DNA from: a virus | Length of the DNA stretch: 64,000 nt | Direction: 5' to 3' (one strand) | Virus record (IMG/VR): IMGVR_UViG_3300017991_000002 | Location: 62,001-126,000 of that record | Part shown: positions 1 to 64,000 of the stretch, one piece after another | How the letters are laid out: each line of letters starts with the position of its first letter | Position numbering within the stretch: the stretch's first letter is position 1 | Program-made: the position numbers and the translations under genes | The notes under the pieces: model-generated | Database searches by the model: none | What the model was told of the DNA's origin: nothing | Seen by the model: the letters and a program-made list of their open reading frames with translations, nothing else

Positions 1-141
1 CGTGTCAGGATCCGCACCGACGGGTGCGTTGACCCGGAAACGATCCTTGCGATCTGCCCTGAGGACGAGCAATTCAAGAAATGGGTAAACAAGAATCGTC
101 CGGAGGAAGGTATGTTCTTTAGTACCCACCTATGTGGTTAA
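1..141 (+). CDS. 3' end of an unidentified protein (partial)
   Basis: Frame 1 is open from the window edge to a TAA at 139-141 and gives 46 residues ending FFSTHLCG. The stop is followed directly by a terminator hairpin, as expected for the end of an operon. The visible part is mixed charged and hydrophobic with two Cys and no recognisable domain. The start lies outside the window and I cannot name the product. Confidence 0.6.
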   Translation, partial: RVRIRTDGCVDPETILAICPEDEQFKKWVNKNRPEEGMFFSTHLCG

Positions 142-152
142 CAGTACTATCA

Positions 153-171
153 GGCCCACTGTCTGTGGGCC
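153..171 (+). terminator. Rho-independent terminator
   Basis: A perfect 7-bp stem (GGCCCAC 153-159 with GTGGGCC 165-171) and 5-nt loop is followed by a T-rich tract. It lies 11 bases after the stop of the preceding partial gene and ends that transcription unit before the gene at 233. Confidence 0.75.
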
Positions 172-232
172 TCGCAATAATCATTTATTTTTCTTTATTT
201 GAATCACTGTTCTCTACGGAAGGAGGTACTCC

Positions 233-841
233 ATGGCCTTCAAGTTCGACATTATCTTGAAGCCAAAGAAGAGAGGTAACTGGCGTCCTGAAGTTATTAT
301 TACTCTGGAAATCCTGGCTCCGGCATTTCCACACAGGCCTTACGTACCACGATTACACATAGTCTCAATAAATATGAAGGACTTTATTGAGAAAGGGATA
401 AGGCCTGAAGAGGCAGAATGGTTTTGGCCTGTTACACACGAAAAGCCCTTCAAAATAATTTCACGAGATAAGTGGTTCCTTGATCTCAGCGACCTTGCAA
501 GGGATTCTTCTGATAATCTGAAGGAGGATTGCACCCATGCTTTTCATGATAGTCCAAAGAGGGGCGTGGAGGCTGCTTATCCCTTAACGGGAGGAGACAT
601 AGGTCCCGGTGGATTTCTTGAGGTAAACTATAGACACGATCTACATTTATTTCTGCCGTGGAGGCCGGGAATCAGGCCGGACTATTCAGACTATATGGCC
701 AGGTTTGAAAATGCAGGTCGCTGGTTTGCTGAAAGATTAAAGGACGGCGAAGATAGCGGACAAAACGATGAGATGATTATCTCTGTAACCTCTGCGAGAA
801 AAAAGTCGAGGGAGCAGGGTGTCAGGAAATTACGCTTTTGA
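233..841 (+). CDS. Hypothetical protein with C-terminal RKLRF tag
   Basis: This 202-residue soluble protein starts at an ATG 4-5 bases after a strong GGAAGGAGGT site. It has aromatic-rich segments (EWFWPV, LFLPWRPG) and no family I recognise. The last residues, GVRKLRF, match the C-terminal basic tag shared by many accessory proteins of this phage, here placed exactly at the end. A basic, Ser-rich stretch (ARKKSREQG) links the body to the tag. It is followed by a long gene-free RNA-like region. Function unknown. Confidence 0.8.
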   Translation: MAFKFDIILKPKKRGNWRPEVIITLEILAPAFPHRPYVPRLHIVSINMKDFIEKGIRPEEAEWFWPVTHEKPFKIISRDKWFLDLSDLARDSSDNLKEDCTHAFHDSPKRGVEAAYPLTGGDIGPGGFLEVNYRHDLHLFLPWRPGIRPDYSDYMARFENAGRWFAERLKDGEDSGQNDEMIISVTSARKKSREQGVRKLRF

Positions 842-844
842 ATC

Positions 845-1340
845 TTTGATTACAGGGGGTGAAAATTGCGGCATAAGGATACTATAGCCGAAGCTGGCTC
901 GCCCGCGACCGATCCCTTTCAGAAGAAAGGGCAAATCGGGGAGTTGCACCATAAGGTGCGCCTGCGGAGGAGGAACCGAGAGGATTCTACGGTGGGGCAA
1001 GCGCCGGCCATGCCTGACCAGAGGTCCTATCGCACATTCTTGGGGATGCCTCGGGTGACTCGACAGAAAATAGAATCGAGGCCCAACTTATAAGAGGATT
1101 ATAATAGGATGAACGAAAAAGGAGACCGTGTTCAGTGTGCGAGCTTTATTATCATACTTGGGGATTCCATAGGCTAAGAAGCAGGGATTGATCCTACTCT
1201 TAGAGGATTCCGTTTCAATCTCGGTGGAGCTCAGGGTGGCCACCTTTAAAAACCCCTTGAGGTGGCGGGTGTGGTGAGGAAAGGACTAACCCATAACGGA
1301 GTGTGCAGATGCTGCTCTTACAAAAGGGGTTTTTTATTTC
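845..1340 (+). ncRNA. Candidate large structured RNA / leader
   Basis: About 560 bases (842-1404) lack a convincing gene. Perfect hairpins are visible: CGAT/CCCTTTC pairing across 910-938, GCACC/GGTGC at 946-959, GCCTCG/CGAGGC at 1048-1082 and GCCACCT/AGGTGGC at 1239-1266. The loop of the last hairpin (1248-1258) is perfectly complementary over 11 bases to 1324-1334, which is a possible pseudoknot or a terminator stem because a T run follows. I looked for hallmark sequences of tmRNA, RNase P RNA and group I introns and did not find them. It could be a stand-alone phage RNA or a long regulatory leader for the protease gene at 1580. Confidence 0.45.
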
Positions 1341-1404
1341 CGCACAAATATAGTGGTCATTATGGCCACTTGAAATATACCCAACCTTTTCAGAAAGGAT
1401 TCAA

Positions 1405-1569
1405 GTGAGAAAGAATCAACGCTGTCCGGGGTGTGGTCGTCGGTACAAAAAATCCCACGACGATCGAGAAAAGAAGTATACGAAGGAATGCTTGTCTTAC
1501 AAGGAATACAAGGCAGCAGCTGCAAAAATTCGAGAAGCAAGAAATATAACCACCAAATCATCTTCGTAG
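1405..1569 (+). CDS. Small zinc-finger-like basic protein (54 aa)
   Basis: The GTG start at 1405 follows an AGAAAGGA site; the product is 54 residues. It begins with a CPGCGRRYKK knuckle and has another Cys about 30 residues on (KECLSYKEY), so it may bind zinc incompletely. The rest is strongly basic and helical, suggesting nucleic acid or RNA-polymerase binding. Its stop overlaps the ribosome-binding site of the Lon-like protease gene, so the two are probably co-transcribed. No specific family recognised. Confidence 0.6.
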   Translation: MRKNQRCPGCGRRYKKSHDDREKKYTKECLSYKEYKAAAAKIREARNITTKSSS

Positions 1570-1579
1570 GAGGTGTCAC

Positions 1580-4027
1580 TTGAAGAAGAAGTTCAAAGAA
1601 GTACCCGTCGAATTACTCAGAAAAGTTTGTCCGACCGATATCATGAAATTCAAGACCACCGATGATATCGAACCGTCGTCCAATATCCTTGGCCAAAAAC
1701 GTGCCGTCGATGCTTTAAATATGGGCATTGAGATGAAAGGGAAGGGATTCAATATATTTATCACCGGCGCGCCAGGGACCGGAAGAAGGGAGATGGTTAA
1801 ATCATTTCTCGGGGGCTTGGAGGAGCAGAAGAAGGAGTTTCACGATATATGCTACGTGAACAACTTCCAGAATGAAGACATGCCTACCTTGCTTGCCCTG
1901 CCTAAGGGGCATGGTGTTGAATTGAAGATGGATATGGAGAACCTGACGGAAACAGTTATCCGGAGCACTCCCTCGATTCTTGAAAGTGATGAATACAGGG
2001 AAGCAAGGAAGAAGCTAACGGACGAGTACCAGGAAAAGGAGCAGGAGGTCTTCAAGGAGTTTGAGGAGGTATTAAGCGAGCATGGATTTGGCCTGATTCA
2101 AATTGCCAATCATGACGTGTCAAATGTGCGTCCAGAAATTGCTCCACTTATCCAAGACCGTCCCGTTCCATTGAGAATGCTTGAAGATCAGAAGAAGGAT
2201 GGGATAATCACCAAGGAGAAATTTGATAAGATCAAGAAGACTTATGATGAGCTGAAAATAGAGATGGAAAAGGCGTTCCGTAAATCCCGGGATATTGGTC
2301 GAGAGTTGAAGAAGAAGCTGTCCAATCTGAATGATGACCATATCGGCCCCATGATTGAGGATCAGGTCACTGATCTGTGCTCTAAGTATAAAAGCGAGAA
2401 AGTGGCCGATTATTTACAAGCTGCCAAGAACCATATGGTCTCCAATATCGACCGATTGCAGCCAAAAAACACCGGGGAGCCCCCAAAGAATGAAGCGGAG
2501 GCACAAGGCAGGATGATGGACATGATATTCGGCAGCCAGCGTGATCCGTTGCTGCCTTATAAAGTAAATGTTATCGTGGACAACTCTGATCGCTTGGATG
2601 ACCCTATCGTCTTCGAAAATTTCCCTTCCTATAAAAATCTGTTTGGCTGTATCGAACGGGTCATTGATGCTCGAGGTGGGGCGGTCATTGACTTCATGAA
2701 AATCAAGGCTGGGTCCCTTCTTCGTGCAGACGGCGGTTATCTTATCGTTGATGCCCTGGATATGCTAATGGAATACGGTGTCTGGCAGACCTTAAAGCGA
2801 ATCATGAAGTCCGGAGAGATTGAAATACAGAACTTTGACCCATGGTCTTTTGGTGGGACCCTCCTGAAACCCGAACCGGTCAAGGTCAATGTTAAGATCA
2901 TCCTCATCGGGAGCAGTCACATATATCATCTCCTACACCACTTTGATGAAGACTTCCATAAGATTTTCAAGATTCGGGCTGATTTTGATTCTTCCGTCCA
3001 GCTGGAGAATGAAAGTATTGTCAAGTATGCTGAGCACATCAAGAAAGTCACTGCTGAGGAAGGGTTGCTTCCTTTCTCCAAAAGCGGAGTTGCTGCTATT
3101 GTCGAACAAGGGCTCCGAGAGGTGGGACATCGAAGGAAACTGAGCACCCGGTTCAGTGTGATCGATAACATCGTCCAAGAATCAAGCTACTGGGCGCAGA
3201 AGGATGGCAAAAAGACGGTGGACCATAAGTCGGTCGAGAAGGCACTTCAGGAGAAACGGATCCGGCTGAATATGGTAGAGGAGAAGATCCAGGAGATGAT
3301 TGAGGAAGGAGTACTCCTGATCGATACCGAGGAGCCCAAGATAGGGCAGGTTAACGGTCTTGCCGTATACCAGCTTGGTGACTACATGTTTGGGAAACCT
3401 TCCAGAATCACCGCTCAGTCGTCATTAGGGCGTGCTGGGATATTGAATATAGAAAGAGAGGCCGAGATGTCAGGAAAGATTCACAATAAAGGAGTCTTAA
3501 TCCTGTCCGGTTATTTGAAGGGGAAATATGCTCAAGAATTCCCCTTGAGTATGGAGGCCTCCATTGCCTTTGAACAGTCCTATGCTGGGGTGGAGGGTGA
3601 TAGTGCTTCGAGCACTGAGGCATTTGCCCTTCTTTCTTCCCTGTCGGGACTGCCTTTAAGGCAGGGAATCGCCGTCACCGGTTCGATGGATCAGCTCGGT
3701 CAGATCCAACCGATTGGCGGGGTGAATGACAAGATAGAGGGATTCTTTGATGTCTGCAAGGCACGGGGCCTTACTGGTGAGCATGGAGTTATTATTCCTC
3801 ATCAGAATGTTGAGGATCTTATGCTTCGTAAGGACGTCGTCCAAGCGGTTAAATCCAAGAAATTTCATATTTACCCCATTAAGACAGTGGATGAGGGAAT
3901 GGAAATTTTGACCGGTAAGACAATCCATCAGGTGAATAAGCTTGTCAAGGAACATCTTAAAAGGATGAATGACTTGATGATGGAGACGGGGAACGGGAAC
4001 GGCAATAACAAGAAGGGCAAGAAGTAA
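1580..4027 (+). CDS. Lon-like ATP-dependent serine protease (LonB / AAA_32 type)
   Basis: This 815-residue protein is collinear with the bacterial Lon-like proteases of COG1067 (AAA_32 plus Lon C-terminal protease domain). The TTG start follows GGAGGT. The N-terminus carries a P-loop, GAPGTGRR at 63-70, where the usual Lys is Arg; as far as I recall that is normal in this family. A long helical insertion (about 100-270) follows, then the remainder of the ATPase. The protease domain has the catalytic Ser in GDSASS (S675) and Lys in GGVNDK (K718), 43 residues apart as in Lon, so it looks active. It should unfold and degrade proteins in the host cytoplasm. Phages more often encode Lon inhibitors than a whole Lon-like protease. 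It stands as its own unit, before a strong palindrome. Confidence 0.93.
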   Translation: MKKKFKEVPVELLRKVCPTDIMKFKTTDDIEPSSNILGQKRAVDALNMGIEMKGKGFNIFITGAPGTGRREMVKSFLGGLEEQKKEFHDICYVNNFQNEDMPTLLALPKGHGVELKMDMENLTETVIRSTPSILESDEYREARKKLTDEYQEKEQEVFKEFEEVLSEHGFGLIQIANHDVSNVRPEIAPLIQDRPVPLRMLEDQKKDGIITKEKFDKIKKTYDELKIEMEKAFRKSRDIGRELKKKLSNLNDDHIGPMIEDQVTDLCSKYKSEKVADYLQAAKNHMVSNIDRLQPKNTGEPPKNEAEAQGRMMDMIFGSQRDPLLPYKVNVIVDNSDRLDDPIVFENFPSYKNLFGCIERVIDARGGAVIDFMKIKAGSLLRADGGYLIVDALDMLMEYGVWQTLKRIMKSGEIEIQNFDPWSFGGTLLKPEPVKVNVKIILIGSSHIYHLLHHFDEDFHKIFKIRADFDSSVQLENESIVKYAEHIKKVTAEEGLLPFSKSGVAAIVEQGLREVGHRRKLSTRFSVIDNIVQESSYWAQKDGKKTVDHKSVEKALQEKRIRLNMVEEKIQEMIEEGVLLIDTEEPKIGQVNGLAVYQLGDYMFGKPSRITAQSSLGRAGILNIEREAEMSGKIHNKGVLILSGYLKGKYAQEFPLSMEASIAFEQSYAGVEGDSASSTEAFALLSSLSGLPLRQGIAVTGSMDQLGQIQPIGGVNDKIEGFFDVCKARGLTGEHGVIIPHQNVEDLMLRKDVVQAVKSKKFHIYPIKTVDEGMEILTGKTIHQVNKLVKEHLKRMNDLMMETGNGNGNNKKGKK

Positions 4028-4029
4028 CC

Positions 4030-4075
4030 GGACACTACCAGGACATTATCCGGACATTTTGTCCGGTTAGTGTCC
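4030..4075 (+). terminator. Nested palindrome, probable terminator
   Basis: An outer inverted repeat (GGACACTA 4030-4037 with TAGTGTCC 4068-4075) encloses an inner perfect hairpin (CCGGAC 4050-4055 with GTCCGG 4061-4066). It begins three bases after the Lon-like stop. The T tract downstream is weak (TATTTAGG), so it may be a processing site or operator instead of a pure terminator. Confidence 0.5.
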
Positions 4076-4095
4076 TATTTAGGGGGACTATAATC

Positions 4096-4257
4096 ATGGG
4101 TATTTTAGTGTCACTTGTTCTTTTTGTTTTTATTTGGTGGATCCTCTGTAAGGTATTTACACCGGGATTCTTTACTTCCTTTATCAGGAGGAGAGCGCCT
4201 GATATCCCGGAAGCAGAGCGTAAACGCAAGCTAAAGATTCGGGAGGACAAGCAATGA
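4096..4257 (+). CDS. Small single-pass membrane protein with C-terminal tag
   Basis: This 53-residue protein has an N-terminal hydrophobic helix (about 3-20, LVSLVLFVFIWWILC) followed by a basic cytoplasmic tail that ends KRKLKIREDKQ, a copy of the shared C-terminal tag. The stop overlaps the next start by four bases (ATGA), so it is translationally coupled to another small membrane protein. The N-out/C-in topology expected from the positive tail would leave the tag in the cytoplasm. Function unknown. Confidence 0.65.
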   Translation: MGILVSLVLFVFIWWILCKVFTPGFFTSFIRRRAPDIPEAERKRKLKIREDKQ

Positions 4258-4643
4258 TCTGGTCAATCATATTGGGCACCTTCTTTGGGATATTTTTTGG
4301 TATATTCTACTTTCTCAACCCTCTTCCCGGGGAGAGTGATGTTCGGGATGGCCGCTATCGGGACATAGATAGTGTGGCAAAGATTCTCGGTACCTTGTTC
4401 TGGGAAGTTGGTGAGGATAATGAGATGAGGGCATACGTGCAGGTACATGAGGAAGCCGCTAGGATCGTAGAAGGCTGGAATGAACGTATTCTGTCCATGC
4501 GAGAGACCGAGTCCCGCCAGCCTTCTAGTGACCAAGAGAATGGCCTGAGGGAGGTACATATTGACATGGAGGAGGAAGAGGTGGAAACTAAACCTCTTAT
4601 AAGGAAGAGAAAACTCAGGATTGAGGGGAGGGGGAAATCATGA
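4254..4643 (+). CDS. Membrane-anchored protein with C-terminal KRKLRI tag
   Basis: The 129 residues start with one membrane helix (about 3-22, IILGTFFGIFFGIFYF) and continue with an acidic soluble region. The end is RKRKLRIEGRGKS, the shared tag plus six residues. It sits in a run of four overlapping genes (4096-5220), three of them membrane proteins and three tagged. A role at the host membrane is a reasonable inference, but no family is recognised. Confidence 0.75.
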   Translation: MIWSIILGTFFGIFFGIFYFLNPLPGESDVRDGRYRDIDSVAKILGTLFWEVGEDNEMRAYVQVHEEAARIVEGWNERILSMRETESRQPSSDQENGLREVHIDMEEEEVETKPLIRKRKLRIEGRGKS

Positions 4644-4999
4644 GGACTGTTTTATGGTTATTATTCTTTGGGGCTTCGTTTTATCTCTCCCTTCTTAGCG
4701 TGGTCACTAGAGATACTGCTAAGGGAAGGGGATTGGAGGGTGAGGATTATCATGTATTTATGGACATGAGGATTAAAAGGTCCCCAATTATCTGGTTCCT
4801 TCTCGCTGCGTCCGCTATTCCCTTAATATTCTTGCTGATATACGGTGTTTTTACTTTCCAGTGGCAGGCATTTGTACTGATCCTTATGGCCTCGTTGAGC
4901 CACAACCTAAGGAAGAGGGTTAACATATCCTACTGTATCGATCAGCTGATTAACTGTGTATGCTTAGGAGTTCTGTGGACATGGGTAATGAAGATATAA
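4640..4999 (+). CDS. Multi-pass membrane protein
   Basis: This 119-residue protein has about three hydrophobic segments (near 3-21, 52-71 and 75-88, with a further weakly hydrophobic C-terminus). It overlaps its upstream neighbour by ATGA and its downstream neighbour by 19 bases. It lacks the C-terminal tag, unlike its three neighbours. A holin-like or host-membrane-modifying role is possible, but nothing specific supports it. Confidence 0.7.
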   Translation: MRTVLWLLFFGASFYLSLLSVVTRDTAKGRGLEGEDYHVFMDMRIKRSPIIWFLLAASAIPLIFLLIYGVFTFQWQAFVLILMASLSHNLRKRVNISYCIDQLINCVCLGVLWTWVMKI

Positions 5000-5220
5000 A
5001 GCAGGTGAAGGGATATCACCTTTTATCAAGATCCGCGGTGATCCCCCTGGTTAATAGGGTTACCGGTGAGGAATATGTGATAAATAATGATCACATGTTC
5101 GGAATTTTACGACAGTTCGAGTTCCTGGTTCATGATGGAGAACTTATTCCTTTTAGCGAAGGTGTTTTGGAGACTCCCCAGCCTTTAAAATCAAAAAGAA
5201 AACTCAGAATTAATCCGTAG
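4981..5220 (+). CDS. Hypothetical protein with C-terminal KRKLRI tag
   Basis: I place the start at ATG 4981 because TAGGAG lies at the right distance; an in-frame ATG at 4960 would lengthen the overlap. The 79-residue soluble product ends SKRKLRINP, a near-perfect tag. It is the last gene of a four-gene overlapping cluster. No domain recognised. Confidence 0.7.
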   Translation: MGNEDIKQVKGYHLLSRSAVIPLVNRVTGEEYVINNDHMFGILRQFEFLVHDGELIPFSEGVLETPQPLKSKRKLRINP

Positions 5221-5225
5221 CAGCT

Positions 5226-5275
5226 ACCTGCCTTGCAAACGTGCACTTGCTGTTGCTTGGCAAATCTTGGTAGGT
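5226..5275 (+). other. Leader hairpin before the gene at 5309
   Basis: ACCTGCC (5226-5232) can pair with GGTAGGT (5269-5275), and inside it TTGC (5233-5236) pairs with GCAA (5260-5263). The structure fills most of the 88-base gap between two gene clusters. It may be an RNA stability or processing element; there is no T tract. Confidence 0.3.
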
Positions 5276-5308
5276 AAGGGAGGTGAGAAGTAGCCAGAAA
5301 GGAGTTGC

Positions 5309-5581
5309 ATGGATTTAAAAGAGTTTCAAGACCGTCTCGCTGAGGCCGGTTTGACTATCCAAGACTTAGAGAGTTTTTGCTTGGTAATGTATAGCCCTTT
5401 TGGCAAGAAGAGCAAAAACCCTATACCAACCTTAAGGGCTATTTTCAAGTTCCTGAACATTAGTATTCAAGTTCACTTTAAACGCTATGATGAAGAAATG
5501 GAGCCGGGACTGAACGTCCGAATGAAAAACTATGGTGATAATCTTCATGTATGGCTTAACTTTAAGGAGGAAGATAATTGA
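5309..5581 (+). CDS. Hypothetical protein (90 aa)
   Basis: The ATG follows AGAAAGGAG. The product is a compact mixed alpha/beta protein with no Cys cluster, membrane segment or C-terminal tag. Its stop overlaps the TTG start of the next gene, whose ribosome-binding site (TAAGGAGG) lies in its last codons. No family recognised. Confidence 0.65.
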   Translation: MDLKEFQDRLAEAGLTIQDLESFCLVMYSPFGKKSKNPIPTLRAIFKFLNISIQVHFKRYDEEMEPGLNVRMKNYGDNLHVWLNFKEEDN

Positions 5582-5946
5582 GCAGAGAAGATGATTTGGC
5601 CGGAGTCTTAAAAGATATCCTTGATGCATTTTGGGATATGTCTCCCTTAGAGTATGTTCAATCAAGGGGGCACCCATGTATGAGCGATAAGATAGGAGAA
5701 GAAGTATTGAACCGCGCTCGAGAGCTCGTTAAAGGGAGCAAAACCACAGACGCAGTCAAGATTCTCCATAATCGTTACATTGGAGATGACGAAGAGCGAA
5801 AGAAGTCCCTGGAAAAGGAGCGGGTGATTAATAAGATTGCGGTTGAACTTGATCACATCCGCATGGATGGAATGTGTATTCCAAGAGATGCTAAGTCAAG
5901 AAGAAGAGAGGAGGATTTATGTTTGTTGTTGGTATCTTATTCTTAG
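5578..5946 (+). CDS. Hypothetical helical protein (122 aa)
   Basis: TTG 5578 is chosen as start because AAGGAGG lies just upstream and the spacing is good. The product is charged and largely helical, with a KSRRR segment near the C-terminus, but it ends in a short hydrophobic stretch and has no tag. The last 28 bases overlap the next gene. Confidence 0.6.
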   Translation: MSREDDLAGVLKDILDAFWDMSPLEYVQSRGHPCMSDKIGEEVLNRARELVKGSKTTDAVKILHNRYIGDDEERKKSLEKERVINKIAVELDHIRMDGMCIPRDAKSRRREEDLCLLLVSYS

Positions 5947-6242
5947 TTGGAGGATCCCTTGGAGCCGTTATTAACTTTAGCCATAAAGCATCACGGCAGT
6001 GGGTGGCGTGGGGAATACTATTCTCCATTTTTGCCTTGTTGGGAGCTTGGATGATGTTCTTGGACTGCTTGGCCCAACCTATCAATGTTATCTCCAAAAT
6101 GGTGGTTACAGATACACTGCCTCCTCCCCTGGAGGTGACATTTGATAGGCCGGTTACCGTTATTGTATCAAGAAGTATTTACCCCTGGTGGAAAGTAACC
6201 GATGACCCAATTTACTCCTATCATGTTGTCCTGAGGAGGTGA
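5919..6242 (+). CDS. Small two-pass membrane protein
   Basis: This 107-residue protein has two hydrophobic helices (about 2-17 and 30-49) followed by a beta-rich extramembrane domain with several aromatic residues (YPWWKVTD). It starts after GAGAGGAGG. The arrangement would fit a membrane-anchored extracytoplasmic domain; no family is recognised. Confidence 0.65.
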   Translation: MFVVGILFLVGGSLGAVINFSHKASRQWVAWGILFSIFALLGAWMMFLDCLAQPINVISKMVVTDTLPPPLEVTFDRPVTVIVSRSIYPWWKVTDDPIYSYHVVLRR

Positions 6243-6246
6243 TCTT

Positions 6247-6594
6247 GTGAAGAGCAAGGAGATCAGGTCTATTTTTGATGAGGTGAGTAAAGATATATCA
6301 GTGATAGAGGACATAAGGAACGATACAAAAAGATTATTGACAAGCCTCGGTTTTTCAGTCCACAAGGACATCTGCATAATTGCCTCCCGTAACGGGGGTA
6401 TACAGATTGACTTCAGACTTGGCACCATGTCCTGTAACGGTAAGTTTGTAAAGACCCATGAGGATGTTGAGGAAGCTGTTGATATGCTCATAGAGGCTCT
6501 GGCGGAGAGAAGGAAGATCGTTGCCCACTCCAGAGAGAACCATGGGGTAATGAGATCGTTCTTGACGGTTTTTAATAATAGACGTATGAGTTAA
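6247..6594 (+). CDS. Hypothetical protein (115 aa)
   Basis: The GTG start follows TGAGGAGGTG. It is an alpha/beta protein (IDFRLGTMSCNGKF, then a long helix) without the C-terminal tag. It is the last gene before a hairpin-rich intergenic region and probably ends its operon. Confidence 0.65.
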   Translation: MKSKEIRSIFDEVSKDISVIEDIRNDTKRLLTSLGFSVHKDICIIASRNGGIQIDFRLGTMSCNGKFVKTHEDVEEAVDMLIEALAERRKIVAHSRENHGVMRSFLTVFNNRRMS

Positions 6595-6606
6595 TAGCCC
6601 TTTTGA

Positions 6607-6675
6607 GAGTTTCGGCTATACAGAAACTCCAAGCAGGAAAAGCCTGCCGAGCAAAAACTTCAAAAAAGTTTTTGC
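6607..6675 (+). other. Array of three perfect hairpins
   Basis: Three perfect stem-loops lie end to end: GAGTTTC/GAAACTC (6607-6629), GCAGG/CCTGC (6633-6647) and a 10-bp stem GCAAAAACTT/AAGTTTTTGC (6651-6675). The third may act as a terminator of the upstream operon, although it is followed by only three T. Together with the downstream palindrome and terminator they form a dense structured region that could be a small phage RNA. Confidence 0.5.
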
Positions 6676-6697
6676 TTTCCCGGTTGGGCTTTTCCTC

Positions 6698-6732
6698 TAT
6701 AATAATGAATTACCCCCCAAAAAAGGTAATTC
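6698..6732 (+). promoter_or_regulatory. Possible promoter (-10 TATAAT) with palindromic operator
   Basis: TATAAT at 6698-6703 is a perfect sigma70 -10 box, but the best -35 (TTGCTT at 6672) is too far away, so the promoter is uncertain. Right after it, GAATTACC (6707-6714) and GGTAATTC (6725-6732) form a perfect inverted repeat where a transcript would start, the position of a repressor operator. A related ATTACCCC palindrome occurs at 32684. Confidence 0.4.
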
Positions 6733-6743
6733 TGGAGTATAGA

Positions 6744-6777
6744 AGCCCATCCGGACACGTTCCGGGTGGGCTTTTTT
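6744..6777 (+). terminator. Rho-independent terminator / possible attenuator
   Basis: AGCCCATCCGG pairs with CCGGGTGGGCT around a 7-nt loop (one non-Watson-Crick position) and is followed by a run of T. It sits only 25 bases before the next start codon, so it either ends the upstream RNA or attenuates the operon beginning at 6802. Confidence 0.75.
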
Positions 6778-6801
6778 GTTTATTTTTCCAGGGAGAGAAA
6801 A

Positions 6802-7329
6802 ATGGAATATTTAATAGATACGTTTTCTTTTGGGACCTTTGTAAACAGTCGTGGAGAAATGAGAGACGTGATGAGTTATATAACCGCGAGCAATTCGATC
6901 CCTAGAGATCAAGGTCTAGAGTTTCATAATCTAGATCATAATGGAGTAGTATGGTCTTTGGCAGGGCAACGAGGACCGATATTCTACTTCCAGGAATGGG
7001 ACGGTCTTAACAGTATATTTGTTACCACTGAAGGTCGTTCATTTCACGCTGATCCGTCGAGGCTGGGATGGGATATAGCCTGTGTAATTAAAGGACTACT
7101 GGCGGAAAATAGGAGGACACTTTTGGTCTTGACTCCTGTCAATAACAATGAGTATCCGGTAGGGTTTGCCATATGCAGAGTTTATGTGGTTCGTGCAAAT
7201 TTGATATGGGCTGTCCTAAATAAAAACAGGACTACTGCTGTTCCTATTGGTGAATGGATAGCCGAAACCGATACTGATGTCGGAAAGAGCCCCCCCTTGA
7301 AGGGTCGCAGAAGGTTGAGGATTGTATGA
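6802..7329 (+). CDS. Hypothetical protein with C-terminal RRRLRI tag
   Basis: I start at ATG 6802 after GGGAGAG; the longer frame would run through the terminator. The 175-residue product is a mixed alpha/beta protein (SLAGQRGPIFYFQEW, then LLVLTPVNNNEYPVG). It ends PPLKGRRRLRIV, a flexible Pro/Gly linker plus the shared tag. It opens a run of fifteen short, mostly overlapping genes of which eleven carry the tag. No family recognised. Confidence 0.75.
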   Translation: MEYLIDTFSFGTFVNSRGEMRDVMSYITASNSIPRDQGLEFHNLDHNGVVWSLAGQRGPIFYFQEWDGLNSIFVTTEGRSFHADPSRLGWDIACVIKGLLAENRRTLLVLTPVNNNEYPVGFAICRVYVVRANLIWAVLNKNRTTAVPIGEWIAETDTDVGKSPPLKGRRRLRIV

Positions 7330-7595
7330 GATTATATATGAGCAAAGAAGGGGTAACGGAAGCCATAAGAGTAATGGGAGAATTAATTGATCTTCTCGAT
7401 GCCCCCGGTATCATGGCCGATTTCCAATCGCGACAAATGGTCAGGGCAATACGAGGACATTTCAGAACTATTGCCGGACATTTTAATAAACACGGACAGA
7501 TAACATTTATTGATTTGGAGATGAAGCTTAAGACACCGGAAGACTTACAACAATATAGGAGAAGATTGAGACTGGAGGATGACAATGGCATATAA
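7326..7595 (+). CDS. Small helical protein with C-terminal RRRLRL tag
   Basis: ATG 7326 overlaps the previous stop by four bases (a second Met codon is at 7338). The 89-residue product is mainly helical and ends QYRRRLRLEDDNGI. Its tail overlaps the start of the next gene by eleven bases. Function unknown. Confidence 0.7.
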   Translation: MRLYMSKEGVTEAIRVMGELIDLLDAPGIMADFQSRQMVRAIRGHFRTIAGHFNKHGQITFIDLEMKLKTPEDLQQYRRRLRLEDDNGI

Positions 7596-8094
7596 ATTAT
7601 ACCTACCTCATCCGGTATCGTTTAGGACATCGCTCACTAATTCTTCTTACCTCAGTAGAAAATTCCGCGGTTTGTTGAGGAATATTATTGGTACCATAGA
7701 GCTGGATAGGGGACGTCTTGTTGATACAGGTGGGGGAACAGTAGCATTTCTAAGGTCGGTCAATCCAGATACACATTACACAATTCATCTTAGTGGATGG
7801 CATCCTATCCCTGAAACCGTAATCAGAAACTTTGGAGTTATCTTTTCCTCCTTGATAGAAATAGACTCAGTTGTCCTTTTTACAGCCTGTAACTTTCCAC
7901 AAGGATCCGAGAAAATCGGCTACAGGGTTATGAGGGGAGATATTCGGCGTCTATATTTTCCGGCCTGTATAAAACTGGAAAACGGGGTCTATGTTCGGAT
8001 TGACTCCGACTTTGCCGTAAAACACCTCGGCCGGGATGAAGGGAAGAGGAGAGGTAAAGTAACGACAAGAAGATTGAGAGTAGGAGGTCGGTAA
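7585..8094 (+). CDS. Tagged paralog A (EKIGY/FPACI family)
   Basis: ATG 7585 is preferred over 7579 because GGAGG lies six bases before it. The 169-residue protein shares with the next gene the pattern EKIGY...RG.I....FPACIKLENG and a similar N-terminal layout, so the two are tandem paralogs. It ends TTRRLRVGGR, the shared tag followed by three residues. No known domain recognised. Confidence 0.75.
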   Translation: MAYKLYLPHPVSFRTSLTNSSYLSRKFRGLLRNIIGTIELDRGRLVDTGGGTVAFLRSVNPDTHYTIHLSGWHPIPETVIRNFGVIFSSLIEIDSVVLFTACNFPQGSEKIGYRVMRGDIRRLYFPACIKLENGVYVRIDSDFAVKHLGRDEGKRRGKVTTRRLRVGGR

Positions 8095-8552
8095 TGGAGC
8101 ATGAGAAGGAATTCTTACCCCATAATATACAGATCAAGACATCTATTAACAGCACTCCCTATTTTAGAAGGAGGCTCCGTGACTTGTTGTTCCGTCTTCC
8201 TGGAGACGATTCATACTCAACAGACAAACCACTGGGAGAAATAGCAAACGTGCATTTTCATCCCCCAACAGCCATTATTTATTGGTATTCCTCAATACCT
8301 CGTTCATTATTCAAAGGGTTTGCTCTCGTTTTCTGTGAGATTATAAAGAAGGGGGAGTTGGCTTACTTTGTCTCGCACGACTTTGAGAAGATCGGATATG
8401 CCATTTGGCGAGGGGGAATCCACGAAGTAATTTTTCCGGCATGTATCAGACTTGCAAATGGGACTATTATGCCTGCCTCAGAATTTGACTTTATAAGGAA
8501 CGCTAAGATAGAAAAGGTACCTTCAGTAAGAAGGTTAAGGATTCCAAAATGA
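8094..8552 (+). CDS. Tagged paralog B (EKIGY/FPACI family)
   Basis: This 152-residue protein is related to its upstream neighbour (EKIGYAIWRGGI, FPACIRLANG). It starts inside the previous stop (TAATGG) after GTAGGAGGTC. It ends SVRRLRIPK, a perfect tag. Tandem duplication with divergence is the simplest explanation for the pair. Function unknown. Confidence 0.75.
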   Translation: MEHEKEFLPHNIQIKTSINSTPYFRRRLRDLLFRLPGDDSYSTDKPLGEIANVHFHPPTAIIYWYSSIPRSLFKGFALVFCEIIKKGELAYFVSHDFEKIGYAIWRGGIHEVIFPACIRLANGTIMPASEFDFIRNAKIEKVPSVRRLRIPK

Positions 8553-8851
8553 GTGGCTGGGTAGAAGACCTCATCATGGGCCCCAGCCAATGTTACTTCT
8601 TCGTTGTTTTTAAGGACACGCGGTATTGCCTGTACCTTAGATGGCGGGACAGGAACCCGTGGAAGGGGTATATTATCAAGGATGTTCAATGGGTAGGGAC
8701 GATAACAGGAGGTAAGATGTCTGATGATCTCCTAAAGCAAAGAGGACTCTACTTTAGACAGGAAGAACACAAAAAGGCGCAATCGGCCATGATGCTTGCC
8801 TGGAATGATTATGTGAAAGGAAAGGTAAATATTTCCTTTGGGAGGAACTGA
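8549..8851 (+). CDS. Hypothetical protein (100 aa)
   Basis: Starts at an ATGA overlap with the preceding gene. It has a beta-rich, aromatic N-terminus (CYFFVVFKDTRYCLYLRWR) and a helical C-terminal part that ends KVNISFGRN without the tag. Fully embedded in the tagged-gene operon. No family recognised. Confidence 0.65.
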   Translation: MSGWVEDLIMGPSQCYFFVVFKDTRYCLYLRWRDRNPWKGYIIKDVQWVGTITGGKMSDDLLKQRGLYFRQEEHKKAQSAMMLAWNDYVKGKVNISFGRN

Positions 8852-9138
8852 TGTCAAAACGATATATAGAGGATACAAAAATGAATAACGAATTTGATGA
8901 CCCAAGAATTGTTTCATTGGTACGAGGGATAGAAAGAGTAAAATACGAGGCCGAAAGTGCCCAGTGTCTAGAGGTTGTTGTTGTCCTTAATACTCTCCTG
9001 GGCGCCCTCCTCTGCGGCAGGTTGGTGGACCTGACAAAACTCTGTCAGGAGTTTGCTGGGGAGATAAGAGAAGAGCTTGCCAGCAAAAGACCAAAAAGAA
9101 AGATTCGAGTCAATGAAGATACCACATCGACCAGATAA
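8851..9138 (+). CDS. Small helical protein with C-terminal KRKIRV tag
   Basis: The 95-residue product starts after TTTGGGAGGA, is mostly helical with a hydrophobic centre (VVVLNTLLGALLCG), and ends RPKRKIRVNEDTTSTR, a tag with nine trailing residues. The gene shares its first base with the last base of its neighbour and overlaps the following gene by 26 bases. Confidence 0.7.
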   Translation: MSKRYIEDTKMNNEFDDPRIVSLVRGIERVKYEAESAQCLEVVVVLNTLLGALLCGRLVDLTKLCQEFAGEIREELASKRPKRKIRVNEDTTSTR

Positions 9139-9367
9139 TATTGGTCCTTTCAAGGTAAGAAAGAGTAAGAAATATACAAGAAAGTGGAGAATCTGTTATG
9201 GTTCACTTACTGTATTGGACAGGATAAATTTTAAGCGGGATGCTGCCCGAGAAGCTTACAACATAAACAAGCCGTGGAGGGACGCCATAACTAGGCTGAA
9301 TATAACAGATGGAGTTATTCCAACCTTCAGGAGACTTAAAGTGAGGGCGGAAGAAGGAGAAGAATAA
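9113..9367 (+). CDS. Basic protein with C-terminal RRLKV tag
   Basis: The start is uncertain: ATG 9113 gives 84 residues (an ATG at 9077 would give 96 but lengthens the overlap). The N-terminal half is very basic (KVRKSKKYTRKWR). It ends TFRRLKVRAEEGEE, a divergent tag with an acidic end. Nucleic-acid binding is plausible from charge alone. Confidence 0.6.
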   Translation: MKIPHRPDNIGPFKVRKSKKYTRKWRICYGSLTVLDRINFKRDAAREAYNINKPWRDAITRLNITDGVIPTFRRLKVRAEEGEE

Positions 9368-9673
9368 ATGATATCACCGCACATGTTAGGGAGATATGAG
9401 TTCCACAGTCAGTCAACTGATAGCCATAAATTTTATCATGTATACTTTGACCACATGACAGGAACATATACATGCGAACATGGTCGATGTGGAAGAACTT
9501 CTATGAAGATCATGAGAGGTATTCCCGAGGAGAAGGCCCTCAAAAAGATAGTGGAGAAGATTAATAAAGGATATGAGAAAGTGACCGATCGCGGTTATAC
9601 CATAGAAGTCAATCGGGGTTCATCCCCTCCAACCCATAAAGTGAGAAAGCTTACTGTTCAGGAAAAGGGATAA
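9368..9673 (+). CDS. Hypothetical protein with C-terminal RKLTV tag
   Basis: 101 residues, starting after AGAAGGAGA. It has several His and Cys residues (HMTGTYTCEHGRCGR) that could bind a metal, followed by a Lys-rich helix. It ends HKVRKLTVQEKG. The next gene begins on its final base. Confidence 0.7.
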   Translation: MISPHMLGRYEFHSQSTDSHKFYHVYFDHMTGTYTCEHGRCGRTSMKIMRGIPEEKALKKIVEKINKGYEKVTDRGYTIEVNRGSSPPTHKVRKLTVQEKG

Positions 9674-9939
9674 TGCTATTTACTAACCGGATGGTCAGAG
9701 ACATGCTAAGGGACATAAACTGTATACCTGATCAGGGGCTTGTCGACATGGTAAGAGATGATCTGAACAGAGATCAGATATATAACGAAATCGCCAGAGC
9801 TCATACTAACTACGGCCGTATGCTTTATATCGATTTTTTAAGGGTTCTTGAGGAGAAAGTAGATATAGCTCTGAGAGCTTTAACTATTGAAAAGGCACGT
9901 TTGGGGGAGCCTATAAGGAGGTTGCGTATACATGAATAA
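9673..9939 (+). CDS. Small helical protein with C-terminal RRLRI tag
   Basis: 88 residues, nearly all helical and charged, ending PIRRLRIHE. The Arg-Arg codons (AGGAGG) of the tag also lie at the right distance to serve as the ribosome-binding site of the next gene (ATG 9932), a case where the tag codons seem to do two jobs. Confidence 0.7.
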   Translation: MLFTNRMVRDMLRDINCIPDQGLVDMVRDDLNRDQIYNEIARAHTNYGRMLYIDFLRVLEEKVDIALRALTIEKARLGEPIRRLRIHE

Positions 9940-10132
9940 TAAAGGAATTATTGAGCTGCAACATAGTATCGAGTCAATCCTGTCTGACCCACAGATAATT
10001 CCTGTTTTTGATTTTCCTATAGAGGAGACTTACTCTTCCCTAATAGAGAGGCATCGGATACCGGAGGACATGTTAGTCAAACCAAAAAGGATATACTCTG
10101 TCAGAAAATTGAGGTTACCGTGCGTATCCTAA
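9932..10132 (+). CDS. Very small protein with C-terminal RKLRL tag
   Basis: 66 residues that overlap both neighbours. After a short helical and Pro-containing body it ends SVRKLRLPCVS. The tag is about a tenth of the protein. Function unknown. Confidence 0.65.
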   Translation: MNNKGIIELQHSIESILSDPQIIPVFDFPIEETYSSLIERHRIPEDMLVKPKRIYSVRKLRLPCVS

Positions 10133-10536
10133 AGGTTGGGAAGAAGCCAAGAGCCAAGCGTCTGGAGATGCCTCGGCTTATTGATTGGGACAACCCAGAA
10201 ACTCAGAGAATAATTAGGGCGGCCAGGTGTTATGTTCGTAGAGATAGAGGTTTGGAGTACCCCAGCGGAACCAGATTATGGAGGGGAAGACAGGGAGGTA
10301 TATGGTTACCTTCTAATGGGGAGTGGCAGGAATGTTGCAATCATATAAAGCCTCCGATACCTAACTACCCATTTACACACTACAGACATTGTAAAACTAT
10401 AAAGCATATAATTCATCTTTATAAGGTTGATTATAAGGCTACAAAGGAGTTTATAAACCTGATAGTAAAGGGGGTGATACCTATGGAGGACAGTAAGATA
10501 GGGAAGCATAAACGGGTCTTAAGGATACGAACTTAA
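10120..10536 (+). CDS. Basic protein with C-terminal KRVLRI tag
   Basis: GTG 10120 after TTGAGG is the likely start; an internal ATG at 10168 is the alternative. The 138-residue protein is rich in Arg, Trp and His with two Cys-containing segments (NECCNHIKPP is approximated by EWQECCNHIKPP) and ends HKRVLRIRT. Nucleic-acid binding would fit its charge. No family recognised. Confidence 0.65.
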   Translation: MRILKVGKKPRAKRLEMPRLIDWDNPETQRIIRAARCYVRRDRGLEYPSGTRLWRGRQGGIWLPSNGEWQECCNHIKPPIPNYPFTHYRHCKTIKHIIHLYKVDYKATKEFINLIVKGVIPMEDSKIGKHKRVLRIRT

Positions 10537-10548
10537 AAAGGAGTAAGT

Positions 10549-10725
10549 ATGGTGACAGAATCTATGGAATATGAGTGCCTGGAGGATGCTCTACGATATG
10601 CTTTCGACGACTGCTTGGAGTTAAGGGAGAAGATAAAAGGAAAGAAGAAAAAGCGGGTCGGTAAGCTCGATAATAAGTTAAAGCGGTCTAGAAAGGGCCG
10701 AGAGAGGAGAGTAAGGAACAAATAG
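10549..10725 (+). CDS. Small protein with very basic C-terminus (58 aa)
   Basis: ATG 10549 follows AAAAAGGAG. The N-terminal half is acidic and helical, the C-terminal half is dense in Lys and Arg (KGKKKKRVGK, then KRSRKGRERRVRNK). It lacks the exact tag motif. Such small bipolar proteins often bind nucleic acid or RNA polymerase, but this is only an inference. Confidence 0.55.
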   Translation: MVTESMEYECLEDALRYAFDDCLELREKIKGKKKKRVGKLDNKLKRSRKGRERRVRNK

Positions 10726-10786
10726 ATCGGATAAATCCGCTCCACATATTGATAAGTGGAGACATTATGTCTGGGAAAGGAGGCCT

Positions 10787-11053
10787 ATGCTTAGGTTTTT
10801 TACTCTGCTTATGCATAAACACAGATGGCGTCGGATCGCTTTCTTTTTTGCGCCGCCTTCTGGGGAGCTGTTTCGACGATCCCTGGACGGTCCTACCAGG
10901 GAGAGGGCGACATACGGTATAACGACCATTGTCTGGGAATGTGATATTTGCGGAAAGTCTAAAAAGATGGAAGTTCTCGGCGAGGTTGTTGATCGGCCCC
11001 CTGTCGAGCAAAGGACGGAAAAGTACTCTAGGAGGCTTAGCATCCAAAGGTAG
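10787..11053 (+). CDS. Small protein with CxxC and C-terminal SRRLSI tag
   Basis: 88 residues after a perfect AAAGGAGG site. It contains one CDICGK knuckle (half a zinc ribbon) and ends YSRRLSIQR, a tag variant. A CTCCAC/GTGGAG hairpin lies in the short gap upstream (about 10739-10761). Confidence 0.65.
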   Translation: MLRFFTLLMHKHRWRRIAFFFAPPSGELFRRSLDGPTRERATYGITTIVWECDICGKSKKMEVLGEVVDRPPVEQRTEKYSRRLSIQR

Positions 11054-11064
11054 AAAGGAGATAC

Positions 11065-11274
11065 GTGTTTATCCTAACATTTGAACCAGGGGCTGTGGCT
11101 ATAAAGCCATGGAAACCGGGACAGCCACTAAAAGGAGATAGATTAGTGGCTACTATACCAGAATTAGGTGAATTGCTATGGGATCTTGAGATTGCTGAGG
11201 ACATGATCAATGATGCCGTAGAAAGATTGGAGAGCAGTGAGCAGTCTATCACTCTTCCAGTCAAGACACATTAA
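11065..11274 (+). CDS. Hypothetical small protein (69 aa)
   Basis: GTG 11065 follows AGAAAGGAG. It has a short beta-rich N-terminus (FILTFEPGAVAIKPW), then a helix, and ends TLPVKTH without a tag. Likely the last gene of the operon started at 6802. Confidence 0.6.
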   Translation: MFILTFEPGAVAIKPWKPGQPLKGDRLVATIPELGELLWDLEIAEDMINDAVERLESSEQSITLPVKTH

Positions 11275-11319
11275 AGAAGTTTTACCCAACCACAAACCCG
11301 TATTACAGGAGGTGTAACT

Positions 11320-12063
11320 ATGGGTATCTTTCAATTGAACCATCGTCAAGAGTTGAACACTTTACAAGTACCATCCGCAACCGCAACGTATCAGCCAATC
11401 CCCCATCGGGATGCTTTGGAGATTGTGGAGGACCAGTTCAAGAGAAGCGGTTTTTCCATTCAAAAGGAGTCAATTAGTATTGGGCAGGAGGGTCTCGTCA
11501 TGGCAGCCAAGTGGCAGTTGGAGCCTGAAGGGTTTGAAGCGATGCCGTCGCATTCGCCTATTGCTGTTGTCCTGAACGGTAATACGCGGAAGCACACCCT
11601 CAGAGTTGGTTTTGGGCTGAATTGCATGGTTTGTACCAACGGCATGTTCATTTCTGAGAAGTCAATCAAGAGAAAACACACCAAGAATATCTATCTTGAC
11701 ATCCCGGACATGGTCTATGATATGATCCAAAGCTCGGAGAATTGGTACTCGAAGTTTATGGGATTTCTGGAGGAGTTGAAGGATTTTGAACCAAGACGAG
11801 AGTACGTCAATGATATGTTGGTTCGATCAATGGAGGCAGGAGTCATCGCTTCCTCTCACATCAGAAAAGTCCTGAACATCTTCAGCGATCCAACTTATGA
11901 AGAGTATGGTAATGACACGTTGTATACTCTCCACAACGCTTATACCGAGGTTCTTCGTGACACCTCGACGGATATGGAAATTCCGCGGAAAACGATCAAA
12001 CTGAACGAAATGATCGATGGGATCAGGAACAATTTTCGATCTCGTAAACTCAGAATTCAGTAG
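11320..12063 (+). CDS. DUF932-like phage protein with C-terminal RKLRI tag
   Basis: The 247-residue protein resembles the DUF932 family of phage and plasmid proteins of unknown function: an early region IPHRDALEIVEDQF, a middle part with HTLRVGFGLNCMVCTNGM, and a helical C-terminal half. It starts after a strong ACAGGAGGTG. It ends RSRKLRIQ, a perfect tag encoded with CGT/CTC/ATT codons unlike those used in neighbouring tags, which argues for selection on the peptide and not on the DNA. Confidence 0.75.
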   Translation: MGIFQLNHRQELNTLQVPSATATYQPIPHRDALEIVEDQFKRSGFSIQKESISIGQEGLVMAAKWQLEPEGFEAMPSHSPIAVVLNGNTRKHTLRVGFGLNCMVCTNGMFISEKSIKRKHTKNIYLDIPDMVYDMIQSSENWYSKFMGFLEELKDFEPRREYVNDMLVRSMEAGVIASSHIRKVLNIFSDPTYEEYGNDTLYTLHNAYTEVLRDTSTDMEIPRKTIKLNEMIDGIRNNFRSRKLRIQ

Positions 12064-12073
12064 GAGGTGCAGT

Positions 12074-12550
12074 ATGACAAGAAAAGTCAGAGTCAACAAC
12101 AACCACAATATTGTTCACCAGATTACCTTACAGAATGTAGAGAATCTACGGAAGATGGAGGAAAAAATCAAGAGTGAGTTGAAAGAGGTGGTCGAGAAAA
12201 GAAAGGAAGCTGAGGACGAGGTTCTTGATAAGATCAAGAGACGGTTCTCGGTCGAACCGGGTGAACTGTCCGCCAAGATCGAAGAGAAAACGAAACGAAA
12301 CTCGGTCAGCTGGAAGACAGAATTCGTCTCCTTTGTTGGGAAACAGATCCACAGTAGACTGAGACGGAGCACCGATATACTCGAAAAGCTGATAGAAATC
12401 TGCGGTTCCCAGAAGAAAGCGAAATCCATCCTCAAGAAATTTTCCAATAACGAGGATGCTGCTTTTATTCATGCCGCGGGAGAGGCGGAAGCAAAGAAAA
12501 TCTCCGACAGCCAGCCTGAGGAGATCCAGGAAATATTAGTTATCGAATAG
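12074..12550 (+). CDS. Coiled-coil protein with N-terminal RKVRV motif
   Basis: I start at ATG 12074 after TAGGAGGTG. The 158 residues begin TRKVRVNNN and continue with a long charged coiled coil (about 20-70) and a second helical region. The start resembles the shared tag but placed at the N-terminus, which may be chance. It pairs in an operon with the DUF932-like gene and is followed by a perfect terminator. Confidence 0.7.
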   Translation: MTRKVRVNNNHNIVHQITLQNVENLRKMEEKIKSELKEVVEKRKEAEDEVLDKIKRRFSVEPGELSAKIEEKTKRNSVSWKTEFVSFVGKQIHSRLRRSTDILEKLIEICGSQKKAKSILKKFSNNEDAAFIHAAGEAEAKKISDSQPEEIQEILVIE

Positions 12551-12560
12551 TTTACCAGCA

Positions 12561-12579
12561 GGGGCCCTTTTTGGGCCCC
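12561..12579 (+). terminator. Rho-independent terminator
   Basis: A perfect 7-bp GGGGCCC/GGGCCCC stem with a five-T loop is followed by TCCTTTT. It lies 11 bases after the stop of the coiled-coil gene and ends that operon. Confidence 0.8.
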
Positions 12580-12596
12580 TCCTTTTGGAGATTATT

Positions 12597-13019
12597 ATGG
12601 GCACCTTTAAGATTGGTAAAGCTTCCATAGCTTCCCTTGCATTCCGGCAGTTGGAGCTCATGGACAACGATTTTCAATATGCCAAGTATTGTCTGTCCTC
12701 TACCCTGCCTCCTCTGTTAGAATTCTTTACTGATCTCCCAAGTGAGGAGATCGCTGAAGTCAATACGAAATTAATAAAACGAACAGACGGGGGTTGGAAT
12801 ATTATAGTCAGGGCGTTGACGGAAGTGAACAGGGATTGTACTAATAGTGCGTTGAAAACTCTTCCAGACCATGCAATAGTTCAGTTCAGAGACGGGGGTT
12901 TCGAAATAACATTCAAGTTCCCGGGACCGAAAATGTTCAGATCCAGGGTATGGGAAGGTTTAGTAGCGCCAGATACCAGAAAGCCTGTTAGGAAGTTAAA
13001 CATCAATAAGGAGGAGTAG
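12597..13019 (+). CDS. Hypothetical protein with C-terminal RKLNI tag
   Basis: ATG 12597 is preferred because TTTTGGAG lies seven bases upstream; TTG 12585 is less likely. The 140-residue alpha/beta protein ends KPVRKLNINKEE. Function unknown. The next gene follows after two bases. Confidence 0.7.
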   Translation: MGTFKIGKASIASLAFRQLELMDNDFQYAKYCLSSTLPPLLEFFTDLPSEEIAEVNTKLIKRTDGGWNIIVRALTEVNRDCTNSALKTLPDHAIVQFRDGGFEITFKFPGPKMFRSRVWEGLVAPDTRKPVRKLNINKEE

Positions 13020-13021
13020 CT

Positions 13022-13927
13022 ATGTCACATTTCACAGTTCTCGTTATCGGCGGCGACCCAGACGGGCTCTTAGAGCCTTATTGGGAGCTTGATTTGAGTG
13101 CCGAGGAGATGATTAATGATCCGAGGGCAGAGTTCAAAATTGAGGTTATTAACACCCCCTCCACAGGTGTTATACCTCCCCCCGGTTCTCGATTTAATTA
13201 TCCTCATGATGTAGAGACAGTGGATGAGTTGTTTGCCAAATTCAAATCCGAGCATCCGGACAGGGCTGATCAATACGGAGACATTCGTCAGTGGCTGGAC
13301 GTTTGGCACGGCTTTACCTACAGCGAGGAGCACAATGCATGGGGGTATTGGAGCAATCCCTATGCTAAATGGGACTGGTACCAAATCGGCGGCAGATGGG
13401 CAGGACTCCTTGTCCTGAAACCAGGAAAGAAGGGTCATAGGGGAGAGGAAAGTTGGACCTGGGACGGAGAGGGTCCTTACAAACCAGACGATAATAGGGC
13501 CAGAGTAGATCAGGCATTGTTTGATGACATTGACTGGGACTTTATGGACACCCCTACGGAGAAGGAACTCAAAAACATGGAATCGATATGGTACCATAAT
13601 GTCGAAAATCCGCTGACCAATGAACAGCTGCAGAGTGTGTCGGAGGAGGAAAGACGTGAGATACTGCAGTTTAGGTCTTTTTACAACCGTCAATACTTTG
13701 TTGATCGGTACGGCACCCTCGAGAAGTATATTGAGGCCGAAGGTAAGTTTTCGACCTACGCTGTTCTGGATGCCGCGGGGTGGCATAGTCCCGGTGATAT
13801 GGGGTGGTTTGGTATGTCTACAGAGTCTCATGAGGATTCAGTACTATGGTCTTTAAAATTTAGAGAGAACTTTTTAACAAACGTGGATCCGACAGAATTG
13901 ATCACTGTCGTTGATTGCCACATTTAA
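13022..13927 (+). CDS. Conserved phage hypothetical protein (MSHFTVLVIG type)
   Basis: The 301-residue protein starts MSHFTVLVIGGDP, a start I recognise from a widespread phage hypothetical family in which the N-terminus is followed by a Trp/Tyr/Gly-rich central region, here GYWSNPYAKWDWYQIGGRW. It ends with a hydrophobic domain (GWHSPGDMGWFGMST). No catalytic role is known to me. It lacks the tag. It lies between two tagged genes in the same operon. Confidence 0.8.
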   Translation: MSHFTVLVIGGDPDGLLEPYWELDLSAEEMINDPRAEFKIEVINTPSTGVIPPPGSRFNYPHDVETVDELFAKFKSEHPDRADQYGDIRQWLDVWHGFTYSEEHNAWGYWSNPYAKWDWYQIGGRWAGLLVLKPGKKGHRGEESWTWDGEGPYKPDDNRARVDQALFDDIDWDFMDTPTEKELKNMESIWYHNVENPLTNEQLQSVSEEERREILQFRSFYNRQYFVDRYGTLEKYIEAEGKFSTYAVLDAAGWHSPGDMGWFGMSTESHEDSVLWSLKFRENFLTNVDPTELITVVDCHI

Positions 13928-13941
13928 CAAAGGAGGTTTTT

Positions 13942-14628
13942 ATGGGAACAAGAGGAGCTTATGGATTCAGAATCAATGGTAAGGACAAAATCACTTACAA
14001 CCATTATGATTCCTATCCCAGTTATCTCGGTTCGAGTATTTTGGGGTTTATTGAAGAGACTCCTATCGAGGATATGAAGAGTATAGCAGAGAAGATAACC
14101 CTTATCATAAATCAAGATGCTGCCCCATCCGAGCAAGATATTTCCAGATACAAGGACTTCATGGATCTTGAAGTCAGTAAACAAAGTGAGAAAGATTGGT
14201 ATTGTCTTCTTCGTAAGGCACAGGGTAATCTCAACATCTACAAGAACCCTTCGTTCCTTCATATGATTGACAACCATGATTTCCTTCTGGACAGTCTGTT
14301 TTGTGAGTGGGCATATATTATTAATCTTGACGAGAAGGCCCTCGAGATTTATACCGGGTTCAATAAGAACAGACACGCGAAAGGCAGGTATGCAAGTGGT
14401 AAAGATCCCCAAAGCGATAAAGATTACTACGGTGTGGCCCTTGTTGTCAGCATACCGTTAAGTGCCCTGAAGGAGGATAAAGAGGGAGCGGTAAAGATAG
14501 TCAGGTGCTCAGATTTCTCTCAGATACCTTATGGTAAGGAGACTAAGAAAGAGATCATTGAAATGCTGGGAGCGTCGGACAGCCCTGAAAAATCGAAAAG
14601 GGTTCTTAAAGTCCAGGAGTCTGTGTAA
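13942..14628 (+). CDS. Conserved phage hypothetical protein (MGTRGAYGF type) with tag
   Basis: The start is ATG 13942 after AAAGGAGG. The 228 residues begin MGTRGAYGFRING..ITYNHYDSYPSYLG, a start found in a family of phage hypothetical proteins loosely similar to the MSTRAN proteins at 27906-28978. It ends SKRVLKVQESV, a tag variant. Function unknown. Confidence 0.75.
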   Translation: MGTRGAYGFRINGKDKITYNHYDSYPSYLGSSILGFIEETPIEDMKSIAEKITLIINQDAAPSEQDISRYKDFMDLEVSKQSEKDWYCLLRKAQGNLNIYKNPSFLHMIDNHDFLLDSLFCEWAYIINLDEKALEIYTGFNKNRHAKGRYASGKDPQSDKDYYGVALVVSIPLSALKEDKEGAVKIVRCSDFSQIPYGKETKKEIIEMLGASDSPEKSKRVLKVQESV

Positions 14629-14975
14629 TGGGATTGGATAACTTTTGGGAGCTTCCTGACGGAAGTGAACCGCCTGACCTTAACCCACCACTAAATTTAT
14701 GTGGGGGCATGTTCTCCGGACATGGAGGAGGCTCGTTTCGTGGTAAGGTTTATAACGGCCTCATTGAGGAGATAACAGGGGTGTCACTTTACCAGGATAA
14801 GATTGACAATGATACCATAATCGAGATGGCCCTTGCACTCTCTGAGGTAGATCCTGGTTCCGAGGTCATTAGGAGGCACTCAGGATGGGATACTGCAGAG
14901 GATGAATTTAAAGACCTTGTGAGGATGTTTATGACCTATGCTGAAATGGGGGCTGTTTTGAGAGGATGGTGGTAG
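14628..14975 (+). CDS. Conserved phage hypothetical protein (115 aa)
   Basis: The product has a Gly-rich N-terminus (LCGGMFSGHGGGSFRG) that could be a binding loop and a helical C-terminal half ending VLRGWW. The layout matches a small phage hypothetical family I have seen next to MGTRG-type proteins. It has no tag and shares its first base with the previous gene. Confidence 0.7.
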   Translation: MGLDNFWELPDGSEPPDLNPPLNLCGGMFSGHGGGSFRGKVYNGLIEEITGVSLYQDKIDNDTIIEMALALSEVDPGSEVIRRHSGWDTAEDEFKDLVRMFMTYAEMGAVLRGWW

Positions 14976-14976
14976 T

Positions 14977-15144
14977 TTGGAAAGGGTCGTCATTATTGTT
15001 AACGGGGGACTTGTAGAGTCCGTATTTTCAACAGCGAAAGAGATGGACGTTTATGTCGTCGATGTTGATCACATGATCGGGGATGAAAAGCCTGATGAGG
15101 TTATTGACCAAGAATACTACAGCTCGGGAGCGAAGAATGACTGA
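14977..15144 (+). CDS. Small protein (55 aa), VNGGLVESVF type
   Basis: TTG 14977 begins two bases after the previous stop and gives 55 residues. The sequence VIIVNGGLVESVFST and VYVVDVDHM is typical of a tiny phage protein family. The start is inferred from spacing and the AGAGGATGG upstream. It overlaps the next gene by eight bases. Confidence 0.6.
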   Translation: MERVVIIVNGGLVESVFSTAKEMDVYVVDVDHMIGDEKPDEVIDQEYYSSGAKND

Positions 15145-15388
15145 ACCATTCTGCACCAAGTGCAGTAAAACCATGGATTGTTATAAGGTAGGCGCAGCAG
15201 TAGTTACAATGGCCAGAAACGAAGAAGGGGAAAAATTCCCTCTAACATTGCGGTGGGGGGACATTTATAAATGCCCCTCCTGCGGAAACGAAGTAATTAC
15301 AAACTTTGGAAGTTCAAATTCGAATGCGGCAGAGGTTGAAGCAAACGTTAAAAACTTATCTTCTTTTTTTGAGGAGGATGTCTCTTAA
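15137..15388 (+). CDS. Zinc-ribbon protein (83 aa)
   Basis: Starting at ATG 15137 the protein begins TEPFCTKCSKTMDC and has a second knuckle CPSCGNE about 35 residues later, a four-Cys zinc ribbon. The remainder is short and acidic. Its last base is shared with the next zinc-ribbon gene. Such ribbons commonly bind nucleic acids or protein partners. Confidence 0.7.
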   Translation: MTEPFCTKCSKTMDCYKVGAAVVTMARNEEGEKFPLTLRWGDIYKCPSCGNEVITNFGSSNSNAAEVEANVKNLSSFFEEDVS

Positions 15389-15699
15389 TGACAGACATAC
15401 TTAAATGTCCTTTTTGCGGAAGCAGTCATCTTTACAGGATAGAGGCAGTGTGGGCCCTTGCACGAATAGAGCCAGTTGTTAACTCTGTATTCGAGCTAGA
15501 TTGGACGTACACAGGGGAAACTGATGTAATATGGGATTCTCAAGGGAGGAAACTTGTACCTGACGGCGTACCGGAATTCCAATGTGCTGAGTGTGCACTA
15601 GAATTTGACAGTAACCTTAAACCATCTCATTCTTCCGATAAATTAAAGAGGAATGAGAGAGTCAAGACAGGAAGAGTTCTAAGACTTAAAAAGGAGTAA
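15388..15699 (+). CDS. Zinc-ribbon protein with C-terminal GRVLRL tag
   Basis: 103 residues with CPFCGSSH near the N-terminus and CAECALEF near residue 70, a split four-Cys zinc ribbon. A Ser/Lys/Arg-rich linker leads to the end KTGRVLRLKKE, a tag variant. Co-translated with the ribbon protein upstream. Confidence 0.7.
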   Translation: MTDILKCPFCGSSHLYRIEAVWALARIEPVVNSVFELDWTYTGETDVIWDSQGRKLVPDGVPEFQCAECALEFDSNLKPSHSSDKLKRNERVKTGRVLRLKKE

Positions 15700-15702
15700 A
15701 CA

Positions 15703-16065
15703 ATGGACGATAAACTCGCCAAAGAAATATTCGACATTAAACCAGAATGGTTTAGGGATCGATGCTCTATCTCTGTCGGGGATGGATGGTTCAATATCCT
15801 GAGGATATTGGTTGGACATTTAAAAGATGTAGTCAAGGATCAGAAATTTTCTATAACCACTATCAAGGAGAAGTTCGGCGGTCTGCGGTTTTATGTATCG
15901 GCCGTTGAGGGGGAAAGGGAATTTGACAAGGTAAATTGCCTTATAATGTTTGCCGAGAGTATGAGCTTTGTTACTTGCGAATACTGTGGACGCCCTGGAA
16001 AACCAAGGAGTGGGTCATGGGTCAAAACACTGTGCGACGACTGCCTGGAGAAGAAGAGGCCATAA
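15703..16065 (+). CDS. Conserved phage protein with C-terminal zinc knuckles
   Basis: This 120-residue protein has KEKFGGLRFYV in the middle and a terminal CEYCGRPGKP...CDDCLEKKRP four-Cys site. The combination (DGWFNIL, IKEKFGGLRFY, then zinc site) is a pattern I recognise from phage hypothetical proteins. The final 49 bases overlap the next gene in another frame. Confidence 0.75.
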   Translation: MDDKLAKEIFDIKPEWFRDRCSISVGDGWFNILRILVGHLKDVVKDQKFSITTIKEKFGGLRFYVSAVEGEREFDKVNCLIMFAESMSFVTCEYCGRPGKPRSGSWVKTLCDDCLEKKRP

Positions 16066-16688
16066 ACGATTCAATAAGTAATGTAAAGGGACACCTTGAA
16101 CCTCTTGCTCTTTTTAGCCTTAAGGAATTGGGCAGAGATTTGGTTTCCTATTTCAACCGTATAAGTGTTACCGGAACCTCACTGGAAGTGGTTGGGATAC
16201 GGCTATTCAGAACACATGGCTATGTAGCTCTTAAATGTACCCTGGAGAACGGGTACAAGGAGACTCGCCTACTCCAGATAACCATAAAAAAGAGGGTAGC
16301 GTCTTATGTGTGTCATGTATTTGAAGAGGGATACTTTAATCATTTTGATTGCCCAGATAGTATATTAAGCCTGCTGTCCCCGCCTGATACGGAAGTGATC
16401 GGGGAGTGGAGGGAGAACTGCAGAGAGAGGAACATGAGGTATGATGAAGCAAGGAGAGCGTGGAGAAGGTTAAAACCTGGTGACATTATCGAGGTTCATG
16501 GTTATAGATACATGCTGATAAGCAAAAGGGGCCAGATATGGTCGCAGGAAGTAGACTGGGACGCCCCATTTCGCTGTGCATTCATCAGGCCCCACTGTAA
16601 ACTCCACAAGACCGAAGTTGTCGGTAAAAGATCCATTTGTCCCCTTGTGAAGCAGCAATTTGGCCTAAGGACAATACCTAGGAGATGA
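16017..16688 (+). CDS. Hypothetical protein (223 aa)
   Basis: I start at ATG 16017 because AAGGAG lies six bases upstream, inside the preceding gene. The C-terminal part holds GDIIEVHGYRYMLISKRGQIWSQEV, beta-rich and possibly SH3-like, and ends with a basic tail. There is no tag. No family recognised. Confidence 0.65.
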   Translation: MGQNTVRRLPGEEEAINDSISNVKGHLEPLALFSLKELGRDLVSYFNRISVTGTSLEVVGIRLFRTHGYVALKCTLENGYKETRLLQITIKKRVASYVCHVFEEGYFNHFDCPDSILSLLSPPDTEVIGEWRENCRERNMRYDEARRAWRRLKPGDIIEVHGYRYMLISKRGQIWSQEVDWDAPFRCAFIRPHCKLHKTEVVGKRSICPLVKQQFGLRTIPRR

Positions 16689-17053
16689 GCATGAAAATAG
16701 GAAGGAGTTTAAGCGCCTGTGTTGCAGACATTGCTGAGGGAAAAGTTGATATAAACGACGTTGAATATATTGAAGCAGGAACGAAGGCTAAGTCCGATGA
16801 AGATTGGGAGTATGTATTCAAGTTTTATGCGAGAACGATGTGGAGAAAAGATCCGGACAAGTGCCGCGAGATTGCACAAAGTCTCATAAAAGAGCATAAG
16901 GTAATTCAAACAAGACTCATGAGACTGCCTGCCAAACCATTCCCCACATGGAGACCCGCCACCAGGACAGTGTTTATTTCAAAGAGGGAAATGTCGAGTA
17001 GTCCAATTACTCGGACCAAGAGAATAATTAAACTAGGAAAGGAGACTCCATGA
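16685..17053 (+). CDS. Helical protein with C-terminal KRIIKL tag
   Basis: 122 residues starting at an ATGA overlap. The helical N-terminal two thirds are followed by a Pro/Ser/Thr-rich linker and the end TKRIIKLGKETP, a weak tag variant. Function unknown. Confidence 0.65.
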   Translation: MSMKIGRSLSACVADIAEGKVDINDVEYIEAGTKAKSDEDWEYVFKFYARTMWRKDPDKCREIAQSLIKEHKVIQTRLMRLPAKPFPTWRPATRTVFISKREMSSSPITRTKRIIKLGKETP

Positions 17054-17514
17054 GTAACAAAAAACTCTATGTGATTATGATCTGGGGGGATGTTGAGCCC
17101 AAGGTATTTGGACCTTATAATACTGCCCACGAGCGTGACCGGAAGGCACTTGCTCTAAAGGAAGAGCACGGTGACAATAACGGCATTTTTAGGGCGGAGG
17201 TTGGGGACTATCTATTGTCCGTTCGGGCTTATCCCCATCATTTTTTTAACCCCGAAGATACTCAGTGTAGGATATGCGGCAATATGCATACCCCGAAGGG
17301 AGAAGAGCTATGTCGACGGTGCAATATTCTGAGCCAGAGTATAGAACACAATCCAGAGGTAGCAATTAAAATATTGGAGAGTATCCCAGAATCTGGAATA
17401 GCCGATATGAAGGAAGCGTGTCAGGCCGTTATCGATCGGTGGGAGGAAGGTGACCTTGCCGAGGCTGCCAGACAATGCCAAGATGCTCTCAATAGATTGA
17501 ACCTGAAGGAGTAA
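17050..17514 (+). CDS. Zinc-knuckle protein with helical C-terminus (154 aa)
   Basis: The N-terminal domain contains VIMIWGDVEPKVFGPYNT, a pattern of small phage proteins, then a four-Cys site CRICGNMHTP...CRRC around residues 75-95, then helices. Starts at an ATGA overlap with the tagged gene upstream. No tag. Function unknown. Confidence 0.7.
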   Translation: MSNKKLYVIMIWGDVEPKVFGPYNTAHERDRKALALKEEHGDNNGIFRAEVGDYLLSVRAYPHHFFNPEDTQCRICGNMHTPKGEELCRRCNILSQSIEHNPEVAIKILESIPESGIADMKEACQAVIDRWEEGDLAEAARQCQDALNRLNLKE

Positions 17515-17516
17515 AA

Positions 17517-17858
17517 ATGCCTTCTTTACTTATGGACATTGTATGGGAATGCTGGAATGAGGAGAGCAGCTGTAAATCTTGCCCCTGCAAGGATCACTGT
17601 AAAGATGGGAGGGTTTTTTATGAGGAATGCGACATAGAGTTTTACTACGAGGAAGAGAACAAGGGTAGTTGGCACGAGGAATCTCATGGCTCACATGTTG
17701 ACATTTCGTCTGTCTACTACAGGGGAGAAGATATTTTCACCACACTCCCGTCTTCACTCCTCGATGACCTAACCGAGGAAGTTTTAACTGCGTATGAAAA
17801 TCAATGCGCCGATAATTATATGCAGGAGCGGTATGAAGCCTACCTCGAAAGAGATTAG
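17517..17858 (+). CDS. Cys-rich acidic protein (113 aa)
   Basis: After AAGGAGTAAAA the product carries a Cys cluster (CWNEESSCKSCPCKDHCKDG, then CD) in its first 40 residues, suggesting bound metal, and an acidic Tyr-rich remainder. It lacks the tag. A small GTCGGG/CCCGAC hairpin (about 17914-17933) lies in the gap after it. Confidence 0.65.
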   Translation: MPSLLMDIVWECWNEESSCKSCPCKDHCKDGRVFYEECDIEFYYEEENKGSWHEESHGSHVDISSVYYRGEDIFTTLPSSLLDDLTEEVLTAYENQCADNYMQERYEAYLERD

Positions 17859-17950
17859 GAAATATGTGAGTTATTATGCATACCGCAATATGAGTATTTT
17901 GTTCACACAACAACGTCGGGGGACTATACCCGACAAAAAGGAGGAGTAAC

Positions 17951-18373
17951 ATGAATCTCTGGGCATGGACATTCAACGTAAAACAAGAGATGGTAGAGAC
18001 TAATGAGAAGAAAGAAAATGGGAAACCGAGGTTTAAGTCCGCTTATAAGCTTAATCAAGTGTTCCCCAAAGTTATTCAAGGAGGCAGGATCAAGAAGGAA
18101 TGGAGCGGGGGAGAAGTTGGAAAAGGGAAGCTTTACAGGAATGTGGAGTTTACAGACAACGAGCACAAAAGAAGAACGGCCAGAGCTTTTGAGGAGGCAA
18201 ACAGGGAGATAAATCGTCTTCTTAATGATGGGAGGAATCTTATGGGTGTCGTCGTTTGTGAGAAGGACGGCAAATACGGCATCTCCGTATGTTCAGCATA
18301 CGAAGATAAGTTCAAGCTTCCCAGGGGGATTGATATCGCGAGGGGGAGAGTGGTCAAGGCATTGAACACATAA
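17951..18373 (+). CDS. Hypothetical protein (140 aa)
   Basis: Begins after AAAGGAGGAG. The protein has a basic N-terminal part (GGRIKKEW, GKGKLYRNVEF), a helix HKRRTARAFEEANREINRLL, and a final beta segment (MGVVVCEKDGKYGISVCS). No known domain and no tag. Followed by a strong hairpin. Confidence 0.65.
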   Translation: MNLWAWTFNVKQEMVETNEKKENGKPRFKSAYKLNQVFPKVIQGGRIKKEWSGGEVGKGKLYRNVEFTDNEHKRRTARAFEEANREINRLLNDGRNLMGVVVCEKDGKYGISVCSAYEDKFKLPRGIDIARGRVVKALNT

Positions 18374-18386
18374 TTCCGTAATAAGG

Positions 18387-18426
18387 CAGGGAGGATCCGT
18401 CGTCTTCTTAGCACGGATCCTCCCTG
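18387..18426 (+). terminator. 14-bp perfect stem-loop, possible terminator
   Basis: CAGGGAGGATCCGT (18387-18400) is perfectly complementary to 18413-18426 with a 12-nt loop. It lies 14 bases after a stop codon but is followed by GGGGAG instead of T, so it is either a factor-dependent or 3'-end-stabilising structure, not a classical terminator. Confidence 0.5.
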
Positions 18427-18463
18427 GGGGAGATACAGAGTAACTCTTTCGGTAGGTAAGACT

Positions 18464-18604
18464 ATGGAAGGATGGATTATTGTTAATGTTGAATTTGACG
18501 AAGTGTACGATCCCGAGATTTATAGATCGTACGAGGAGGCCAAGTCATCAGAATATGCTGACTTGGATAATGCCATGATTATTAAGATAGGCACATTTAA
18601 CTAG
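18464..18604 (+). CDS. Very small protein (46 aa)
   Basis: ATG 18464 after GGTAGGTAAG opens a 46-codon frame (MEGWIIVNVEFDEVYDP...) with a beta-strand start, acidic helix and YADLDNAMIIKIG end. It resembles the 55-residue protein at 14977 in style. Placement between the hairpin and the ribosome-binding site of the next gene supports it. Confidence 0.55.
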   Translation: MEGWIIVNVEFDEVYDPEIYRSYEEAKSSEYADLDNAMIIKIGTFN

Positions 18605-18618
18605 GGAGGAGGTTCTAT

Positions 18619-19065
18619 ATGACTTCAGTAAGATCTTATGCCGTCCTTGGGGTAAGGATTGATAAAGAGAAGCTTTATAAGAGGGTAAGAATCAGGGGAT
18701 GTCAAGAGTGCGATGATGAGGGGGGAATCTCTCCCAAGAATGAGATGTGCCCAGATGAGGAGTCAAGCAAGAACTTCACTTACTGTCCTGTATGTGGCCA
18801 TGCCCCATTTTGTGATGAGTTGATTCCCATAGAAGGATTTGATCCATGGGATTTAACGCTTCATAGAGAGGAGCTAATATCCTCCCATGAGGACTTCTAC
18901 TATGGAGTATGGTCACAGGACTCATGGGATGGCCGTGACTGTGCAAACTTCACAGGGTTGATGGATCCGGCAGCGGCAATGGAAGAGATTAAAAACTTCC
19001 TCGAGCCTCTAGGGTTATGGAACCCCGACGAGTTCGGGATATGGGGTATACTGGACGCATCATGA
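18619..19065 (+). CDS. Cys-rich protein (148 aa)
   Basis: The start follows GGGAGGAGG. Cys residues are arranged as CQEC, C and CPVCGHAPFC in the first 70 residues, so one or two zinc sites are likely. The second half is acidic, Trp-rich and Cys-poor. It begins MTSVRSYAVLGVRI. No tag. Function unknown. Confidence 0.7.
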   Translation: MTSVRSYAVLGVRIDKEKLYKRVRIRGCQECDDEGGISPKNEMCPDEESSKNFTYCPVCGHAPFCDELIPIEGFDPWDLTLHREELISSHEDFYYGVWSQDSWDGRDCANFTGLMDPAAAMEEIKNFLEPLGLWNPDEFGIWGILDAS

Positions 19066-19238
19066 AAGCAAAAAGGTGGTATTTGAAGTGGCCGTTGGAT
19101 GCCTATGCACTCGGCCCAAAAGAGTTCGAAAAACCTGTAAGTGAGAAGGAGGTCAGGGATTTTGCCCGGAGATGGGAGGGAGTCAAGCGTCTTCCTCAAG
19201 GGTTTCATTGTTGGCCTGCTTCAGAGAAAGGAAATTGA
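19062..19238 (+). CDS. Small protein (58 aa)
   Basis: ATG 19062 overlaps the preceding stop by ATGA. The product is basic and Trp-rich (KAKRWYLKWPLDAYALGPKEF) and short. No domain recognised. The following start is two bases after its stop. Confidence 0.55.
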   Translation: MKAKRWYLKWPLDAYALGPKEFEKPVSEKEVRDFARRWEGVKRLPQGFHCWPASEKGN

Positions 19239-19239
19239 A

Positions 19240-19554
19240 ATGGATAATTTATGGGACTTCTATCATGGGGAAATTCCAGGGTACGTTGTTTCTGCTGATG
19301 AGGAATCTTTCACCTTAAATATACGAGGGGTTCTCGATGAACGGATAGAACTTGTGGTTACTGTGAACGATGTTGCGGAGTACTTCGCTACACAGGCTCG
19401 ATCGATGTCGGGAATGAGATCACTGGCTGGTCACTACGGAGATTGGAGGCAAATAGATCAACTGGCACAGGAAGTATTATCATGGTTCAAATTTGTGAAT
19501 ATAGAGGGAATGAGAAAAGCGTCTTTGTCTCTTGGATTGATCCCAAAGTTCTAG
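19240..19554 (+). CDS. Hypothetical protein (104 aa)
   Basis: I start at ATG 19240 after AAAGGAAATTG. The protein has a beta-rich N-terminal half (GEIPGYVVSADEESFTLNI) and helical C-terminal half. No tag, no Cys cluster, no family recognised. Confidence 0.65.
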   Translation: MDNLWDFYHGEIPGYVVSADEESFTLNIRGVLDERIELVVTVNDVAEYFATQARSMSGMRSLAGHYGDWRQIDQLAQEVLSWFKFVNIEGMRKASLSLGLIPKF

Positions 19555-19566
19555 GAGGGTAAGAAT

Positions 19567-19947
19567 ATGCTAATAATAAAACCATTGGATGATATTCACG
19601 GTCCCGAGTCAGAGAACACTATTCAAGATCTTTATAGGTTGTACAATTGCGTAAAGGTCAATCTTCCAGAGGATGAATCAAAGTGGGTCTCTGGTAATGG
19701 CGAGGGTGTATGGGCTGCTCCTTGCTCTGAGGAGGACTCTCAAAAATGTCGGGATGATAACAGCTACCATGAAGATGCTTTTGTCAGATTAATGAATCAG
19801 CCCCTTTTTCACCCACTTATCTGGGGAGATAAAATCAGGGTACAGACACGAGGTGATAAAAGACCTGTCGCCTATTTGGAGGAGATGTCCGAGGAAGACA
19901 TGAAGGGATACATTAACAGGCTCCTTGCAGAGGATGAAAAAGAGTAA
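19567..19947 (+). CDS. Acidic hypothetical protein (126 aa)
   Basis: Starts after TAGGAGGGTAAG. It is strongly acidic (EEMSEEDMKGYINRLLAEDEKE at the end is helical) with a central VWAAPCSEEDSQKC. The next gene starts immediately after its stop. Function unknown. Confidence 0.65.
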   Translation: MLIIKPLDDIHGPESENTIQDLYRLYNCVKVNLPEDESKWVSGNGEGVWAAPCSEEDSQKCRDDNSYHEDAFVRLMNQPLFHPLIWGDKIRVQTRGDKRPVAYLEEMSEEDMKGYINRLLAEDEKE

Positions 19948-20262
19948 ATGGACGAAAGGATGCAACATATTCAGAATATGGCGGAAAGGCGTGGGTCTGC
20001 AATCGTGTGTAAACTGAACCTCGAGGATTCCTCCCGTAACCGCTCGCAGCTCACGGTTCGTGTAGATTCAACAGGTTGGTTATCTTATCAGTTAGGAAAC
20101 GGGTCCCTGAGCAACCTGCAATGCAGTGGATTCGGCCCAGAAAGATTTGATAGACATGATACGGTTAATGAACTTGCTAAGACCATAAAATTCTGGGTTA
20201 GGGGAGGCACAAGAAAGGTGCTGGCAGTTATCACTGGAAAGGAGATGTATGATGCCGGCTGA
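19948..20262 (+). CDS. Hypothetical protein (104 aa)
   Basis: No space separates it from the preceding stop. It is a beta-rich N-terminal domain with a helical end; GTRKVLAVITGKE near the C-terminus is a weak relative of the shared tag followed by twelve residues, too divergent for me to count. Its end overlaps the next gene by 14 bases. Confidence 0.6.
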   Translation: MDERMQHIQNMAERRGSAIVCKLNLEDSSRNRSQLTVRVDSTGWLSYQLGNGSLSNLQCSGFGPERFDRHDTVNELAKTIKFWVRGGTRKVLAVITGKEMYDAG

Positions 20263-20566
20263 AATGAAATCAGAAGTAACATTCGAAGTTGACGCAAGAT
20301 CTCTGGCCAAAGCATTTTGTGATATGGGTTCCAACGAACAGGCCGAGTTCTTTTCCCATGTCCGATTCTTCAGTTCGCAGTGGGAGGACGGTACTTGGGT
20401 TCATCAGGCACATTGGATCTGTGAGGACTTGAGTGAGGATGGGAGATACATTCTTAGGGCATTTCTCGCTTACCTCTCACCGGGAGAGAAAGCACCGAAT
20501 CCTCCTAAAAATGTGAGAAAATCTGTCGGATCAACAGCAACCAGGAAACTTACCGTTAAAAAGTAA
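20249..20566 (+). CDS. Hypothetical protein with C-terminal RKLTV tag
   Basis: Two adjacent ATG codons (20249, 20252) follow AAAGGAG; either could be used. The 105-residue protein ends STATRKLTVKK after a Pro/Lys/Ser-rich linker, a clear tag. The body (VRFFSSQWEDGTWVHQAHW) is Trp-rich. Function unknown. Confidence 0.7.
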   Translation: MMPAEMKSEVTFEVDARSLAKAFCDMGSNEQAEFFSHVRFFSSQWEDGTWVHQAHWICEDLSEDGRYILRAFLAYLSPGEKAPNPPKNVRKSVGSTATRKLTVKK

Positions 20567-20574
20567 GGAGATGT

Positions 20575-20901
20575 ATGATGGCTTATGAAAATCAGATCAA
20601 GTGTAATCGGTGTGGGAAGTCTATACTTCCCATGCCGGAGGACGCCTCTCCAGAAGAGTTGTTATGCGATGGCTGTTATGAGTCAGAGCAGGTAAAAGCT
20701 GCATATGAGAATAGTGAATGTCCTGATTGTGGCGAGGCAATACCTGTCCATGTAAAAGAGGGTGAAGCCTGTAGGAACTGTGGCCATGTGTTTTGGAGTG
20801 ACCACACAAAAGAGAATAGCGATTATTGCCCAAAATGCGGTTGCCATTGGATTACTCACAATGACGACGGAAGCTGCGTCGATAATAAGGAGGCGGAATG
20901 A
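20575..20901 (+). CDS. Multi-zinc-ribbon protein (108 aa)
   Basis: Nine Cys pairs or singles form about two to three zinc knuckles: CNRCGKS...CDGC, CPDCGEAI...CRNCGHVFW, CPKCGCHW. Start is ATG 20575 or 20578 after AAGGAG. Such tandem ribbons usually bind nucleic acid or RNA polymerase. It overlaps the next gene by ATGA and lacks the tag. Confidence 0.75.
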   Translation: MMAYENQIKCNRCGKSILPMPEDASPEELLCDGCYESEQVKAAYENSECPDCGEAIPVHVKEGEACRNCGHVFWSDHTKENSDYCPKCGCHWITHNDDGSCVDNKEAE

Positions 20902-21095
20902 GCAAACGTCTGGTTACAACCATACCCGTGGGTAACTTGAGGTACCTTCGGGAGAAGCTAGGGGAGAGAGCTTTTCAGGACGCTGTCCAGCAGGTGGTGC
21001 ACAGGGTAGGGGCCGAACTGAGAGAAGAGCTTTTATCTCATGCGGACAACTATTCAAATGAGTGGTATCATATTCGGATTGAGCCGGGCCGATGA
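20898..21095 (+). CDS. Small helical protein (65 aa)
   Basis: Starts at an ATGA overlap after GGAGGCGG. A short helical protein (YLREKLGERAFQDAVQQVV), its last 38 bases overlapping a Cys-containing small gene. No family recognised. Confidence 0.6.
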   Translation: MSKRLVTTIPVGNLRYLREKLGERAFQDAVQQVVHRVGAELREELLSHADNYSNEWYHIRIEPGR

Positions 21096-21216
21096 TGGAG
21101 ATTATTGCGATAAGTGCGGTCTTGGTCCAGAAAACCATAAACCAGATGGGGCATGCGATGATGATTGGGCCAAGCACCCTAACCCTGCAGGTCCTGGTTA
21201 CATAGAGGATGTATGA
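21058..21216 (+). CDS. Small Cys/Asp-rich protein (52 aa)
   Basis: This 52-codon frame begins at ATG 21058 inside the previous gene and ends at an ATGA overlap with the next. It carries DYCDKCGLGPENHKP followed by CDDDW, a likely small metal-binding fold. The compact packing against both neighbours is the main support; the ribosome-binding site is weak. Confidence 0.55.
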   Translation: MSGIIFGLSRADDGDYCDKCGLGPENHKPDGACDDDWAKHPNPAGPGYIEDV

Positions 21217-21767
21217 GAGAAATAACTGATTATCTTGACTCCCTTGTAGAGGAGTGGATAGAGAAAGTAAAACCACTGATAGTTACGAGAGCCTCAGACA
21301 CAGCCAGCTTCGTAGAGTATTGGTGGATTAAACGATCTGAGCTACACGAAGACAGAGTATCTCAATGGAGCAATATAACAAAGGGTACCGAGTATACAGC
21401 TGAAATGTTTTACAATGCCGAGTCTTGGGAGGAGGCGGCCCATGTATGTCTTGCAGCGGGCTTTTCGTCGTTTGAGACTAAACCTGAGCACGCCTGGTGC
21501 GGTGATCTTGTTCGACTGGCCGATGATATGGTTATTGCAATAAATGACAGGTATCCGCACATCGGCTGGCCCTGGGCGTGTAGAAATCATATTCCGGAAA
21601 GGCTTGAATGCATAGCACCGAAGGAGGACTTTGGTGTGTACAGTTTATTCGAAAGGATAATGGCGGAGCAGATCATCACGTTTGCTTTATGGGTCCCGCT
21701 TTGTATGTGTGATGACAGCCCGCCCCTGCTTACCCCGAAACTCAGTGTGGTTGGAGGTAAGCTATGA
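21213..21767 (+). CDS. Hypothetical protein (184 aa)
   Basis: A helical, Trp-rich protein (WWIKRSELHED, HIGWPWACRNHIP) starting at an ATGA overlap. It ends LLTPKLSVVGGKL, which only faintly recalls the tag, so I do not count it. No family recognised. Confidence 0.65.
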   Translation: MREITDYLDSLVEEWIEKVKPLIVTRASDTASFVEYWWIKRSELHEDRVSQWSNITKGTEYTAEMFYNAESWEEAAHVCLAAGFSSFETKPEHAWCGDLVRLADDMVIAINDRYPHIGWPWACRNHIPERLECIAPKEDFGVYSLFERIMAEQIITFALWVPLCMCDDSPPLLTPKLSVVGGKL

Positions 21768-22009
21768 GGTTCTACAAAACCGTAATCATGATGGAGGTGC
21801 TGTCAGACTCTGATGGCCCCTCCGTCCCAGACATGGAGCTCATAGATCTTGCCGAGCAGGTAGTTCATGGTGACATGAGTGCTAAGTGGGATGTGACTCA
21901 GCACTATGAGATTAATCGTGAGCAGTTTATTAAAGAGTGCGAGCTACAAGGAACGTACCCGGGGTTCTTCCTCGGAGATGATTATGAAGATGAGGAGGAT
22001 GATGATTAA
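21764..22009 (+). CDS. Acidic small protein (81 aa)
   Basis: Overlaps the preceding gene by ATGA and follows TTGGAGG. The last ten residues are nearly all Asp/Glu (DDYEDEEDDD). Its acidic codons (GAGGAGGAT) supply the ribosome-binding site of the next gene. A DNA-mimic role is conceivable from the acidic tail but is not otherwise supported. Confidence 0.65.
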   Translation: MRFYKTVIMMEVLSDSDGPSVPDMELIDLAEQVVHGDMSAKWDVTQHYEINREQFIKECELQGTYPGFFLGDDYEDEEDDD

Positions 22010-22160
22010 ACGCATATTGTACTTCCTGAGACGAATAGATCTCTACTTCACGGGGGGTTGGGAGCTTTGTGGTAACTGTAAACGCTTCAGTCCCTCTCGT
22101 TATCTATGGTGCCCTTATTGCGGGGGCGACGAGAGGAGGTATCGAGATTATGGCGGATAG
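21999..22160 (+). CDS. Small basic zinc-ribbon protein (53 aa)
   Basis: ATG 21999 or 22002 lies next to GAGGAGG; an ATG at 21990 is also possible. After a basic helix (IKRILYFLRRIDLYF) there is a four-Cys ribbon CGNCKRF...CPYCGG. It overlaps its neighbours on both sides. Function unknown. Confidence 0.6.
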   Translation: MMIKRILYFLRRIDLYFTGGWELCGNCKRFSPSRYLWCPYCGGDERRYRDYGG

Positions 22161-22506
22161 AGTATTTCTTCCACCGAATTACATAAAAGCGCCTGACTTA
22201 CATCCACTGGATACGTATATGGAGAGGTATGAGGAGTATCGGAGGGCTATACAGGCTTTTTGTGAGGAGCAAGGTAAAGGGTCATTTCGAGGCCGGGAGA
22301 TAAGGTTTCCCGTAGCTGATGGGTACGCATGCTATTTTATATTTAGCCTTAGGCCAGTGGTCTTGATAAAGGATGATAGTGGGGACGGCTGGGACTATGC
22401 CCACATCGATGACTTGAAAGTCAGTACCCTCAAAGAGGAGGCTGAAAGACTCGAAAAACTTAACAAGCTGTTTGCAGGCAACAAGAAGGAGGAGGACGAT
22501 GCGTAA
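22150..22506 (+). CDS. Hypothetical protein (118 aa)
   Basis: Start at ATG 22150 with GAGAGGAGG about 11 bases upstream. The protein has a Pro/Tyr-rich N-terminus (RVFLPPNYIKAPDLHP), then helical and beta segments with YACYFIFSL, and ends in an acidic helix. No family recognised. Confidence 0.65.
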   Translation: MADRVFLPPNYIKAPDLHPLDTYMERYEEYRRAIQAFCEEQGKGSFRGREIRFPVADGYACYFIFSLRPVVLIKDDSGDGWDYAHIDDLKVSTLKEEAERLEKLNKLFAGNKKEEDDA

Positions 22507-22663
22507 ATATTTATGCTGGTTACTCGGGCACAGTTATATCTGCCTGTTCCGGTACCATTGGGGCACGGGCAACGTGCCGGACGGACGTCCGATGGGAAGT
22601 GAAGTATCGTGCTGGATGTGTCAGCACTGCGGCAAACAAAGGACGGAGCAGTATGATGGATAA
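22499..22663 (+). CDS. Small DUF1660-like Cys protein (54 aa)
   Basis: ATG 22499 after AAGGAGGAGG. The start MRKYLCWLLGHSYICLF and the later CWMCQHCGKQR resemble small phage proteins of the DUF1660 type (LC..LGHk...C.RCGk), inferred zinc binders of unknown role. It overlaps the next gene by eleven bases. Confidence 0.65.
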   Translation: MRKYLCWLLGHSYICLFRYHWGTGNVPDGRPMGSEVSCWMCQHCGKQRTEQYDG

Positions 22664-23012
22664 CTACACACCCGGACCTTGGGACTGGAACATAGATGAG
22701 AGAGGATCGCTTACTCAGCAACGGTATAATCGTTACCATACTTTGTATGCTCGAGGGGGAGTAAAAGTTCTTCACCATTGGGATCAGTATTGTGATGATT
22801 CCGGCTTAGAATTATCCGACGAGGATGCTAAGTTAATTGAATCTGCTCCGGATCTTTTGGAGGCTTGTGAGAGTCTTCTTGACGCAGCCTCGGCCACAAC
22901 GGCAGGAGATACAGATTATTCTGCCTGGCACCGATGCACGGCTGCCGATATTGGGGGCATTCTCAATAAGGTTAGAATAGCCATAAAAAAGGCAAAGGGG
23001 GAGTTAATATGA
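22653..23012 (+). CDS. TPGPW-family phage protein, copy 1
   Basis: The 119-residue protein begins with DNYTPGPWDWNID and has AKLIESAPDLLEACESLLDA near the middle, the two signatures of a widespread small phage family. The end is a helix KVRIAIKKAKGELI. Two more relatives lie at 23009 and 24536. The function of this family is not known to me. Confidence 0.8.
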   Translation: MMDNYTPGPWDWNIDERGSLTQQRYNRYHTLYARGGVKVLHHWDQYCDDSGLELSDEDAKLIESAPDLLEACESLLDAASATTAGDTDYSAWHRCTAADIGGILNKVRIAIKKAKGELI

Positions 23013-23329
23013 AGGGAACTCACACACCTGGCCCGTGGTCAAGCCACCCAAATTGTAAGGAAGGTAAGGGAACCGCATCGTGGTCGATAATATCTGATGA
23101 TTCCTTTGCCACTATAGCAATTGTTTACAAAGAAAGTATCCCCTCCCAGCAAGAATCGAACGCTAAACTACTCGCAGCAGCCCCGGAATTGCTGTCTGCT
23201 CTGGACTATCTTTTATTACACACTGTGGATGATAACCTCAAACACGGGATCGGATTAACCGAAAATGAGGAAGAGGCCAGACAACGAGCGCTTGATGCAA
23301 TCGCAAAAGCGAAGGGAGAGGAAGCATGA
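23009..23329 (+). CDS. TPGPW-family phage protein, copy 2
   Basis: This 106-residue paralog of the preceding gene begins GTHTPGPWSSH and has NAKLLAAAPELLSALDYLL, then ends with a helix ALDAIAKAKGEEA. It overlaps both neighbours by ATGA. Tandem duplication is likely. Confidence 0.8.
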   Translation: MKGTHTPGPWSSHPNCKEGKGTASWSIISDDSFATIAIVYKESIPSQQESNAKLLAAAPELLSALDYLLLHTVDDNLKHGIGLTENEEEARQRALDAIAKAKGEEA

Positions 23330-23634
23330 GACGTGAAATTAAAGAAGTAATCAAAGAGTTTGAGGAGGTTCAGGAAAGTCTCAGGGACTTTGGAGCAGGA
23401 GATACGGAGCCCGATTGGGTATTCCATAACGTGATTCGATGCGCCGTTCAAGGGAAGGACTTTCCGGCAAACGAACCTGAGTATTGGGAGTTGTTTGAGA
23501 CCGAAGAGGGGTGGACAGAGGCTGCTCGGATGATGACAACAGCGGCCGAGAAGGTTTATAATTTCGTCCGCGAGGAGGCTAAGATAGCAGACATTGAATA
23601 TCTTCGGAGCTATTGCTGGCGTGTGGACTTTTGA
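23326..23634 (+). CDS. Acidic hypothetical protein (102 aa)
   Basis: An acidic, helical protein (EVIKEFEEVQESLRDFGAG) starting at an ATGA overlap after GAGAGGAAGC. It ends YCWRVDF. Its last 41 bases overlap the upstream extension of the methyltransferase gene. No family recognised. Confidence 0.65.
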   Translation: MRREIKEVIKEFEEVQESLRDFGAGDTEPDWVFHNVIRCAVQGKDFPANEPEYWELFETEEGWTEAARMMTTAAEKVYNFVREEAKIADIEYLRSYCWRVDF

Positions 23635-24067
23635 GAGTAACACTGAGAAGACTGCGATTACGAGGCGGGCGCCTAGTGCGCCTGCCCGTCAGCTTAATAA
23701 GATGGGTCTCTTGAAGGGGAAAATGCTTGATTATGGATGCGGGAAGGGATTTGATGCTGAGTTCTATGGCATGGATAAGTATGATTGCTATTTTGAGCCA
23801 GAAAAGCCTGATGAGGCATATGACACAATAATTGCGGTCTATGTTTTAAATACCATATTCCCTGAAGAGGTAGAAACTATCGTCCGAGATATTCAAGGGT
23901 TTCTCAAGGATGAGGGAATTGCTTACCTGGCAGTCAGGCGTGATATTAAGCGTGAAGGATTTACCCAACGTAGGACATACCAGTGGACTGTCGTGCTAAA
24001 CTTGCCTGTCGTTTATGAGAATACCCGATTCTGCATTTACCAGCTAAGGAAAGGAGATATTTTATGA
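23594..24067 (+). CDS. Small SAM-dependent methyltransferase
   Basis: The 157-residue frame has a class I methyltransferase motif LDYGCGKGFDAEFYG near residue 46, then YDTIIAVYVLNTI and VRDIQGFLKDEGIAYLAVRRD, which match motifs II-III of the Rossmann fold. The N-terminal TEKTAITRRAPSAPARQL matches phage relatives in my memory. The start is uncertain: TTG 23594 or GTG 23621. The target (DNA, RNA or protein) cannot be read from the sequence. A short version of the fold, lacking the last strands. Confidence 0.75.
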   Translation: MNIFGAIAGVWTFESNTEKTAITRRAPSAPARQLNKMGLLKGKMLDYGCGKGFDAEFYGMDKYDCYFEPEKPDEAYDTIIAVYVLNTIFPEEVETIVRDIQGFLKDEGIAYLAVRRDIKREGFTQRRTYQWTVVLNLPVVYENTRFCIYQLRKGDIL

Positions 24068-24103
24068 GCTTTACAAAAGAAAGAGCAGTTCAGGAGGAAA
24101 ACC

Positions 24104-24286
24104 ATGTTTCTTAACTTCTATCAGTGTTCCGAATGTGCTCACGAGTGGTATGATGTATATGAGCACACATGTGACGATCGATGTCCATTATGTAATACGT
24201 CGAATTCTCCTTACAAGAGTGAAGATATTCTTAAGGCCGCCAGAACGCTAGATGGCCACCACAGAAGGAAGGGATCCAATGTCTGA
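24104..24286 (+). CDS. Small zinc-ribbon protein (60 aa)
   Basis: Starts after CAGGAGGAAAA. Two knuckles CSECAHEWYDVYEHTC and CPLC form a zinc ribbon, followed by a basic end (DGHHRRKGSNV). The last codons overlap the next start. Function unknown. Confidence 0.65.
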   Translation: MFLNFYQCSECAHEWYDVYEHTCDDRCPLCNTSNSPYKSEDILKAARTLDGHHRRKGSNV

Positions 24287-24539
24287 GGATTTTTTCGAGG
24301 TAGAACAGCCGGATTTGAGGAGGTATAATGGAGAATGTGAAGTAACATTCCCTGTAAGCTATACCTATAATGGGGGTATAATCATAGATGGTAAGTGGTA
24401 TAAAGGGTTCAGGGTTCCTTACCCTAAATTGCGGGAAGGTTTCACATTGAAGACCCTGGGGGTCGGATTAGACCTCAATCAAAAGCCTCCTCGGGCTACT
24501 ATGCTGCTTACAAAAGCAGGGAAGGAAGATAAGAAATGA
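24279..24539 (+). CDS. Hypothetical protein (86 aa)
   Basis: ATG 24279 lies after AAGGAAGGG. A beta-rich small protein (CEVTFPVSYTYNGGIIIDGKWY) ending TKAGKEDKK. No Cys cluster, no tag. It overlaps the next gene by ATGA. Confidence 0.65.
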   Translation: MSEDFFEVEQPDLRRYNGECEVTFPVSYTYNGGIIIDGKWYKGFRVPYPKLREGFTLKTLGVGLDLNQKPPRATMLLTKAGKEDKK

Positions 24540-24955
24540 CCAACAACGAAGAAAGGCTGATCAAAGTATTAAAGAGTTTCATCAACGTAACTGGAAATGA
24601 TGAAGGAGAGATCCTGGAGTACGTAAGACAGGAGGCGATAGGATTAATTAGAGACCTTCAAAGGGAGGAAAGATATAAGACCACACCTCCCCCCTGGTCC
24701 GTAGAACTCAATTACTTTCCCAGCGAGGAGGATAAGGCCCCTGTATTCCGTATATTTACTGAGGCACCAGGGTCATCCGGACGGGAGCAACTCCCCGATG
24801 AGGTGGACGGCAATCGTTTTCTGATAGAAGCCGCTCCTGACTTATATGATGTATGCATGAGAGCATGGAACTTTATCCATGACCACGTCCCGGGAGAGAG
24901 CGAGAAAATCAGGAGCCAGATTAATGTGGCCATGAACAAGGCAGAAGGAAAATAG
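24536..24955 (+). CDS. TPGPW-family-like phage protein, copy 3
   Basis: The 139-residue protein has an extra N-terminal helical part and then TTPPPWSVEL, NRFLIEAAPDLYDVCMRAWNF and a final INVAMNKAEGK helix, the same order of elements as the two copies at 22653 and 23009. The Gly of TPGPW is replaced by Pro. It is probably a diverged third copy. Confidence 0.7.
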   Translation: MTNNEERLIKVLKSFINVTGNDEGEILEYVRQEAIGLIRDLQREERYKTTPPPWSVELNYFPSEEDKAPVFRIFTEAPGSSGREQLPDEVDGNRFLIEAAPDLYDVCMRAWNFIHDHVPGESEKIRSQINVAMNKAEGK

Positions 24956-24972
24956 ATACAGGAGGATTGATT

Positions 24973-25506
24973 ATGCCTTATATTTGGACCGAGCCAGAAC
25001 TATTCCTCGAACATCGAGGAGTTAAAGTATGGCATTGTTATGAGGACGATAATGTATCTGAGCATTGGTTTACTACAGACCCAGCCGTTGGGTTGGATAG
25101 TGATGACAGAGATAAGTACACCTTTGATGCCAGAGATTTACCATTGATAATCGGTATGACCAAGGGAGATTATGACCTCCGGATACGGTGCGCCATTGAT
25201 AATGAGGGTTTGAAGCTGCCAGAAAGTCAAAGTTACCATAAATGCAGCAGTAATCCGAATTCGCAACTGGCTACTGAGATCAGTCGGTTGGTTTACTTTA
25301 AGCAGAAGGCAATAAGCAATGGATCGGGGAATGAATACAAGGTTGCCTGGTGCGGACTTTCCGGGGAATACATTGTTCAAGTGCTGTCAATAGAAGGAGG
25401 AGAGGAGGAGTGGCTTTGCCTTCATAAGGTTGACGGTGAATCGTCTGATCCAGAACGTTACTTCGAGAAGACCGGTAAGAGTTACAAGGAGGATTTTGAT
25501 GGATGA
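24973..25506 (+). CDS. Hypothetical protein (177 aa)
   Basis: ATG 24973 follows AGGAGG at a good distance. The acidic protein has ELFLEHRGVKVWHCYEDDN at the start and YKVAWCGLSGEYIVQVL later, and ends acidic. No known domain. Its end overlaps the next gene by eight bases. Confidence 0.65.
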   Translation: MPYIWTEPELFLEHRGVKVWHCYEDDNVSEHWFTTDPAVGLDSDDRDKYTFDARDLPLIIGMTKGDYDLRIRCAIDNEGLKLPESQSYHKCSSNPNSQLATEISRLVYFKQKAISNGSGNEYKVAWCGLSGEYIVQVLSIEGGEEEWLCLHKVDGESSDPERYFEKTGKSYKEDFDG

Positions 25507-25693
25507 TATAATTACAAAGGAATTGAAAAAGGAAAGTATCGATTTCCTTAAAGGTGTGAAGTATGGTATCTGGATGTTTGCTTGGTGGAAGGACGGTGAG
25601 CAATTTGTGGGGTCTGGGTCAACCAGGTTAAGGGACATTACGGAAGAAATTGATAGACTGATCGAACATAAGCGGAAAAATGTTTCCGAATAA
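25499..25693 (+). CDS. Small helical protein (64 aa)
   Basis: ATG 25499 after AAGGAGG. Charged helices flank a YGIWMFAWWKDGEQFVGSG segment. No family recognised. Confidence 0.6.
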   Translation: MDDIITKELKKESIDFLKGVKYGIWMFAWWKDGEQFVGSGSTRLRDITEEIDRLIEHKRKNVSE

Positions 25694-25743
25694 CGATCGA
25701 TCTTTGTAATAATCAGCAACATTTATCCAAGAAAGGAAAAACA

Positions 25744-26139
25744 ATGAGTGGACCAGAAACCCCGGCAGAAAAGTCATGGAGCTTACTCCATGGAATACAG
25801 ACAGATCTTACCTCTATTCTCGATGAGCTCAAAAGAAGCTCGTCGAATTCAATACAAAGTAAAGGCATGCTGAAACTCTCCTTACGGTATGTGATTAAGA
25901 CCATCCAGGAAATAAAGGATATCCTTTATCCCATGGAAGAAGAGAACAGTAGATTATTTGAGCTGGCGAATAGTGTGTCTGACTACCTCAGCCTTAGGAG
26001 GAACTGTATAGTGAATCAAGGGGCAGTGGGTGGACTAGAGCAGGCCGAAGTCGATAAAATTGATGACATGTTAGCATTGATTAAATCAATCAAGAACATG
26101 AAGGAGAAGAAAAATGATCTCTCTATTGATATTAACTAA
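25744..26139 (+). CDS. Helical protein (131 aa)
   Basis: Starts after AGAAAGGAA. Predicted helical throughout (IQTDLTSILDELKRSS, YVIKTIQEIKDIL), likely a helical bundle. It overlaps a small membrane protein gene by 26 bases. No family recognised. Confidence 0.65.
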   Translation: MSGPETPAEKSWSLLHGIQTDLTSILDELKRSSSNSIQSKGMLKLSLRYVIKTIQEIKDILYPMEEENSRLFELANSVSDYLSLRRNCIVNQGAVGGLEQAEVDKIDDMLALIKSIKNMKEKKNDLSIDIN

Positions 26140-26281
26140 GCTAATCTGTTTGTTCTTGACTGTCTTGTTCGGAACTACAATAGTCGTCCGGCAAACCAAT
26201 AACAGTCCGGTAACTTCTTTTCACCTTATTCCGTGGTCTATCGGGGCCACGGGATTCATCTTTCTCCAATGGTTAATGTAA
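26114..26281 (+). CDS. Small two-helix membrane protein (55 aa), holin-like size
   Basis: ATG 26114 after GAAGGAGAAG opens 55 codons with two hydrophobic segments (LLILTKLICLFLTVLFGTTIVV and IGATGFIFLQWLM) separated by a polar loop. Size and topology would suit a small holin or a membrane toxin, but no lysis gene is adjacent, so this is only a possibility. Its TAA overlaps the next ATG. Confidence 0.55.
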   Translation: MISLLILTKLICLFLTVLFGTTIVVRQTNNSPVTSFHLIPWSIGATGFIFLQWLM

Positions 26282-26649
26282 TGGAAGAGACTGAATTAAG
26301 GCAATTAGCTCTCGATATTGCTGATGGTAAGGTGTTTGGTTCTTGGAGTCTCTGGGGGACTCAACACCTTCTTCAGATAGTCTTTATGCCTTTGGCCTTC
26401 ATGTCGAGGGAAGATTTGGAGGCTATGACCGAGAAAAAGGTTGTTCACCTTTACGAATACCTCAGCGAGGCCGGTCCACGTTGTATAAATGGCTATCCGA
26501 TATTCACGTCTTTTCGAACGATAACGGAGAAGGAGTGGGAATGGCTCGTTCCGGTTATTGAAAAACTATTGAAGCATAAGGAAAGTTTCCTCAAGAAGAG
26601 TGCCCCCAAGAAACAGCGGGGGAAAAAGAAAGGAAAGAAGAATGCCTAA
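26281..26649 (+). CDS. Hypothetical protein with Lys-rich tail (122 aa)
   Basis: Begins in the TAATG overlap with the membrane protein. A helical body (LRQLALDIADGKVFG, then EWEWLVPVIEKLL) is followed by a very basic tail (KKSAPKKQRGKKKGKK). It lacks the tag. The next gene overlaps by eight bases. Confidence 0.65.
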   Translation: MEETELRQLALDIADGKVFGSWSLWGTQHLLQIVFMPLAFMSREDLEAMTEKKVVHLYEYLSEAGPRCINGYPIFTSFRTITEKEWEWLVPVIEKLLKHKESFLKKSAPKKQRGKKKGKKNA

Positions 26650-27314
26650 TTGGGTATACATCTATCTGACAGTGTCGGGGAAACCTGAGCACTTAAGTGA
26701 GTTCAAGAGGGCTGTTAGGTATACAGAGGAGGGGGGTAGAAATCCCCTTCAGTTTCCACAAGATACTCCCCTCTCCAGAAGAATTTAAAGGAGTCCTTGT
26801 GGGTGGGTGTACCATTGACGGAGAGAGTGTCAGGGTTTGGAGGGAGGAGATAGTTAATGGGGAGAAAAGAGCGGTCAAAATTCCGGACGAAACCTTGGAG
26901 GAGTGGAGAATAAAATACGGGGCAGACAACTGGTATGACTGGAACAATCAAAATTGGGGAACGAAGTGGGATGCCTGTGACCTCGAGTTTGAGGAATCTC
27001 CCACCGATGAGTTTGTGACCATCAGATTTAATACTGCGTGGTCGTTCCCGGAGCCTGTCTTTGATGAATTGTTCGAAATGTTTCCAGACCTTACGTTCGA
27101 GGGCGATATTGAAGAGGAAGGTGGTCTTTTTCACGGTTATATTACGGGTTGTGGTTATGAACTTATCGACGGGCCCAGTCCGACCCAGCAGGAGCGATGG
27201 GAGAGTGAAGAAGAGGAGTTGGAGATAGAGAGTTTCAATGAACTTTTTAATCCACCTGTTCCTGAGAAGGGGTCATCGAGAAAGATTAAAATCAATAAAG
27301 GAGGTGTATTGTGA
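26642..27314 (+). CDS. YubB-like (DUF1281) protein, apparently frameshifted, with RKIKI tag
   Basis: Two frames together give one family member: MPNWVYIYLTVSGKP in the first (26642-26788) and PFSFHKILPSPEEF ... NWYDWNNQNWGTKWDA in the second (to 27314). The order (MPNW start, NWGTKWDA core) is that of the YubB/DUF1281 ferredoxin-like family. The break falls at a run of six G (26731-26736); one G fewer would restore a single 223-residue frame. It may be a sequencing indel, a real mutation or a programmed +1 shift. The protein ends SSRKIKINKGGVL, a tag variant, so the second frame is certainly translated in a functional ancestor. Confidence 0.7.
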
Positions 27315-27592
27315 GATTTGTAGTTCCTGAAGATGAATGGGAAGATACCGGGGATGGAAGATTACTGGTGACAATATACATTAACGGCACTCCGATGCAT
27401 TTGGAAGCCATAGAGGTGGAAGTCAGTGAGCCTCCTGACGAATACCATCGTGGTGAGCAGATGGCCAAGGATCCTTTAATGGAATCCTATTTCGACGGCC
27501 TATTTGATGCTTGCGAACCGGATGGCTACTTTCATGAGACGGTTATAAGAGGCAGACGTTACGTCCTATTTGCCCAACCGTACAGTCAGTAG
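27311..27592 (+). CDS. Acidic hypothetical protein (93 aa)
   Basis: GTG 27311 follows AAAGGAGGTG and overlaps the preceding stop. A beta-rich acidic protein (GRLLVTIYINGTPMHLEAIEVEV). No tag and no family recognised. Confidence 0.65.
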   Translation: MRFVVPEDEWEDTGDGRLLVTIYINGTPMHLEAIEVEVSEPPDEYHRGEQMAKDPLMESYFDGLFDACEPDGYFHETVIRGRRYVLFAQPYSQ

Positions 27593-27601
27593 GAGACCAG
27601 G

Positions 27602-27904
27602 ATGGCATACACTGACATCTCATTTAAAGATGAATCGCCGAGAGCGATGGGGAGAAATGGAGATCGAGCGATAAGAGGTCTTTTTATAGAAGAAGGGGCC
27701 AGGAGGTTGAGGGTTTTTCCGGTAACAAAAAAACGGGGTATAATTATGAACTGTTATATAGATATCCCTACCGACAGGGATACCTTAACCCAACTATCTA
27801 ATATGCTCCTTCGACTCTTGAATGATCCTGCTATCGGGAAGGTAAAACGAAAAAACAAAGAGGGGAGCAGGAAACTTAATATGGAAAGGAGTCGAGGAGG
27901 GTAA
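27602..27904 (+). CDS. Hypothetical protein with C-terminal RKLNM tag
   Basis: 100 residues, starting after TAGGAGACC. It is basic, with GARRLRVFPVTKKRG inside, and ends GSRKLNMERSRGG, a tag variant plus seven residues. Function unknown. Confidence 0.65.
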   Translation: MAYTDISFKDESPRAMGRNGDRAIRGLFIEEGARRLRVFPVTKKRGIIMNCYIDIPTDRDTLTQLSNMLLRLLNDPAIGKVKRKNKEGSRKLNMERSRGG

Positions 27905-27905
27905 T

Positions 27906-28484
27906 ATGCATACTAAGGCAAACGTCGTTTTGGTGGGGGAGATCGTAGCCCGTAAGTTTGGATCATATGTGGTAGCAGATGTGCGGGAAATATGGTTCCA
28001 TCAACGCCTTAATGGTAAACCTGAGACTACTTTACCTTTATTGGCGGTGTTTATTGAAGGGGTCAGGAAGCAGAACATTTCTGAAGACCCGGTAAGGGCA
28101 GCTGGCTGGTTGGTTCTCTTAGGAGCGGAGGCATTCGTAGAAGAGTTCAGACACTGGATGATTGGGAAGGGTGTGAAGGAGAGTTTTTCGGATAATTTCT
28201 CCACACAAGCAACTCTCTTTGAGCCTACAGTAGGCCAGCACGATGATATATCCTACAAGTATGTCATTAACCTTATAAGGGGTGATGTTCTCATATATAC
28301 CCCCTCTGTATGTGGACCTGATACGTTGATCGGTAAAATGACAGCTAAAGGCAAACTCAGGAGTATAAGGAAGACTGATAAGATACCAAAACAACCACAT
28401 CCCGGAGCCGCCTTACCGAATGGCTACCGTCATACATCGTTACAAGGCAAGAGAAAATTGAGCCTAAGAAGGGAGGATGGATGA
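27906..28484 (+). CDS. MSTRAN-like phage protein A with C-terminal KRKLSL tag
   Basis: The 192-residue protein is a paralog of the next gene: both have an N-terminal A-N-[IV]-V core, then W[FY]...LP, AAGWLVLLG / SSGWLILLG, EPTVGQH.DI.YKYV and LIGKM..KG. It ends QGKRKLSLRREDG. It belongs to a phage hypothetical family of unknown function. Overlaps the paralog by ATGA. Confidence 0.75.
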   Translation: MHTKANVVLVGEIVARKFGSYVVADVREIWFHQRLNGKPETTLPLLAVFIEGVRKQNISEDPVRAAGWLVLLGAEAFVEEFRHWMIGKGVKESFSDNFSTQATLFEPTVGQHDDISYKYVINLIRGDVLIYTPSVCGPDTLIGKMTAKGKLRSIRKTDKIPKQPHPGAALPNGYRHTSLQGKRKLSLRREDG

Positions 28485-28978
28485 GCACCAGAGCAAATAT
28501 CGTAGTCAAGGACGAGTATGATACTTTATGGTTCTATCAGCACGGAGATGGATACCCTGAAGGAGTACTGCCAACGTTGTTCAAGTTTATGAACTGGGTC
28601 AAGAGCGGTAGAATCAGGGACAATGCCATTCAGTCTAGTGGGTGGTTGATCCTGCTGGGAGTAGAGTCTCTGATAGTGGACATGACACGATACAGGCCAG
28701 AAAAGACAAGGAGAAGAAATCCATTTGAACCCTGCAATGATTCTTTGTATGGGTGGAAGGCTGGGAGTATCGAGCCGACGGTTGGGCAGCATGGTGATAT
28801 TGACTATAAGTATATTGTTGATCTTGAAGAGAAAACAGTAATGGTTTACGAACCAGGGTGGGAAGGAGAACCTGATAAGCTCATAGGTAAAATGAACTCC
28901 AAGGGAAATATGACCAAGATCAAAGTGAGATCAGCAGAGCCGAAGACCTCAAGAGTAAGAAGGTTGAGGGTATCGTGA
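28481..28978 (+). CDS. MSTRAN-like phage protein B with C-terminal RRLRV tag
   Basis: 165 residues beginning MSTRANIVVKDEYDTLWFYQHGDGYPEG, a family start I recognise from many phages. It keeps GWLILLG and EPTVGQHGDIDYKYI found in its upstream paralog. It ends TSRVRRLRVS, an exact tag. Role unknown; the His/Asp/Gly-rich conserved parts could form an active site but this is not established. Confidence 0.8.
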   Translation: MSTRANIVVKDEYDTLWFYQHGDGYPEGVLPTLFKFMNWVKSGRIRDNAIQSSGWLILLGVESLIVDMTRYRPEKTRRRNPFEPCNDSLYGWKAGSIEPTVGQHGDIDYKYIVDLEEKTVMVYEPGWEGEPDKLIGKMNSKGNMTKIKVRSAEPKTSRVRRLRVS

Positions 28979-29424
28979 TGGAAACTGACATCTACGGTAA
29001 GAAACGAAACAATAAGTCCGGTATAGCTCCAGCTGTTGCTCTTATCAATCCGAAGTATCCACACAATGTGGGGGCGGCCCTACGGGCTGCCTCCTGCTTT
29101 GGAGTAAAGCAGGTATGGTTTACTGGAGACCGTGTTTCTCTTGAGCCAAACGGTAAGAAGTACAGATTGCCAAGGGAGGAAAGGATGAGGGGCTATCAAG
29201 ATGTTGAACTTCGACAGTTCGAATACATCTTTGACGAATTCGAAGATGCAACTCCGGTAGCTGTAGAAATGAGGCCGAACTCAGAAAACTTGGTCTATTT
29301 TGAACATCCCGAAAATGCCTTGTATGTATTTGGTCCTGAGGATGGCAGCATTCCTCAGGTTATTTTGAGGCATTGTCAAACTTTCACCAGACGTCCTCCC
29401 AGCAAGATCTATTGGCCGGGGTGA
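28978..29424 (+). CDS. SPOUT (TrmH/SpoU-like) RNA 2'-O-methyltransferase, C-terminus frameshifted
   Basis: NPKYPHNVGAALRAASCFGV is motif 1 of SpoU/TrmH-type RNA ribose methyltransferases and ALYVFGPEDGSIP is motif 2, so this SAM-dependent knotted enzyme probably methylates tRNA or other RNA. The 149-residue frame stops before motif 3. In another frame LAGVSLLMYRRV, a plausible motif 3 end, runs to a TAA at 29448-29450 that overlaps the next ATG, exactly the junction style of this genome. Adding one base near 29412 would join them. Either a sequencing indel or a real inactivating mutation is likely. Confidence 0.8.
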   Translation: METDIYGKKRNNKSGIAPAVALINPKYPHNVGAALRAASCFGVKQVWFTGDRVSLEPNGKKYRLPREERMRGYQDVELRQFEYIFDEFEDATPVAVEMRPNSENLVYFEHPENALYVFGPEDGSIPQVILRHCQTFTRRPPSKIYWPG

Positions 29425-29449
29425 GTCTGTTGATGTATAGGAGAGTTTA

Positions 29450-29737
29450 ATGAGTGAGAAAAGGTGGGAACCGGAAGTAGGTGAGCAAGCCATGGCCTAT
29501 TACGACGGAAAATTTGGAAGAGGAGTCCCCTGCGAGATACTCGAGGTCGAGGACGATAACCGGATTAAAGTCCGTCATAAAGACTGGGGTGAACCAGAGA
29601 GGGGTATGTTCGAGCATTGGGCAACAAGAGAGTCTCCGTTAAGATTTGGGGGTTACACTGATGACAAAGAAGGTCTTATGGCAAGGCTTTTTGGGTTTCC
29701 CGGAGACTGGTATGCTATCCTTAGGAAGGAGGAGTAA
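29450..29737 (+). CDS. Hypothetical protein (95 aa), possible SH3-like domain
   Basis: Starts in a TAATG junction after TAGGAGAG. The sequence VGEQAMAYYDGKFGRGVPCEILEVEDDNRIKVRHKDWG suggests a small beta-barrel, but I cannot assign a family. No tag. Confidence 0.65.
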   Translation: MSEKRWEPEVGEQAMAYYDGKFGRGVPCEILEVEDDNRIKVRHKDWGEPERGMFEHWATRESPLRFGGYTDDKEGLMARLFGFPGDWYAILRKEE

Positions 29738-29738
29738 T

Positions 29739-30104
29739 ATGACGAACGTAATTTCAATACCAACATATGAGGAGATGTTGTCTTCTCTCCCAGAAAAGTT
29801 TCGTACTGACAAGGTAAAAGAACAGCTGAAGAATGCCTATGATATAGAGAAGAAGTTCATTACCGAGGAGGCGGAGAGGCTCAAGAAGGATGGTAAGAGT
29901 GTTACTGCGATAATGCTCAAGTTCAGTAACTGTGGATCACAGTGGATTGCTGACTTTGAGGTGAGAGATAAGACCAGGGAGGTTAAGGATCAGTATAATT
30001 GGCATGGGCAGAACACGAGCCAGTGGACGTATGCTGGGTGCATATGCTTCAGTGAGACCTCTTTTGAATCCGGATCTGATTATATTATTAGCAGACATCA
30101 CTAG
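29739..30104 (+). CDS. Hypothetical protein (121 aa)
   Basis: ATG 29739 is chosen because AAGGAGGAG precedes it. A helical N-terminal half is followed by a beta-rich part (VTAIMLKFSNCGSQWIADFEV). It ends IISRHH. No family recognised. Confidence 0.65.
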   Translation: MTNVISIPTYEEMLSSLPEKFRTDKVKEQLKNAYDIEKKFITEEAERLKKDGKSVTAIMLKFSNCGSQWIADFEVRDKTREVKDQYNWHGQNTSQWTYAGCICFSETSFESGSDYIISRHH

Positions 30105-30120
30105 GGAAGGAGTATAAAGA

Positions 30121-30642
30121 ATGAAACCTTACGAAGTAGAACCGGGGATGATTATAAAGGGCTATGGGTTTATAGTATCCTCTGGCAGCGTTTTTACTGT
30201 GATCGATGAGGATGCTGTGTTTCTCGGGCCCCGTAGAACAGTCGACTTAGACCAGAACGTTGATGAGTACGAAGAATTGTATCCGATCGGCTCGGATGAG
30301 CATCTGGAGGTTTTGGAAAAGATAAGACTTTCTATGATGCTGGAGTCCTTGGGAAGGAAGAAGTCTCTGGCTGTTTTGGATAAAGTGCTTAGCTCATATC
30401 AAAGAGCCCCCAAAACAGGTGAGAATGAAGGGCCGGATACAGTAGTCACCATCCAAGGAACTGTGGAGTGCGGTCGTTGTGGCGCAGAAGGTCAGTTTAC
30501 AGAATTCTGGCTTGACCTTAAAACGGATATAGGGAAAACAGGAGATGAGGAAAGAATTTGTTTTCTGTGTCCATTATGTCACACAGACTTTAATAAGTTT
30601 ATGGACGAAAAGATATCAGAGAAAGGGGACCAAGATGAGTAA
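30121..30642 (+). CDS. Hypothetical protein with C-terminal zinc ribbon (173 aa)
   Basis: The N-terminal domain is beta-rich (YEVEPGMIIKGYGFIVSSGSVF), then a helix, then a four-Cys ribbon CGRCGAEG...CPLCHTD near residues 120-160. Likely a nucleic-acid or polymerase-binding accessory protein by analogy only. Overlaps the following DNA-binding gene. Confidence 0.7.
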   Translation: MKPYEVEPGMIIKGYGFIVSSGSVFTVIDEDAVFLGPRRTVDLDQNVDEYEELYPIGSDEHLEVLEKIRLSMMLESLGRKKSLAVLDKVLSSYQRAPKTGENEGPDTVVTIQGTVECGRCGAEGQFTEFWLDLKTDIGKTGDEERICFLCPLCHTDFNKFMDEKISEKGDQDE

Positions 30643-31654
30643 AGAGAAGATTTATGTTGTTGATGGAATCAAAGGAACTATAGCACAACTATCAAGGCAT
30701 TTCGGTGTCGATCACCGTACCGTTTATTGGAGGATGAATTACAGATCGAAGAAAATGAGTATCGAGGAGGCACTCAAGACACCCACGGAAAAATCGAAAG
30801 GAGCTGGAAGGCCCTCAAAAAAGTTTCTGTATAAGGGTCAAATGTTGTCCGTCCCAGAAATAGCAAAATCCGAGGACATTCCTGTATCCAGACTATATTA
30901 CAGACTCAGGAGATATGATAACAATATGGAGAAGGCTTTGGGAGAAGGGGGAAGGAGGCAAAAGAAGGAACCTTTTCATCACAGCCAAACTTCATTTTAC
31001 GGAAGCTTATTTGATTTGACGACTGAAAGTTTTGAAAGTCTTGTCTACATCCTAAATAGCCATTTGAGGGATGAAGGTTCCATCAACCGTATCTTAAAGT
31101 CTCTTGATGTCTATGGTCTGGTTAAGGATGGCAATGTAAACAGGATAAATCCAAAAACCTCGAAGGTAATTCAGAAGATAATGACAGGGGACGCCCCCGA
31201 TGTGACTTTTTTCCCACAGATGAAAAAGTGGGCGCGAGCGGCCGAGTTTAAGCGGGAATTGGACCAGACTCCGAAAGTAGAATCCTCATCCATTGAAAGG
31301 CTATATGGTGAGGGTCCATACATCGCATTTATTGCTTCGGGGGAGAGATTGGTCAATCTGTGTAATGAGGAGTCGTACGATAGTATAGGGTTTGAGGATC
31401 CCTCGGAACTCGGACAGATTTTCGTTCGGAAGTTTAAGTCAGAGAAGGAGAAGATAGCGTACCTTAAAGGACTGCATGACGGGGAAGAATTGATGCCTAC
31501 TCATGTTATTTCGGAGGAGGTGTACAAGAAACTAACCCTCTGGAGACCCCTAGACGGGATCGCTCTTATGGTATCAGATGTCCATCGGAGTCTCCCTGAC
31601 GGGGAGGAAAGAGAAAAACTCGGTCGTGCTTTACAGTGGATAAAAGATATGTAA
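30635..31654 (+). CDS. Putative DNA-binding protein with repeated HTH motifs (340 aa)
   Basis: I start at ATG 30635. The first 110 residues contain two helix-turn-helix-like units: IAQLSRHFGVDHRTVYWRM and VPEIAKSEDIPVSRLYYRL, separated by a basic, Gly/Pro-containing linker (KSKGAGRPSKK, AT-hook-like). The remaining two thirds are helical and unassigned, possibly an effector domain. Similar HTH repeats occur in phage homing endonuclease-associated and regulatory proteins, but no nuclease motif is visible here. The gene ends the accessory operon. Confidence 0.65.
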   Translation: MSKEKIYVVDGIKGTIAQLSRHFGVDHRTVYWRMNYRSKKMSIEEALKTPTEKSKGAGRPSKKFLYKGQMLSVPEIAKSEDIPVSRLYYRLRRYDNNMEKALGEGGRRQKKEPFHHSQTSFYGSLFDLTTESFESLVYILNSHLRDEGSINRILKSLDVYGLVKDGNVNRINPKTSKVIQKIMTGDAPDVTFFPQMKKWARAAEFKRELDQTPKVESSSIERLYGEGPYIAFIASGERLVNLCNEESYDSIGFEDPSELGQIFVRKFKSEKEKIAYLKGLHDGEELMPTHVISEEVYKKLTLWRPLDGIALMVSDVHRSLPDGEEREKLGRALQWIKDM

Positions 31655-31746
31655 TATTAGTCACTTTTAACCTTAACAATGAAAGGAGGTTTAACGACCA
31701 GTAGAGAGAAAATAAACCGCAGCTGATTTCCGACGGAGGTGTATCT

Positions 31747-32379
31747 ATGGGGTATAAACCAGTAACCATTCTTTCTTCGAATACGAAGACTGTTGTGCCT
31801 AGCCTGAATCTACCGCGAACGAACTGTAATCCGACAAAGCTTTGTTGGCAGAGATGTTATGGAAAGCAAGGACATATGTCACTTCCTTGCTCACTACGAA
31901 AACAGACGTGGGTATCAAATTACCTTCTTGGAACTGACATTAGTCGTCTTATAAAAGAATGTAAGGCGTACTCATCCGTTCGACTGTGTGGAGGAGGAGA
32001 CTTCTTGGAGGAACACGTTCCAAATGTCCTGAGGCTTGCGGAAGAATGCCCTGATACATTATTATGGGGTTTCTCTCGTAAGCCGAATATCGTGCTTGGT
32101 CTCAATAATAAGCTGCCGAATTTGTACATGCAGCTTACTGTTGATTATACGACACCGCTAAGCATATGGAGCGATATCGATTGCGACATAGCTTATGGAC
32201 CAAGGATGCAATGGGATGATGTTCCTGAAGATGAAAGAATTAGAGTAGTATTTCCTTATCATTTCAGCGGCAAGGTAGTCAAGGGTGTGCCCCATCACCC
32301 CAAGGACTGCCAGGCTGTCTGGGATCATTCTCTTCATTGTGTGGATTGCAGACGATGCTATCCCGAAGCAAACCGATAG
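31747..32379 (+). CDS. GP88-like Cys-cluster protein
   Basis: The 210-residue protein resembles the phage GP88 family (Pfam gene product 88): NTKTVVPSLNLPRTNC, then CNPTKLCWQRCYGKQG, then a segment around VRLCGGGDFLEEHVPNVLRLAEECPDTLLWGFSRKPN. Three closely spaced Cys (C-x5-C-x3-C) and a Cys-rich end (CVDCRRCYPEANR) could hold an iron-sulphur cluster, and the DF..H../ FSRK order recalls TIM-barrel radical enzymes; that is inference. It has its own ribosome-binding site (GACGGAGGTG) after a 92-base gap with no other feature. Confidence 0.7.
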   Translation: MGYKPVTILSSNTKTVVPSLNLPRTNCNPTKLCWQRCYGKQGHMSLPCSLRKQTWVSNYLLGTDISRLIKECKAYSSVRLCGGGDFLEEHVPNVLRLAEECPDTLLWGFSRKPNIVLGLNNKLPNLYMQLTVDYTTPLSIWSDIDCDIAYGPRMQWDDVPEDERIRVVFPYHFSGKVVKGVPHHPKDCQAVWDHSLHCVDCRRCYPEANR

Positions 32380-32388
32380 GTGATAGCT

Positions 32389-32571
32389 ATGAGCTGGCCG
32401 AAGATAATTGTCACTGCTGTGGAATGTCTTTTGTCCATAGGCAGGTGCTATGAAGCGGGCTCCAGGCTGTCTGAAGCTATACGGGAGAAGAGAATTAAGG
32501 ATGGCAACGAGAGAGTTGCTGACATGCTCTATGAGGAAGAATATGAGGAGGAAAAGGAGAGCAAGAAATAA
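32389..32571 (+). CDS. Small protein with acidic tail (60 aa)
   Basis: ATG 32389 after GATAGGTGAT. A moderately hydrophobic N-terminal helix (PKIIVTAVECLLSIG) is followed by a charged helix ending in Glu/Lys. It precedes a strong terminator and closes the accessory region. Function unknown. Confidence 0.6.
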   Translation: MSWPKIIVTAVECLLSIGRCYEAGSRLSEAIREKRIKDGNERVADMLYEEEYEEEKESKK

Positions 32572-32578
32572 ATAAGAT

Positions 32579-32618
32579 GAAGGCATTCGGGCTTCGGTCC
32601 GGGTGCCTTCTCTTTTTT
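32579..32618 (+). terminator. Rho-independent terminator
   Basis: GAAGGCA/TGCCTTC plus five more pairs (TTCGG with CCGGG, including G-T pairs) enclose an 8-nt loop and are followed by TCTTTTTT. This is the strongest terminator on the + strand and separates the long accessory region from the regulatory region. Confidence 0.9.
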
Positions 32619-32683
32619 CGAAAAAAAAATGAAAATATGAAATACATTTTACTTATCACTCTCAAAACACTCTCTATATACAG

Positions 32684-32724
32684 ATTACCCCCCAATTTTG
32701 AGGGGTAATCAAAAAAATTTTTTC
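32684..32724 (+). terminator. Second terminator / possible operator palindrome
   Basis: ATTACCCC (32684-32691) pairs with GGGGTAAT (32702-32709) and is followed by long A and T runs. It could act as a terminator. It also starts with the same ATTACCCCCCAA as the inverted repeat at 6709, so it might be an operator for a phage repressor. Confidence 0.55.
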
Positions 32725-32741
32725 TTTTTTCGATTTTTCAC

Positions 32742-32770
32742 TTGACATGATTATTTAGTTGCCCTAAATT
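32742..32770 (+). promoter_or_regulatory. Consensus sigma70-type promoter
   Basis: TTGACA (32742-32747) and TAAATT (32765-32770) are separated by exactly 17 bases in an AT-rich region with an upstream A/T tract. It is the best host-type promoter I see in the window and reads into the Cro/CI-type regulator at 32815 (45 bases downstream), so it is likely an early promoter. Confidence 0.75.
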
Positions 32771-32814
32771 ACTAAAAGATAGTCGTAAAACCTACTCACC
32801 TAAGGAGGAAAAAA

Positions 32815-33060
32815 GTGACGTCAAAAAGAGAGATCGATTTCAGTGCTACTGTGGCAAAACTCCGATGCCACCTTGACATCTCGCAAAGAAGATTGGCTGA
32901 GGGTCTTGGTGTCACAGAGGCCACAGTGTCCAATTGGGAACGAGGAAAGCACAAACCAAAAATGAGGCAGGCCTATAAAATCGAAAAACTTGTCAGCGAA
33001 TATGGCCTTCATATCGACTACCTTCCCGGTAAAGATAGAGCGGACAAGGTAAATCCCTGA
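32815..33060 (+). CDS. Cro/CI-family HTH transcriptional regulator
   Basis: An 81-residue single-domain HTH_XRE protein: AKLRCHLDISQRRLAEGLGVTEATVSNWERGKHKPK covers helices 1-4, with the recognition helix around TEATVSNWERG. GTG start after TAAGGAGG. It should bind DNA as a dimer and control nearby phage promoters; ATTACC-type palindromes at 32684 and 6707 are candidate sites. No integrase is present, so this is more likely an early/late switch than a lysogeny repressor. Confidence 0.88.
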   Translation: MTSKREIDFSATVAKLRCHLDISQRRLAEGLGVTEATVSNWERGKHKPKMRQAYKIEKLVSEYGLHIDYLPGKDRADKVNP

Positions 33061-33091
33061 AATCAATACCCAATAAATACGGAGGTGTAAT

Positions 33092-33676
33092 ATGGGAGAT
33101 TTCACTTCTTTTTTGGATAAGATGAGGCAATCCATCCGATGCATTATTCTTGGCAGCGGAGCTTTTATGAAAGGTCAGCATAATTTTGAAGACCTTATGC
33201 TTGAAGCCGAAAGCACTCTTTGGCTCGTTTATGATCGATATTCCGGAGATCGAAGTACCGAGCATCTGGAGAATATTGGTCGGACGGCGGTGAGGAATAA
33301 GATGATAAGCATCCAGCGTAAGGATATTGTAAGGGAAAGAAAGTTTTCTGAGATCCCGAGTAGGGGCTCGAAGGTCAGTGCCTCCCAGCATAGTGATATG
33401 TTCGTTTTAGAGCTAATAGCCAGGCTATCGAACAAGATGATGAAAAGGTCACCGTTCCACTGGGAAGTATTCAATGAGTTTATTAGGCCCTCCAAAGAGA
33501 TCTTTGAGTCCATGCAGAAATACAATGGGATGTTGATCCCTGATGATGATGCTCCGCTGCTGAGACCAGGGACACCTGTGTCCTTGATGGCGAAGAGATT
33601 TGGTGTATCCAAGTATATGATTATCAAAGTTATTAAGGACATAAGAAAAGACACCCTGGCTATCTGCAAGGACTGA
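33092..33676 (+). CDS. Putative sigma-70-like factor
   Basis: The 194-residue protein has a region 2-like segment NFEDLMLEAESTLWLVYDRYSG..HLENIGRTAVRNKMISIQRKD (compare DL.QE..L.L...Y...F..Y....vrN...d..R in sigma factors) and a C-terminal HTH SLMAKRFGVSKYMIIKVIKDIRKD like region 4. It would redirect host RNA polymerase to phage promoters. It follows the regulator in the same operon and precedes the motif at 33711. A second sigma-like protein is at 50087. Similarity is judged by eye, so the call is tentative. Confidence 0.55.
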   Translation: MGDFTSFLDKMRQSIRCIILGSGAFMKGQHNFEDLMLEAESTLWLVYDRYSGDRSTEHLENIGRTAVRNKMISIQRKDIVRERKFSEIPSRGSKVSASQHSDMFVLELIARLSNKMMKRSPFHWEVFNEFIRPSKEIFESMQKYNGMLIPDDDAPLLRPGTPVSLMAKRFGVSKYMIIKVIKDIRKDTLAICKD

Positions 33677-33710
33677 CCATAAAATTTATTTTCCTTTTTT
33701 GTTTGTGATG

Positions 33711-33727
33711 CGTATAAGTATAGTAGG
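33711..33727 (+). promoter_or_regulatory. Candidate phage-specific promoter, copy 1
   Basis: CGTATAAGTATAGTAGG here and CGTATAAGTATTATAGG at 55834 agree at 15 of 17 positions. Both follow a T-rich tract and both lie 27-33 bases before a start codon in otherwise rare intergenic gaps. TATAAGTA resembles the T4 late -10 element TATAAATA, which suits a gp55-like sigma factor. Confidence 0.55.
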
Positions 33728-33760
33728 AAGATAAATCACGATTTTTGGAAGGAGAACGTA

Positions 33761-34768
33761 ATGACGATAAAACCAGAAGATCCCATTGAAGAGCCTACTA
33801 AAGACAAGTTCAAGGGGTTTCTGTCCTCCGTAACTGCCGATGAGTATGAGGAACTTGAACAGATACTGGACGAGTATACATCTGGAGACAAAAAGACTGC
33901 TAAGAAGGAAGCTCTTGAGGTGATCGATTCCGAAGGGGGAAATACCGAGAAACTGTTTGGAGGAATGACCAGATTGTTCTCAAACAGTCCCAACTACATG
34001 ACCCATACAATGAAGAAGATAATAACATGGCATAAAGAGGTAAGCCCAGACAAAACCCCGGAGGCAAAGAAGGTTGTAAAGCGCAGGGCGAGGACTCCGA
34101 TAAAAGGAAAGAGTGAATCTGGTAAGGATAAAAGTACAGATAATTTGGAGAGGAAATTCGACAAGGCCTTCAAAGGTTCAAGAAAGGCAAGTAAAAATGA
34201 AGCTCAGGAAGAGGATGACCTTAGACCTCGAAAGGACGATAGCAAGGAAGAGGAGGCTACGGACGAGAAATTAACCAAACTGATGAAGGGGAAGGTGAAG
34301 AAGAGTGAGAGTGAGGATGATACTAAGGTTGACATTCTATCCTTCCACTACCTCAATGTGGAAATTTATGAAACGACCCCAGAGACTCACCCAGAATTTT
34401 TTCTCAGTTTCAAGGATCAACACATTTCCCGAAGGGTTATTGAGTCAAATAACAAACCAACAAATTCTTCATATTTCCCGGTAAAGAAGAATCGTCTGCT
34501 GTCAGACGTCATTCTTGAGCTCAGGGAACGTCCCCTATCATACTTGGATCTTATGATGTTGGTTGATCAAACAAAAACACCTCAAATTTTTCTTACAGCA
34601 AGAAGACTGTGGTGGAGCATTAAATACAACGAATTCTTACGATTCGGCCTCGGTAAAGAGGAGACGGTGAGAGGAGGAGAAACTTTCTTCAGGCTTTTGA
34701 GAATATGGAGCGACGATCCGATCTTTACGTTCGTCGTTGATGAGTGGAAGAAAAAACATGGGGGTTGA
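33761..34768 (+). CDS. Charged hypothetical protein at the head of the replication block (335 aa)
   Basis: Residues about 95-195 are a low-complexity Lys/Glu/Ser linker, flanked by an acidic helical N-terminal domain and a folded C-terminal domain (ILSFHYLNVEIYETTPETHPEFF ... IWSDDPIFTFVVDEW). The start follows TGGAAGGAG. It is the first gene after the candidate promoter at 33711. A scaffold or replication-accessory role is possible from position only. No family recognised. Confidence 0.7.
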   Translation: MTIKPEDPIEEPTKDKFKGFLSSVTADEYEELEQILDEYTSGDKKTAKKEALEVIDSEGGNTEKLFGGMTRLFSNSPNYMTHTMKKIITWHKEVSPDKTPEAKKVVKRRARTPIKGKSESGKDKSTDNLERKFDKAFKGSRKASKNEAQEEDDLRPRKDDSKEEEATDEKLTKLMKGKVKKSESEDDTKVDILSFHYLNVEIYETTPETHPEFFLSFKDQHISRRVIESNNKPTNSSYFPVKKNRLLSDVILELRERPLSYLDLMMLVDQTKTPQIFLTARRLWWSIKYNEFLRFGLGKEETVRGGETFFRLLRIWSDDPIFTFVVDEWKKKHGG

Positions 34769-34770
34769 AA

Positions 34771-34980
34771 ATGAATAATGCAAAAGTTTTATTAGGAGCA
34801 GCCACGGTAGGGACGGCCCTACTTTTAGGTATCAGGGGGTGGACAGACCTGGTAGAGGGTGTAAGGGAAGATAGTGGTCAGGGTACCACAAACCCTACCC
34901 TGGAAGACATACTTGATGCATTTGAGAGACTAAGATCTAGTATTTCATTTTCCGGTGGAGAAGAAAGTCCAGTAGATTAG
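34771..34980 (+). CDS. Small membrane-associated protein (69 aa)
   Basis: ATG 34771 after ATGGGGGTTG. A hydrophobic segment (VLLGAATVGTALLLGI, residues 5-20) precedes an acidic soluble part. Single-pass or membrane-bound topology likely. Function unknown. Confidence 0.6.
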   Translation: MNNAKVLLGAATVGTALLLGIRGWTDLVEGVREDSGQGTTNPTLEDILDAFERLRSSISFSGGEESPVD

Positions 34981-35038
34981 AGTGTGGGGTCAATTGGCCC
35001 TACCGTGATCACATCTCACCTGAAAGGAGAGGTTTTCA

Positions 35039-36592
35039 ATGACAGTATCGCTCTGTCTTGGGGATGCCTTCGCCCTCGCAAATGTCCCTAAGGAGGATGA
35101 AGAAGAGACGAAAAGAATTCTAAGGTTACATGATCCGAAATTGAAATATTCGAGGCCCTGGAATACTAACGTCTACCTGATATTCAAAAATAGCCATAAC
35201 AAGTTCAACTACAAATTCTATACAGGGCTTGTTCCTTGGGTTATCAGTAATCTATCCGAGAAGGGAATCAATACTGTTATTGAGAACGATGAGTCTCTTT
35301 TATTCAAGAAGGGACCCATCTTCACTCCTCCAGAGGATTATCTCAGGGGGATAGCTCTTCGGGATTTCCAAATTAATGCTATTCGGTCAGCAATTGCAGG
35401 ACAAAGGGGTATTCTTCAGCTTCCCGCGAGGTCGGGTAAGACCGAGATAGCCGCCGCCCTAATCAAGTATTATGATGTGCCCTCCGTTTTTGTTACCCAC
35501 ACAAGTAACCTTCGAGAACAGACTGCAAGAAGGTTTGTTTCCAGAGGATTAAGAGAGGTGGGTACAATAGGCGGCGGAGAGGACAATCCCCAGAGAACAA
35601 CGGTAGCTATGGTTCAAACAATCTCAAAAAGAATCCTTGAGGAAGATGATAGGATACTCAAAATTCTATCCGAAGCTAAGCTGCTCATCTTTGATGAAGT
35701 TCATCACCTTCAGGCAGATACGTGGTCACTTGTCGGAGAGGTATGTCAAGCCCCGCATCGTTTTGGTCTTTCAGCCACCCCTTTCCTCTATAAAAAGAGG
35801 GAGGAAAATTTCGGGGACTTAGCATTGACCGGACTTACCGGAAAAGTGGTATCAAGAATATCACCCAGTGTCCTTATTAAAAGAGGTTTTCTGGCTATAC
35901 CTAAGATATATACAATTGCCATACAAAATCCAAGAGTGTTTGTTCCTCCCAAGATGCAGGAGAAGAGAGTATGGAATCATGTATACAAAAAAGGTATTGT
36001 CGAAAATAGTGAAAGGAATGGGATATTTCTGGACACTGCAGAGAAAATGTATAATGCTGGTATGAAAGTTCTAATGCTTGTCTCCAGGAAAAATCATGGT
36101 CGAGACTTACTGAAGAGTTTAGTAGACAGGATCGGATGTGATGACTGCATATTTACCATGGGACAGAGAACTATCATCAGACACACTCCATTCGGTGTAA
36201 AAACCGAAACATGGCCATTCGAGCTTGTCAGGAATTTTCTCGAAGATAGAAGTTCATGTGTTGTTATTGGGACACAGATAATGGATGAAGGAGTTGACCT
36301 TCCCAGTCTAGATGCCGTCCTTATTCTATCTGCTATGAGATCCTTCCGACTGACCATCCAACGTGCTACCAGGTCAATGACTGCTGAAGAAGGAAAAAGG
36401 TCGGCGTGGATAGTGGACTCAGAGGATCTCACCCATTACATGCTGAAGCACCAATCAAAGAAGAGATTGGATATTTTAAGACTTGAATATCCCGATGCGG
36501 AAATAATAACCGGAGAGGACCTTCTCTTTTCAGACATAGAAAGAGAGGCCGAAATAAGAAAGGGGAGAGGAAACGACAATGCCATCGGGTAG
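35039..36592 (+). CDS. uvsW: UvsW-like superfamily 2 DNA/RNA helicase
   Basis: The 517-residue helicase carries Walker A ARSGKTE (K134), a DEVH box at 219-222, motif III LSATPF, and C-terminal motifs GTQIMDEGVDLP and QRATRSM (motif VI arginine finger region). An N-terminal domain of about 100 residues precedes them, as in T4 UvsW. It should remodel recombination intermediates, reverse forks and unwind R-loops, helping switch from origin- to recombination-dependent replication. Start ATG 35039 after AAAGGAGAGG. First enzyme of the replication block; ends 14 bases inside the DnaB-like gene. Confidence 0.88.
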   Translation: MTVSLCLGDAFALANVPKEDEEETKRILRLHDPKLKYSRPWNTNVYLIFKNSHNKFNYKFYTGLVPWVISNLSEKGINTVIENDESLLFKKGPIFTPPEDYLRGIALRDFQINAIRSAIAGQRGILQLPARSGKTEIAAALIKYYDVPSVFVTHTSNLREQTARRFVSRGLREVGTIGGGEDNPQRTTVAMVQTISKRILEEDDRILKILSEAKLLIFDEVHHLQADTWSLVGEVCQAPHRFGLSATPFLYKKREENFGDLALTGLTGKVVSRISPSVLIKRGFLAIPKIYTIAIQNPRVFVPPKMQEKRVWNHVYKKGIVENSERNGIFLDTAEKMYNAGMKVLMLVSRKNHGRDLLKSLVDRIGCDDCIFTMGQRTIIRHTPFGVKTETWPFELVRNFLEDRSSCVVIGTQIMDEGVDLPSLDAVLILSAMRSFRLTIQRATRSMTAEEGKRSAWIVDSEDLTHYMLKHQSKKRLDILRLEYPDAEIITGEDLLFSDIEREAEIRKGRGNDNAIG

Positions 36593-37928
36593 ATCTGGCC
36601 TAATGAAGTACAAATCGAACGATGAATATCAAGTGAAAGTACTGGCCCTTATGGTAAGGGACCCAAAATTCATCGAAATTTATTATGACGTCTTAAATCC
36701 TGATTATTTCACAGTCGACACGTTGGGAATTCTTGGCAGGCTTATTATGGGCTATTATGACAAGTATAAGATAGCCCCTACAAGAACAAGCCTGGAAGAT
36801 ATGGTCGATGAGTACAATTACAAGAAACGAGTTATTCCGGAGGATAGAGAACGACTATTGAATATGGTCGAGTATATCTTTCGATGTGACACGAGCGAAG
36901 AGTCCTATATTAAGGACAAAGTGGTTTCATTCGGAAGAACTGTTGCCTTGAAGCATGCGCTGAGCGAAGTTATTGATCTTGTAGAGGACCCAGACGAGGA
37001 CAATTACAACAATGTTAAGGACATCATTGATCATGCCCTTATGGTCGGGACTCCCATGAGGTCGGATAGATTTGACTTCAATGCCTTCATCAGGGATCCT
37101 CATGATTATATGTCACGATTAAGAGAATTCGATCCGTCGTACAGGGTTGCTCTTCCTTGGACAAAACTCAACAATGATCTGGAGGGAGGCTTAGGAGCAG
37201 GACAACTAGGTGTTATTATGGGAGGACCTGGTATGGGTAAATCGATTTTTCTGTTAAACATTGCGCATGCTGCGGTAGAGTCCCAGGGACTCCCAACATA
37301 TTATTTTGCGATCGGTGACTTGAAACCCCATGATATCTCGATAAGATATCTCTGTAAACTATTTAACATGACATATACAGACATCGTAAAAAATCCTGAC
37401 CCGAGAACTCTTCAGGAAAAGATAGACTTCCATAGTCGACGTCACCGACCGTTGGAGATTGTGTATTTTGCTCCAAGTACCGTAACAGTAAGTACGCTAA
37501 AGTCGTATATAACAAAGACCATATCCATAGACAACGACATGAGACCGGGACTTATAATTGTCGACTATGCAGATAATCTTCTTCCTACCAGATACGAAGG
37601 ACAGGGAACTTATCTGGAGATGGGATCTGTTTATGAGAAGCTTATTGAGATGGGGAACTCATTTGATTGCCCCCTATGGACTGCCTCTCAACCACGGCGA
37701 TGGGGGCTCACGGAAGAAGTTTTGGATGTGGAAAATGTTGGGGACAGCTGGAAGAAGATACAGCATGCTGATGCAGTTATCACAATAAACCAGAGCCGGG
37801 TTGAAAGGGATAAGGATCCTCCTGTACTCCGGTTGTATAGTGCGAAAACTCGAAGAGGTGTATCGAAGAAGTCTATTCAATACACTACTGACTTTTCAAG
37901 AATGAATATAACGGAAATATCTGTATAA
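36579..37928 (+). CDS. DnaB-like replicative helicase
   Basis: 449 residues with an N-terminal DnaB-like helical domain (ALMVRDPKFIEIYYDVLNPDYF) and a RecA-like C-terminal domain: GGPGMGKSIFLLNIA Walker A (K221) and LIIVDYADNLLP Walker B, then a SQPRRW loop region typical of DnaB. It should be the hexameric 5'-3' helicase at the phage fork, partnered with the primase in the next gene. Confidence 0.88.
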   Translation: MPSGRSGLMKYKSNDEYQVKVLALMVRDPKFIEIYYDVLNPDYFTVDTLGILGRLIMGYYDKYKIAPTRTSLEDMVDEYNYKKRVIPEDRERLLNMVEYIFRCDTSEESYIKDKVVSFGRTVALKHALSEVIDLVEDPDEDNYNNVKDIIDHALMVGTPMRSDRFDFNAFIRDPHDYMSRLREFDPSYRVALPWTKLNNDLEGGLGAGQLGVIMGGPGMGKSIFLLNIAHAAVESQGLPTYYFAIGDLKPHDISIRYLCKLFNMTYTDIVKNPDPRTLQEKIDFHSRRHRPLEIVYFAPSTVTVSTLKSYITKTISIDNDMRPGLIIVDYADNLLPTRYEGQGTYLEMGSVYEKLIEMGNSFDCPLWTASQPRRWGLTEEVLDVENVGDSWKKIQHADAVITINQSRVERDKDPPVLRLYSAKTRRGVSKKSIQYTTDFSRMNITEISV

Positions 37929-37937
37929 GGACAATCA

Positions 37938-38906
37938 ATGGCAGACAGCATACCCACAGGCAAAGGAAATGAGGTAAGGTATAATTGCCCCTTCTGTAAA
38001 GAGAATACAGGAAGGGAGGATACAAAATATCATCTCTACTTCGACCCAGATAGGTTGTACCGAGGGGTCATCGGTCAGTTTGTCTGCTACCGCTGTGGGG
38101 AGAGGGGAAGTTGGCGAAGGCTGAGAACAGCACTTGATATCTCCGAAAGTAGTAGAAATGGCATAGATTCCAGGTTAACAAGGTTCCGATGGGGAGAAGT
38201 TAAAAATGATGAAGACTCCGGGAAAAGCACTATCATTGACCCCCCGGGTATCCCCATAACAAAAGGATCCCCCGCTGAAGATTACTTAATCAAAAGAGGG
38301 TTTTCAACTGGGCACATTAAGATGTATAAGCTGCTGGAAGGGGTAGGGAGTATGAGTGGTAGGGTAATAATACCAGCATATAAGGAGGATAAAATAGTAT
38401 TCTGGCAGGCCAGATCGGTCAAGGACAGTATTAAGCCGAAATACATATCCCCTCCTTCCTCCAGCAAGGGTGACACTATTTTCAATATAGAGAGAGCATC
38501 GGAATTTAAGAGGATGCACATTAAGGAAGGTCCGCTCAATGCTATCATGGGAGGACTCGATTGTGTTGCTCTTTTCGGAAAGGAAATATCCCCGGGGCAG
38601 TTATCTTCCTTGATCAAGAGCGGCGTAAAAGAATTTGTTATATGTTTGGATGATGATGCATTTAAGTGGTCGCTCAGATTAGCACAGAAAATAAAGAATA
38701 AAGACTCTAATCTGAAAGTATTCGTATACATCCCGCCAATGGGAAAGGACACCGTCGATGTAGGATTCAGGGAATTTCGTAGACTGGTTAAGGATCGGAC
38801 TGTTGATGTTAATACCTTATGCGGGGAGGAGACGGCGAGAATGACATTCCAGGAACTGATGAGAAAGGATATGATGGATGAGAAAGCTGAACTTACCCAA
38901 GGTTGA
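37938..38906 (+). CDS. DnaG-like primase (zinc-binding plus TOPRIM)
   Basis: The 322-residue protein begins with a zinc site (YNCPFCKEN ... VCYRCGERGSW) and continues with a middle region (LIKRGFSTGHIKMYKLLEG, IIPAYKEDKIVFWQARSV) and a TOPRIM core (VALFGKEISPGQL, FVICLDDDAFKWSLRLA). This is the DnaG order in a short form. It makes RNA primers for the replisome. Its last 29 bases overlap the polymerase gene. Confidence 0.88.
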   Translation: MADSIPTGKGNEVRYNCPFCKENTGREDTKYHLYFDPDRLYRGVIGQFVCYRCGERGSWRRLRTALDISESSRNGIDSRLTRFRWGEVKNDEDSGKSTIIDPPGIPITKGSPAEDYLIKRGFSTGHIKMYKLLEGVGSMSGRVIIPAYKEDKIVFWQARSVKDSIKPKYISPPSSSKGDTIFNIERASEFKRMHIKEGPLNAIMGGLDCVALFGKEISPGQLSSLIKSGVKEFVICLDDDAFKWSLRLAQKIKNKDSNLKVFVYIPPMGKDTVDVGFREFRRLVKDRTVDVNTLCGEETARMTFQELMRKDMMDEKAELTQG

Positions 38907-41754
38907 TGATGTACCTACTAGGGAATTGGGTATTCTGTTTGACCATCGTTGTGATATATGTGATCTTTGTCACTGGGCCACTAATGTAAAGATTAAACCC
39001 AGATACGGGGGCAAAAGGGTAAAGATTTTGATGATCGGGGAAGCCCCCGGGCCTCAAGAAGATCAAAAGGGAACCGCTTTTATTGGACCCTCCGGGATCA
39101 CAATAGATACATGTGTTCATGATGCAGGTGTCCCTTCTTCCCACGTAGGATTTACAAACGTCGTTCGATGCATACCTTGGAAGGATCCTTCCCTGAGAAT
39201 GGGGATAAGACAGCCTTCGCAAGAGGAGGTATATAACTGTGGAGCAGCTTATCTGTTTCGGGAAATAGGTCATGTCAAGCCAGATATTATAGTGACATTG
39301 GGGGTACCATCCGCAAAGTTCCTCTTGGGAGATCGTTTAGTCGGATCCTTGGGAAGAATTAGGGGAAGGATATTTGATGTCAGTATTTATGGAAATACCT
39401 ATCCTGTTATCCCGACGTATCATCCGGCCTCTGTCTTAAGGGGACAAGTCCAAAACAGGCAGGATATTATTCGAGACATAAGAAGAGCCTGGAAGATTGC
39501 TACCGGGGAAAAGTACTATTACTCTCCGACCACTCATATAATCAATGACACATATAAGGCAATAGAGCTCCTTCACGACATATGTGATATGAAGGAGAGC
39601 GGGTCAATAGAATACTGTTCATATGATATAGAAAGCACTGGCTTCGACCCCTGGAGTAATGAGATACTCGGTTTCTCTGTGAGTCATGATCCGAAGGTTG
39701 GATATTTCATACCACTTTACCATACGGAGTCTGATGTGGATGTGGACAAACTGATGCCTGCTTTTAAGAGATTTTCCTCAACGGTCCCGATTGTGGCCCA
39801 TAATGCAAAATTTGATTTCCTATGGACCTTTATACGACTGGGAGTTGAGCTGGACATAGAATTGGATACGTTCCTTATATCATCTCTTACCTACGGGGAA
39901 ACGAGGCGTCATAAGTTGGAAGAGCTGGCTCAGGATCTTCTTGATTTTAATGACTATGACACCTCTTTGCATAAATATGTGGAGACCCTCCCCGCCTCAA
40001 AAAGGCATTTTGGAAATGTTCCCTTAGAACTGTTGGGAACCTACGGGGCAATGGATGCGATTGCTACAAGATGCCTGGCTCCTATAATGAAAGAGAACAT
40101 AAAGACTCATGGTCTCGAGTATCCGTGGAATCTCTTACTGGAATCCATCTATGTTTTTTCGGAGATAGAATTAAACGGGTGGGCCGTTGACAGGGATAAA
40201 TTGGAGGAGTTGAAAAAGCTTTATCCTGAAAGGGTTATGGTTTATTTTAAGAAACTATTAAGATCAGAGGGGGCCAAGAATTTCCTTAGACAGCAGGAAG
40301 AGGACAAAAAACTTGCTCCCTTGCTTCACAGACTTGATGATATTGATAGCTTTGATGAGGGGGAGATGAAGGTCATATATAAAAAGTGCAATCCTATGTC
40401 CCACAAGCAGATGAGAACTATTATGTATGATTATTATAAGGCCCCTGTCCTGGAGAAAGAGAAATCAAAGAAAACGGAGGAGCCCAGCACTAACGAAAAA
40501 AGCATATTGAACGCCATTAAATACTTTAAATCGGAAGACGGGAATGAAGATGCTCACGAATTTCACCAGAACCTATGGGTCTGCAGGAAGATAAATAAGT
40601 CTATCTCTGCATATATCAAGGGTATCCCAAAGCACTTAAGAGAAGGGCAAGAAGAGGACATAATAAATTTCGTCTATAATCTCAGCGGAACAGTAACTGG
40701 AAGGTTCTCCACTAGAACATATGCTATACACACAACACCAAGGAAATCTGACATAAAGAGGCTGTTTCGGTCATTTTGGCATGATAGAGGAGGTCTTATA
40801 ATAGATGGAGATTACTCTCAATGGGAGATGAGAATCTTCGCTCTCGAGTCCGAAGAGACCGGCATGATTGAGGCATTCAAGAGGGGTTACGATATCTACC
40901 GCTACATAGGGTCAATAATATATGAAAAAGGAATGGAAGATATAACCGATGAAGAACGGCAGATCTCAAAGAAGATAGCCCTTGGGCTTATATACGGGTT
41001 GGGTATAGAATCCATAGCAGAACAATGTTTCATTCCTGTATACCAAGCGGAGGATGTCCTTTCGCGATTCTTTACGAAGTTCCCAGGGGCAAAGAACTAT
41101 ACGACCAGAATACACCGTAGAATGAAAACCGACGGATTTGTGAGAACCAGGCTGGGAAGGATACGGCACTTTCCAATGGCGATGGGAGACAGGGATGTCC
41201 CGAAATGGAAAATGCATAAGATGGAAAGAGAGGCCCAGAACTTTCCCATACAGAGTGTCGCCAGTGATCTTACATTAACGGGCTTGTTGTCATTTTTTGT
41301 GAGGCTCCGCAAAGGTGGGTTCAAGTCTCGTATATTAGGATTTGTGCATGACGGTATCCCGGCTGATGTATACCCGGGTGAGTTGTTTCCGATGATGCAT
41401 CAATTCAAAAAGGCGATGAATGACGATCTTACAGAAATGTATGAGTGGTTAACGATCCCTGTAAAATCAGATTTTAAATTAGGGAAAACGTGGGGAAGTA
41501 CCCTAGAAGTAAAGGATTGGAGAGATGGATATCTTAAATTGAAGGGAAAGAAGGAGTATTTTGAAGACCTGATCGATACACTGGGGAAAAATTATACATT
41601 TGAGTGGGAGATACTTGATGAATTTGAGGTCAAGGAGCAGGAATTTATCCTTGGGAAGGCTTATCAAGGATACAGTGAAGACAACGGTTATGTTGTTGCG
41701 GAGATAAGAGATGCCAAAACAATACAGGAAGTGCCATGGATAGATGTCAGATAA
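38878..41754 (+). CDS. Uracil-DNA glycosylase-DNA polymerase I (family A) fusion
   Basis: Residues 1 to about 210 form a family 4-type uracil-DNA glycosylase: Cys pairs (CDICDLC and later C), GEAPGPQED (54-62), TNVVRC (93-98), and HPASVLRG. Next is a 3'-5' exonuclease domain (YDIESTGF with D250/E252, VAHNAKFDF, YGAMDA). The polymerase has motif A DYSQWEMR (D645), motif B KKIALGLIYGLG (about 698-709) and motif C VHDG (H824, D825), where family A normally has VHDE. The 958 residues thus combine uracil excision with replicative synthesis, as in SPO1-type phages. ATG 38878 overlaps the primase gene. Confidence 0.93.
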   Translation: MRKLNLPKVDDVPTRELGILFDHRCDICDLCHWATNVKIKPRYGGKRVKILMIGEAPGPQEDQKGTAFIGPSGITIDTCVHDAGVPSSHVGFTNVVRCIPWKDPSLRMGIRQPSQEEVYNCGAAYLFREIGHVKPDIIVTLGVPSAKFLLGDRLVGSLGRIRGRIFDVSIYGNTYPVIPTYHPASVLRGQVQNRQDIIRDIRRAWKIATGEKYYYSPTTHIINDTYKAIELLHDICDMKESGSIEYCSYDIESTGFDPWSNEILGFSVSHDPKVGYFIPLYHTESDVDVDKLMPAFKRFSSTVPIVAHNAKFDFLWTFIRLGVELDIELDTFLISSLTYGETRRHKLEELAQDLLDFNDYDTSLHKYVETLPASKRHFGNVPLELLGTYGAMDAIATRCLAPIMKENIKTHGLEYPWNLLLESIYVFSEIELNGWAVDRDKLEELKKLYPERVMVYFKKLLRSEGAKNFLRQQEEDKKLAPLLHRLDDIDSFDEGEMKVIYKKCNPMSHKQMRTIMYDYYKAPVLEKEKSKKTEEPSTNEKSILNAIKYFKSEDGNEDAHEFHQNLWVCRKINKSISAYIKGIPKHLREGQEEDIINFVYNLSGTVTGRFSTRTYAIHTTPRKSDIKRLFRSFWHDRGGLIIDGDYSQWEMRIFALESEETGMIEAFKRGYDIYRYIGSIIYEKGMEDITDEERQISKKIALGLIYGLGIESIAEQCFIPVYQAEDVLSRFFTKFPGAKNYTTRIHRRMKTDGFVRTRLGRIRHFPMAMGDRDVPKWKMHKMEREAQNFPIQSVASDLTLTGLLSFFVRLRKGGFKSRILGFVHDGIPADVYPGELFPMMHQFKKAMNDDLTEMYEWLTIPVKSDFKLGKTWGSTLEVKDWRDGYLKLKGKKEYFEDLIDTLGKNYTFEWEILDEFEVKEQEFILGKAYQGYSEDNGYVVAEIRDAKTIQEVPWIDVR

Positions 41755-42515
41755 TAGAATTGATAAAGACCACAAAGAACAAAATAGAGTGGGCTAAAAA
41801 GTTTCCATTTGATTGGCCGTTTTATCAGGACTATAGGATAGGTGATATTGTTTACATAGAAAGTAAAGTCGGTAAGTTAATTGATAAAGAGTTTAACTGT
41901 ATTGTTGTTAACCACTTTGATGGCGTAGAGCATTATTTCAGACCCGGCTCGATAATTCCTGAGGTTGAGGAGAGGATATTGATGGAGAGGCATGAGAAAA
42001 CAAAACAGGAAATGTCGGAGGAGTATGGAATATCGATAGGTCAGATAAATTATATACTCTATCACAGGCCGAGTAGTCGATTTCATGAGTGGTCCGATAA
42101 CGAAGATGAGATATTGCATAAATATAAAAACGAGAGTACCTACAGTCTTTCCACAATATTGAGTAGATGTCCGAGCGATGTGAAGAACAGGAGGAGAGAA
42201 TTGGGATTGATCAAATCCAATAAAAGCTGGAGTGATGTCGATGATGATGAATTCTTAAGGATGTATAAAGAACACAGTGCCAAGGAGCTTGCAAAGATAT
42301 ACAGGACGACAGAAGAATCAGTTCGATGGCACATTTCCGTTGCTCGGAGACGTGTAGGTAATTATGAGCCCAAATCAGTAAAACGGTTATGGACGAGAGA
42401 GGAGGTTGAATTCCTTAAGACGGAGATCCATAATATGTCCAAAAGGGACATTGCTGACGCTTTATCTCGGTCTTTCCATTCTATCAGGTCGAAACTACGA
42501 AGGATAGGAGAATGA
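41736..42515 (+). CDS. DNA-binding protein with three Myb/SANT-like HTH repeats
   Basis: The C-terminal two thirds hold three related units: EWSDNEDEILHKYKN ... NRRRELGL, SWSDVDDDEFLRMYKEHSAKELAKIY, and LWTREEVEFLKTEIHNMSKRDIADAL ... KLRRIG. Each has the W-acidic-helix-turn-helix pattern of Myb/SANT repeats. The N-terminal 95 residues are unassigned, beta-rich then helical. Such repeats usually bind DNA. It overlaps the polymerase gene by 19 bases and lies in the replication operon, so origin recognition or regulation is a fair guess. Calls are by eye. Confidence 0.65.
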   Translation: MDRCQIIELIKTTKNKIEWAKKFPFDWPFYQDYRIGDIVYIESKVGKLIDKEFNCIVVNHFDGVEHYFRPGSIIPEVEERILMERHEKTKQEMSEEYGISIGQINYILYHRPSSRFHEWSDNEDEILHKYKNESTYSLSTILSRCPSDVKNRRRELGLIKSNKSWSDVDDDEFLRMYKEHSAKELAKIYRTTEESVRWHISVARRRVGNYEPKSVKRLWTREEVEFLKTEIHNMSKRDIADALSRSFHSIRSKLRRIGE

Positions 42516-43084
42516 GCAAATTCGAGGTCAATGAGATATGCTCTGTGTGTCGGGAAGAACTCGACGACTATGGAGATTGTCTGTGTACTAAAGGCAAGCC
42601 GGGAATGAGGGAGGCTGTAAAATGGCTGAAAACTTCAGATGCATTTGATGGCCATGAAGGATCCCGGGTAGCTGATCTGGTCAAGATGATTGATACTCCA
42701 GTTAAAAGACTGGATTCAAAAATATCCATCCAGCCTCAATTGGCTGCATCAGTGGCTGCCCTATACACCAAATACTTGAAGAGGGCCCTGTCCCTCGAAC
42801 TAGAGAAAGAGAGGTTGCATGCTAACTTATCCCTGGAAAAGAGAAAACGATACGATAGTGTCAAAGGAACATCTAGGGAGAAGCCTTGGAAGATTTTTGA
42901 GTATGAGATCAAAATTGATCCCAGATTCAATGATCTCCAGGATCGTCACATCAGGGCTGATATAGCTCAAACATTTTTAGGCGACTTAACGAGCACAATG
43001 AAATCAAGGGGCCATGACCTCCAAAAGATGTCTGACGATCGCCGTCAGAAGCTCAGAATAGACGCAGAATCAAGAGACTTATAG
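42512..43084 (+). CDS. Helical protein with Cys site and C-terminal QKLRI tag (190 aa)
   Basis: The N-terminus has a Cys cluster CSVCREELDDYGDCLC, the rest is helical and charged. It ends RRQKLRIDAESRDL, a tag variant, the only tagged protein within the replication block. It sits immediately upstream of the SSB-like gene. No family recognised; a recombination-mediator role would suit the place but is unsupported. Confidence 0.65.
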   Translation: MSKFEVNEICSVCREELDDYGDCLCTKGKPGMREAVKWLKTSDAFDGHEGSRVADLVKMIDTPVKRLDSKISIQPQLAASVAALYTKYLKRALSLELEKERLHANLSLEKRKRYDSVKGTSREKPWKIFEYEIKIDPRFNDLQDRHIRADIAQTFLGDLTSTMKSRGHDLQKMSDDRRQKLRIDAESRDL

Positions 43085-43102
43085 CCAAAAAGGAGACAAA
43101 CA

Positions 43103-44050
43103 ATGGTTAATATTAAGACTTCTCACAAAGCTGATTTGAGTATTTTGAAGAAGTTTGCCAAGGAGTACAAAGAGAGGCAGACTTACGATTCACGGAAAAA
43201 GAACAGCAAGGATATAGATTGGTATCAGTGGAAGGAAAAAAACAAGATCAGAATTCTTCCTCCTTGGTCAAGTTCGGGTGAGATTTTCAAGCTGATCCAA
43301 TATCACTATGGTCTTCCTCCCAGCAATAAGAGTCAACAGTGCCTCAGGCTGACATGGGATCGGCAATGTTACATCTGTACTGCTTTCGGTCGGATGTGGA
43401 CAAAGGACAGTAAGTACGATTTCAAGTGGCGGACGAAGGCATACGCCAACTGCATTGACAGAGACAACCTCGCCGCGGGGGTTCAGGTAGTTGCATTACC
43501 TATGTCGGTATTCAATTGGATTATCCAAATGGTTGATGACGAAGAAGTGGGCGATGTATCCGATGCGAATAAGGGATCAGATATTATGGTTCTTAAGGAA
43601 AAAACCGGTGATCAGCCCAAGGATGTGAAATATATCCCATCTCTGTGGGTGAGAGATTGTGTTCTTTCCAAGGACAAGGAGCAGGCTGAGGAGTGGCTCT
43701 CAAACCTATACGACCTGGATTCTATTTTCAGGTCCCCCAGAGAATCAACCTTCCAGGCCAACCTCGAGGCTGCAAATGCATTTCTCAATAAGTACGGTCT
43801 TCGCTCAATCGACCCCAATAATCTCAGCGAGGAAGACAAATATGTCTTGGAACTGGAGCTTCCTTCTGGCAATGGAGGAAAGAAGGACGAAGAAGAAGAG
43901 GAGGAAGAAGACGTCGAAAGAAAGGCTGCAGAATACCAAGACTCGGATCAACGATCTGAGTGCTTCGGAAATTATGACAAGGACAACGAGGAATGCTTAG
44001 TGTGTCCTGACAGCTCCGATTGCTATGACCAAACAAGCGGAGTAGGTTAA
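43103..44050 (+). CDS. gp32-like single-stranded DNA-binding protein
   Basis: 315 residues with a layout like T4 gp32: basic N-terminal part, KNKIRILPPWSSSG, the HYGLPP...CLRLTWDRQCYIC region, ANCIDR, and VQVVALPMSVFNWIIQMV, then DIMVLKEKTGD. A strongly acidic stretch (about 267-275) is followed by an extra Cys-rich tail (CFGNYDKDNEECLVCPDSSDC) that T4 gp32 does not have. The acidic part normally contacts partner proteins. It should coat single-stranded DNA during replication and recombination. Start after AAAAAGGAG. Confidence 0.75.
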   Translation: MVNIKTSHKADLSILKKFAKEYKERQTYDSRKKNSKDIDWYQWKEKNKIRILPPWSSSGEIFKLIQYHYGLPPSNKSQQCLRLTWDRQCYICTAFGRMWTKDSKYDFKWRTKAYANCIDRDNLAAGVQVVALPMSVFNWIIQMVDDEEVGDVSDANKGSDIMVLKEKTGDQPKDVKYIPSLWVRDCVLSKDKEQAEEWLSNLYDLDSIFRSPRESTFQANLEAANAFLNKYGLRSIDPNNLSEEDKYVLELELPSGNGGKKDEEEEEEEDVERKAAEYQDSDQRSECFGNYDKDNEECLVCPDSSDCYDQTSGVG

Positions 44051-44054
44051 AATC

Positions 44055-45080
44055 ATGTCGAGCAAGAAGGAAAAATTAACGGAGGCCCAGTCTGTAGCGA
44101 AGATGCTTAATTCTTCTCTCAAGACAAAAGCTTTTCATGGTGATCCGGCCCTTCTTCTCTCCAACGTAACAAGGTGGCTCCCTACGGGGGCCACCCTTGT
44201 TGACGAGGCTACCACGGGAGGTGTCCCCCAGGGAAGGGTTATAGAACTTTACGGCCCTCCGGATGTCGGTAAAAGCACACTAGGTCAGGCTATTATAAAG
44301 AGAGCAATAGACCTTGATTGGCTACCATTCTACATTGATAAAGAAAATGCCCTAGACAGAAAGCGGGCGGTTAACATCGGATTGGATATGTCAAAAATTG
44401 TCTTCATGGTTCCATCCACAATAGAGGAAGTGTTTACTCTTATTTGCGGATCCGTTGAGAAGGTTAGGGTCGGGAAGATAACAAAACCAATTATTTTCGT
44501 ATGGGATACCCTTGCCAGAACTATGACAGATGAACAAAAGCAAGGCAAAAGAAAACTCGGCTCTTTGGCCAGAGCAGTTCGCTCCAGTATAGCTGAACTC
44601 GGCGATACTTTACCGGAGGGACATGCTTCGTTGCTTATACTGAATCATAGAGTAGCGAAAAATATCAGTTCCGGCAGGTCTTCCTACGGGAGCCCGGGCG
44701 GAAGTGCTCTTTACCATGAAGCCTCGCTTCGGTTACGAATGGCCTATACTGCAGAGGGGAAGATTAAGGATGGTGACAGGATTGTTGGGAATATAGTCAA
44801 TTTGAAGGTAGAGGAGTCAAATCTTTGTGCCCCCTACAGAGAAGCTCCGGTATTTATCCGATTTAAAGAAGGATTGGACGATTTTGGAGCAAATGTATTT
44901 TTTATGAAGAAGATAAATGCCTTTGAGCAGAACGGGACTTGGTTCGTATGGAAACATAAGGACAAGGAATACAAGTTCCAAAATGATCAACAGTTCCTGA
45001 AACAAATGGGTGAGGATACTAAACTGATGGATGCCTTCAGGGAAGAAGTCAGGGGAAGGTATAGGGATATGTATGCATAG
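44055..45080 (+). CDS. uvsX: UvsX/RecA-like recombinase
   Basis: The 341-residue protein has RecA Walker A GPPDVGKST (K73), Walker B-like IIFVWDTLART, and the L2-like region ISSGRSSYGSPGGSAL. It should form filaments on single-stranded DNA and catalyse strand exchange for recombination-dependent replication. Next to SSB and UvsW functions it completes a T4-type recombination set. It overlaps the Pol X gene by eight bases. Confidence 0.9.
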   Translation: MSSKKEKLTEAQSVAKMLNSSLKTKAFHGDPALLLSNVTRWLPTGATLVDEATTGGVPQGRVIELYGPPDVGKSTLGQAIIKRAIDLDWLPFYIDKENALDRKRAVNIGLDMSKIVFMVPSTIEEVFTLICGSVEKVRVGKITKPIIFVWDTLARTMTDEQKQGKRKLGSLARAVRSSIAELGDTLPEGHASLLILNHRVAKNISSGRSSYGSPGGSALYHEASLRLRMAYTAEGKIKDGDRIVGNIVNLKVEESNLCAPYREAPVFIRFKEGLDDFGANVFFMKKINAFEQNGTWFVWKHKDKEYKFQNDQQFLKQMGEDTKLMDAFREEVRGRYRDMYA

Positions 45081-45555
45081 AGTCAAAAGGCTGGCTAATA
45101 GATTGGTCATTGACCTTAAACCCTTCTCAAAGAAAATAGAGATTGCCGGATCCATAAGAAGAAAAGCATCAAATCCCAGAGATATTGACATCCTTATCGT
45201 ACCCAGGGACAAGAATGGTATCCTTCAATATTTTAAAAGTATTGACAGGAAAGAAAAGGGAAAACTGCTTGGAGCTGGGGGTATGGCCCTTAACGCAGAA
45301 GTGGACGGCGTCGGTATAAATATCATCTTCACCTCCCAACCCGAATGGGCCCCCAGTCTTCTTCATTTTACAGGACCTAAAGGGGCCAATATCTGGAAGA
45401 AAAGGGTGGCGAAAGACAAGGGATATATTCTCAACAGACATGGATTATTTGATAAGAAGACGAAGAGAAGAATACCGACGCCGACGGAGTATTCTATCTA
45501 CAAGCATCTCGATATGACCTACAGGCCCCCAGAAATGAGAGGTAAGAAGAGATGA
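45073..45555 (+). CDS. Minimal DNA polymerase X-family nucleotidyltransferase
   Basis: Starting at ATG 45073 this 160-residue protein has the Pol beta palm motif AGSIRRK...RDIDILIV with catalytic D37 and D39 and a third Asp at 78 (AEVDGVGI). The C-terminal part TGPKGANIWKKRVAKDKGY..NRHGLF...YRPPEMR matches the thumb/end of Pol X. It lacks the N-terminal lyase and fingers HhH domains, so it is a stripped-down repair or tailing polymerase. A stand-alone Pol X in a phage recombination operon is unusual. Confidence 0.85.
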   Translation: MHRVKRLANRLVIDLKPFSKKIEIAGSIRRKASNPRDIDILIVPRDKNGILQYFKSIDRKEKGKLLGAGGMALNAEVDGVGINIIFTSQPEWAPSLLHFTGPKGANIWKKRVAKDKGYILNRHGLFDKKTKRRIPTPTEYSIYKHLDMTYRPPEMRGKKR

Positions 45556-46508
45556 ATAACCTCATTCTGGTAGATGCAAATTATACACTGAAAAGGTGTA
45601 TGTATTCCAAAGATATCAAACCTACTATCAACCACAAGGAAATGAGGATAGGAGGGTCCATAGGATTCCTGTTGAATCTGTCTTCTACCCTAGAGAAGCT
45701 CTCTGCAAAATACTGTGTCCTTGTCTGGGACGGGGGAATTTCAAAGAGGAGACTTGAGAGGTTCCCTGGCTATAAAAGAACTCGATATTTACAGTCCCAA
45801 GATCAGGATTCGATGCTGTTCAGAGATGTTTTTAAGGAGCAAAAAGGTATCTTGAAGGAGATTGCTCTCAAATTGGGTGTGTCATGGATAGAGTTAAAGG
45901 GTCGGGAAGCAGACGATGTGATATACAAAATGATTGATACCTTTCCGGTAGGAGGTAGAACATTCGTTGCTTCGGAGGATAAGGATCTGTTTCAGTCCTG
46001 CATGAAAGGAGCAACTGTGTTTCGTCCATTTAAAAATGATATGATAACACCTAACAACTTTGAACGTTTAATGGGTATTCCCATCAATAAGTATATACTA
46101 TGGAGAGCTATTGTAGGAGAAAGGTCCAGAAACGATGTTGACGGAGTTCCTGGCATAGGAAGCGTTACGGCTACTGATCTACTTAAGAACGATAATGTTT
46201 CCGACTTCGCGAGCATGGCAGTACACTGTATACAAGAGGATGCCTCTAAAAAAGAGGAGGATATAATAAATTTTTTTGAGGTTATTTGCCGCAACATCTA
46301 CATATTGGATCTGGGGAAGGAGGAGTTTTCTGTCGAGGACGAGCTCGAGATGAGAGAGCAGGTAATGGAAACGACCACTACCTTTGACGAGAAAGATGTC
46401 CGGGATATACTAATCAGGAACGAGATGGAGTCACTATTGAGCAACTTTACTAAGTTTATCCGTCCTTTCCGTAAACTTGAATCGTTATGTTCCCAGACCT
46501 CTCCGTAG
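45552..46508 (+). CDS. 5'-3' exonuclease / flap endonuclease (PIN/FEN fold)
   Basis: 318 residues: LILVDANYTLKR (first Asp cluster), VWDGGISKRRLERFPGYKRTR, LKGREADDVIYKM, ASEDKDLFQ, then the helix-hairpin-helix NDVDGVPGIGSVTA. This is the order of family A-associated 5' nucleases and T4 RNase H. It removes RNA primers and flaps, acting with the polymerase that lacks its own 5' nuclease domain. Overlaps Pol X by ATGA. Confidence 0.88.
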   Translation: MNNLILVDANYTLKRCMYSKDIKPTINHKEMRIGGSIGFLLNLSSTLEKLSAKYCVLVWDGGISKRRLERFPGYKRTRYLQSQDQDSMLFRDVFKEQKGILKEIALKLGVSWIELKGREADDVIYKMIDTFPVGGRTFVASEDKDLFQSCMKGATVFRPFKNDMITPNNFERLMGIPINKYILWRAIVGERSRNDVDGVPGIGSVTATDLLKNDNVSDFASMAVHCIQEDASKKEEDIINFFEVICRNIYILDLGKEEFSVEDELEMREQVMETTTTFDEKDVRDILIRNEMESLLSNFTKFIRPFRKLESLCSQTSP

Positions 46509-46588
46509 AGATGGCTGTGCAGGAACTGGCAACCTGTACCTCCAGACTGATACGGAAGCAGGCTCTGGGAACTTTTTAGGGGTGATTT

Positions 46589-49513
46589 GTGAGAATATTA
46601 TTTTTCGGCGATGTTCATATCTCCAAGACGAATGAGTACAGCAAACCATTGCCAAACGGTTTGACCACGCTATTAAATGAGTGTAGGCTAAGCTTGGAAT
46701 GGGTTGCTGAAAAAGTATTGGAGAGTAAGGCTGATCTTGTGGTTAATCTGGGCGACTTGTTCGATAATCATGAGGCTATTGACGGGGCCAGTCTATTGGT
46801 GGGTTGGGAGGGCATGCAGAAGATATATAATGCATGTGAACAGGTGGGTTCATCAATCATATCAATAGTCGGTAATCATGAATGGGTTAAGGCCGGTGAG
46901 ATATATACCGTGCCTTTTCTCAAGAGATTTGGAAGGCTAATAACAGGTCCTGAGGTAGTTGATGGTATACTGTTTATCCCATATACAGACGATACTAAGG
47001 CAGTTAAGAGTATTATATTTGAATACTTGGACAGACGAACTGATAAAGACAGTCTGCCGCTCATAGCCTCTCATTTGGATGTTGTGGGTGGTATATGGAA
47101 TAATAAAAAGTCAGATAAGGGAGTTGACGTATCTGATATCGAAAACTGTTTTATGGTAAACGGACACTTCCATACTCCACAGGACATAGAGGATCGTGAT
47201 GGGACAATAATTAATGTTGGCTCATTGATCTATAAAAACTTCAAAGACCAATATGACCCCGAGGGGCCGGAGAGGGGAGTGCTGTTATTTGATTACGATG
47301 AGGATGAAATATCTTGGTCTCGATTAGGAAACCCTCACACTTCCATATTCTATTCTGTCTCCCTAAAAAATGAAGAGGAGATAGATAGCCGTATATTATC
47401 CGTCATCCCCAATGATAGAATGAACCTCAGGATAATGCCCACCGGTTTCACTTTCGATGAAAGTTTAATAAAGGAGAGATGGGTTAATAACTTAAAAGTG
47501 CTCCCGGGGGTTCAAACATCCGTAGAGAGGCATTCCTTTGACGCCGAGGCCGATCCTCGTGCTCTATGGGAACATTATATAAACACACTCGAAATTCCGC
47601 CTGATGTTGATAAGGATAAATGTATTGAATCCGGAAAAGACATCTTAAGCAGGGCCGAATCGCTTACTCCTGAGGTTAACTACGAGGATATCCTTATCAC
47701 TTCTTGGGAGGGTGAGAATTTTATAAGTATAGGGAAGGTGGAGGTAACAGTCCCGGAGGATAAGTCTGTTATTACTGTAGTAGGGGACAATCAGGACAGT
47801 ATTGCCATGGATAATAACGGATCAGGAAAATCTTCTCTATTCGAAATAGTCCCTTATGCTCTTTGGGGTAGGACTTTAAGAGGGCTTCTCATCGACGAGG
47901 TTGTACATACTGACTTTCCTCAGAAAGGATGTTATACCTCTGTAAAATTTTTAAAAGGCGAAAGACATTACGAGATCAAAAGAGCAAGAAAGTGGGGGGA
48001 GGATAGACAAAACATACTAGAGATTTATTGTGACGGGGAGAATATTACAGAGAGGGGTAAGGCGCAGAATCAGATAAATAAGTTGATCAATTTCTCCTTC
48101 GATGAATTCAAGCACTTGGTCTATTTGGGAGGGTCAGGTCATTTTACTGAATTAACAGACGATACAAAAAGGAAAGATTTACTGGAATCCATTATAGGAA
48201 CAGTTATCTACTCAGTGGCCGAGGATATTGCAAAACAAGATCTGGCGGAAGTTGAGGACACCGTGGCTCACCTCGAAGCCGATGTTGATGAAGTGAGTCA
48301 GGATATAATGAGGTATGAGACAAAAATTGATGATCTCCTCCATCTGAAAGAATTAACAGAACAGCAGGTTGAAGTTAAGACGAAGAAATGGAAAGATAGG
48401 ATAGAGGACTCAAAGGATGTTATTAATGAGACTGAGGAAAAGCTATCCAAGAAAGAGAAGTTTATTGATAAGCTGAGCTCGTCACTCGATAAGTGGAAGG
48501 AGAAGATAGAGACTTTGACGGACCAGGTGGAGGGGGTCCTAGATAGGCTATCTTATAGCCAGGCTGAAGTTGCCTCCAGAATAAAAGAAAAGACTGAGAA
48601 GGTCGATCTCCTCAAGAGAGGAATATGTCCAAAATGTGGTTCCAATATTCAAAAGAAAAAAGTTGAGTCAGAAGTTATGGTTATGGAAGATAAGATAACA
48701 GAGCTCAAGTATAACATTCAGGAATATGAGAGTAAATCTGATAAAATAAAGGAAAAGATTGATCTCGCCAAGCAGCAGTATGAATCGCTTCAGTCCAAGG
48801 TCCTGAACGAGAGCTCTGATCTTGTTTCCCTGAAAGGAGTAATAAGACAAGAAAAAAGAAACATTCATGATTACGAAGAGGAGATAGAATCTGCCAAAGA
48901 AGAAGCACAAGTTCTTGATCCTCAAATATCAGAAGCTAAAGAATCGTTAAAAGATACAAGAAAAAAGAAGACCCTTCTTGAGGATAGGCTCAATTCAAGA
49001 TATAAGATATTTGACGTCTCCAAATTTGTCTCCGATCATTTCCATGCCACGAAACTTCGATCATTTGTCATGGACTTTGCTCTTAACCTCGGTAATGCTT
49101 ATATTCAGGAGATGACAGAAACTTTCTCCAACGGTGATTTACAAGTAAGAATATCCCCGGAAAAGAGACAGAAGGATAAAGTGGTTTCGAAGTTCGATTT
49201 TGAGACAAACGCAAAAGCTCCCTCTTACAAGGGATGCTCTTTAGGGGAAAGAAACAGGATGGATCTCATGCTGGAGCTATCATTGTCGGCTCTCAGTAAG
49301 AAATATAGGAGTATTTTCAATATTCTCATTATTGATGAAGAAGGTGCCGGGCTGGACGATACGGGGATGGACAATTTTTCGAAAGTGCTATATAATCTTG
49401 ATAGGACAGTATTTTTGGTTTCACAACAGTCCAAGATGAAAACGTCATCAACGAAACGAATAGTGGCAACAAAATCAAACGGTATCACAAGCTACGAATT
49501 CGAGAACTTCTGA
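46589..49513 (+). CDS. SbcD-SbcC (gp47-gp46) fusion nuclease
   Basis: A single 974-residue chain contains an SbcD/Mre11 metallophosphatase (FFGDVH, NLGDLFDNH, IVGNHEW, ASHLD, NGHFHT; about 1-240), a linker, and SbcC/Rad50: Walker A NNGSGKS (K414), long coiled coils with zinc hook CPKCG (C680, C683), signature-like SLGERNR and Walker B ILIIDEEGAGLDD. In T4 and bacteria these are separate proteins. It should process DNA ends for recombination. GTG 46589 after TTAGGGGTG. The 80-base gap upstream holds only a weak hairpin. Confidence 0.92.
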   Translation: MRILFFGDVHISKTNEYSKPLPNGLTTLLNECRLSLEWVAEKVLESKADLVVNLGDLFDNHEAIDGASLLVGWEGMQKIYNACEQVGSSIISIVGNHEWVKAGEIYTVPFLKRFGRLITGPEVVDGILFIPYTDDTKAVKSIIFEYLDRRTDKDSLPLIASHLDVVGGIWNNKKSDKGVDVSDIENCFMVNGHFHTPQDIEDRDGTIINVGSLIYKNFKDQYDPEGPERGVLLFDYDEDEISWSRLGNPHTSIFYSVSLKNEEEIDSRILSVIPNDRMNLRIMPTGFTFDESLIKERWVNNLKVLPGVQTSVERHSFDAEADPRALWEHYINTLEIPPDVDKDKCIESGKDILSRAESLTPEVNYEDILITSWEGENFISIGKVEVTVPEDKSVITVVGDNQDSIAMDNNGSGKSSLFEIVPYALWGRTLRGLLIDEVVHTDFPQKGCYTSVKFLKGERHYEIKRARKWGEDRQNILEIYCDGENITERGKAQNQINKLINFSFDEFKHLVYLGGSGHFTELTDDTKRKDLLESIIGTVIYSVAEDIAKQDLAEVEDTVAHLEADVDEVSQDIMRYETKIDDLLHLKELTEQQVEVKTKKWKDRIEDSKDVINETEEKLSKKEKFIDKLSSSLDKWKEKIETLTDQVEGVLDRLSYSQAEVASRIKEKTEKVDLLKRGICPKCGSNIQKKKVESEVMVMEDKITELKYNIQEYESKSDKIKEKIDLAKQQYESLQSKVLNESSDLVSLKGVIRQEKRNIHDYEEEIESAKEEAQVLDPQISEAKESLKDTRKKKTLLEDRLNSRYKIFDVSKFVSDHFHATKLRSFVMDFALNLGNAYIQEMTETFSNGDLQVRISPEKRQKDKVVSKFDFETNAKAPSYKGCSLGERNRMDLMLELSLSALSKKYRSIFNILIIDEEGAGLDDTGMDNFSKVLYNLDRTVFLVSQQSKMKTSSTKRIVATKSNGITSYEFENF

Positions 49514-49530
49514 AAGGGGAATGATATCAA

Positions 49531-50076
49531 ATGATATCAATGGGCATAGATCCAGGATTCTCCAATACTGGTTGGGTTATCTTGAAGAAGGAGAAGAAGA
49601 CCTATGAAACCATTGATTTTGGTTGCATTGTGACAAAACCCATTAAGAAGGTTCTGCGGCATGGGATAAGAATAACGGATGATGACTCCAGAAGAGCGAT
49701 GGAGATATCTGACCATTTAATAGGTCTTCTCCGAAAGAAAACCCCAGATGTTATAGGTATAGAAACATTTTCCCTTAGACCAAAAATGGGAAAGGCCTGG
49801 AAGACCGCGTTTGGGTATGCTATTGCTTTATGCTCTTCTAGAATCGTAAATACAACCGTTTTAACCTTCACCCCGTCAGATATAAAATCATTTACCGGGG
49901 ATAAGACAGCTTCCAAGAAGAAGGTCAGAGAGTCCGTTACTTCCCTCTATCTTCCAAAGTTTGATTGGAGCTCAGTCAAGGAGGCACATAAAGAGCATAT
50001 TGGTGATGCTTGTGCTTTATCCGTAATGGCCGCAGAGCAGTTTATGGAGTATCGTAGTAAATTAGGTATCAAATAG
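49531..50076 (+). CDS. RuvC-like Holliday junction resolvase
   Basis: 181 residues with RuvC-type motifs: MGIDPGFSNTGWVIL (D7), IGIETFSLRPKMGKAWK, TPSDIKSFTGDKTASKKKV and HIGDACALSVMA. It should cut branched DNA before packaging, the role of T4 gp49 by another fold. A 10-base tandem repeat (ATGATATCAA twice) at 49521-49540 blurs the start; ATG 49531 or 49540 are in frame. Confidence 0.85.
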   Translation: MISMGIDPGFSNTGWVILKKEKKTYETIDFGCIVTKPIKKVLRHGIRITDDDSRRAMEISDHLIGLLRKKTPDVIGIETFSLRPKMGKAWKTAFGYAIALCSSRIVNTTVLTFTPSDIKSFTGDKTASKKKVRESVTSLYLPKFDWSSVKEAHKEHIGDACALSVMAAEQFMEYRSKLGIK

Positions 50077-50086
50077 AGCGATCTTT

Positions 50087-50806
50087 ATGGAAACACTAAG
50101 GCAGAAGGCTTTTAAGGATCTTTGTCAAGACTTGGCTCAAGATAGCTATCAACTATACTGCAATGATTCCAATCTCATAACGGCGGAGGATGTTGCCGAT
50201 TTAATAATCCCTATAGCAAAGATAATCCTCTTATCAACTTTCAGGGGAGTTCCAGAACACATATGGGATGACCTTATTTCAGAGGCTTATGTAAAAGTTT
50301 ATTATGCCATCAAGGACAAAAAGTGTGAACACGGCAGACCAATATTTCCCTACTTTTATAGTGTAATCAGGAATACATTTATAACTCATATAGACTCGTA
50401 CCTTCCCTTAGCAAAAAACACCATTCCAAAAGGATATGTCCCCCCCAAGAGCGGATACAGTATAAGAGCTGTTGAAACGCAAATGTTCTTGGAGAAACTA
50501 CCCGAAGTAATACGGGGCAGAGTTCTTAGGATGACAAGATTTACCGGGTTTGAATATGAAGCCTGCAAATACATATTAAACAGATTTCTTATGGACAAAA
50601 GAGTTGTTTACATTGTCCTGACAAACAGGTATTATATAGAAGAAGAGCACATACCGTTTTTTGTTGATTATGTGATTACGTTATACAGGATAGCATTATT
50701 CGGTATAAAAAAGAGATACTTGTGCACATCAGAACCGGATGAGTACACAACATGGGTCAATAAGGCCGCACGGAAGGGAGAGCGTGAAAGATCTGAAGAT
50801 AACTGA
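50087..50806 (+). CDS. Putative late sigma factor (sigma-70-like)
   Basis: 239 residues with a region 2-like core HIWDDLISEAYVKVYYAIKDKK...FPYFYSVIRNTFITHIDS (compare DL.Q.a...l..a...yd...g.F..Ya...irn.i.d..R). The C-terminal half is helical. Position right before the packaging and head genes parallels a late sigma such as T4 gp55. It may recognise the TATAAGTA motifs at 33711 and 55834. Judged by eye; remote similarity. Confidence 0.55.
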   Translation: METLRQKAFKDLCQDLAQDSYQLYCNDSNLITAEDVADLIIPIAKIILLSTFRGVPEHIWDDLISEAYVKVYYAIKDKKCEHGRPIFPYFYSVIRNTFITHIDSYLPLAKNTIPKGYVPPKSGYSIRAVETQMFLEKLPEVIRGRVLRMTRFTGFEYEACKYILNRFLMDKRVVYIVLTNRYYIEEEHIPFFVDYVITLYRIALFGIKKRYLCTSEPDEYTTWVNKAARKGERERSEDN

Positions 50807-51224
50807 TGTTGGAGAGATCAGGCGTAGGAAAGGTTTTAAAGACCTTCTCCTCTTCGCTTTAATAATCGATAACAAGTATACACTCCTGCCGGAAATTTAT
50901 AAGGTGTTCGGTAAGAAATACCTCCTCAAGTTCCTCGATGTATTCGGAGGATCCACCATATCTGTTCCCTCCCATGAAGACCTTTTGTACACTGTAAAGA
51001 ACGTTCAGATATATCTGGATGCAAAATTCCGTGTTGACGGCTATCCTACGTTCTCTGAGATAGCAAAAAAATATGGAATATCAAAGAAGGAAGCTTTGGA
51101 AATATATCACGAAATGGGAGAGGCTGTAAAAAAGAGCGGGATTCTTCTCGATGATAACTTTGATATTCCCCAAGGAGATGATGACATATGTCAAGGACTG
51201 GAAGAGATCCTCGAGAGTCAGTAA
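50784..51224 (+). CDS. Hypothetical HTH protein (146 aa)
   Basis: GTG 50784 follows GGAAGGGAG. A helical protein with a possible HTH (PTFSEIAKKYGISKKEALEIYHEMG) in the C-terminal half. It overlaps both neighbours, the second by 37 bases, and lies between the sigma-like gene and the terminase genes. Role unknown; it might be part of terminase or of late regulation. Confidence 0.65.
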   Translation: MKDLKITDVGEIRRRKGFKDLLLFALIIDNKYTLLPEIYKVFGKKYLLKFLDVFGGSTISVPSHEDLLYTVKNVQIYLDAKFRVDGYPTFSEIAKKYGISKKEALEIYHEMGEAVKKSGILLDDNFDIPQGDDDICQGLEEILESQ

Positions 51225-51712
51225 GAGAGTTTATGGAATCATTGGCAACAAGGTCCAATGTAACTCCTGCTGCACGACTGGTTTTGGACGAGGATCCGAA
51301 TTCGGAAAAGTTAAAATATGAAATAGCCAGACGAATCTATATGAGAGAAGGTATGAGAGGCTGGGGAAAGATAGCCGAGAGGGTAGATGTGATTATAGAC
51401 TTTTATTCCGACGATGATTCAGAACAGATAAGAGATATGAGTCATCGGGACAGGATCAGGCTGCTGCATGAACTCTTCGGACAATCACAAAATTTTCTCC
51501 GTAACCTTAATGAGGCTATACGGACGGATACCGAATCTACTGGAATGGAGAAAAACCAGAACATCATCAATATACTGGCCTTCAGTGACGACGGTTCAGC
51601 CCTAACATCTGAGGAAGCACACCTTCAAAGAAAATCAAGACAGCGTGTAAGGGGTTTCATATCTGATCTACTGCTGTCAGCCAAAGGAAATGATGACAAA
51701 CAATCAGACTAG
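51188..51712 (+). CDS. Possible small terminase subunit
   Basis: 174 residues, helical and charged, immediately upstream of and overlapping the large terminase gene. Position, size and helical character fit a TerS, but I see no clear signature (it has NNNIINIL-type helices near 120 and a basic KSRQRVRG). The call is based on context. Confidence 0.4.
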   Translation: MSRTGRDPRESVREFMESLATRSNVTPAARLVLDEDPNSEKLKYEIARRIYMREGMRGWGKIAERVDVIIDFYSDDDSEQIRDMSHRDRIRLLHELFGQSQNFLRNLNEAIRTDTESTGMEKNQNIINILAFSDDGSALTSEEAHLQRKSRQRVRGFISDLLLSAKGNDDKQSD

Positions 51713-53795
51713 ACGGCTCAATATACCACTGCCACGATTTGATGACGAGGACATAGACCAAGAAATCTTTCTCGATGTTATCAGAGACTACGATATTAAC
51801 CTGTATGATAACTTCTTAGCAATGGATGAAGAAGAGCAGGAACAAGTAATTCAGATCGTATCAGACTTAATGACCCAAGGCAGCTCAGGCTCCTTGAAGA
51901 GCATATGGCAGCAAGATTTTATCAAGGTTCCTCCTACTCCCCAGGAATTTTTAGAGGATGAATATTTTGTCGGAAGAACGGCCAGATCACTCTATCCTGT
52001 GTGGAAAAAAGAACTCCTCTACGTCCTTGAGCCAAGAAATGACATAAGAGAGTGGATCATCTCGGGCTCGATAGGCAGTGGGAAGTCATTTGCGGCAACA
52101 TATGCCCAGGCCTATAAACTTGCTGTCTTATCCTGCCTTAGGAGCCCTCAGAAGTATTATGGCCTTGCTGAAGGAACTAGCCTGATTTTTTCGGTTTTTA
52201 ATCTGACTATAGACAAGACAGAGCTCACCCTCTACCAGGATCTTAAGAACCTTCTAAACTCATCCCCCTTCTTCAGAGAAACCTTCCCCCTGAAAACAGT
52301 ATATGGTTCAAAAGGGGAGGAGAAAGAGGTCCAGATGCCAAAAGGGGTTCATCTTATTCCCGGGTCTAAAGCAGTACATGCAATGAGTACCAACGTATTC
52401 TCCTGTATCCTGGACGAGATGAACTTTCGAGACTCTAAAAAGTCAGCGACCTATACTGAAAAGAGTGAAGCATTCAATCTATACACTCAGATACATCGAC
52501 GTATTGTCTCCAGGTTTATTACAGTCCCAGGTATCCTGGTTCTCATATCTTCTCGCCAAACAATCACCGATTTCCTCGAGGAGCATATAGAGAGGAATAG
52601 AACATCTCCTCATGTTCATATATCTGATTACGCCTTGTGGGAGACACTTCCTCCTCATAAATTTGAAATTTACCACAAGACTGGTAGAACTTTCTCCATG
52701 ATGATAGGGGATAGATCGAATAACAGGAATTCTCGGGTTTTAAAGGAGGACGAAGATCCTCCGGCCGATGCTACGATCAAAACCGGCATACCCATAGACC
52801 TATTGGAAGAGGCCATTAAGGATCCTAACGGATTTGCTCGTGATGTTGCCGGCGCTGCTACTTTCCCCTCCGAACCATTGATTTCGGACAGACAGCGTAT
52901 CGTTGCTTGTATTGATAATAGAAGACATCCGTTCGATTCAGAATCCATTGTCTTGAACTTTAAGTCCAATACAAAGGTACAAGATCATCTTATTGAAAGC
53001 ATGATAGTATGGGATACCGGAGATCGCGGGCTTCGTCCTATATTTCACCCGGAAAAGATACGTGTGATAGGATTGGATTTGAGCCTTACCGGGGATTCAA
53101 CCGGTATCGCAATGGGCTGCCCGGTAACAACGAAAGTGGTTCGAACCTTGCAAAGGAACCAAAAGACTGGTGAACTGGAATACAAGAAAATCCCCAGATG
53201 GATCATTCACTACGATTTTTTCCTGGAAATAAACCCTCCAGAATATGGTACGGGGGAGATTGATCTGGAGGGTATACAGGAGTTTGTGGTATATTTACGA
53301 GATAGTCTTCATTTTAATATTTGGAAAGTGAGCTGCGATGGTTATCAGTCCAGACATATGAGGCAAAATTTAATAAAGCGTAATTTTGATGCTGTTATCA
53401 CCTCGGTCGATGTTGACGACATAGCTTATATCGACTTAAAACAGGCTATTATAGAGGAAAGGGCATTATTTTATAATTATACTCCTTTTATGGAGATAGA
53501 ATACCTGCAACACTTTAAAAACGCAGGAAGGGTGGGATCCAAAAGAAAAGGACGGGTGGACCACTTAAAAAGTAAAAAGAAGGATGTATGTGACGCGGCA
53601 GCAGCGGTCGCTTTCCACTGCAATGCATACTCCCTGAGGGAACCGCTGGTTCCGACTGAGGATGATATTAAAAAACTTCAGACAGGAAGAGATAAAAGTA
53701 TCAAAGGGGAGAGAGTGTCTGATATGCTATATCATGACTATGTGAGTAAATCGTCGAAAGGTAGAAAGACGAGAAAAATTATCGGTATAAACTAA
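51690..53795 (+). CDS. terL: Terminase large subunit (TerL)
   Basis: The 701-residue protein has a packaging ATPase with Walker A GSIGSGKS (K132) and Walker B CILDEMN (D242, E243), and an RNase H-like nuclease with GLDLSLTGDS (D463), a central SCDGYQS and DVCDAAAA (D635). Both catalytic halves look complete. It should cut and pump DNA into the prohead through the portal. The start TRRLNIP recalls the C-terminal tag but at the N-terminus. Start ATG 51690 or 51693. Confidence 0.93.
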   Translation: MMTNNQTRRLNIPLPRFDDEDIDQEIFLDVIRDYDINLYDNFLAMDEEEQEQVIQIVSDLMTQGSSGSLKSIWQQDFIKVPPTPQEFLEDEYFVGRTARSLYPVWKKELLYVLEPRNDIREWIISGSIGSGKSFAATYAQAYKLAVLSCLRSPQKYYGLAEGTSLIFSVFNLTIDKTELTLYQDLKNLLNSSPFFRETFPLKTVYGSKGEEKEVQMPKGVHLIPGSKAVHAMSTNVFSCILDEMNFRDSKKSATYTEKSEAFNLYTQIHRRIVSRFITVPGILVLISSRQTITDFLEEHIERNRTSPHVHISDYALWETLPPHKFEIYHKTGRTFSMMIGDRSNNRNSRVLKEDEDPPADATIKTGIPIDLLEEAIKDPNGFARDVAGAATFPSEPLISDRQRIVACIDNRRHPFDSESIVLNFKSNTKVQDHLIESMIVWDTGDRGLRPIFHPEKIRVIGLDLSLTGDSTGIAMGCPVTTKVVRTLQRNQKTGELEYKKIPRWIIHYDFFLEINPPEYGTGEIDLEGIQEFVVYLRDSLHFNIWKVSCDGYQSRHMRQNLIKRNFDAVITSVDVDDIAYIDLKQAIIEERALFYNYTPFMEIEYLQHFKNAGRVGSKRKGRVDHLKSKKKDVCDAAAAVAFHCNAYSLREPLVPTEDDIKKLQTGRDKSIKGERVSDMLYHDYVSKSSKGRKTRKIIGIN

Positions 53796-53806
53796 AGGAG
53801 TATACC

Positions 53807-55504
53807 ATGGCCAATACAAAGAAATGGTTGCACCTCCTCTCATCCGGAGAAGAATTGCCAGGTTCTCAAAGGAAGAAGAGTAGACGGCAGCCGAGTATCG
53901 ATCAGAATAATCTTGAGGAATGGCTAAAGTGGCTCCGGGGAGAGGTAGAGGTCTATACGGATCGTAAACGGAAGTATAAGGAATATGAACGTATGGACGA
54001 TAAGTCCTTGGAAATATCGTCTGCCTTAGGTATGTATGCCAGCGATGCAACAGCTATCGATTGGAACATGCATACGAACTTGTGGATTGAGGCAAGGGAT
54101 AGAAAGATAAAGGCTGAAGGAGAAGCTCTGTTCGATGCCCTGGATATGCCTAACATGATCTGGTCTATTGCAAGGAATCTTGCAAAGTATGGAGACGACT
54201 TCGAGCGTCCCATTTTTGCAAGAGACAAAAATTGTGATCCTGTAATAGGAGGAGGAACCAATGGCATCGTTCAAATACGATGGGCCAACCCAAAGTATAT
54301 AGAAAGAATAGAGGATGAGTATTCTAAGTTAAAAGGGTTCCTCGACTCCGATCCTTGGCATCATAAAGTGGTCAAAAAGATGGTTAAGACAGGTGCGCTC
54401 GATCAGAAATTTAATGACGCCCGTAATGTCTCAAAAAGAAGACCATGGGATCTTATTCACTTTAGGCTGGTCGGAAAAGGGAGAAACATGAAATATGGAG
54501 GTGCCATGATAGAAGATGTTAGGGCAGTCTGGAAATATTTAGACCTTATAACGGAAGTTATCATGGTCACTAGACTATCCAGAGGACCCTCCAGAAAAGT
54601 ATTTTATGTTGATATAGGAGATAGAACACCTGACGAGGAGGCATGGGACATCATCAAATTCTGGAAGCAAATGATGAATAAAGACCATTGGCTTAACCCT
54701 CAGACGGGTGAATTTCGTTCTATTCATGACCCTAAATCGCCAAGTGAGAACTTGTTCTGGCCGGTTCGTGGTCAGAAGTCAGCATCAAGGATCGAGGAAC
54801 TTCCCGGTCTTACTGATGTCAGAGAGATGGCTGATGTTGATCTTCTTTGGACAAGGCTATTTTCTGGGCTAAAAATACCTCCTGAGTATTTTGGGTACCG
54901 AATAGGCGGAGGAGGCCTGACTACACCGAATAATGCCAGAACGTTAACCCTTCAGGATATGAGATATGCCCGGACGATAAAAACTCTCCAAGTTGCAATC
55001 TTGAGAGGTATTCACAGGATGTTGGATATTCACTTCTCTCTTCTTGGATGGAGTGAGGATTCCTTTAAAGGTAAGTATAATGTTATGCTTTCTGCAGTCA
55101 GTACAGATGAAGAGTTTCAAAGAAGTGAACTCATTTCATCAAAGCTGTCCCAAGCATCTCAGTGGGCAGATCTGGTAGAGAGGCTTAACGCCAATAAGGA
55201 AGCCGTACTTAAACATGTTTTAACGAAGGTTCTTAACTTGACAAAGACAGAAGCTGAAGAGATATCTGAGCCTCCACCACCTCCCCCTCAAGAGCCTCAA
55301 CAGGGAATCCCCGGGCAGCCTCCAATGGGAGGATACCCCGAGAGTTCGGAAAATAAGGAGTTGAAGAAGTTGTTGGAATCTGTCGAGGACCCGGAAGCTT
55401 TAAGGGAATTGATTTCTGAGCTCTCTAGGGGTGATGATGATCTTGTGAGGACTTATGACAACGATCCATTACCTATCCAAAACCCAGACGACGAGGAGGA
55501 ATAA
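53807..55504 (+). CDS. Portal protein (T4 gp20 type)
   Basis: 565 residues with the gp20-like pattern: SALGMYASDATAID near the start, RVFYVDIGDRTPDEEA-like segment (KVFYVDIGD), NPQTGEFRSIHDP, FWPVRG, ELPGLTDVREMADVDLLWTRLFSGLKIPPEYFG. The C-terminus is Pro/Gln-rich and acidic. It forms the 12-mer ring at the head vertex. Starts after AAAGGAGTAT. Confidence 0.88.
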   Translation: MANTKKWLHLLSSGEELPGSQRKKSRRQPSIDQNNLEEWLKWLRGEVEVYTDRKRKYKEYERMDDKSLEISSALGMYASDATAIDWNMHTNLWIEARDRKIKAEGEALFDALDMPNMIWSIARNLAKYGDDFERPIFARDKNCDPVIGGGTNGIVQIRWANPKYIERIEDEYSKLKGFLDSDPWHHKVVKKMVKTGALDQKFNDARNVSKRRPWDLIHFRLVGKGRNMKYGGAMIEDVRAVWKYLDLITEVIMVTRLSRGPSRKVFYVDIGDRTPDEEAWDIIKFWKQMMNKDHWLNPQTGEFRSIHDPKSPSENLFWPVRGQKSASRIEELPGLTDVREMADVDLLWTRLFSGLKIPPEYFGYRIGGGGLTTPNNARTLTLQDMRYARTIKTLQVAILRGIHRMLDIHFSLLGWSEDSFKGKYNVMLSAVSTDEEFQRSELISSKLSQASQWADLVERLNANKEAVLKHVLTKVLNLTKTEAEEISEPPPPPPQEPQQGIPGQPPMGGYPESSENKELKKLLESVEDPEALRELISELSRGDDDLVRTYDNDPLPIQNPDDEEE

Positions 55505-55506
55505 CT

Positions 55507-55797
55507 GTGAACATGAACGGTATTAAGAGTAATACAGCCAAGAATCTGGGAATGAAGAGAGGCGAAGTCAGCAGGGTATTGGACGAGGCTGTTGCCGTAA
55601 TAATGGAGGCACTTATAGACTCTGATATCGTTCACCTTGACCCTTTGGGATCTTTTGAGTTGAGGTCGAGGAGTATGGTTATCAGCGATGGGAATGACAG
55701 TCCCAACGGAGATCTCGAATTTTCTCCCCAGAAAAACACCCTTAAATTCCTCATCAAAGAAAATCTCAACATGATTCAATTGGAAGAATTTGAGTAA
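55507..55797 (+). CDS. HU/IHF-like DNA-binding protein
   Basis: The 96-residue protein has the HU layout: helical NTAKNLGMKRGEVSRVLDEAVAVIMEAL, then SDIVHLDPLGSFELRSRSM (compare d.V.l.gFGtF.vr.R), a DNA-arm region and a final helix. It should bend DNA, possibly during packaging or as a packaged protein. GTG start three bases after the portal stop. Confidence 0.8.
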   Translation: MNMNGIKSNTAKNLGMKRGEVSRVLDEAVAVIMEALIDSDIVHLDPLGSFELRSRSMVISDGNDSPNGDLEFSPQKNTLKFLIKENLNMIQLEEFE

Positions 55798-55833
55798 AAA
55801 AGCATTTTCTTTTTACTTTTCCCTTCTCAGAAA

Positions 55834-55850
55834 CGTATAAGTATTATAGG
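55834..55850 (+). promoter_or_regulatory. Candidate phage-specific promoter, copy 2
   Basis: CGTATAAGTATTATAGG matches the motif at 33711 at 15 of 17 positions and is likewise preceded by a T-rich stretch. It lies 27 bases before the start at 55878 in one of the few gaps of this region and probably drives transcription of 55878 and the hydrolase gene. Confidence 0.55.
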
Positions 55851-55877
55851 GATCGAAATATCGAAAGGAGAAGATGC

Positions 55878-56783
55878 ATGGAGAGTTTTGATGAAGTAAA
55901 GAAAGAGATCAGGGAAAAAGAAGGGGATATTATCACTGTTGAATTTGGTCCTTACTCAATGCTGCCAAGCGGAAGCTTTGGTGATACAGAAGGGTTCTTT
56001 ACCCTAACCCCTACCCAGGAGGGACTGGGTATTTTAGCGAAGGCATGTAAAATACCCTCTTCTTATCTCAGGAACCTTCCTCCGGACCTTCAAGCTGAGA
56101 ATATCAACTACGGAGTCTATGCTCACTCTGTCCGGGAGAAATACAATCTTGTGGTTAAGGACCACAATCTCGTAGGACTGACCAAAAAAGATACAGAAAT
56201 AACCACAAATAAGGAGCTTGTGGAGACTCTCGAGAGTTCTCTCCTCTCTCTAGGTCTGGACAATCCAGAAGTCATAAACAGAGAGATAGGGACTTCCAGA
56301 TCCATGTACATAGTTAAACTGACCGGAACGGAGGTGGGAGTAGGTATTGCCTTGGAGATATTTCCCATGACAAGCAATCCGACCTTAATGATTCCATGTA
56401 TAATAGAGAAAAAGACTGGAATCATCTCGCTGCATCCTTCTGCAGGTAACATGGAAGGGTCATGCAAAGAGCCCATCATGAAAAACTTTATTCTGACAAG
56501 GGTTATCGACCAGAGCAAAATGCTAATAGAAGGCTTTGATAGGATGAAAACCACAGGTATAGATAATAAATTCGGCAGTCTAGAAGGTGCCTTGTCCTCT
56601 CTCAAAGTGGGAAAGTCCCTCAGTAAGTTTATAATGAAGAAATCTCTGAATGGCCTGCTGCTCACCGTGTACGATCTATACTTGTTTCTTCAGAGAGGCG
56701 ATAACTCCGAAAGTCTGCTGTCCAGGAAAACTACAAACACTATATGCGGAAAAATTATATCGAGGATGACAGGAAATGCCTAA
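55878..56783 (+). CDS. Hypothetical phage protein (301 aa), DUF932-like start
   Basis: The segment LTPTQEGLGILAKACKIPSSYLRNLPPDLQAENINYGVY resembles the N-terminal part of DUF932-type phage proteins, and a beta-rich middle and helical end follow. Start after AAAGGAGAAG. No enzymatic motif seen. It is the first gene after the candidate promoter at 55834. Confidence 0.65.
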   Translation: MESFDEVKKEIREKEGDIITVEFGPYSMLPSGSFGDTEGFFTLTPTQEGLGILAKACKIPSSYLRNLPPDLQAENINYGVYAHSVREKYNLVVKDHNLVGLTKKDTEITTNKELVETLESSLLSLGLDNPEVINREIGTSRSMYIVKLTGTEVGVGIALEIFPMTSNPTLMIPCIIEKKTGIISLHPSAGNMEGSCKEPIMKNFILTRVIDQSKMLIEGFDRMKTTGIDNKFGSLEGALSSLKVGKSLSKFIMKKSLNGLLLTVYDLYLFLQRGDNSESLLSRKTTNTICGKIISRMTGNA

Positions 56784-56967
56784 AAAGAAAGGAGGAACAG
56801 TAAACAACAGTAAACCAAAACGGGTTGACATAGAAGATATCATACGCTCTATATCAATCAAAATGAAGGACTCTTCCAATAGGGATGATGAGGAGGGAGG
56901 AGTTGATCCCACTCCTATCAGATATGTCAGGATCAGGAAGAATCCTAAGAAAGAGGAGAAAAAGTGA
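56776..56967 (+). CDS. Small charged protein (63 aa)
   Basis: It overlaps both neighbours. The start PKKKGGTVNNSKPKR is basic, the middle has an acidic DDEEGGV stretch, and the end is RYVRIRKNPKKEEKK. RYVRIRK is only loosely like the tag. Function unknown. Confidence 0.6.
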   Translation: MPKKKGGTVNNSKPKRVDIEDIIRSISIKMKDSSNRDDEEGGVDPTPIRYVRIRKNPKKEEKK

Positions 56968-59900
56968 AGAAAAAAATTATTTTTATTATTTTGATCACTA
57001 TGTTTTTTATACAGTACTCACAAAGCGAGGTACTGTATAAAGGGGACAAATCAGAATGTATGACCAAGGACGGTTTTCAGCTTCAGATCCCAATTATGCC
57101 TATTAGGTCCTCAAATTCTGATATGACCACTACCGGTATTATTGATCTTCCCATATGGGGTGGATATTTCCAGATGGCTGTTGACGAAGTGAGTGGAGAT
57201 GTTTGGCTTCTATATCACGAAGGAGGAGAGTATACAGAGTCTCCTGTATCTCTATTCAACTGTCATACCATGGAGAGAATAGCCGTACCTGATGCAAAGG
57301 TTAAATGGGGCCTGCTTAGGAGTGGGATTGCTGCCAGAGACGGAATTATCCACGTTGCCTGGTCTCCGGATAACCAGCACATCATGTATCGATCCTTTAA
57401 TACGGTATCAAGGACATGGACGGGACAGGAACAGATTTACCAAGACCAGGAATATCCCTCTGTCCCTGACGCTGATACGGGTAACTGCTCCCTTGCAGTG
57501 TCAAGCAATGGAACGGTTATGTGCGTCTTTGCATCAGACTTCAAGATGCAGAGCAGATTCAAATCCCCTGGACAGGGGTGGTCAGGGATTCAAGAAGTTG
57601 CCCCTTATCACACAAATGAGCCTCGGTGCCCAAGCGTCCAATCAAACGGAAATGGGTTTACGGTCTCTTATACAGCCGTATTTCATGCGGACAGGGGATC
57701 AGTGGCGACTTCCTATTGGAACGGAAATTGGAGTAGGGATCCTTATTACTGTAACGACGTTGGTTCCTCATGGCCGGACTCTGCCTCATGCTTTGTAGAT
57801 CCAAATGGTAACAATTACACTGCATGGATATTATGGGAGGGGTCCACTCAAAAGTATTCACGAATAGGATTTGGTCAAAAGGTAAATGGACAATGGAGTC
57901 AGAATACATGGAGCATTGTCTCTGTCGGGGGAGATATTGAGCATCCCCCAATGACTCCTGTTGCGGTTGATGCCGAGGGGAATATCGTTGCTGGATACTT
58001 TAACTTTGTCTCTTCAGACAAAAGAACCTTCTTAAAGATCAAGGAAAAGGGAAAGGATTGGGTTACTCTCCAGAAGGGTGAAGACAGCCATATTGCTGTC
58101 ACTTATAACCCAACCAACAAATATTTCTATTCAGTTTATATAAACGGAACCTTGAAGCTCGAAACCTTCAGTTTTGAGTCTCAGGTGGAACCAACCCCTA
58201 CCCCCACCCCGTCAACACCTGAAGACAACATTCCGCTATGGGATGTCTTTGAGGTAGAACTTTATACCTCTAAAAACTATGGCAATCCTTTTACCGATGA
58301 GACATTATTTGGATGGTTTGCCGAACCGGGAACGTCCCTCCCTTCAAATGAGTGTAATGGGGACTGCCATGCAGTTGAGGGAGTATATGATGGGATAGAA
58401 AACGGCAAGCATAAATTCTTGCTAAGATTCAGACCGGATATTAAAGGTGAGTGGACTTATGCAACATTCTCTGCCACTGGAAATACGGATCTGAGAATTG
58501 CAAATAAGAAGTTGACAGTAGTAGAGCCTAGAGAAAACAATCATGGTCCTATGCATCGAGATGGGAAATATATCTGGCATGCCGATGGCACAGCCCATCA
58601 ACACTTGGGTGGGACGTCATTCGGTCTCCTGTGGAGGGGTCCGTATCTTCAGTATCTCCAAAAGAACATAGACCAGGGAGTAACCTATTTCCGAATCGGC
58701 CTCCTGATAGCATGGGGAGAAGGGTGTTCTAGCCAAGGCGGATGGGAAGGATGCTGCGGCGATGGCTATAGGAATGGATGCTGGCTGGGACTCTCTCCCT
58801 TCGAAACGTGGTTCTTCCCCCCTACTCAAAATATTGATTGGGCACGGATGAATATTGGTCTATTTCAGAAGCTGGATGAGGTTATGAACTATCTCCTAGA
58901 GAGGGGATGCTATGCAGAACTCCTCATTTATGATGCATCGATCAATTACTGTCTACGGGAATATGGATCTGAGTACGGGTACGTGAAGGATGATGGAAGA
59001 CAGACTCACTATCTCAAATATTTGGCTAAGAGGTATAAGGCATATCCACATTTCTGGTATGAGCTTGGTAATGAGATCCGTCACTCTACTCCAATAACCC
59101 AAATGGCTCCCTCCCAGGAATGGGTGATTTGGGTTTTCAATACATTAAGCTCAATTGATCCTGAGAGACTTCTTGCTTATGAGGCCCCTGGTGCATCAGC
59201 TTATGGAGACCCCCAATGGGACTGGAATCCTTCATTTCACTACGATTGGTTCCATACTATTGAACAAGGCTCACATAAAGTAATCTTGGAGCAGTTTGCT
59301 GATATTATCAATATCCATACTGCTCGAGGGTATGAATGGTGGTCTGCCGGGCCTATGCAGATGGAGTACCTATCTGATACCTTCGGCAAGCCAGTCAACA
59401 ACGATGAACCTCATCGAAAAGGATACTATGGCATCCCGTGCGAGGACTGGCAGATACGGAGATCAGCCTGGAGGACAGCCTTCGTAGGAAATGCATACTA
59501 CACAATACACGGGGTTTCCCTTGGAGATTTCTGCAGGGCCTGCCTCGAAGACTCCGATCTGGGTGCTGGTATGTCAAATCACTTTACGAAGTTCTGGGAT
59601 AAGATAGGAACTTACAACTTCGAACGAGATAATAGCCTGATCGAAGGGTCTGGAAGTGCCCGTCGGTGTATGCATCGAGACAGCATTTATGTCTATTACG
59701 AAGAAGATGGATTCGGTTGGGTTCGATTAAAGACCCACCATAATAAGACATATGAGATGTATGTAATGGACACATCGACAGGTGAGGTTATTGAAGAGAA
59801 AATAAAAGACAGTCAGAACCCTACTGTGTTTATTGGCGACTTTAAACGTGACTATGCGGCCTTTCTTAGACCGTATACTCCTCCCACTCCAACACCAACT

Positions 59901-60083
59901 CCTACCCCGAAGCCTACACCAACCCCAGGCAACGGAGGTGGTCCGGGATGTGGATGTGCCCATTTCGCCTTTGCAAGTGAAGGGGAGTGGACAGTAGCGG
60001 ATGAGGCTATGGAGATAGGTCCCACCTTTTTGACGATAATCGTCCTGGTAATCGTTACTGGTTACTTAAGACGATACCTTTAA
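56964..60083 (+). CDS. Secreted membrane-anchored glycoside hydrolase with beta-propeller-like domain
   Basis: The 1039-residue protein begins with a signal peptide (about 1-21, KKKIIFIILITMFFIQ). Residues ~30-400 are a Trp/Gly-rich repeat region like BNR/sialidase propellers (SPDNQHIMYRSF, WPDSASCFVDPNG). A PTPTPTPSTP linker (~408) leads to a DUF5060-like sandwich, then a TIM-barrel hydrolase of DUF4038 type with YELGNEI (E704, likely acid/base) and PVNNDEPHR (E815, likely nucleophile). A second PTPTP linker, a GCGC motif and a C-terminal hydrophobic helix ending LRRYL follow, like bacterial CTERM sorting tails. It is a host-surface enzyme, not a virion tail spike. GTG start, overlapping the gene upstream. 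Confidence 0.8.
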   Translation: MKKKIIFIILITMFFIQYSQSEVLYKGDKSECMTKDGFQLQIPIMPIRSSNSDMTTTGIIDLPIWGGYFQMAVDEVSGDVWLLYHEGGEYTESPVSLFNCHTMERIAVPDAKVKWGLLRSGIAARDGIIHVAWSPDNQHIMYRSFNTVSRTWTGQEQIYQDQEYPSVPDADTGNCSLAVSSNGTVMCVFASDFKMQSRFKSPGQGWSGIQEVAPYHTNEPRCPSVQSNGNGFTVSYTAVFHADRGSVATSYWNGNWSRDPYYCNDVGSSWPDSASCFVDPNGNNYTAWILWEGSTQKYSRIGFGQKVNGQWSQNTWSIVSVGGDIEHPPMTPVAVDAEGNIVAGYFNFVSSDKRTFLKIKEKGKDWVTLQKGEDSHIAVTYNPTNKYFYSVYINGTLKLETFSFESQVEPTPTPTPSTPEDNIPLWDVFEVELYTSKNYGNPFTDETLFGWFAEPGTSLPSNECNGDCHAVEGVYDGIENGKHKFLLRFRPDIKGEWTYATFSATGNTDLRIANKKLTVVEPRENNHGPMHRDGKYIWHADGTAHQHLGGTSFGLLWRGPYLQYLQKNIDQGVTYFRIGLLIAWGEGCSSQGGWEGCCGDGYRNGCWLGLSPFETWFFPPTQNIDWARMNIGLFQKLDEVMNYLLERGCYAELLIYDASINYCLREYGSEYGYVKDDGRQTHYLKYLAKRYKAYPHFWYELGNEIRHSTPITQMAPSQEWVIWVFNTLSSIDPERLLAYEAPGASAYGDPQWDWNPSFHYDWFHTIEQGSHKVILEQFADIINIHTARGYEWWSAGPMQMEYLSDTFGKPVNNDEPHRKGYYGIPCEDWQIRRSAWRTAFVGNAYYTIHGVSLGDFCRACLEDSDLGAGMSNHFTKFWDKIGTYNFERDNSLIEGSGSARRCMHRDSIYVYYEEDGFGWVRLKTHHNKTYEMYVMDTSTGEVIEEKIKDSQNPTVFIGDFKRDYAAFLRPYTPPTPTPTPTPKPTPTPGNGGGPGCGCAHFAFASEGEWTVADEAMEIGPTFLTIIVLVIVTGYLRRYL

Positions 60084-60103
60084 CCCTAACAGGAGGTACC
60101 TGT

Positions 60104-60433
60104 ATGTACTACAGTATTGTAAAGGCCGAAAACGCTGTTGATTTGGCCAAAACCCTCAGCAGTGAGGTTCAGGAAGGTAGATACCCTCACGGAAATATTT
60201 TCTGTGTTAAGGGTATCCTTTATCATGCTACGGCTATACCAAATGGTAAGAAGCCGAGAATCGTTCCAAATAAGATTGTCTATGCCGCGGTTGGAGGAAG
60301 CATTGACGACTTAATGGACAACGTCAACATGCTTAACGAGCAGGAGGGCTATACGGCATTGAACGACATTTTCTGGTGGGATTCGGGGAGTATCTTTATT
60401 CAGCTCATGGTTCTACCGGGATTTAGCCGATAG
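60104..60433 (+). CDS. Hypothetical protein (109 aa)
   Basis: Starts after a strong ACAGGAGGTACC. An alpha/beta protein (SIVKAENAVDLAKTL, KIVYAAVGGSIDDLMDNVN) with LNDIFWWDSGSIFIQLMV near the end, a style common to small phage proteins. No tag and no family assigned. Confidence 0.65.
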   Translation: MYYSIVKAENAVDLAKTLSSEVQEGRYPHGNIFCVKGILYHATAIPNGKKPRIVPNKIVYAAVGGSIDDLMDNVNMLNEQEGYTALNDIFWWDSGSIFIQLMVLPGFSR

Positions 60434-60449
60434 GTACTCTTGGAAGGCA

Positions 60450-60647
60450 TTGTCAAAAACAACGATGAGCGAAGACATTCTCACAGATAAGAGCCCGAGG
60501 GAAGAACTGCAGGAGATTAGGGACCATGTAAAGGAATGCCCTATTGGATGGTTTAGGGGCAGGATAATGAGACACCTGAATATCTCCGACGAAGAAGTTA
60601 TTGTGTGGCTCCAGAAACTTTTCTTTATCACAGGTAATGAGGGCTAA
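60450..60647 (+). CDS. Small helical protein (65 aa)
   Basis: The start may be TTG 60450 (after TTGGAAGG) or ATG 60465. The product is helical and charged (REELQEIRDHVKECP) with an HTH-like end (MRHLNISDEEVIVWLQKL). Function unknown. Confidence 0.55.
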   Translation: MSKTTMSEDILTDKSPREELQEIRDHVKECPIGWFRGRIMRHLNISDEEVIVWLQKLFFITGNEG

Positions 60648-60656
60648 CCTCGGTTT

Positions 60657-60785
60657 AGGGACGGCGACGTGGTGGGAACACGTCCGATGACCGCATGTAG
60701 GCGTTGCACGGTGGCGGGACTGGCAGAAATCCTAGAAGCCTTGGAAAACCGAAACACGTAGGAGGTTCGATTCCTCCCGTCTCTG
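60657..60785 (+). ncRNA. tRNA-like RNA element
   Basis: A canonical T-arm (GGAGG-TTCGATT-CCTCC, 60761-60777) is followed by CGTCTCT (60778-60784), which pairs fully with AGGGACG at 60657-60663 (one G-U). A D-arm-like GACG/CGTC stem with a GG-containing loop lies at 60666-60684. The part between D- and T-arm is about 76 nt, too long for a normal tRNA, and no clean anticodon arm is visible, although CTTGGAAAACCG recalls a Ser(GGA) anticodon loop. It may be an interrupted or degenerate tRNA or a Y-RNA-like element. No CCA is encoded. Confidence 0.4.
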
Positions 60786-60802
60786 GACCGTTCTTTTGCT
60801 TC

Positions 60803-61042
60803 ATGAGAAAGACCGATAATTTGCGGAACTTTAGTCGATCTGTTATAAAGCACATTACCTCTGGAATGATTACCGTAGATCGTGATACTTACGATAACAG
60901 GATGAAAGAATGTGACTATTGTATAGAACGTATGGGGTCTCGCTGCAGAGCCTGTGGATGCTTTGTTAAGATAAAGGCAAGATGGTTGGAGCAGAGATGT
61001 CCTTTAAATAGGTGGGAAACATACAAAGGAGAGGATTCATGA
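60803..61042 (+). CDS. Zinc-binding protein (79 aa)
   Basis: ATG 60803 is chosen; a longer frame would run through the tRNA-like RNA. The C-terminal half CDYCIERMGSRCRACGCFVKIKARWLEQRCPLNRW is a conserved phage and bacterial small zinc motif (C..C....r C..CgC...Ka......CP...W). There is no good ribosome-binding site. It overlaps the next gene by ATGA. Confidence 0.7.
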   Translation: MRKTDNLRNFSRSVIKHITSGMITVDRDTYDNRMKECDYCIERMGSRCRACGCFVKIKARWLEQRCPLNRWETYKGEDS

Positions 61043-61329
61043 ACATTGGCGAGTTTAAAGAAAGAATAAAAGATATTCCGGATGATTGGGAATTCACGAA
61101 TTCGTTTTACTATGTCATAGATGAAGAGGCCGGCGTGATGGTTATTGTTCACAGACCTTTTGTGGGTGTCCTAGTGGATCAAGCAGAGAATCAGATTGCA
61201 TTTGTCTCCGGGGAAGATTTGGAGGCAACCGATAAGGCATGTCACGAAGTTATCCCTTTAACTGAAAACTTTAAGATCTCCGAACTGGATCCTTTGGATG
61301 AGGAGGACGAGGATGATAACGGGGATTGA
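61039..61329 (+). CDS. Acidic hypothetical protein (96 aa)
   Basis: ATG 61039 after CAAAGGAGAGG. A mixed alpha/beta protein with a very acidic tail (DPLDEEDEDDNGD) whose codons provide the next gene's ribosome-binding site. No tag. Confidence 0.65.
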   Translation: MNIGEFKERIKDIPDDWEFTNSFYYVIDEEAGVMVIVHRPFVGVLVDQAENQIAFVSGEDLEATDKACHEVIPLTENFKISELDPLDEEDEDDNGD

Positions 61330-61561
61330 GTTTGTTGCAGATGACATCGGTGATGACCCTACTGTCTTGTCCGGAAAACTTATGATCAAGTATGAAATTC
61401 CTGTAATAAAGTTTGAGTGCGTGATTACTTCCAATGGAGTGGAGTTTAAAGATGTCGTCACCAATAAACCAAGAAGGCTGTACAGGAAATTAAGATTGCC
61501 GGTTTATAAAAATGCCAGTATGCCCACTTATAGTGGACATATTGGCACAGAAATAAACTGA
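61313..61561 (+). CDS. Hypothetical protein with internal RKLRL motif (82 aa)
   Basis: ATG 61313 overlaps the preceding gene. A beta-rich protein that contains PRRLYRKLRLPVYKN, a match to the tag core, but 20 residues lie after it, longer than in other tagged proteins. It may be a tag carrier with an extended end. The 65 bases after it show no feature. Confidence 0.6.
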   Translation: MITGIEFVADDIGDDPTVLSGKLMIKYEIPVIKFECVITSNGVEFKDVVTNKPRRLYRKLRLPVYKNASMPTYSGHIGTEIN

Positions 61562-61626
61562 TTATTGACAATATAACTTACAACCCACAACAAAACTATG
61601 GGATACAGGAGATAAGGTCAAGTAAG

Positions 61627-61917
61627 ATGAAGGACGGTACTATAGACAGCATAAAGGTGGATGGGAAGAGGAGGAAACTTGCAACACCATTGTCTGTTAA
61701 TATCATTCCTGACGATACTGTGGGGTTTATTGCTGTGTGTGAGGATCTGATCCTTTTCGGGACAGGGAGAACTAAGATACAGGCTATAAAGGATCTTCGA
61801 TCAATAGTCTCTCATTTCTACGAGTATTACAGGGACATTGAGGAGGATAAGTTAATAGGTCAGGCAATTCTTCAAAAACGATACTATGAAAATTTATTGG
61901 AGGAGGATAATGATTAG
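61627..61917 (+). CDS. HicB-like protein (96 aa)
   Basis: The segment DTVGFIAVCEDLILFGTGRTKIQAIKDLRSIVSHF follows the HicB/DUF1902 fold pattern (G..A.c..l..fG.g.T...A...l...i). HicB proteins are antitoxins or stand-alone phage proteins; no HicA partner is nearby, so a toxin-antitoxin role is doubtful. Start after AGGAGATAAGG. Confidence 0.55.
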   Translation: MKDGTIDSIKVDGKRRKLATPLSVNIIPDDTVGFIAVCEDLILFGTGRTKIQAIKDLRSIVSHFYEYYRDIEEDKLIGQAILQKRYYENLLEEDND

Positions 61918-62251
61918 AGAAAAATTGTATCTTGAGTGTTCCTGTTCGAGTGATGAACATACACTGAGGTTTACTTTATGGAGGTCAGAGTTCGACGATA
62001 CACAGGAGGTGGAGATATTTGCTCACGTTTTCCTTAATGATCGGCCTCTTCTTGGAAGAATAAAAAATGCCATAAAATATATCTTCGGGTATAAGTGCCG
62101 GTATGGTCATTGGGACGAATTTATCACAAATGATCCCGAGGAGGTAAAAAGATTACGGGATATGTGCAATAAGTTTCTTGAGCTAAGTGATGAAACACTT
62201 CCCAAGGAACTGAACAAAAATAGAAAAATAAGACTTGGAGGAGAAGAATGA
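61910..62251 (+). CDS. Conserved phage protein with C-terminal RKIRL tag (113 aa)
   Basis: ATG 61910. The sequence LECSCSSDEHTLRFTLW ... FLNDRPLLGRIKNAIKYIFGYKCRYGHWDEFI matches a widespread phage hypothetical family, in which the C.C.s.eH and IKYIFGYK.RYG parts are conserved. It ends NKNRKIRLGGEE, a tag variant, and is the last tagged gene in the window. Confidence 0.8.
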   Translation: MIREKLYLECSCSSDEHTLRFTLWRSEFDDTQEVEIFAHVFLNDRPLLGRIKNAIKYIFGYKCRYGHWDEFITNDPEEVKRLRDMCNKFLELSDETLPKELNKNRKIRLGGEE

Positions 62252-62709
62252 GGAAGAAGACAATAACAACCAAATACCACAAGATTACCAGAGAGTGGTG
62301 GTTTGATGTAGTTCCCCTCACGAAAGTGGGAGGGTTTATGGACTATTGTTTGGAGGCTATTTCTGATATCTACCCCCTCCCTGATGAGAAGATTGTTGTC
62401 GAAATAGGGTTTAAAGAAGGGAATTATGTCGAGAATGGAGGCTACATGATAAAAATAGCCAATAATTTTGGAGAGAAGCTATCCTCATACTCATGCTTTG
62501 CAGCAGCAGTGAGAATGGGCGATGCGTTCGAAGATGTATTTCCTCACGATTTTATTGACAGCCTTATTCATAAGATACAGAAAGATATGAGATCTGAAGG
62601 GATCAGGGGATGGCTGAGGGAGTTCTTCTGGTTCAGTTCACATTGGTTTCGGTCGGCTCCTTTGAATAGGGGATCAAAGAAGAGGTTGAAAAGGAAGTCA
62701 AAGTTATGA
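62248..62709 (+). CDS. Hypothetical protein with basic C-terminus (153 aa)
   Basis: Starts at an ATGA overlap after TTGGAGGAG. An alpha/beta body (KIVVEIGFKEGNYVENGGYMIKI) is followed by a Trp/Arg-rich tail ending KKRLKRKSKL, basic but not a clear tag. No family recognised. Confidence 0.65.
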   Translation: MRKKTITTKYHKITREWWFDVVPLTKVGGFMDYCLEAISDIYPLPDEKIVVEIGFKEGNYVENGGYMIKIANNFGEKLSSYSCFAAAVRMGDAFEDVFPHDFIDSLIHKIQKDMRSEGIRGWLREFFWFSSHWFRSAPLNRGSKKRLKRKSKL

Positions 62710-63110
62710 GGTTCCTAAAGGCGGTATTGAAGAGACTGACTCTGACGATTCCTGTAAGAAGATTATTTTTGAGGTCGATAAGAAGGGATCATCGGGTTAA
62801 GATGTTTGTCGTATCCAGAAGAGACATCCCTCAACACTATCGAACAGTTTGCTACCTTCATGCGGTGTCCCTAATGACCTCCCGCCTGAAGTACACAAAA
62901 CGATGTGCTCGATGGGATCCTGATGTCAATATTATCGTTCCTTTGCTTACTGATGATCATCACAGCCTTCGGGAACTGCAGCATTACTTGAAAGGTACCC
63001 TTGGCTGGTCAGTTGCCTCCTGGGAAACTCCGTATGGCGTCGGCGCCTTCGCCTTTATCGCTGGAGATGAAGAGGCTATAACAATAATCGATAATCTTAC
63101 AATTGCCTGA
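62706..63110 (+). CDS. Basic hypothetical protein (134 aa)
   Basis: Begins at an ATGA overlap. The N-terminus is very basic (RFLKAVLKRLTLTIPVRRLFLRSIRRDHR), then an alpha/beta domain ending TIIDNLTIA. Arg-rich start could bind nucleic acid or membrane. No family recognised. Confidence 0.65.
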   Translation: MRFLKAVLKRLTLTIPVRRLFLRSIRRDHRVKMFVVSRRDIPQHYRTVCYLHAVSLMTSRLKYTKRCARWDPDVNIIVPLLTDDHHSLRELQHYLKGTLGWSVASWETPYGVGAFAFIAGDEEAITIIDNLTIA

Positions 63111-63134
63111 ATGAGGGTATGAGAGGTTTATTTA

Positions 63135-63422
63135 ATGACCCAACCTATGTGGATAAAGGAAGCTGCTGCCTTAGCTATCAGCAGAGTACGATTTGAAGGG
63201 GCATACTTTAATGAAGGAACTGAAGAGGTGAGAAGAATTACAAAAGGCTTTGTCGAATCTTGGATTGTTCCTATTTTGAGGTCGATAAGAGATAGAGATA
63301 GTGAGACGGCCAGGTGTTATTTAGAGGGGGAGGAGAAGTACATCAATCATGGTATGGAAGACGGGAAGAATCAAAAGTCGTATTATGAAAGTCCCCGTAT
63401 TATATCATCCACCCCTTTGTAG
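63135..63422 (+). CDS. Hypothetical protein (95 aa)
   Basis: Starts after TGAGAGG. A helical charged protein that ends just before the bidirectional terminator. No tag or known motif. Confidence 0.6.
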   Translation: MTQPMWIKEAAALAISRVRFEGAYFNEGTEEVRRITKGFVESWIVPILRSIRDRDSETARCYLEGEEKYINHGMEDGKNQKSYYESPRIISSTPL

Positions 63423-63437
63423 TATAACAAAAAACGG

Positions 63438-63491
63438 AGCCCTTGGAAGGCCAGTAGTTTCAACCCTATCCGCCTTCTGGGGGCTTTTTTT
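63438..63491. terminator. Bidirectional terminator
   Basis: A 13-bp stem (63438-63450 with 63473-63485, four G-U pairs) is flanked by AAAAAA on the left and TTTTTTT on the right. It sits between a rightward and a leftward gene that converge, so it can end transcription from both sides. Confidence 0.8.
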
Positions 63492-64000
63492 ATGCCTTCT
63501 GGGTAAGCTTGGAGAATATCGGATACCAGTTATGCTGCTCAACAAGACCATACTTGAGGTGCCATAGCATACACTGAACGTTTCTCAGGTTTATGTATCC
63601 CTTCATCTTCGTCCAACGACTTGGAATAACCAGGGTTGGCAAACACCTGAACAGGATTCCTTGTCTGTCTTCAACCAACTGATGATGGAAGTGGCCCGTG
63701 TGCCATTCGTGAAACTGAGTTTGGGCCCAAGCCTCCTTCATTTCGTTTGTCATGAGGCTATACAGGCGTTCCTTCTTTTCCTGGTCCCCGTGGCAGAAAC
63801 CGATGAGATTATTACCAAAATGATAATACTTCCTCATCATGGGTCTGTTTTCCACGGTAACATTATCATCGCTTCTGTACCAACAATGAAGCGCATCCCC
63901 GAGGTGGAACATTCTGTCCGGTGCGTGGTTGTCGAGAACTACAATGACCTTTACGGGGCCCAATTGACGGCACATGTCTATTATCTTAACCCACATCTCC
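63490..64000 (-). CDS. Metallophosphatase-like phage protein (partial)
   Basis: The leftward frame is open to the window edge (at least 169 residues). DNHAPDRMFHLGDAL, NNLIGFCHGDQEKKERLYSLM, and HEWHTGHFHHQ are the middle and C-terminal motifs of calcineurin-like phosphatases found in phages (GNHD, H, GH.H); the first metal motifs would lie outside the window. It probably cleaves phosphodiester or phosphomonoester bonds in nucleic acids or nucleotides. It is the only supported gene on the - strand. Confidence 0.75.
   Translation of the reverse strand, partial: EMWVKIIDMCRQLGPVKVIVVLDNHAPDRMFHLGDALHCWYRSDDNVTVENRPMMRKYYHFGNNLIGFCHGDQEKKERLYSLMTNEMKEAWAQTQFHEWHTGHFHHQLVEDRQGILFRCLPTLVIPSRWTKMKGYINLRNVQCMLWHLKYGLVEQHNWYPIFSKLTQKA

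Follow-up and report, generated by a model that had tools for sequence, protein, structure and literature searches.

A predicted exported and membrane-anchored GH5-like glycan hydrolase encoded beside the head genes of a divergent myovirus

A predicted hydrolase gene within the terminase/portal run of a large phage

The window, the whole 64-kb stretch of DNA analysed here, covers positions 62001-126000 of a 205,367-base IMG/VR virus record. This record encodes a T4-type portal, a gp23-like capsid protein and a prohead protease. Its sheath, DUF4815 baseplate protein and UDG-PolA fusion, by contrast, resemble those of SPO1-like phages. It has only low similarity to named phages, and its source is a divergent large myovirus. 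The fusion of UDG to DNA polymerase A, common to SPO1-like phages, lies at 38878-41754 (+) of the window; together with the T4-type portal, capsid and protease, it identifies a mosaic lineage. Near the end of the window, a 1039-residue protein is encoded in a single intact open frame, with the following features and neighbours (window coordinates; residues of the encoded protein):

51690..53795, + strand, terminase large subunit (weak Pfam and PHROG matches)
53807..55504, + strand, T4-type portal protein (Pfam Portal_T4, 1e-41)
56776..56967, + strand, small lysine-rich gene, overlapping the start of the hydrolase gene by 4 bp
56953..56958, + strand, Shine-Dalgarno-like GAGGAG, seen in the sequence upstream of the GTG and within the small gene
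56964..60083, + strand, whole gene for the GH5-like hydrolase, predicted to be exported and anchored, 1039 aa
56964..57026, + strand, Sec signal peptide, residues 1-21, MKKKIIFIILITMFFIQYSQS, cleavage before E
57027..58190, + strand, N-terminal beta-rich domain, residues 22-409, matching no family
58191..58220, + strand, first PT linker, residues 410-419, from sequence
58233..58472, + strand, DUF5060 domain, residues 424-503 (Pfam PF16586, E 2.2e-9)
58473..59840, + strand, GH5-like (clan GH-A) TIM barrel and C-terminal beta segment, residues ~504-959 (Pfam, AlphaFold fold)
59073..59075, + strand, E704, candidate acid/base in a GNE motif, from the alignment
59406..59408, + strand, E815, candidate nucleophile in a PVNNDEP motif, from the alignment
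59877..59927, + strand, second PT linker, residues 972-988, from sequence
59946..59957, + strand, GCGC, residues 995-998, from sequence
60024..60068, + strand, C-terminal hydrophobic helix, residues 1021-1035, from hydropathy
60069..60074, + strand, RR, residues 1036-1037, basic end predicted to be cytoplasmic, from sequence

The GTG start overlaps the stop codon of the upstream gene by 4 bp (GTGA) and GAGGAG stands upstream of it; the signal peptide therefore belongs to the best start. As a preliminary description made from the sequence had noted, the gene sits beside head genes: the terminase-like and portal genes precede it in the same direction and it lies away from the ends of the contig; it is therefore no stray piece of host sequence. 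Among 60 large genes of the phage, it falls at the 45th percentile in codon usage and at the 50th in GC. The hydrolase gene thus belongs to the phage, within a terminase/portal gene run.

Two further elements lie near this run. Directly upstream of the terminase, at 50087-50806 (+), is a sigma-70 region 2-like protein that scores just under the Pfam cut-off and is a possible late sigma factor. Downstream of the hydrolase gene, a tRNA-like stretch at 60696-60786 (+) has a perfect T-arm, GGAGGTTCGATTCCTCC; it gives no ARAGORN call at normal settings, no Rfam tRNA and a weak sX4 match (E 0.07), and is possibly a decayed tRNA. No tRNA was found in any stretch of the record that we read.

DUF5060 and GH5-like catalytic module

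The preliminary description had proposed a DUF5060-like domain and a TIM barrel bearing both candidate catalytic glutamates, and comparison with Pfam bore out both: DUF5060 scores 37.9 bits, above its gathering score of 27.2, and the GH5 'Cellulase' family matches residues 632-750 (E 3.5e-5), barely over its cut-off. The pairs N703-E704 and D814-E815 are unchanged across the aligned bacterial homologs (48/48). AlphaFold modelling of the module on this 48-homolog alignment gave a pTM of 0.78 and a mean pLDDT of 69, with weak loops, and a fold search with the model returned 4n0r first (E 1e-22) and the GH5 mannanase ManDH5 second (E 4e-17), further GH5 mannanases ranking below it. 4n0r was also the only match when the hydrolase protein was compared with the PDB by phmmer. 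Sequence and model together provide a TIM barrel, an N-E acid/base and a Glu nucleophile, which place the module as GH5-like within clan GH-A.

Like 4n0r (BVU_0362) and its rhizobial and Paenibacillus relatives, the phage protein has DUF5060 followed by a TIM barrel with NE and DEP motifs. Unlike these bacterial DUF5060 hydrolases, of which the best relatives reach at most ~33% identity across part of the module, it adds an N-terminal beta domain, PT linkers and an anchor, and is encoded by a phage. With GH5 beta-mannanases (ManDH5, plant and fungal enzymes) it shares the predicted barrel fold and the Glu pair, whereas identity to them is ~14% and the phage substrate is only a fold-based guess. 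Outside the catalytic pair, many positions conserved in the bacterial homologs differ in the phage protein; part of this residue-difference table is misalignment, R577 probably pairing with the family Arg that MAFFT set against G579. Because so many family residues are changed, the substrate cannot be transferred from the bacterial homologs. It is most likely a beta-mannan-type or related polysaccharide, a predicted preference drawn solely from fold neighbours at TM ~0.56. These changed residues, and the long divergent branch on which the protein falls, would suit a relic or a protein that binds without catalysis; the intact 1039-codon frame nevertheless retains the two catalytic Glu with their neighbouring residues, and we regard this explanation as very improbable.

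The N-terminal ~390 residues have no Pfam match and no meaningful PDB match. A single-sequence AlphaFold model of this domain (pLDDT 36) was too poor for a fold search, and a leave-one-out test for blade repeats gave no clear signal. Of the beta-propeller-like domain first proposed here, only the beta-rich character can be claimed. The PT linkers were found as described.

Predicted export and anchoring

An N-terminal Sec signal combined with a C-terminal stop-transfer helix and basic end is the arrangement of a type I exported membrane protein, and both calls come from simple hydropathy rules only. The proposed signal peptide gains support from the start site with its GAGGAG, and the GCGC and hydrophobic anchor are present at the C-terminus, followed by RR. 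By the same rules, three signal peptides occur in ~203 kb of the phage, and the hydrolase gene alone encodes a C-terminal helix with a basic end. A signal together with a C-terminal anchor was found in 0/432 ORFs of other virus loci (ORFs of at least 300 aa) versus 1/50 in the phage, and an N-terminal signal alone in 2/432 versus 3/50; because the virus loci are redundant and the rule set is crude, these counts give a rough base rate only. Applied to bacterial ORFs, the rules found a signal in 54/703.

MYXO-CTERM has been described as a generic GCGC motif, a helix and an Arg cluster (PMC11980579). The phage tail likewise has a GCGC-type motif, a hydrophobic helix and terminal Arg; unlike MYXO-CTERM proteins, it has ~22 residues between GCGC and helix. 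The suggestion that CTERM sorting models might point to a host group did not hold: the tail matched none of them, including the curated MYXO-CTERM models TIGR03901 and TIGR03382 (NCBIfam), in a search in which a positive-control tail, composed to the canonical MYXO-CTERM pattern, scored 26.5 bits. Any putative sorting role apart, the C-terminal tail is an anchor.

Relatives and origin

Searches of 50,697 phage records, whether started from the phage protein or from a bacterial DUF5060 protein, returned no relative. IMG/VR motif scans with the phage protein and bacterial DUF5060 sequences also gave no match; these scans require near-exact short motifs, and records close to the present one may be left out by them. 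Single-sequence motifs from the phage protein matched no genome contigs, and relatives of the GH5-like hydrolase were absent from 45 virus records with a DUF4815 tail protein and from 19 records with a Spherulin4-like domain (described below). Across ~1,340 sampled genomes (Chloroflexota, Planctomycetota, Verrucomicrobiota, Acidobacteriota, Bacteroidota and one small phylum), the best matches reached 53 bits. We set aside weak matches that several genomes gave to the PT-linker region, together with an Acidobacteriota match to residues 125-211 located in an apparent peptidase that has a repeat domain of its own.

In the tree with bacterial relatives, the phage protein sits on a saturated branch of length ~10, and its placement is therefore uninterpretable. 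No donor lineage could be named among the sampled genomes or in the tree. The absence of a donor, the low identity, the saturated branch and the phage-median codon usage and GC together indicate that the gene, if captured, was captured long ago; the earlier reading of an auxiliary metabolic gene taken from a host is weakened to that extent.

If the gene is an auxiliary metabolic one, the anchored enzyme would break down plant, algal or fungal polysaccharide from the environment to fuel phage production. Viruses are known to encode glycoside hydrolases, among them a soil viral GH5 endomannanase with confirmed activity (PMC6786970) and a soil viral chitosanase (PMC9485262), and some bacterial DUF5060 relatives are encoded next to sugar ABC transporters. 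Against this, no sugar uptake or catabolic genes were seen adjoining the gene (window ORF list, Pfam families tested), the gain within a single lytic cycle is doubtful, no donor emerged and the composition is fully ameliorated; we consider this role unlikely. The phage hydrolase resembles both published enzymes in being encoded in a viral context and differs in having a predicted signal peptide and anchor: the main texts of these two papers do not contain 'signal peptide', and no report of an anchor was noticed in them. Like the GH32 enzymes of Bacillus phages SP10, phiNIT1 and SPG24, it is a large-phage hydrolase active on exopolysaccharide, by prediction here, whose action is thought to be extracellular; unlike them, it carries a signal and an anchor, the GH32 enzymes being without signal peptide (PMC4595243). 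The present gene stands apart through its combined signal and anchor, its DUF5060 type and the other signal-bearing proteins encoded by the same phage. The exported, anchored form and the absence of relatives in known phages are unusual.

Other signal-bearing proteins of the phage

Two further large proteins of the phage bear signal peptides, and their genes adjoin each other (record coordinates, with locus coordinates in brackets):

193572-194597 (L005:7572-8597), - strand, Spherulin4-like putative glycan hydrolase, 341 aa, with canonical signal peptide and Shine-Dalgarno
194616-197435 (L005:8616-11435), - strand, fibre-like beta-rich protein, ~939 aa

The Spherulin4 match of the 341-residue protein falls below the Pfam cut-off (21.1 versus 30.2 bits; motif GIFMDEAGYD). 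The same domain occurs at 20 IMG/VR places with ~49-60% identity, either standing alone (start MKPKNLL or similar) or, often, fused to an N-terminus of tail-fibre type (..RREIFND..NLExIHGKxGWH); several of these homologs have sheath, protease or terminase genes close by. Wherever the start of a homolog could be read, no cleavable signal peptide preceded the domain. The best start of the fibre-like protein, after GGAGTGA, yields a signal peptide (939 aa from there); almost no relatives of this protein were found in phages or IMG/VR.

Proteins of the tail-type region of this phage thus carry export signals. A Spherulin4-like tail-type domain with a signal means that a signal peptide alone is no mark of bacterial acquisition, and it weakens the earlier argument that virion depolymerases have none. 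These signals suggest a purpose shared with the hydrolase gene of the window.

The hydrolase might instead be a virion-associated depolymerase or adhesin with a signal-like N-terminus, assembled into particles despite its hydrophobic ends. That two tail-region genes start with signal peptides, one of them with tail-region viral homologs, speaks for such a protein. The hydrolase gene, however, is distant from the tail block and on the opposite strand, its C-terminus, an anchor with RR, does not resemble that of virion enzymes, and cleavable signals take proteins away from the cytoplasmic site of assembly; we judge a virion role to be decidedly improbable.

Proposed role

Phage polysaccharide depolymerases are usually regarded as parts of the virion. 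The best reading of the present gene is that the infected cell exports and anchors a retaining GH5-like hydrolase; export, topology and activity are inferred from the signal, the anchor, DUF5060 and the catalytic Glu pair. Export and anchoring, the core of the surface-enzyme interpretation first offered, remain the likeliest course, with room for its surface, biofilm and superinfection variants, while its arguments from signal-free virion depolymerases and from host capture are weakened. That the phage sends glycan hydrolases to the envelope of the infected cell against host exopolysaccharide is a proposal we hold at about even confidence. More tentatively, and with the balance somewhat against it, tail-type domains and a GH5-like enzyme may have been given Sec signals, one with an anchor, such that the infected cell and not the virion depolymerises.

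The hydrolase would enter the host Sec pathway and lose its signal peptide, and the C-terminal helix would then fix it in the membrane in type I orientation, its domains lying outside the cytoplasm. Depending on the Gram type of the host, 'outside' may mean the periplasm; a lipobox (o-spanin) scan of the phage for Gram type found none. The GH5-like module would act as a retaining endo-beta-glycanase, with glycan binding as the probable task of the N-terminal beta domain. Late in infection, the hydrolase and the signal-bearing Spherulin4-like putative hydrolase would cut back the exopolysaccharide or capsule of the infected cell itself, which may help progeny to leave and to avoid rebinding to debris, and possibly blocks superinfection.

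Superinfection exclusion could also be the main function, the enzyme serving less to free progeny than to destroy or mask a putative receptor glycan of the phage at the surface of the infected cell. Anchoring at the producing cell may suit such a cell-local effect better than free secretion would. The place of the gene in the terminase/portal run, though, points to expression late in infection, when there is less to gain from exclusion; we think it rather improbable that exclusion is the main function. If export by the infected cell is correct, host-displayed or secreted phage enzymes would tie together the evolution of depolymerases, escape from biofilms and control of superinfection. The Spherulin4-like domain, which follows a signal peptide in this phage and lacks one in the tail-region proteins of others, offers a directly testable pair.

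Elsewhere in the record, a CHAP-like small protein (L006:4852-5340, -) is a candidate endolysin, and the product of L006:8431-8946, near the CHAP-like gene, looks like a membrane coiled-coil (spanin-like) protein.
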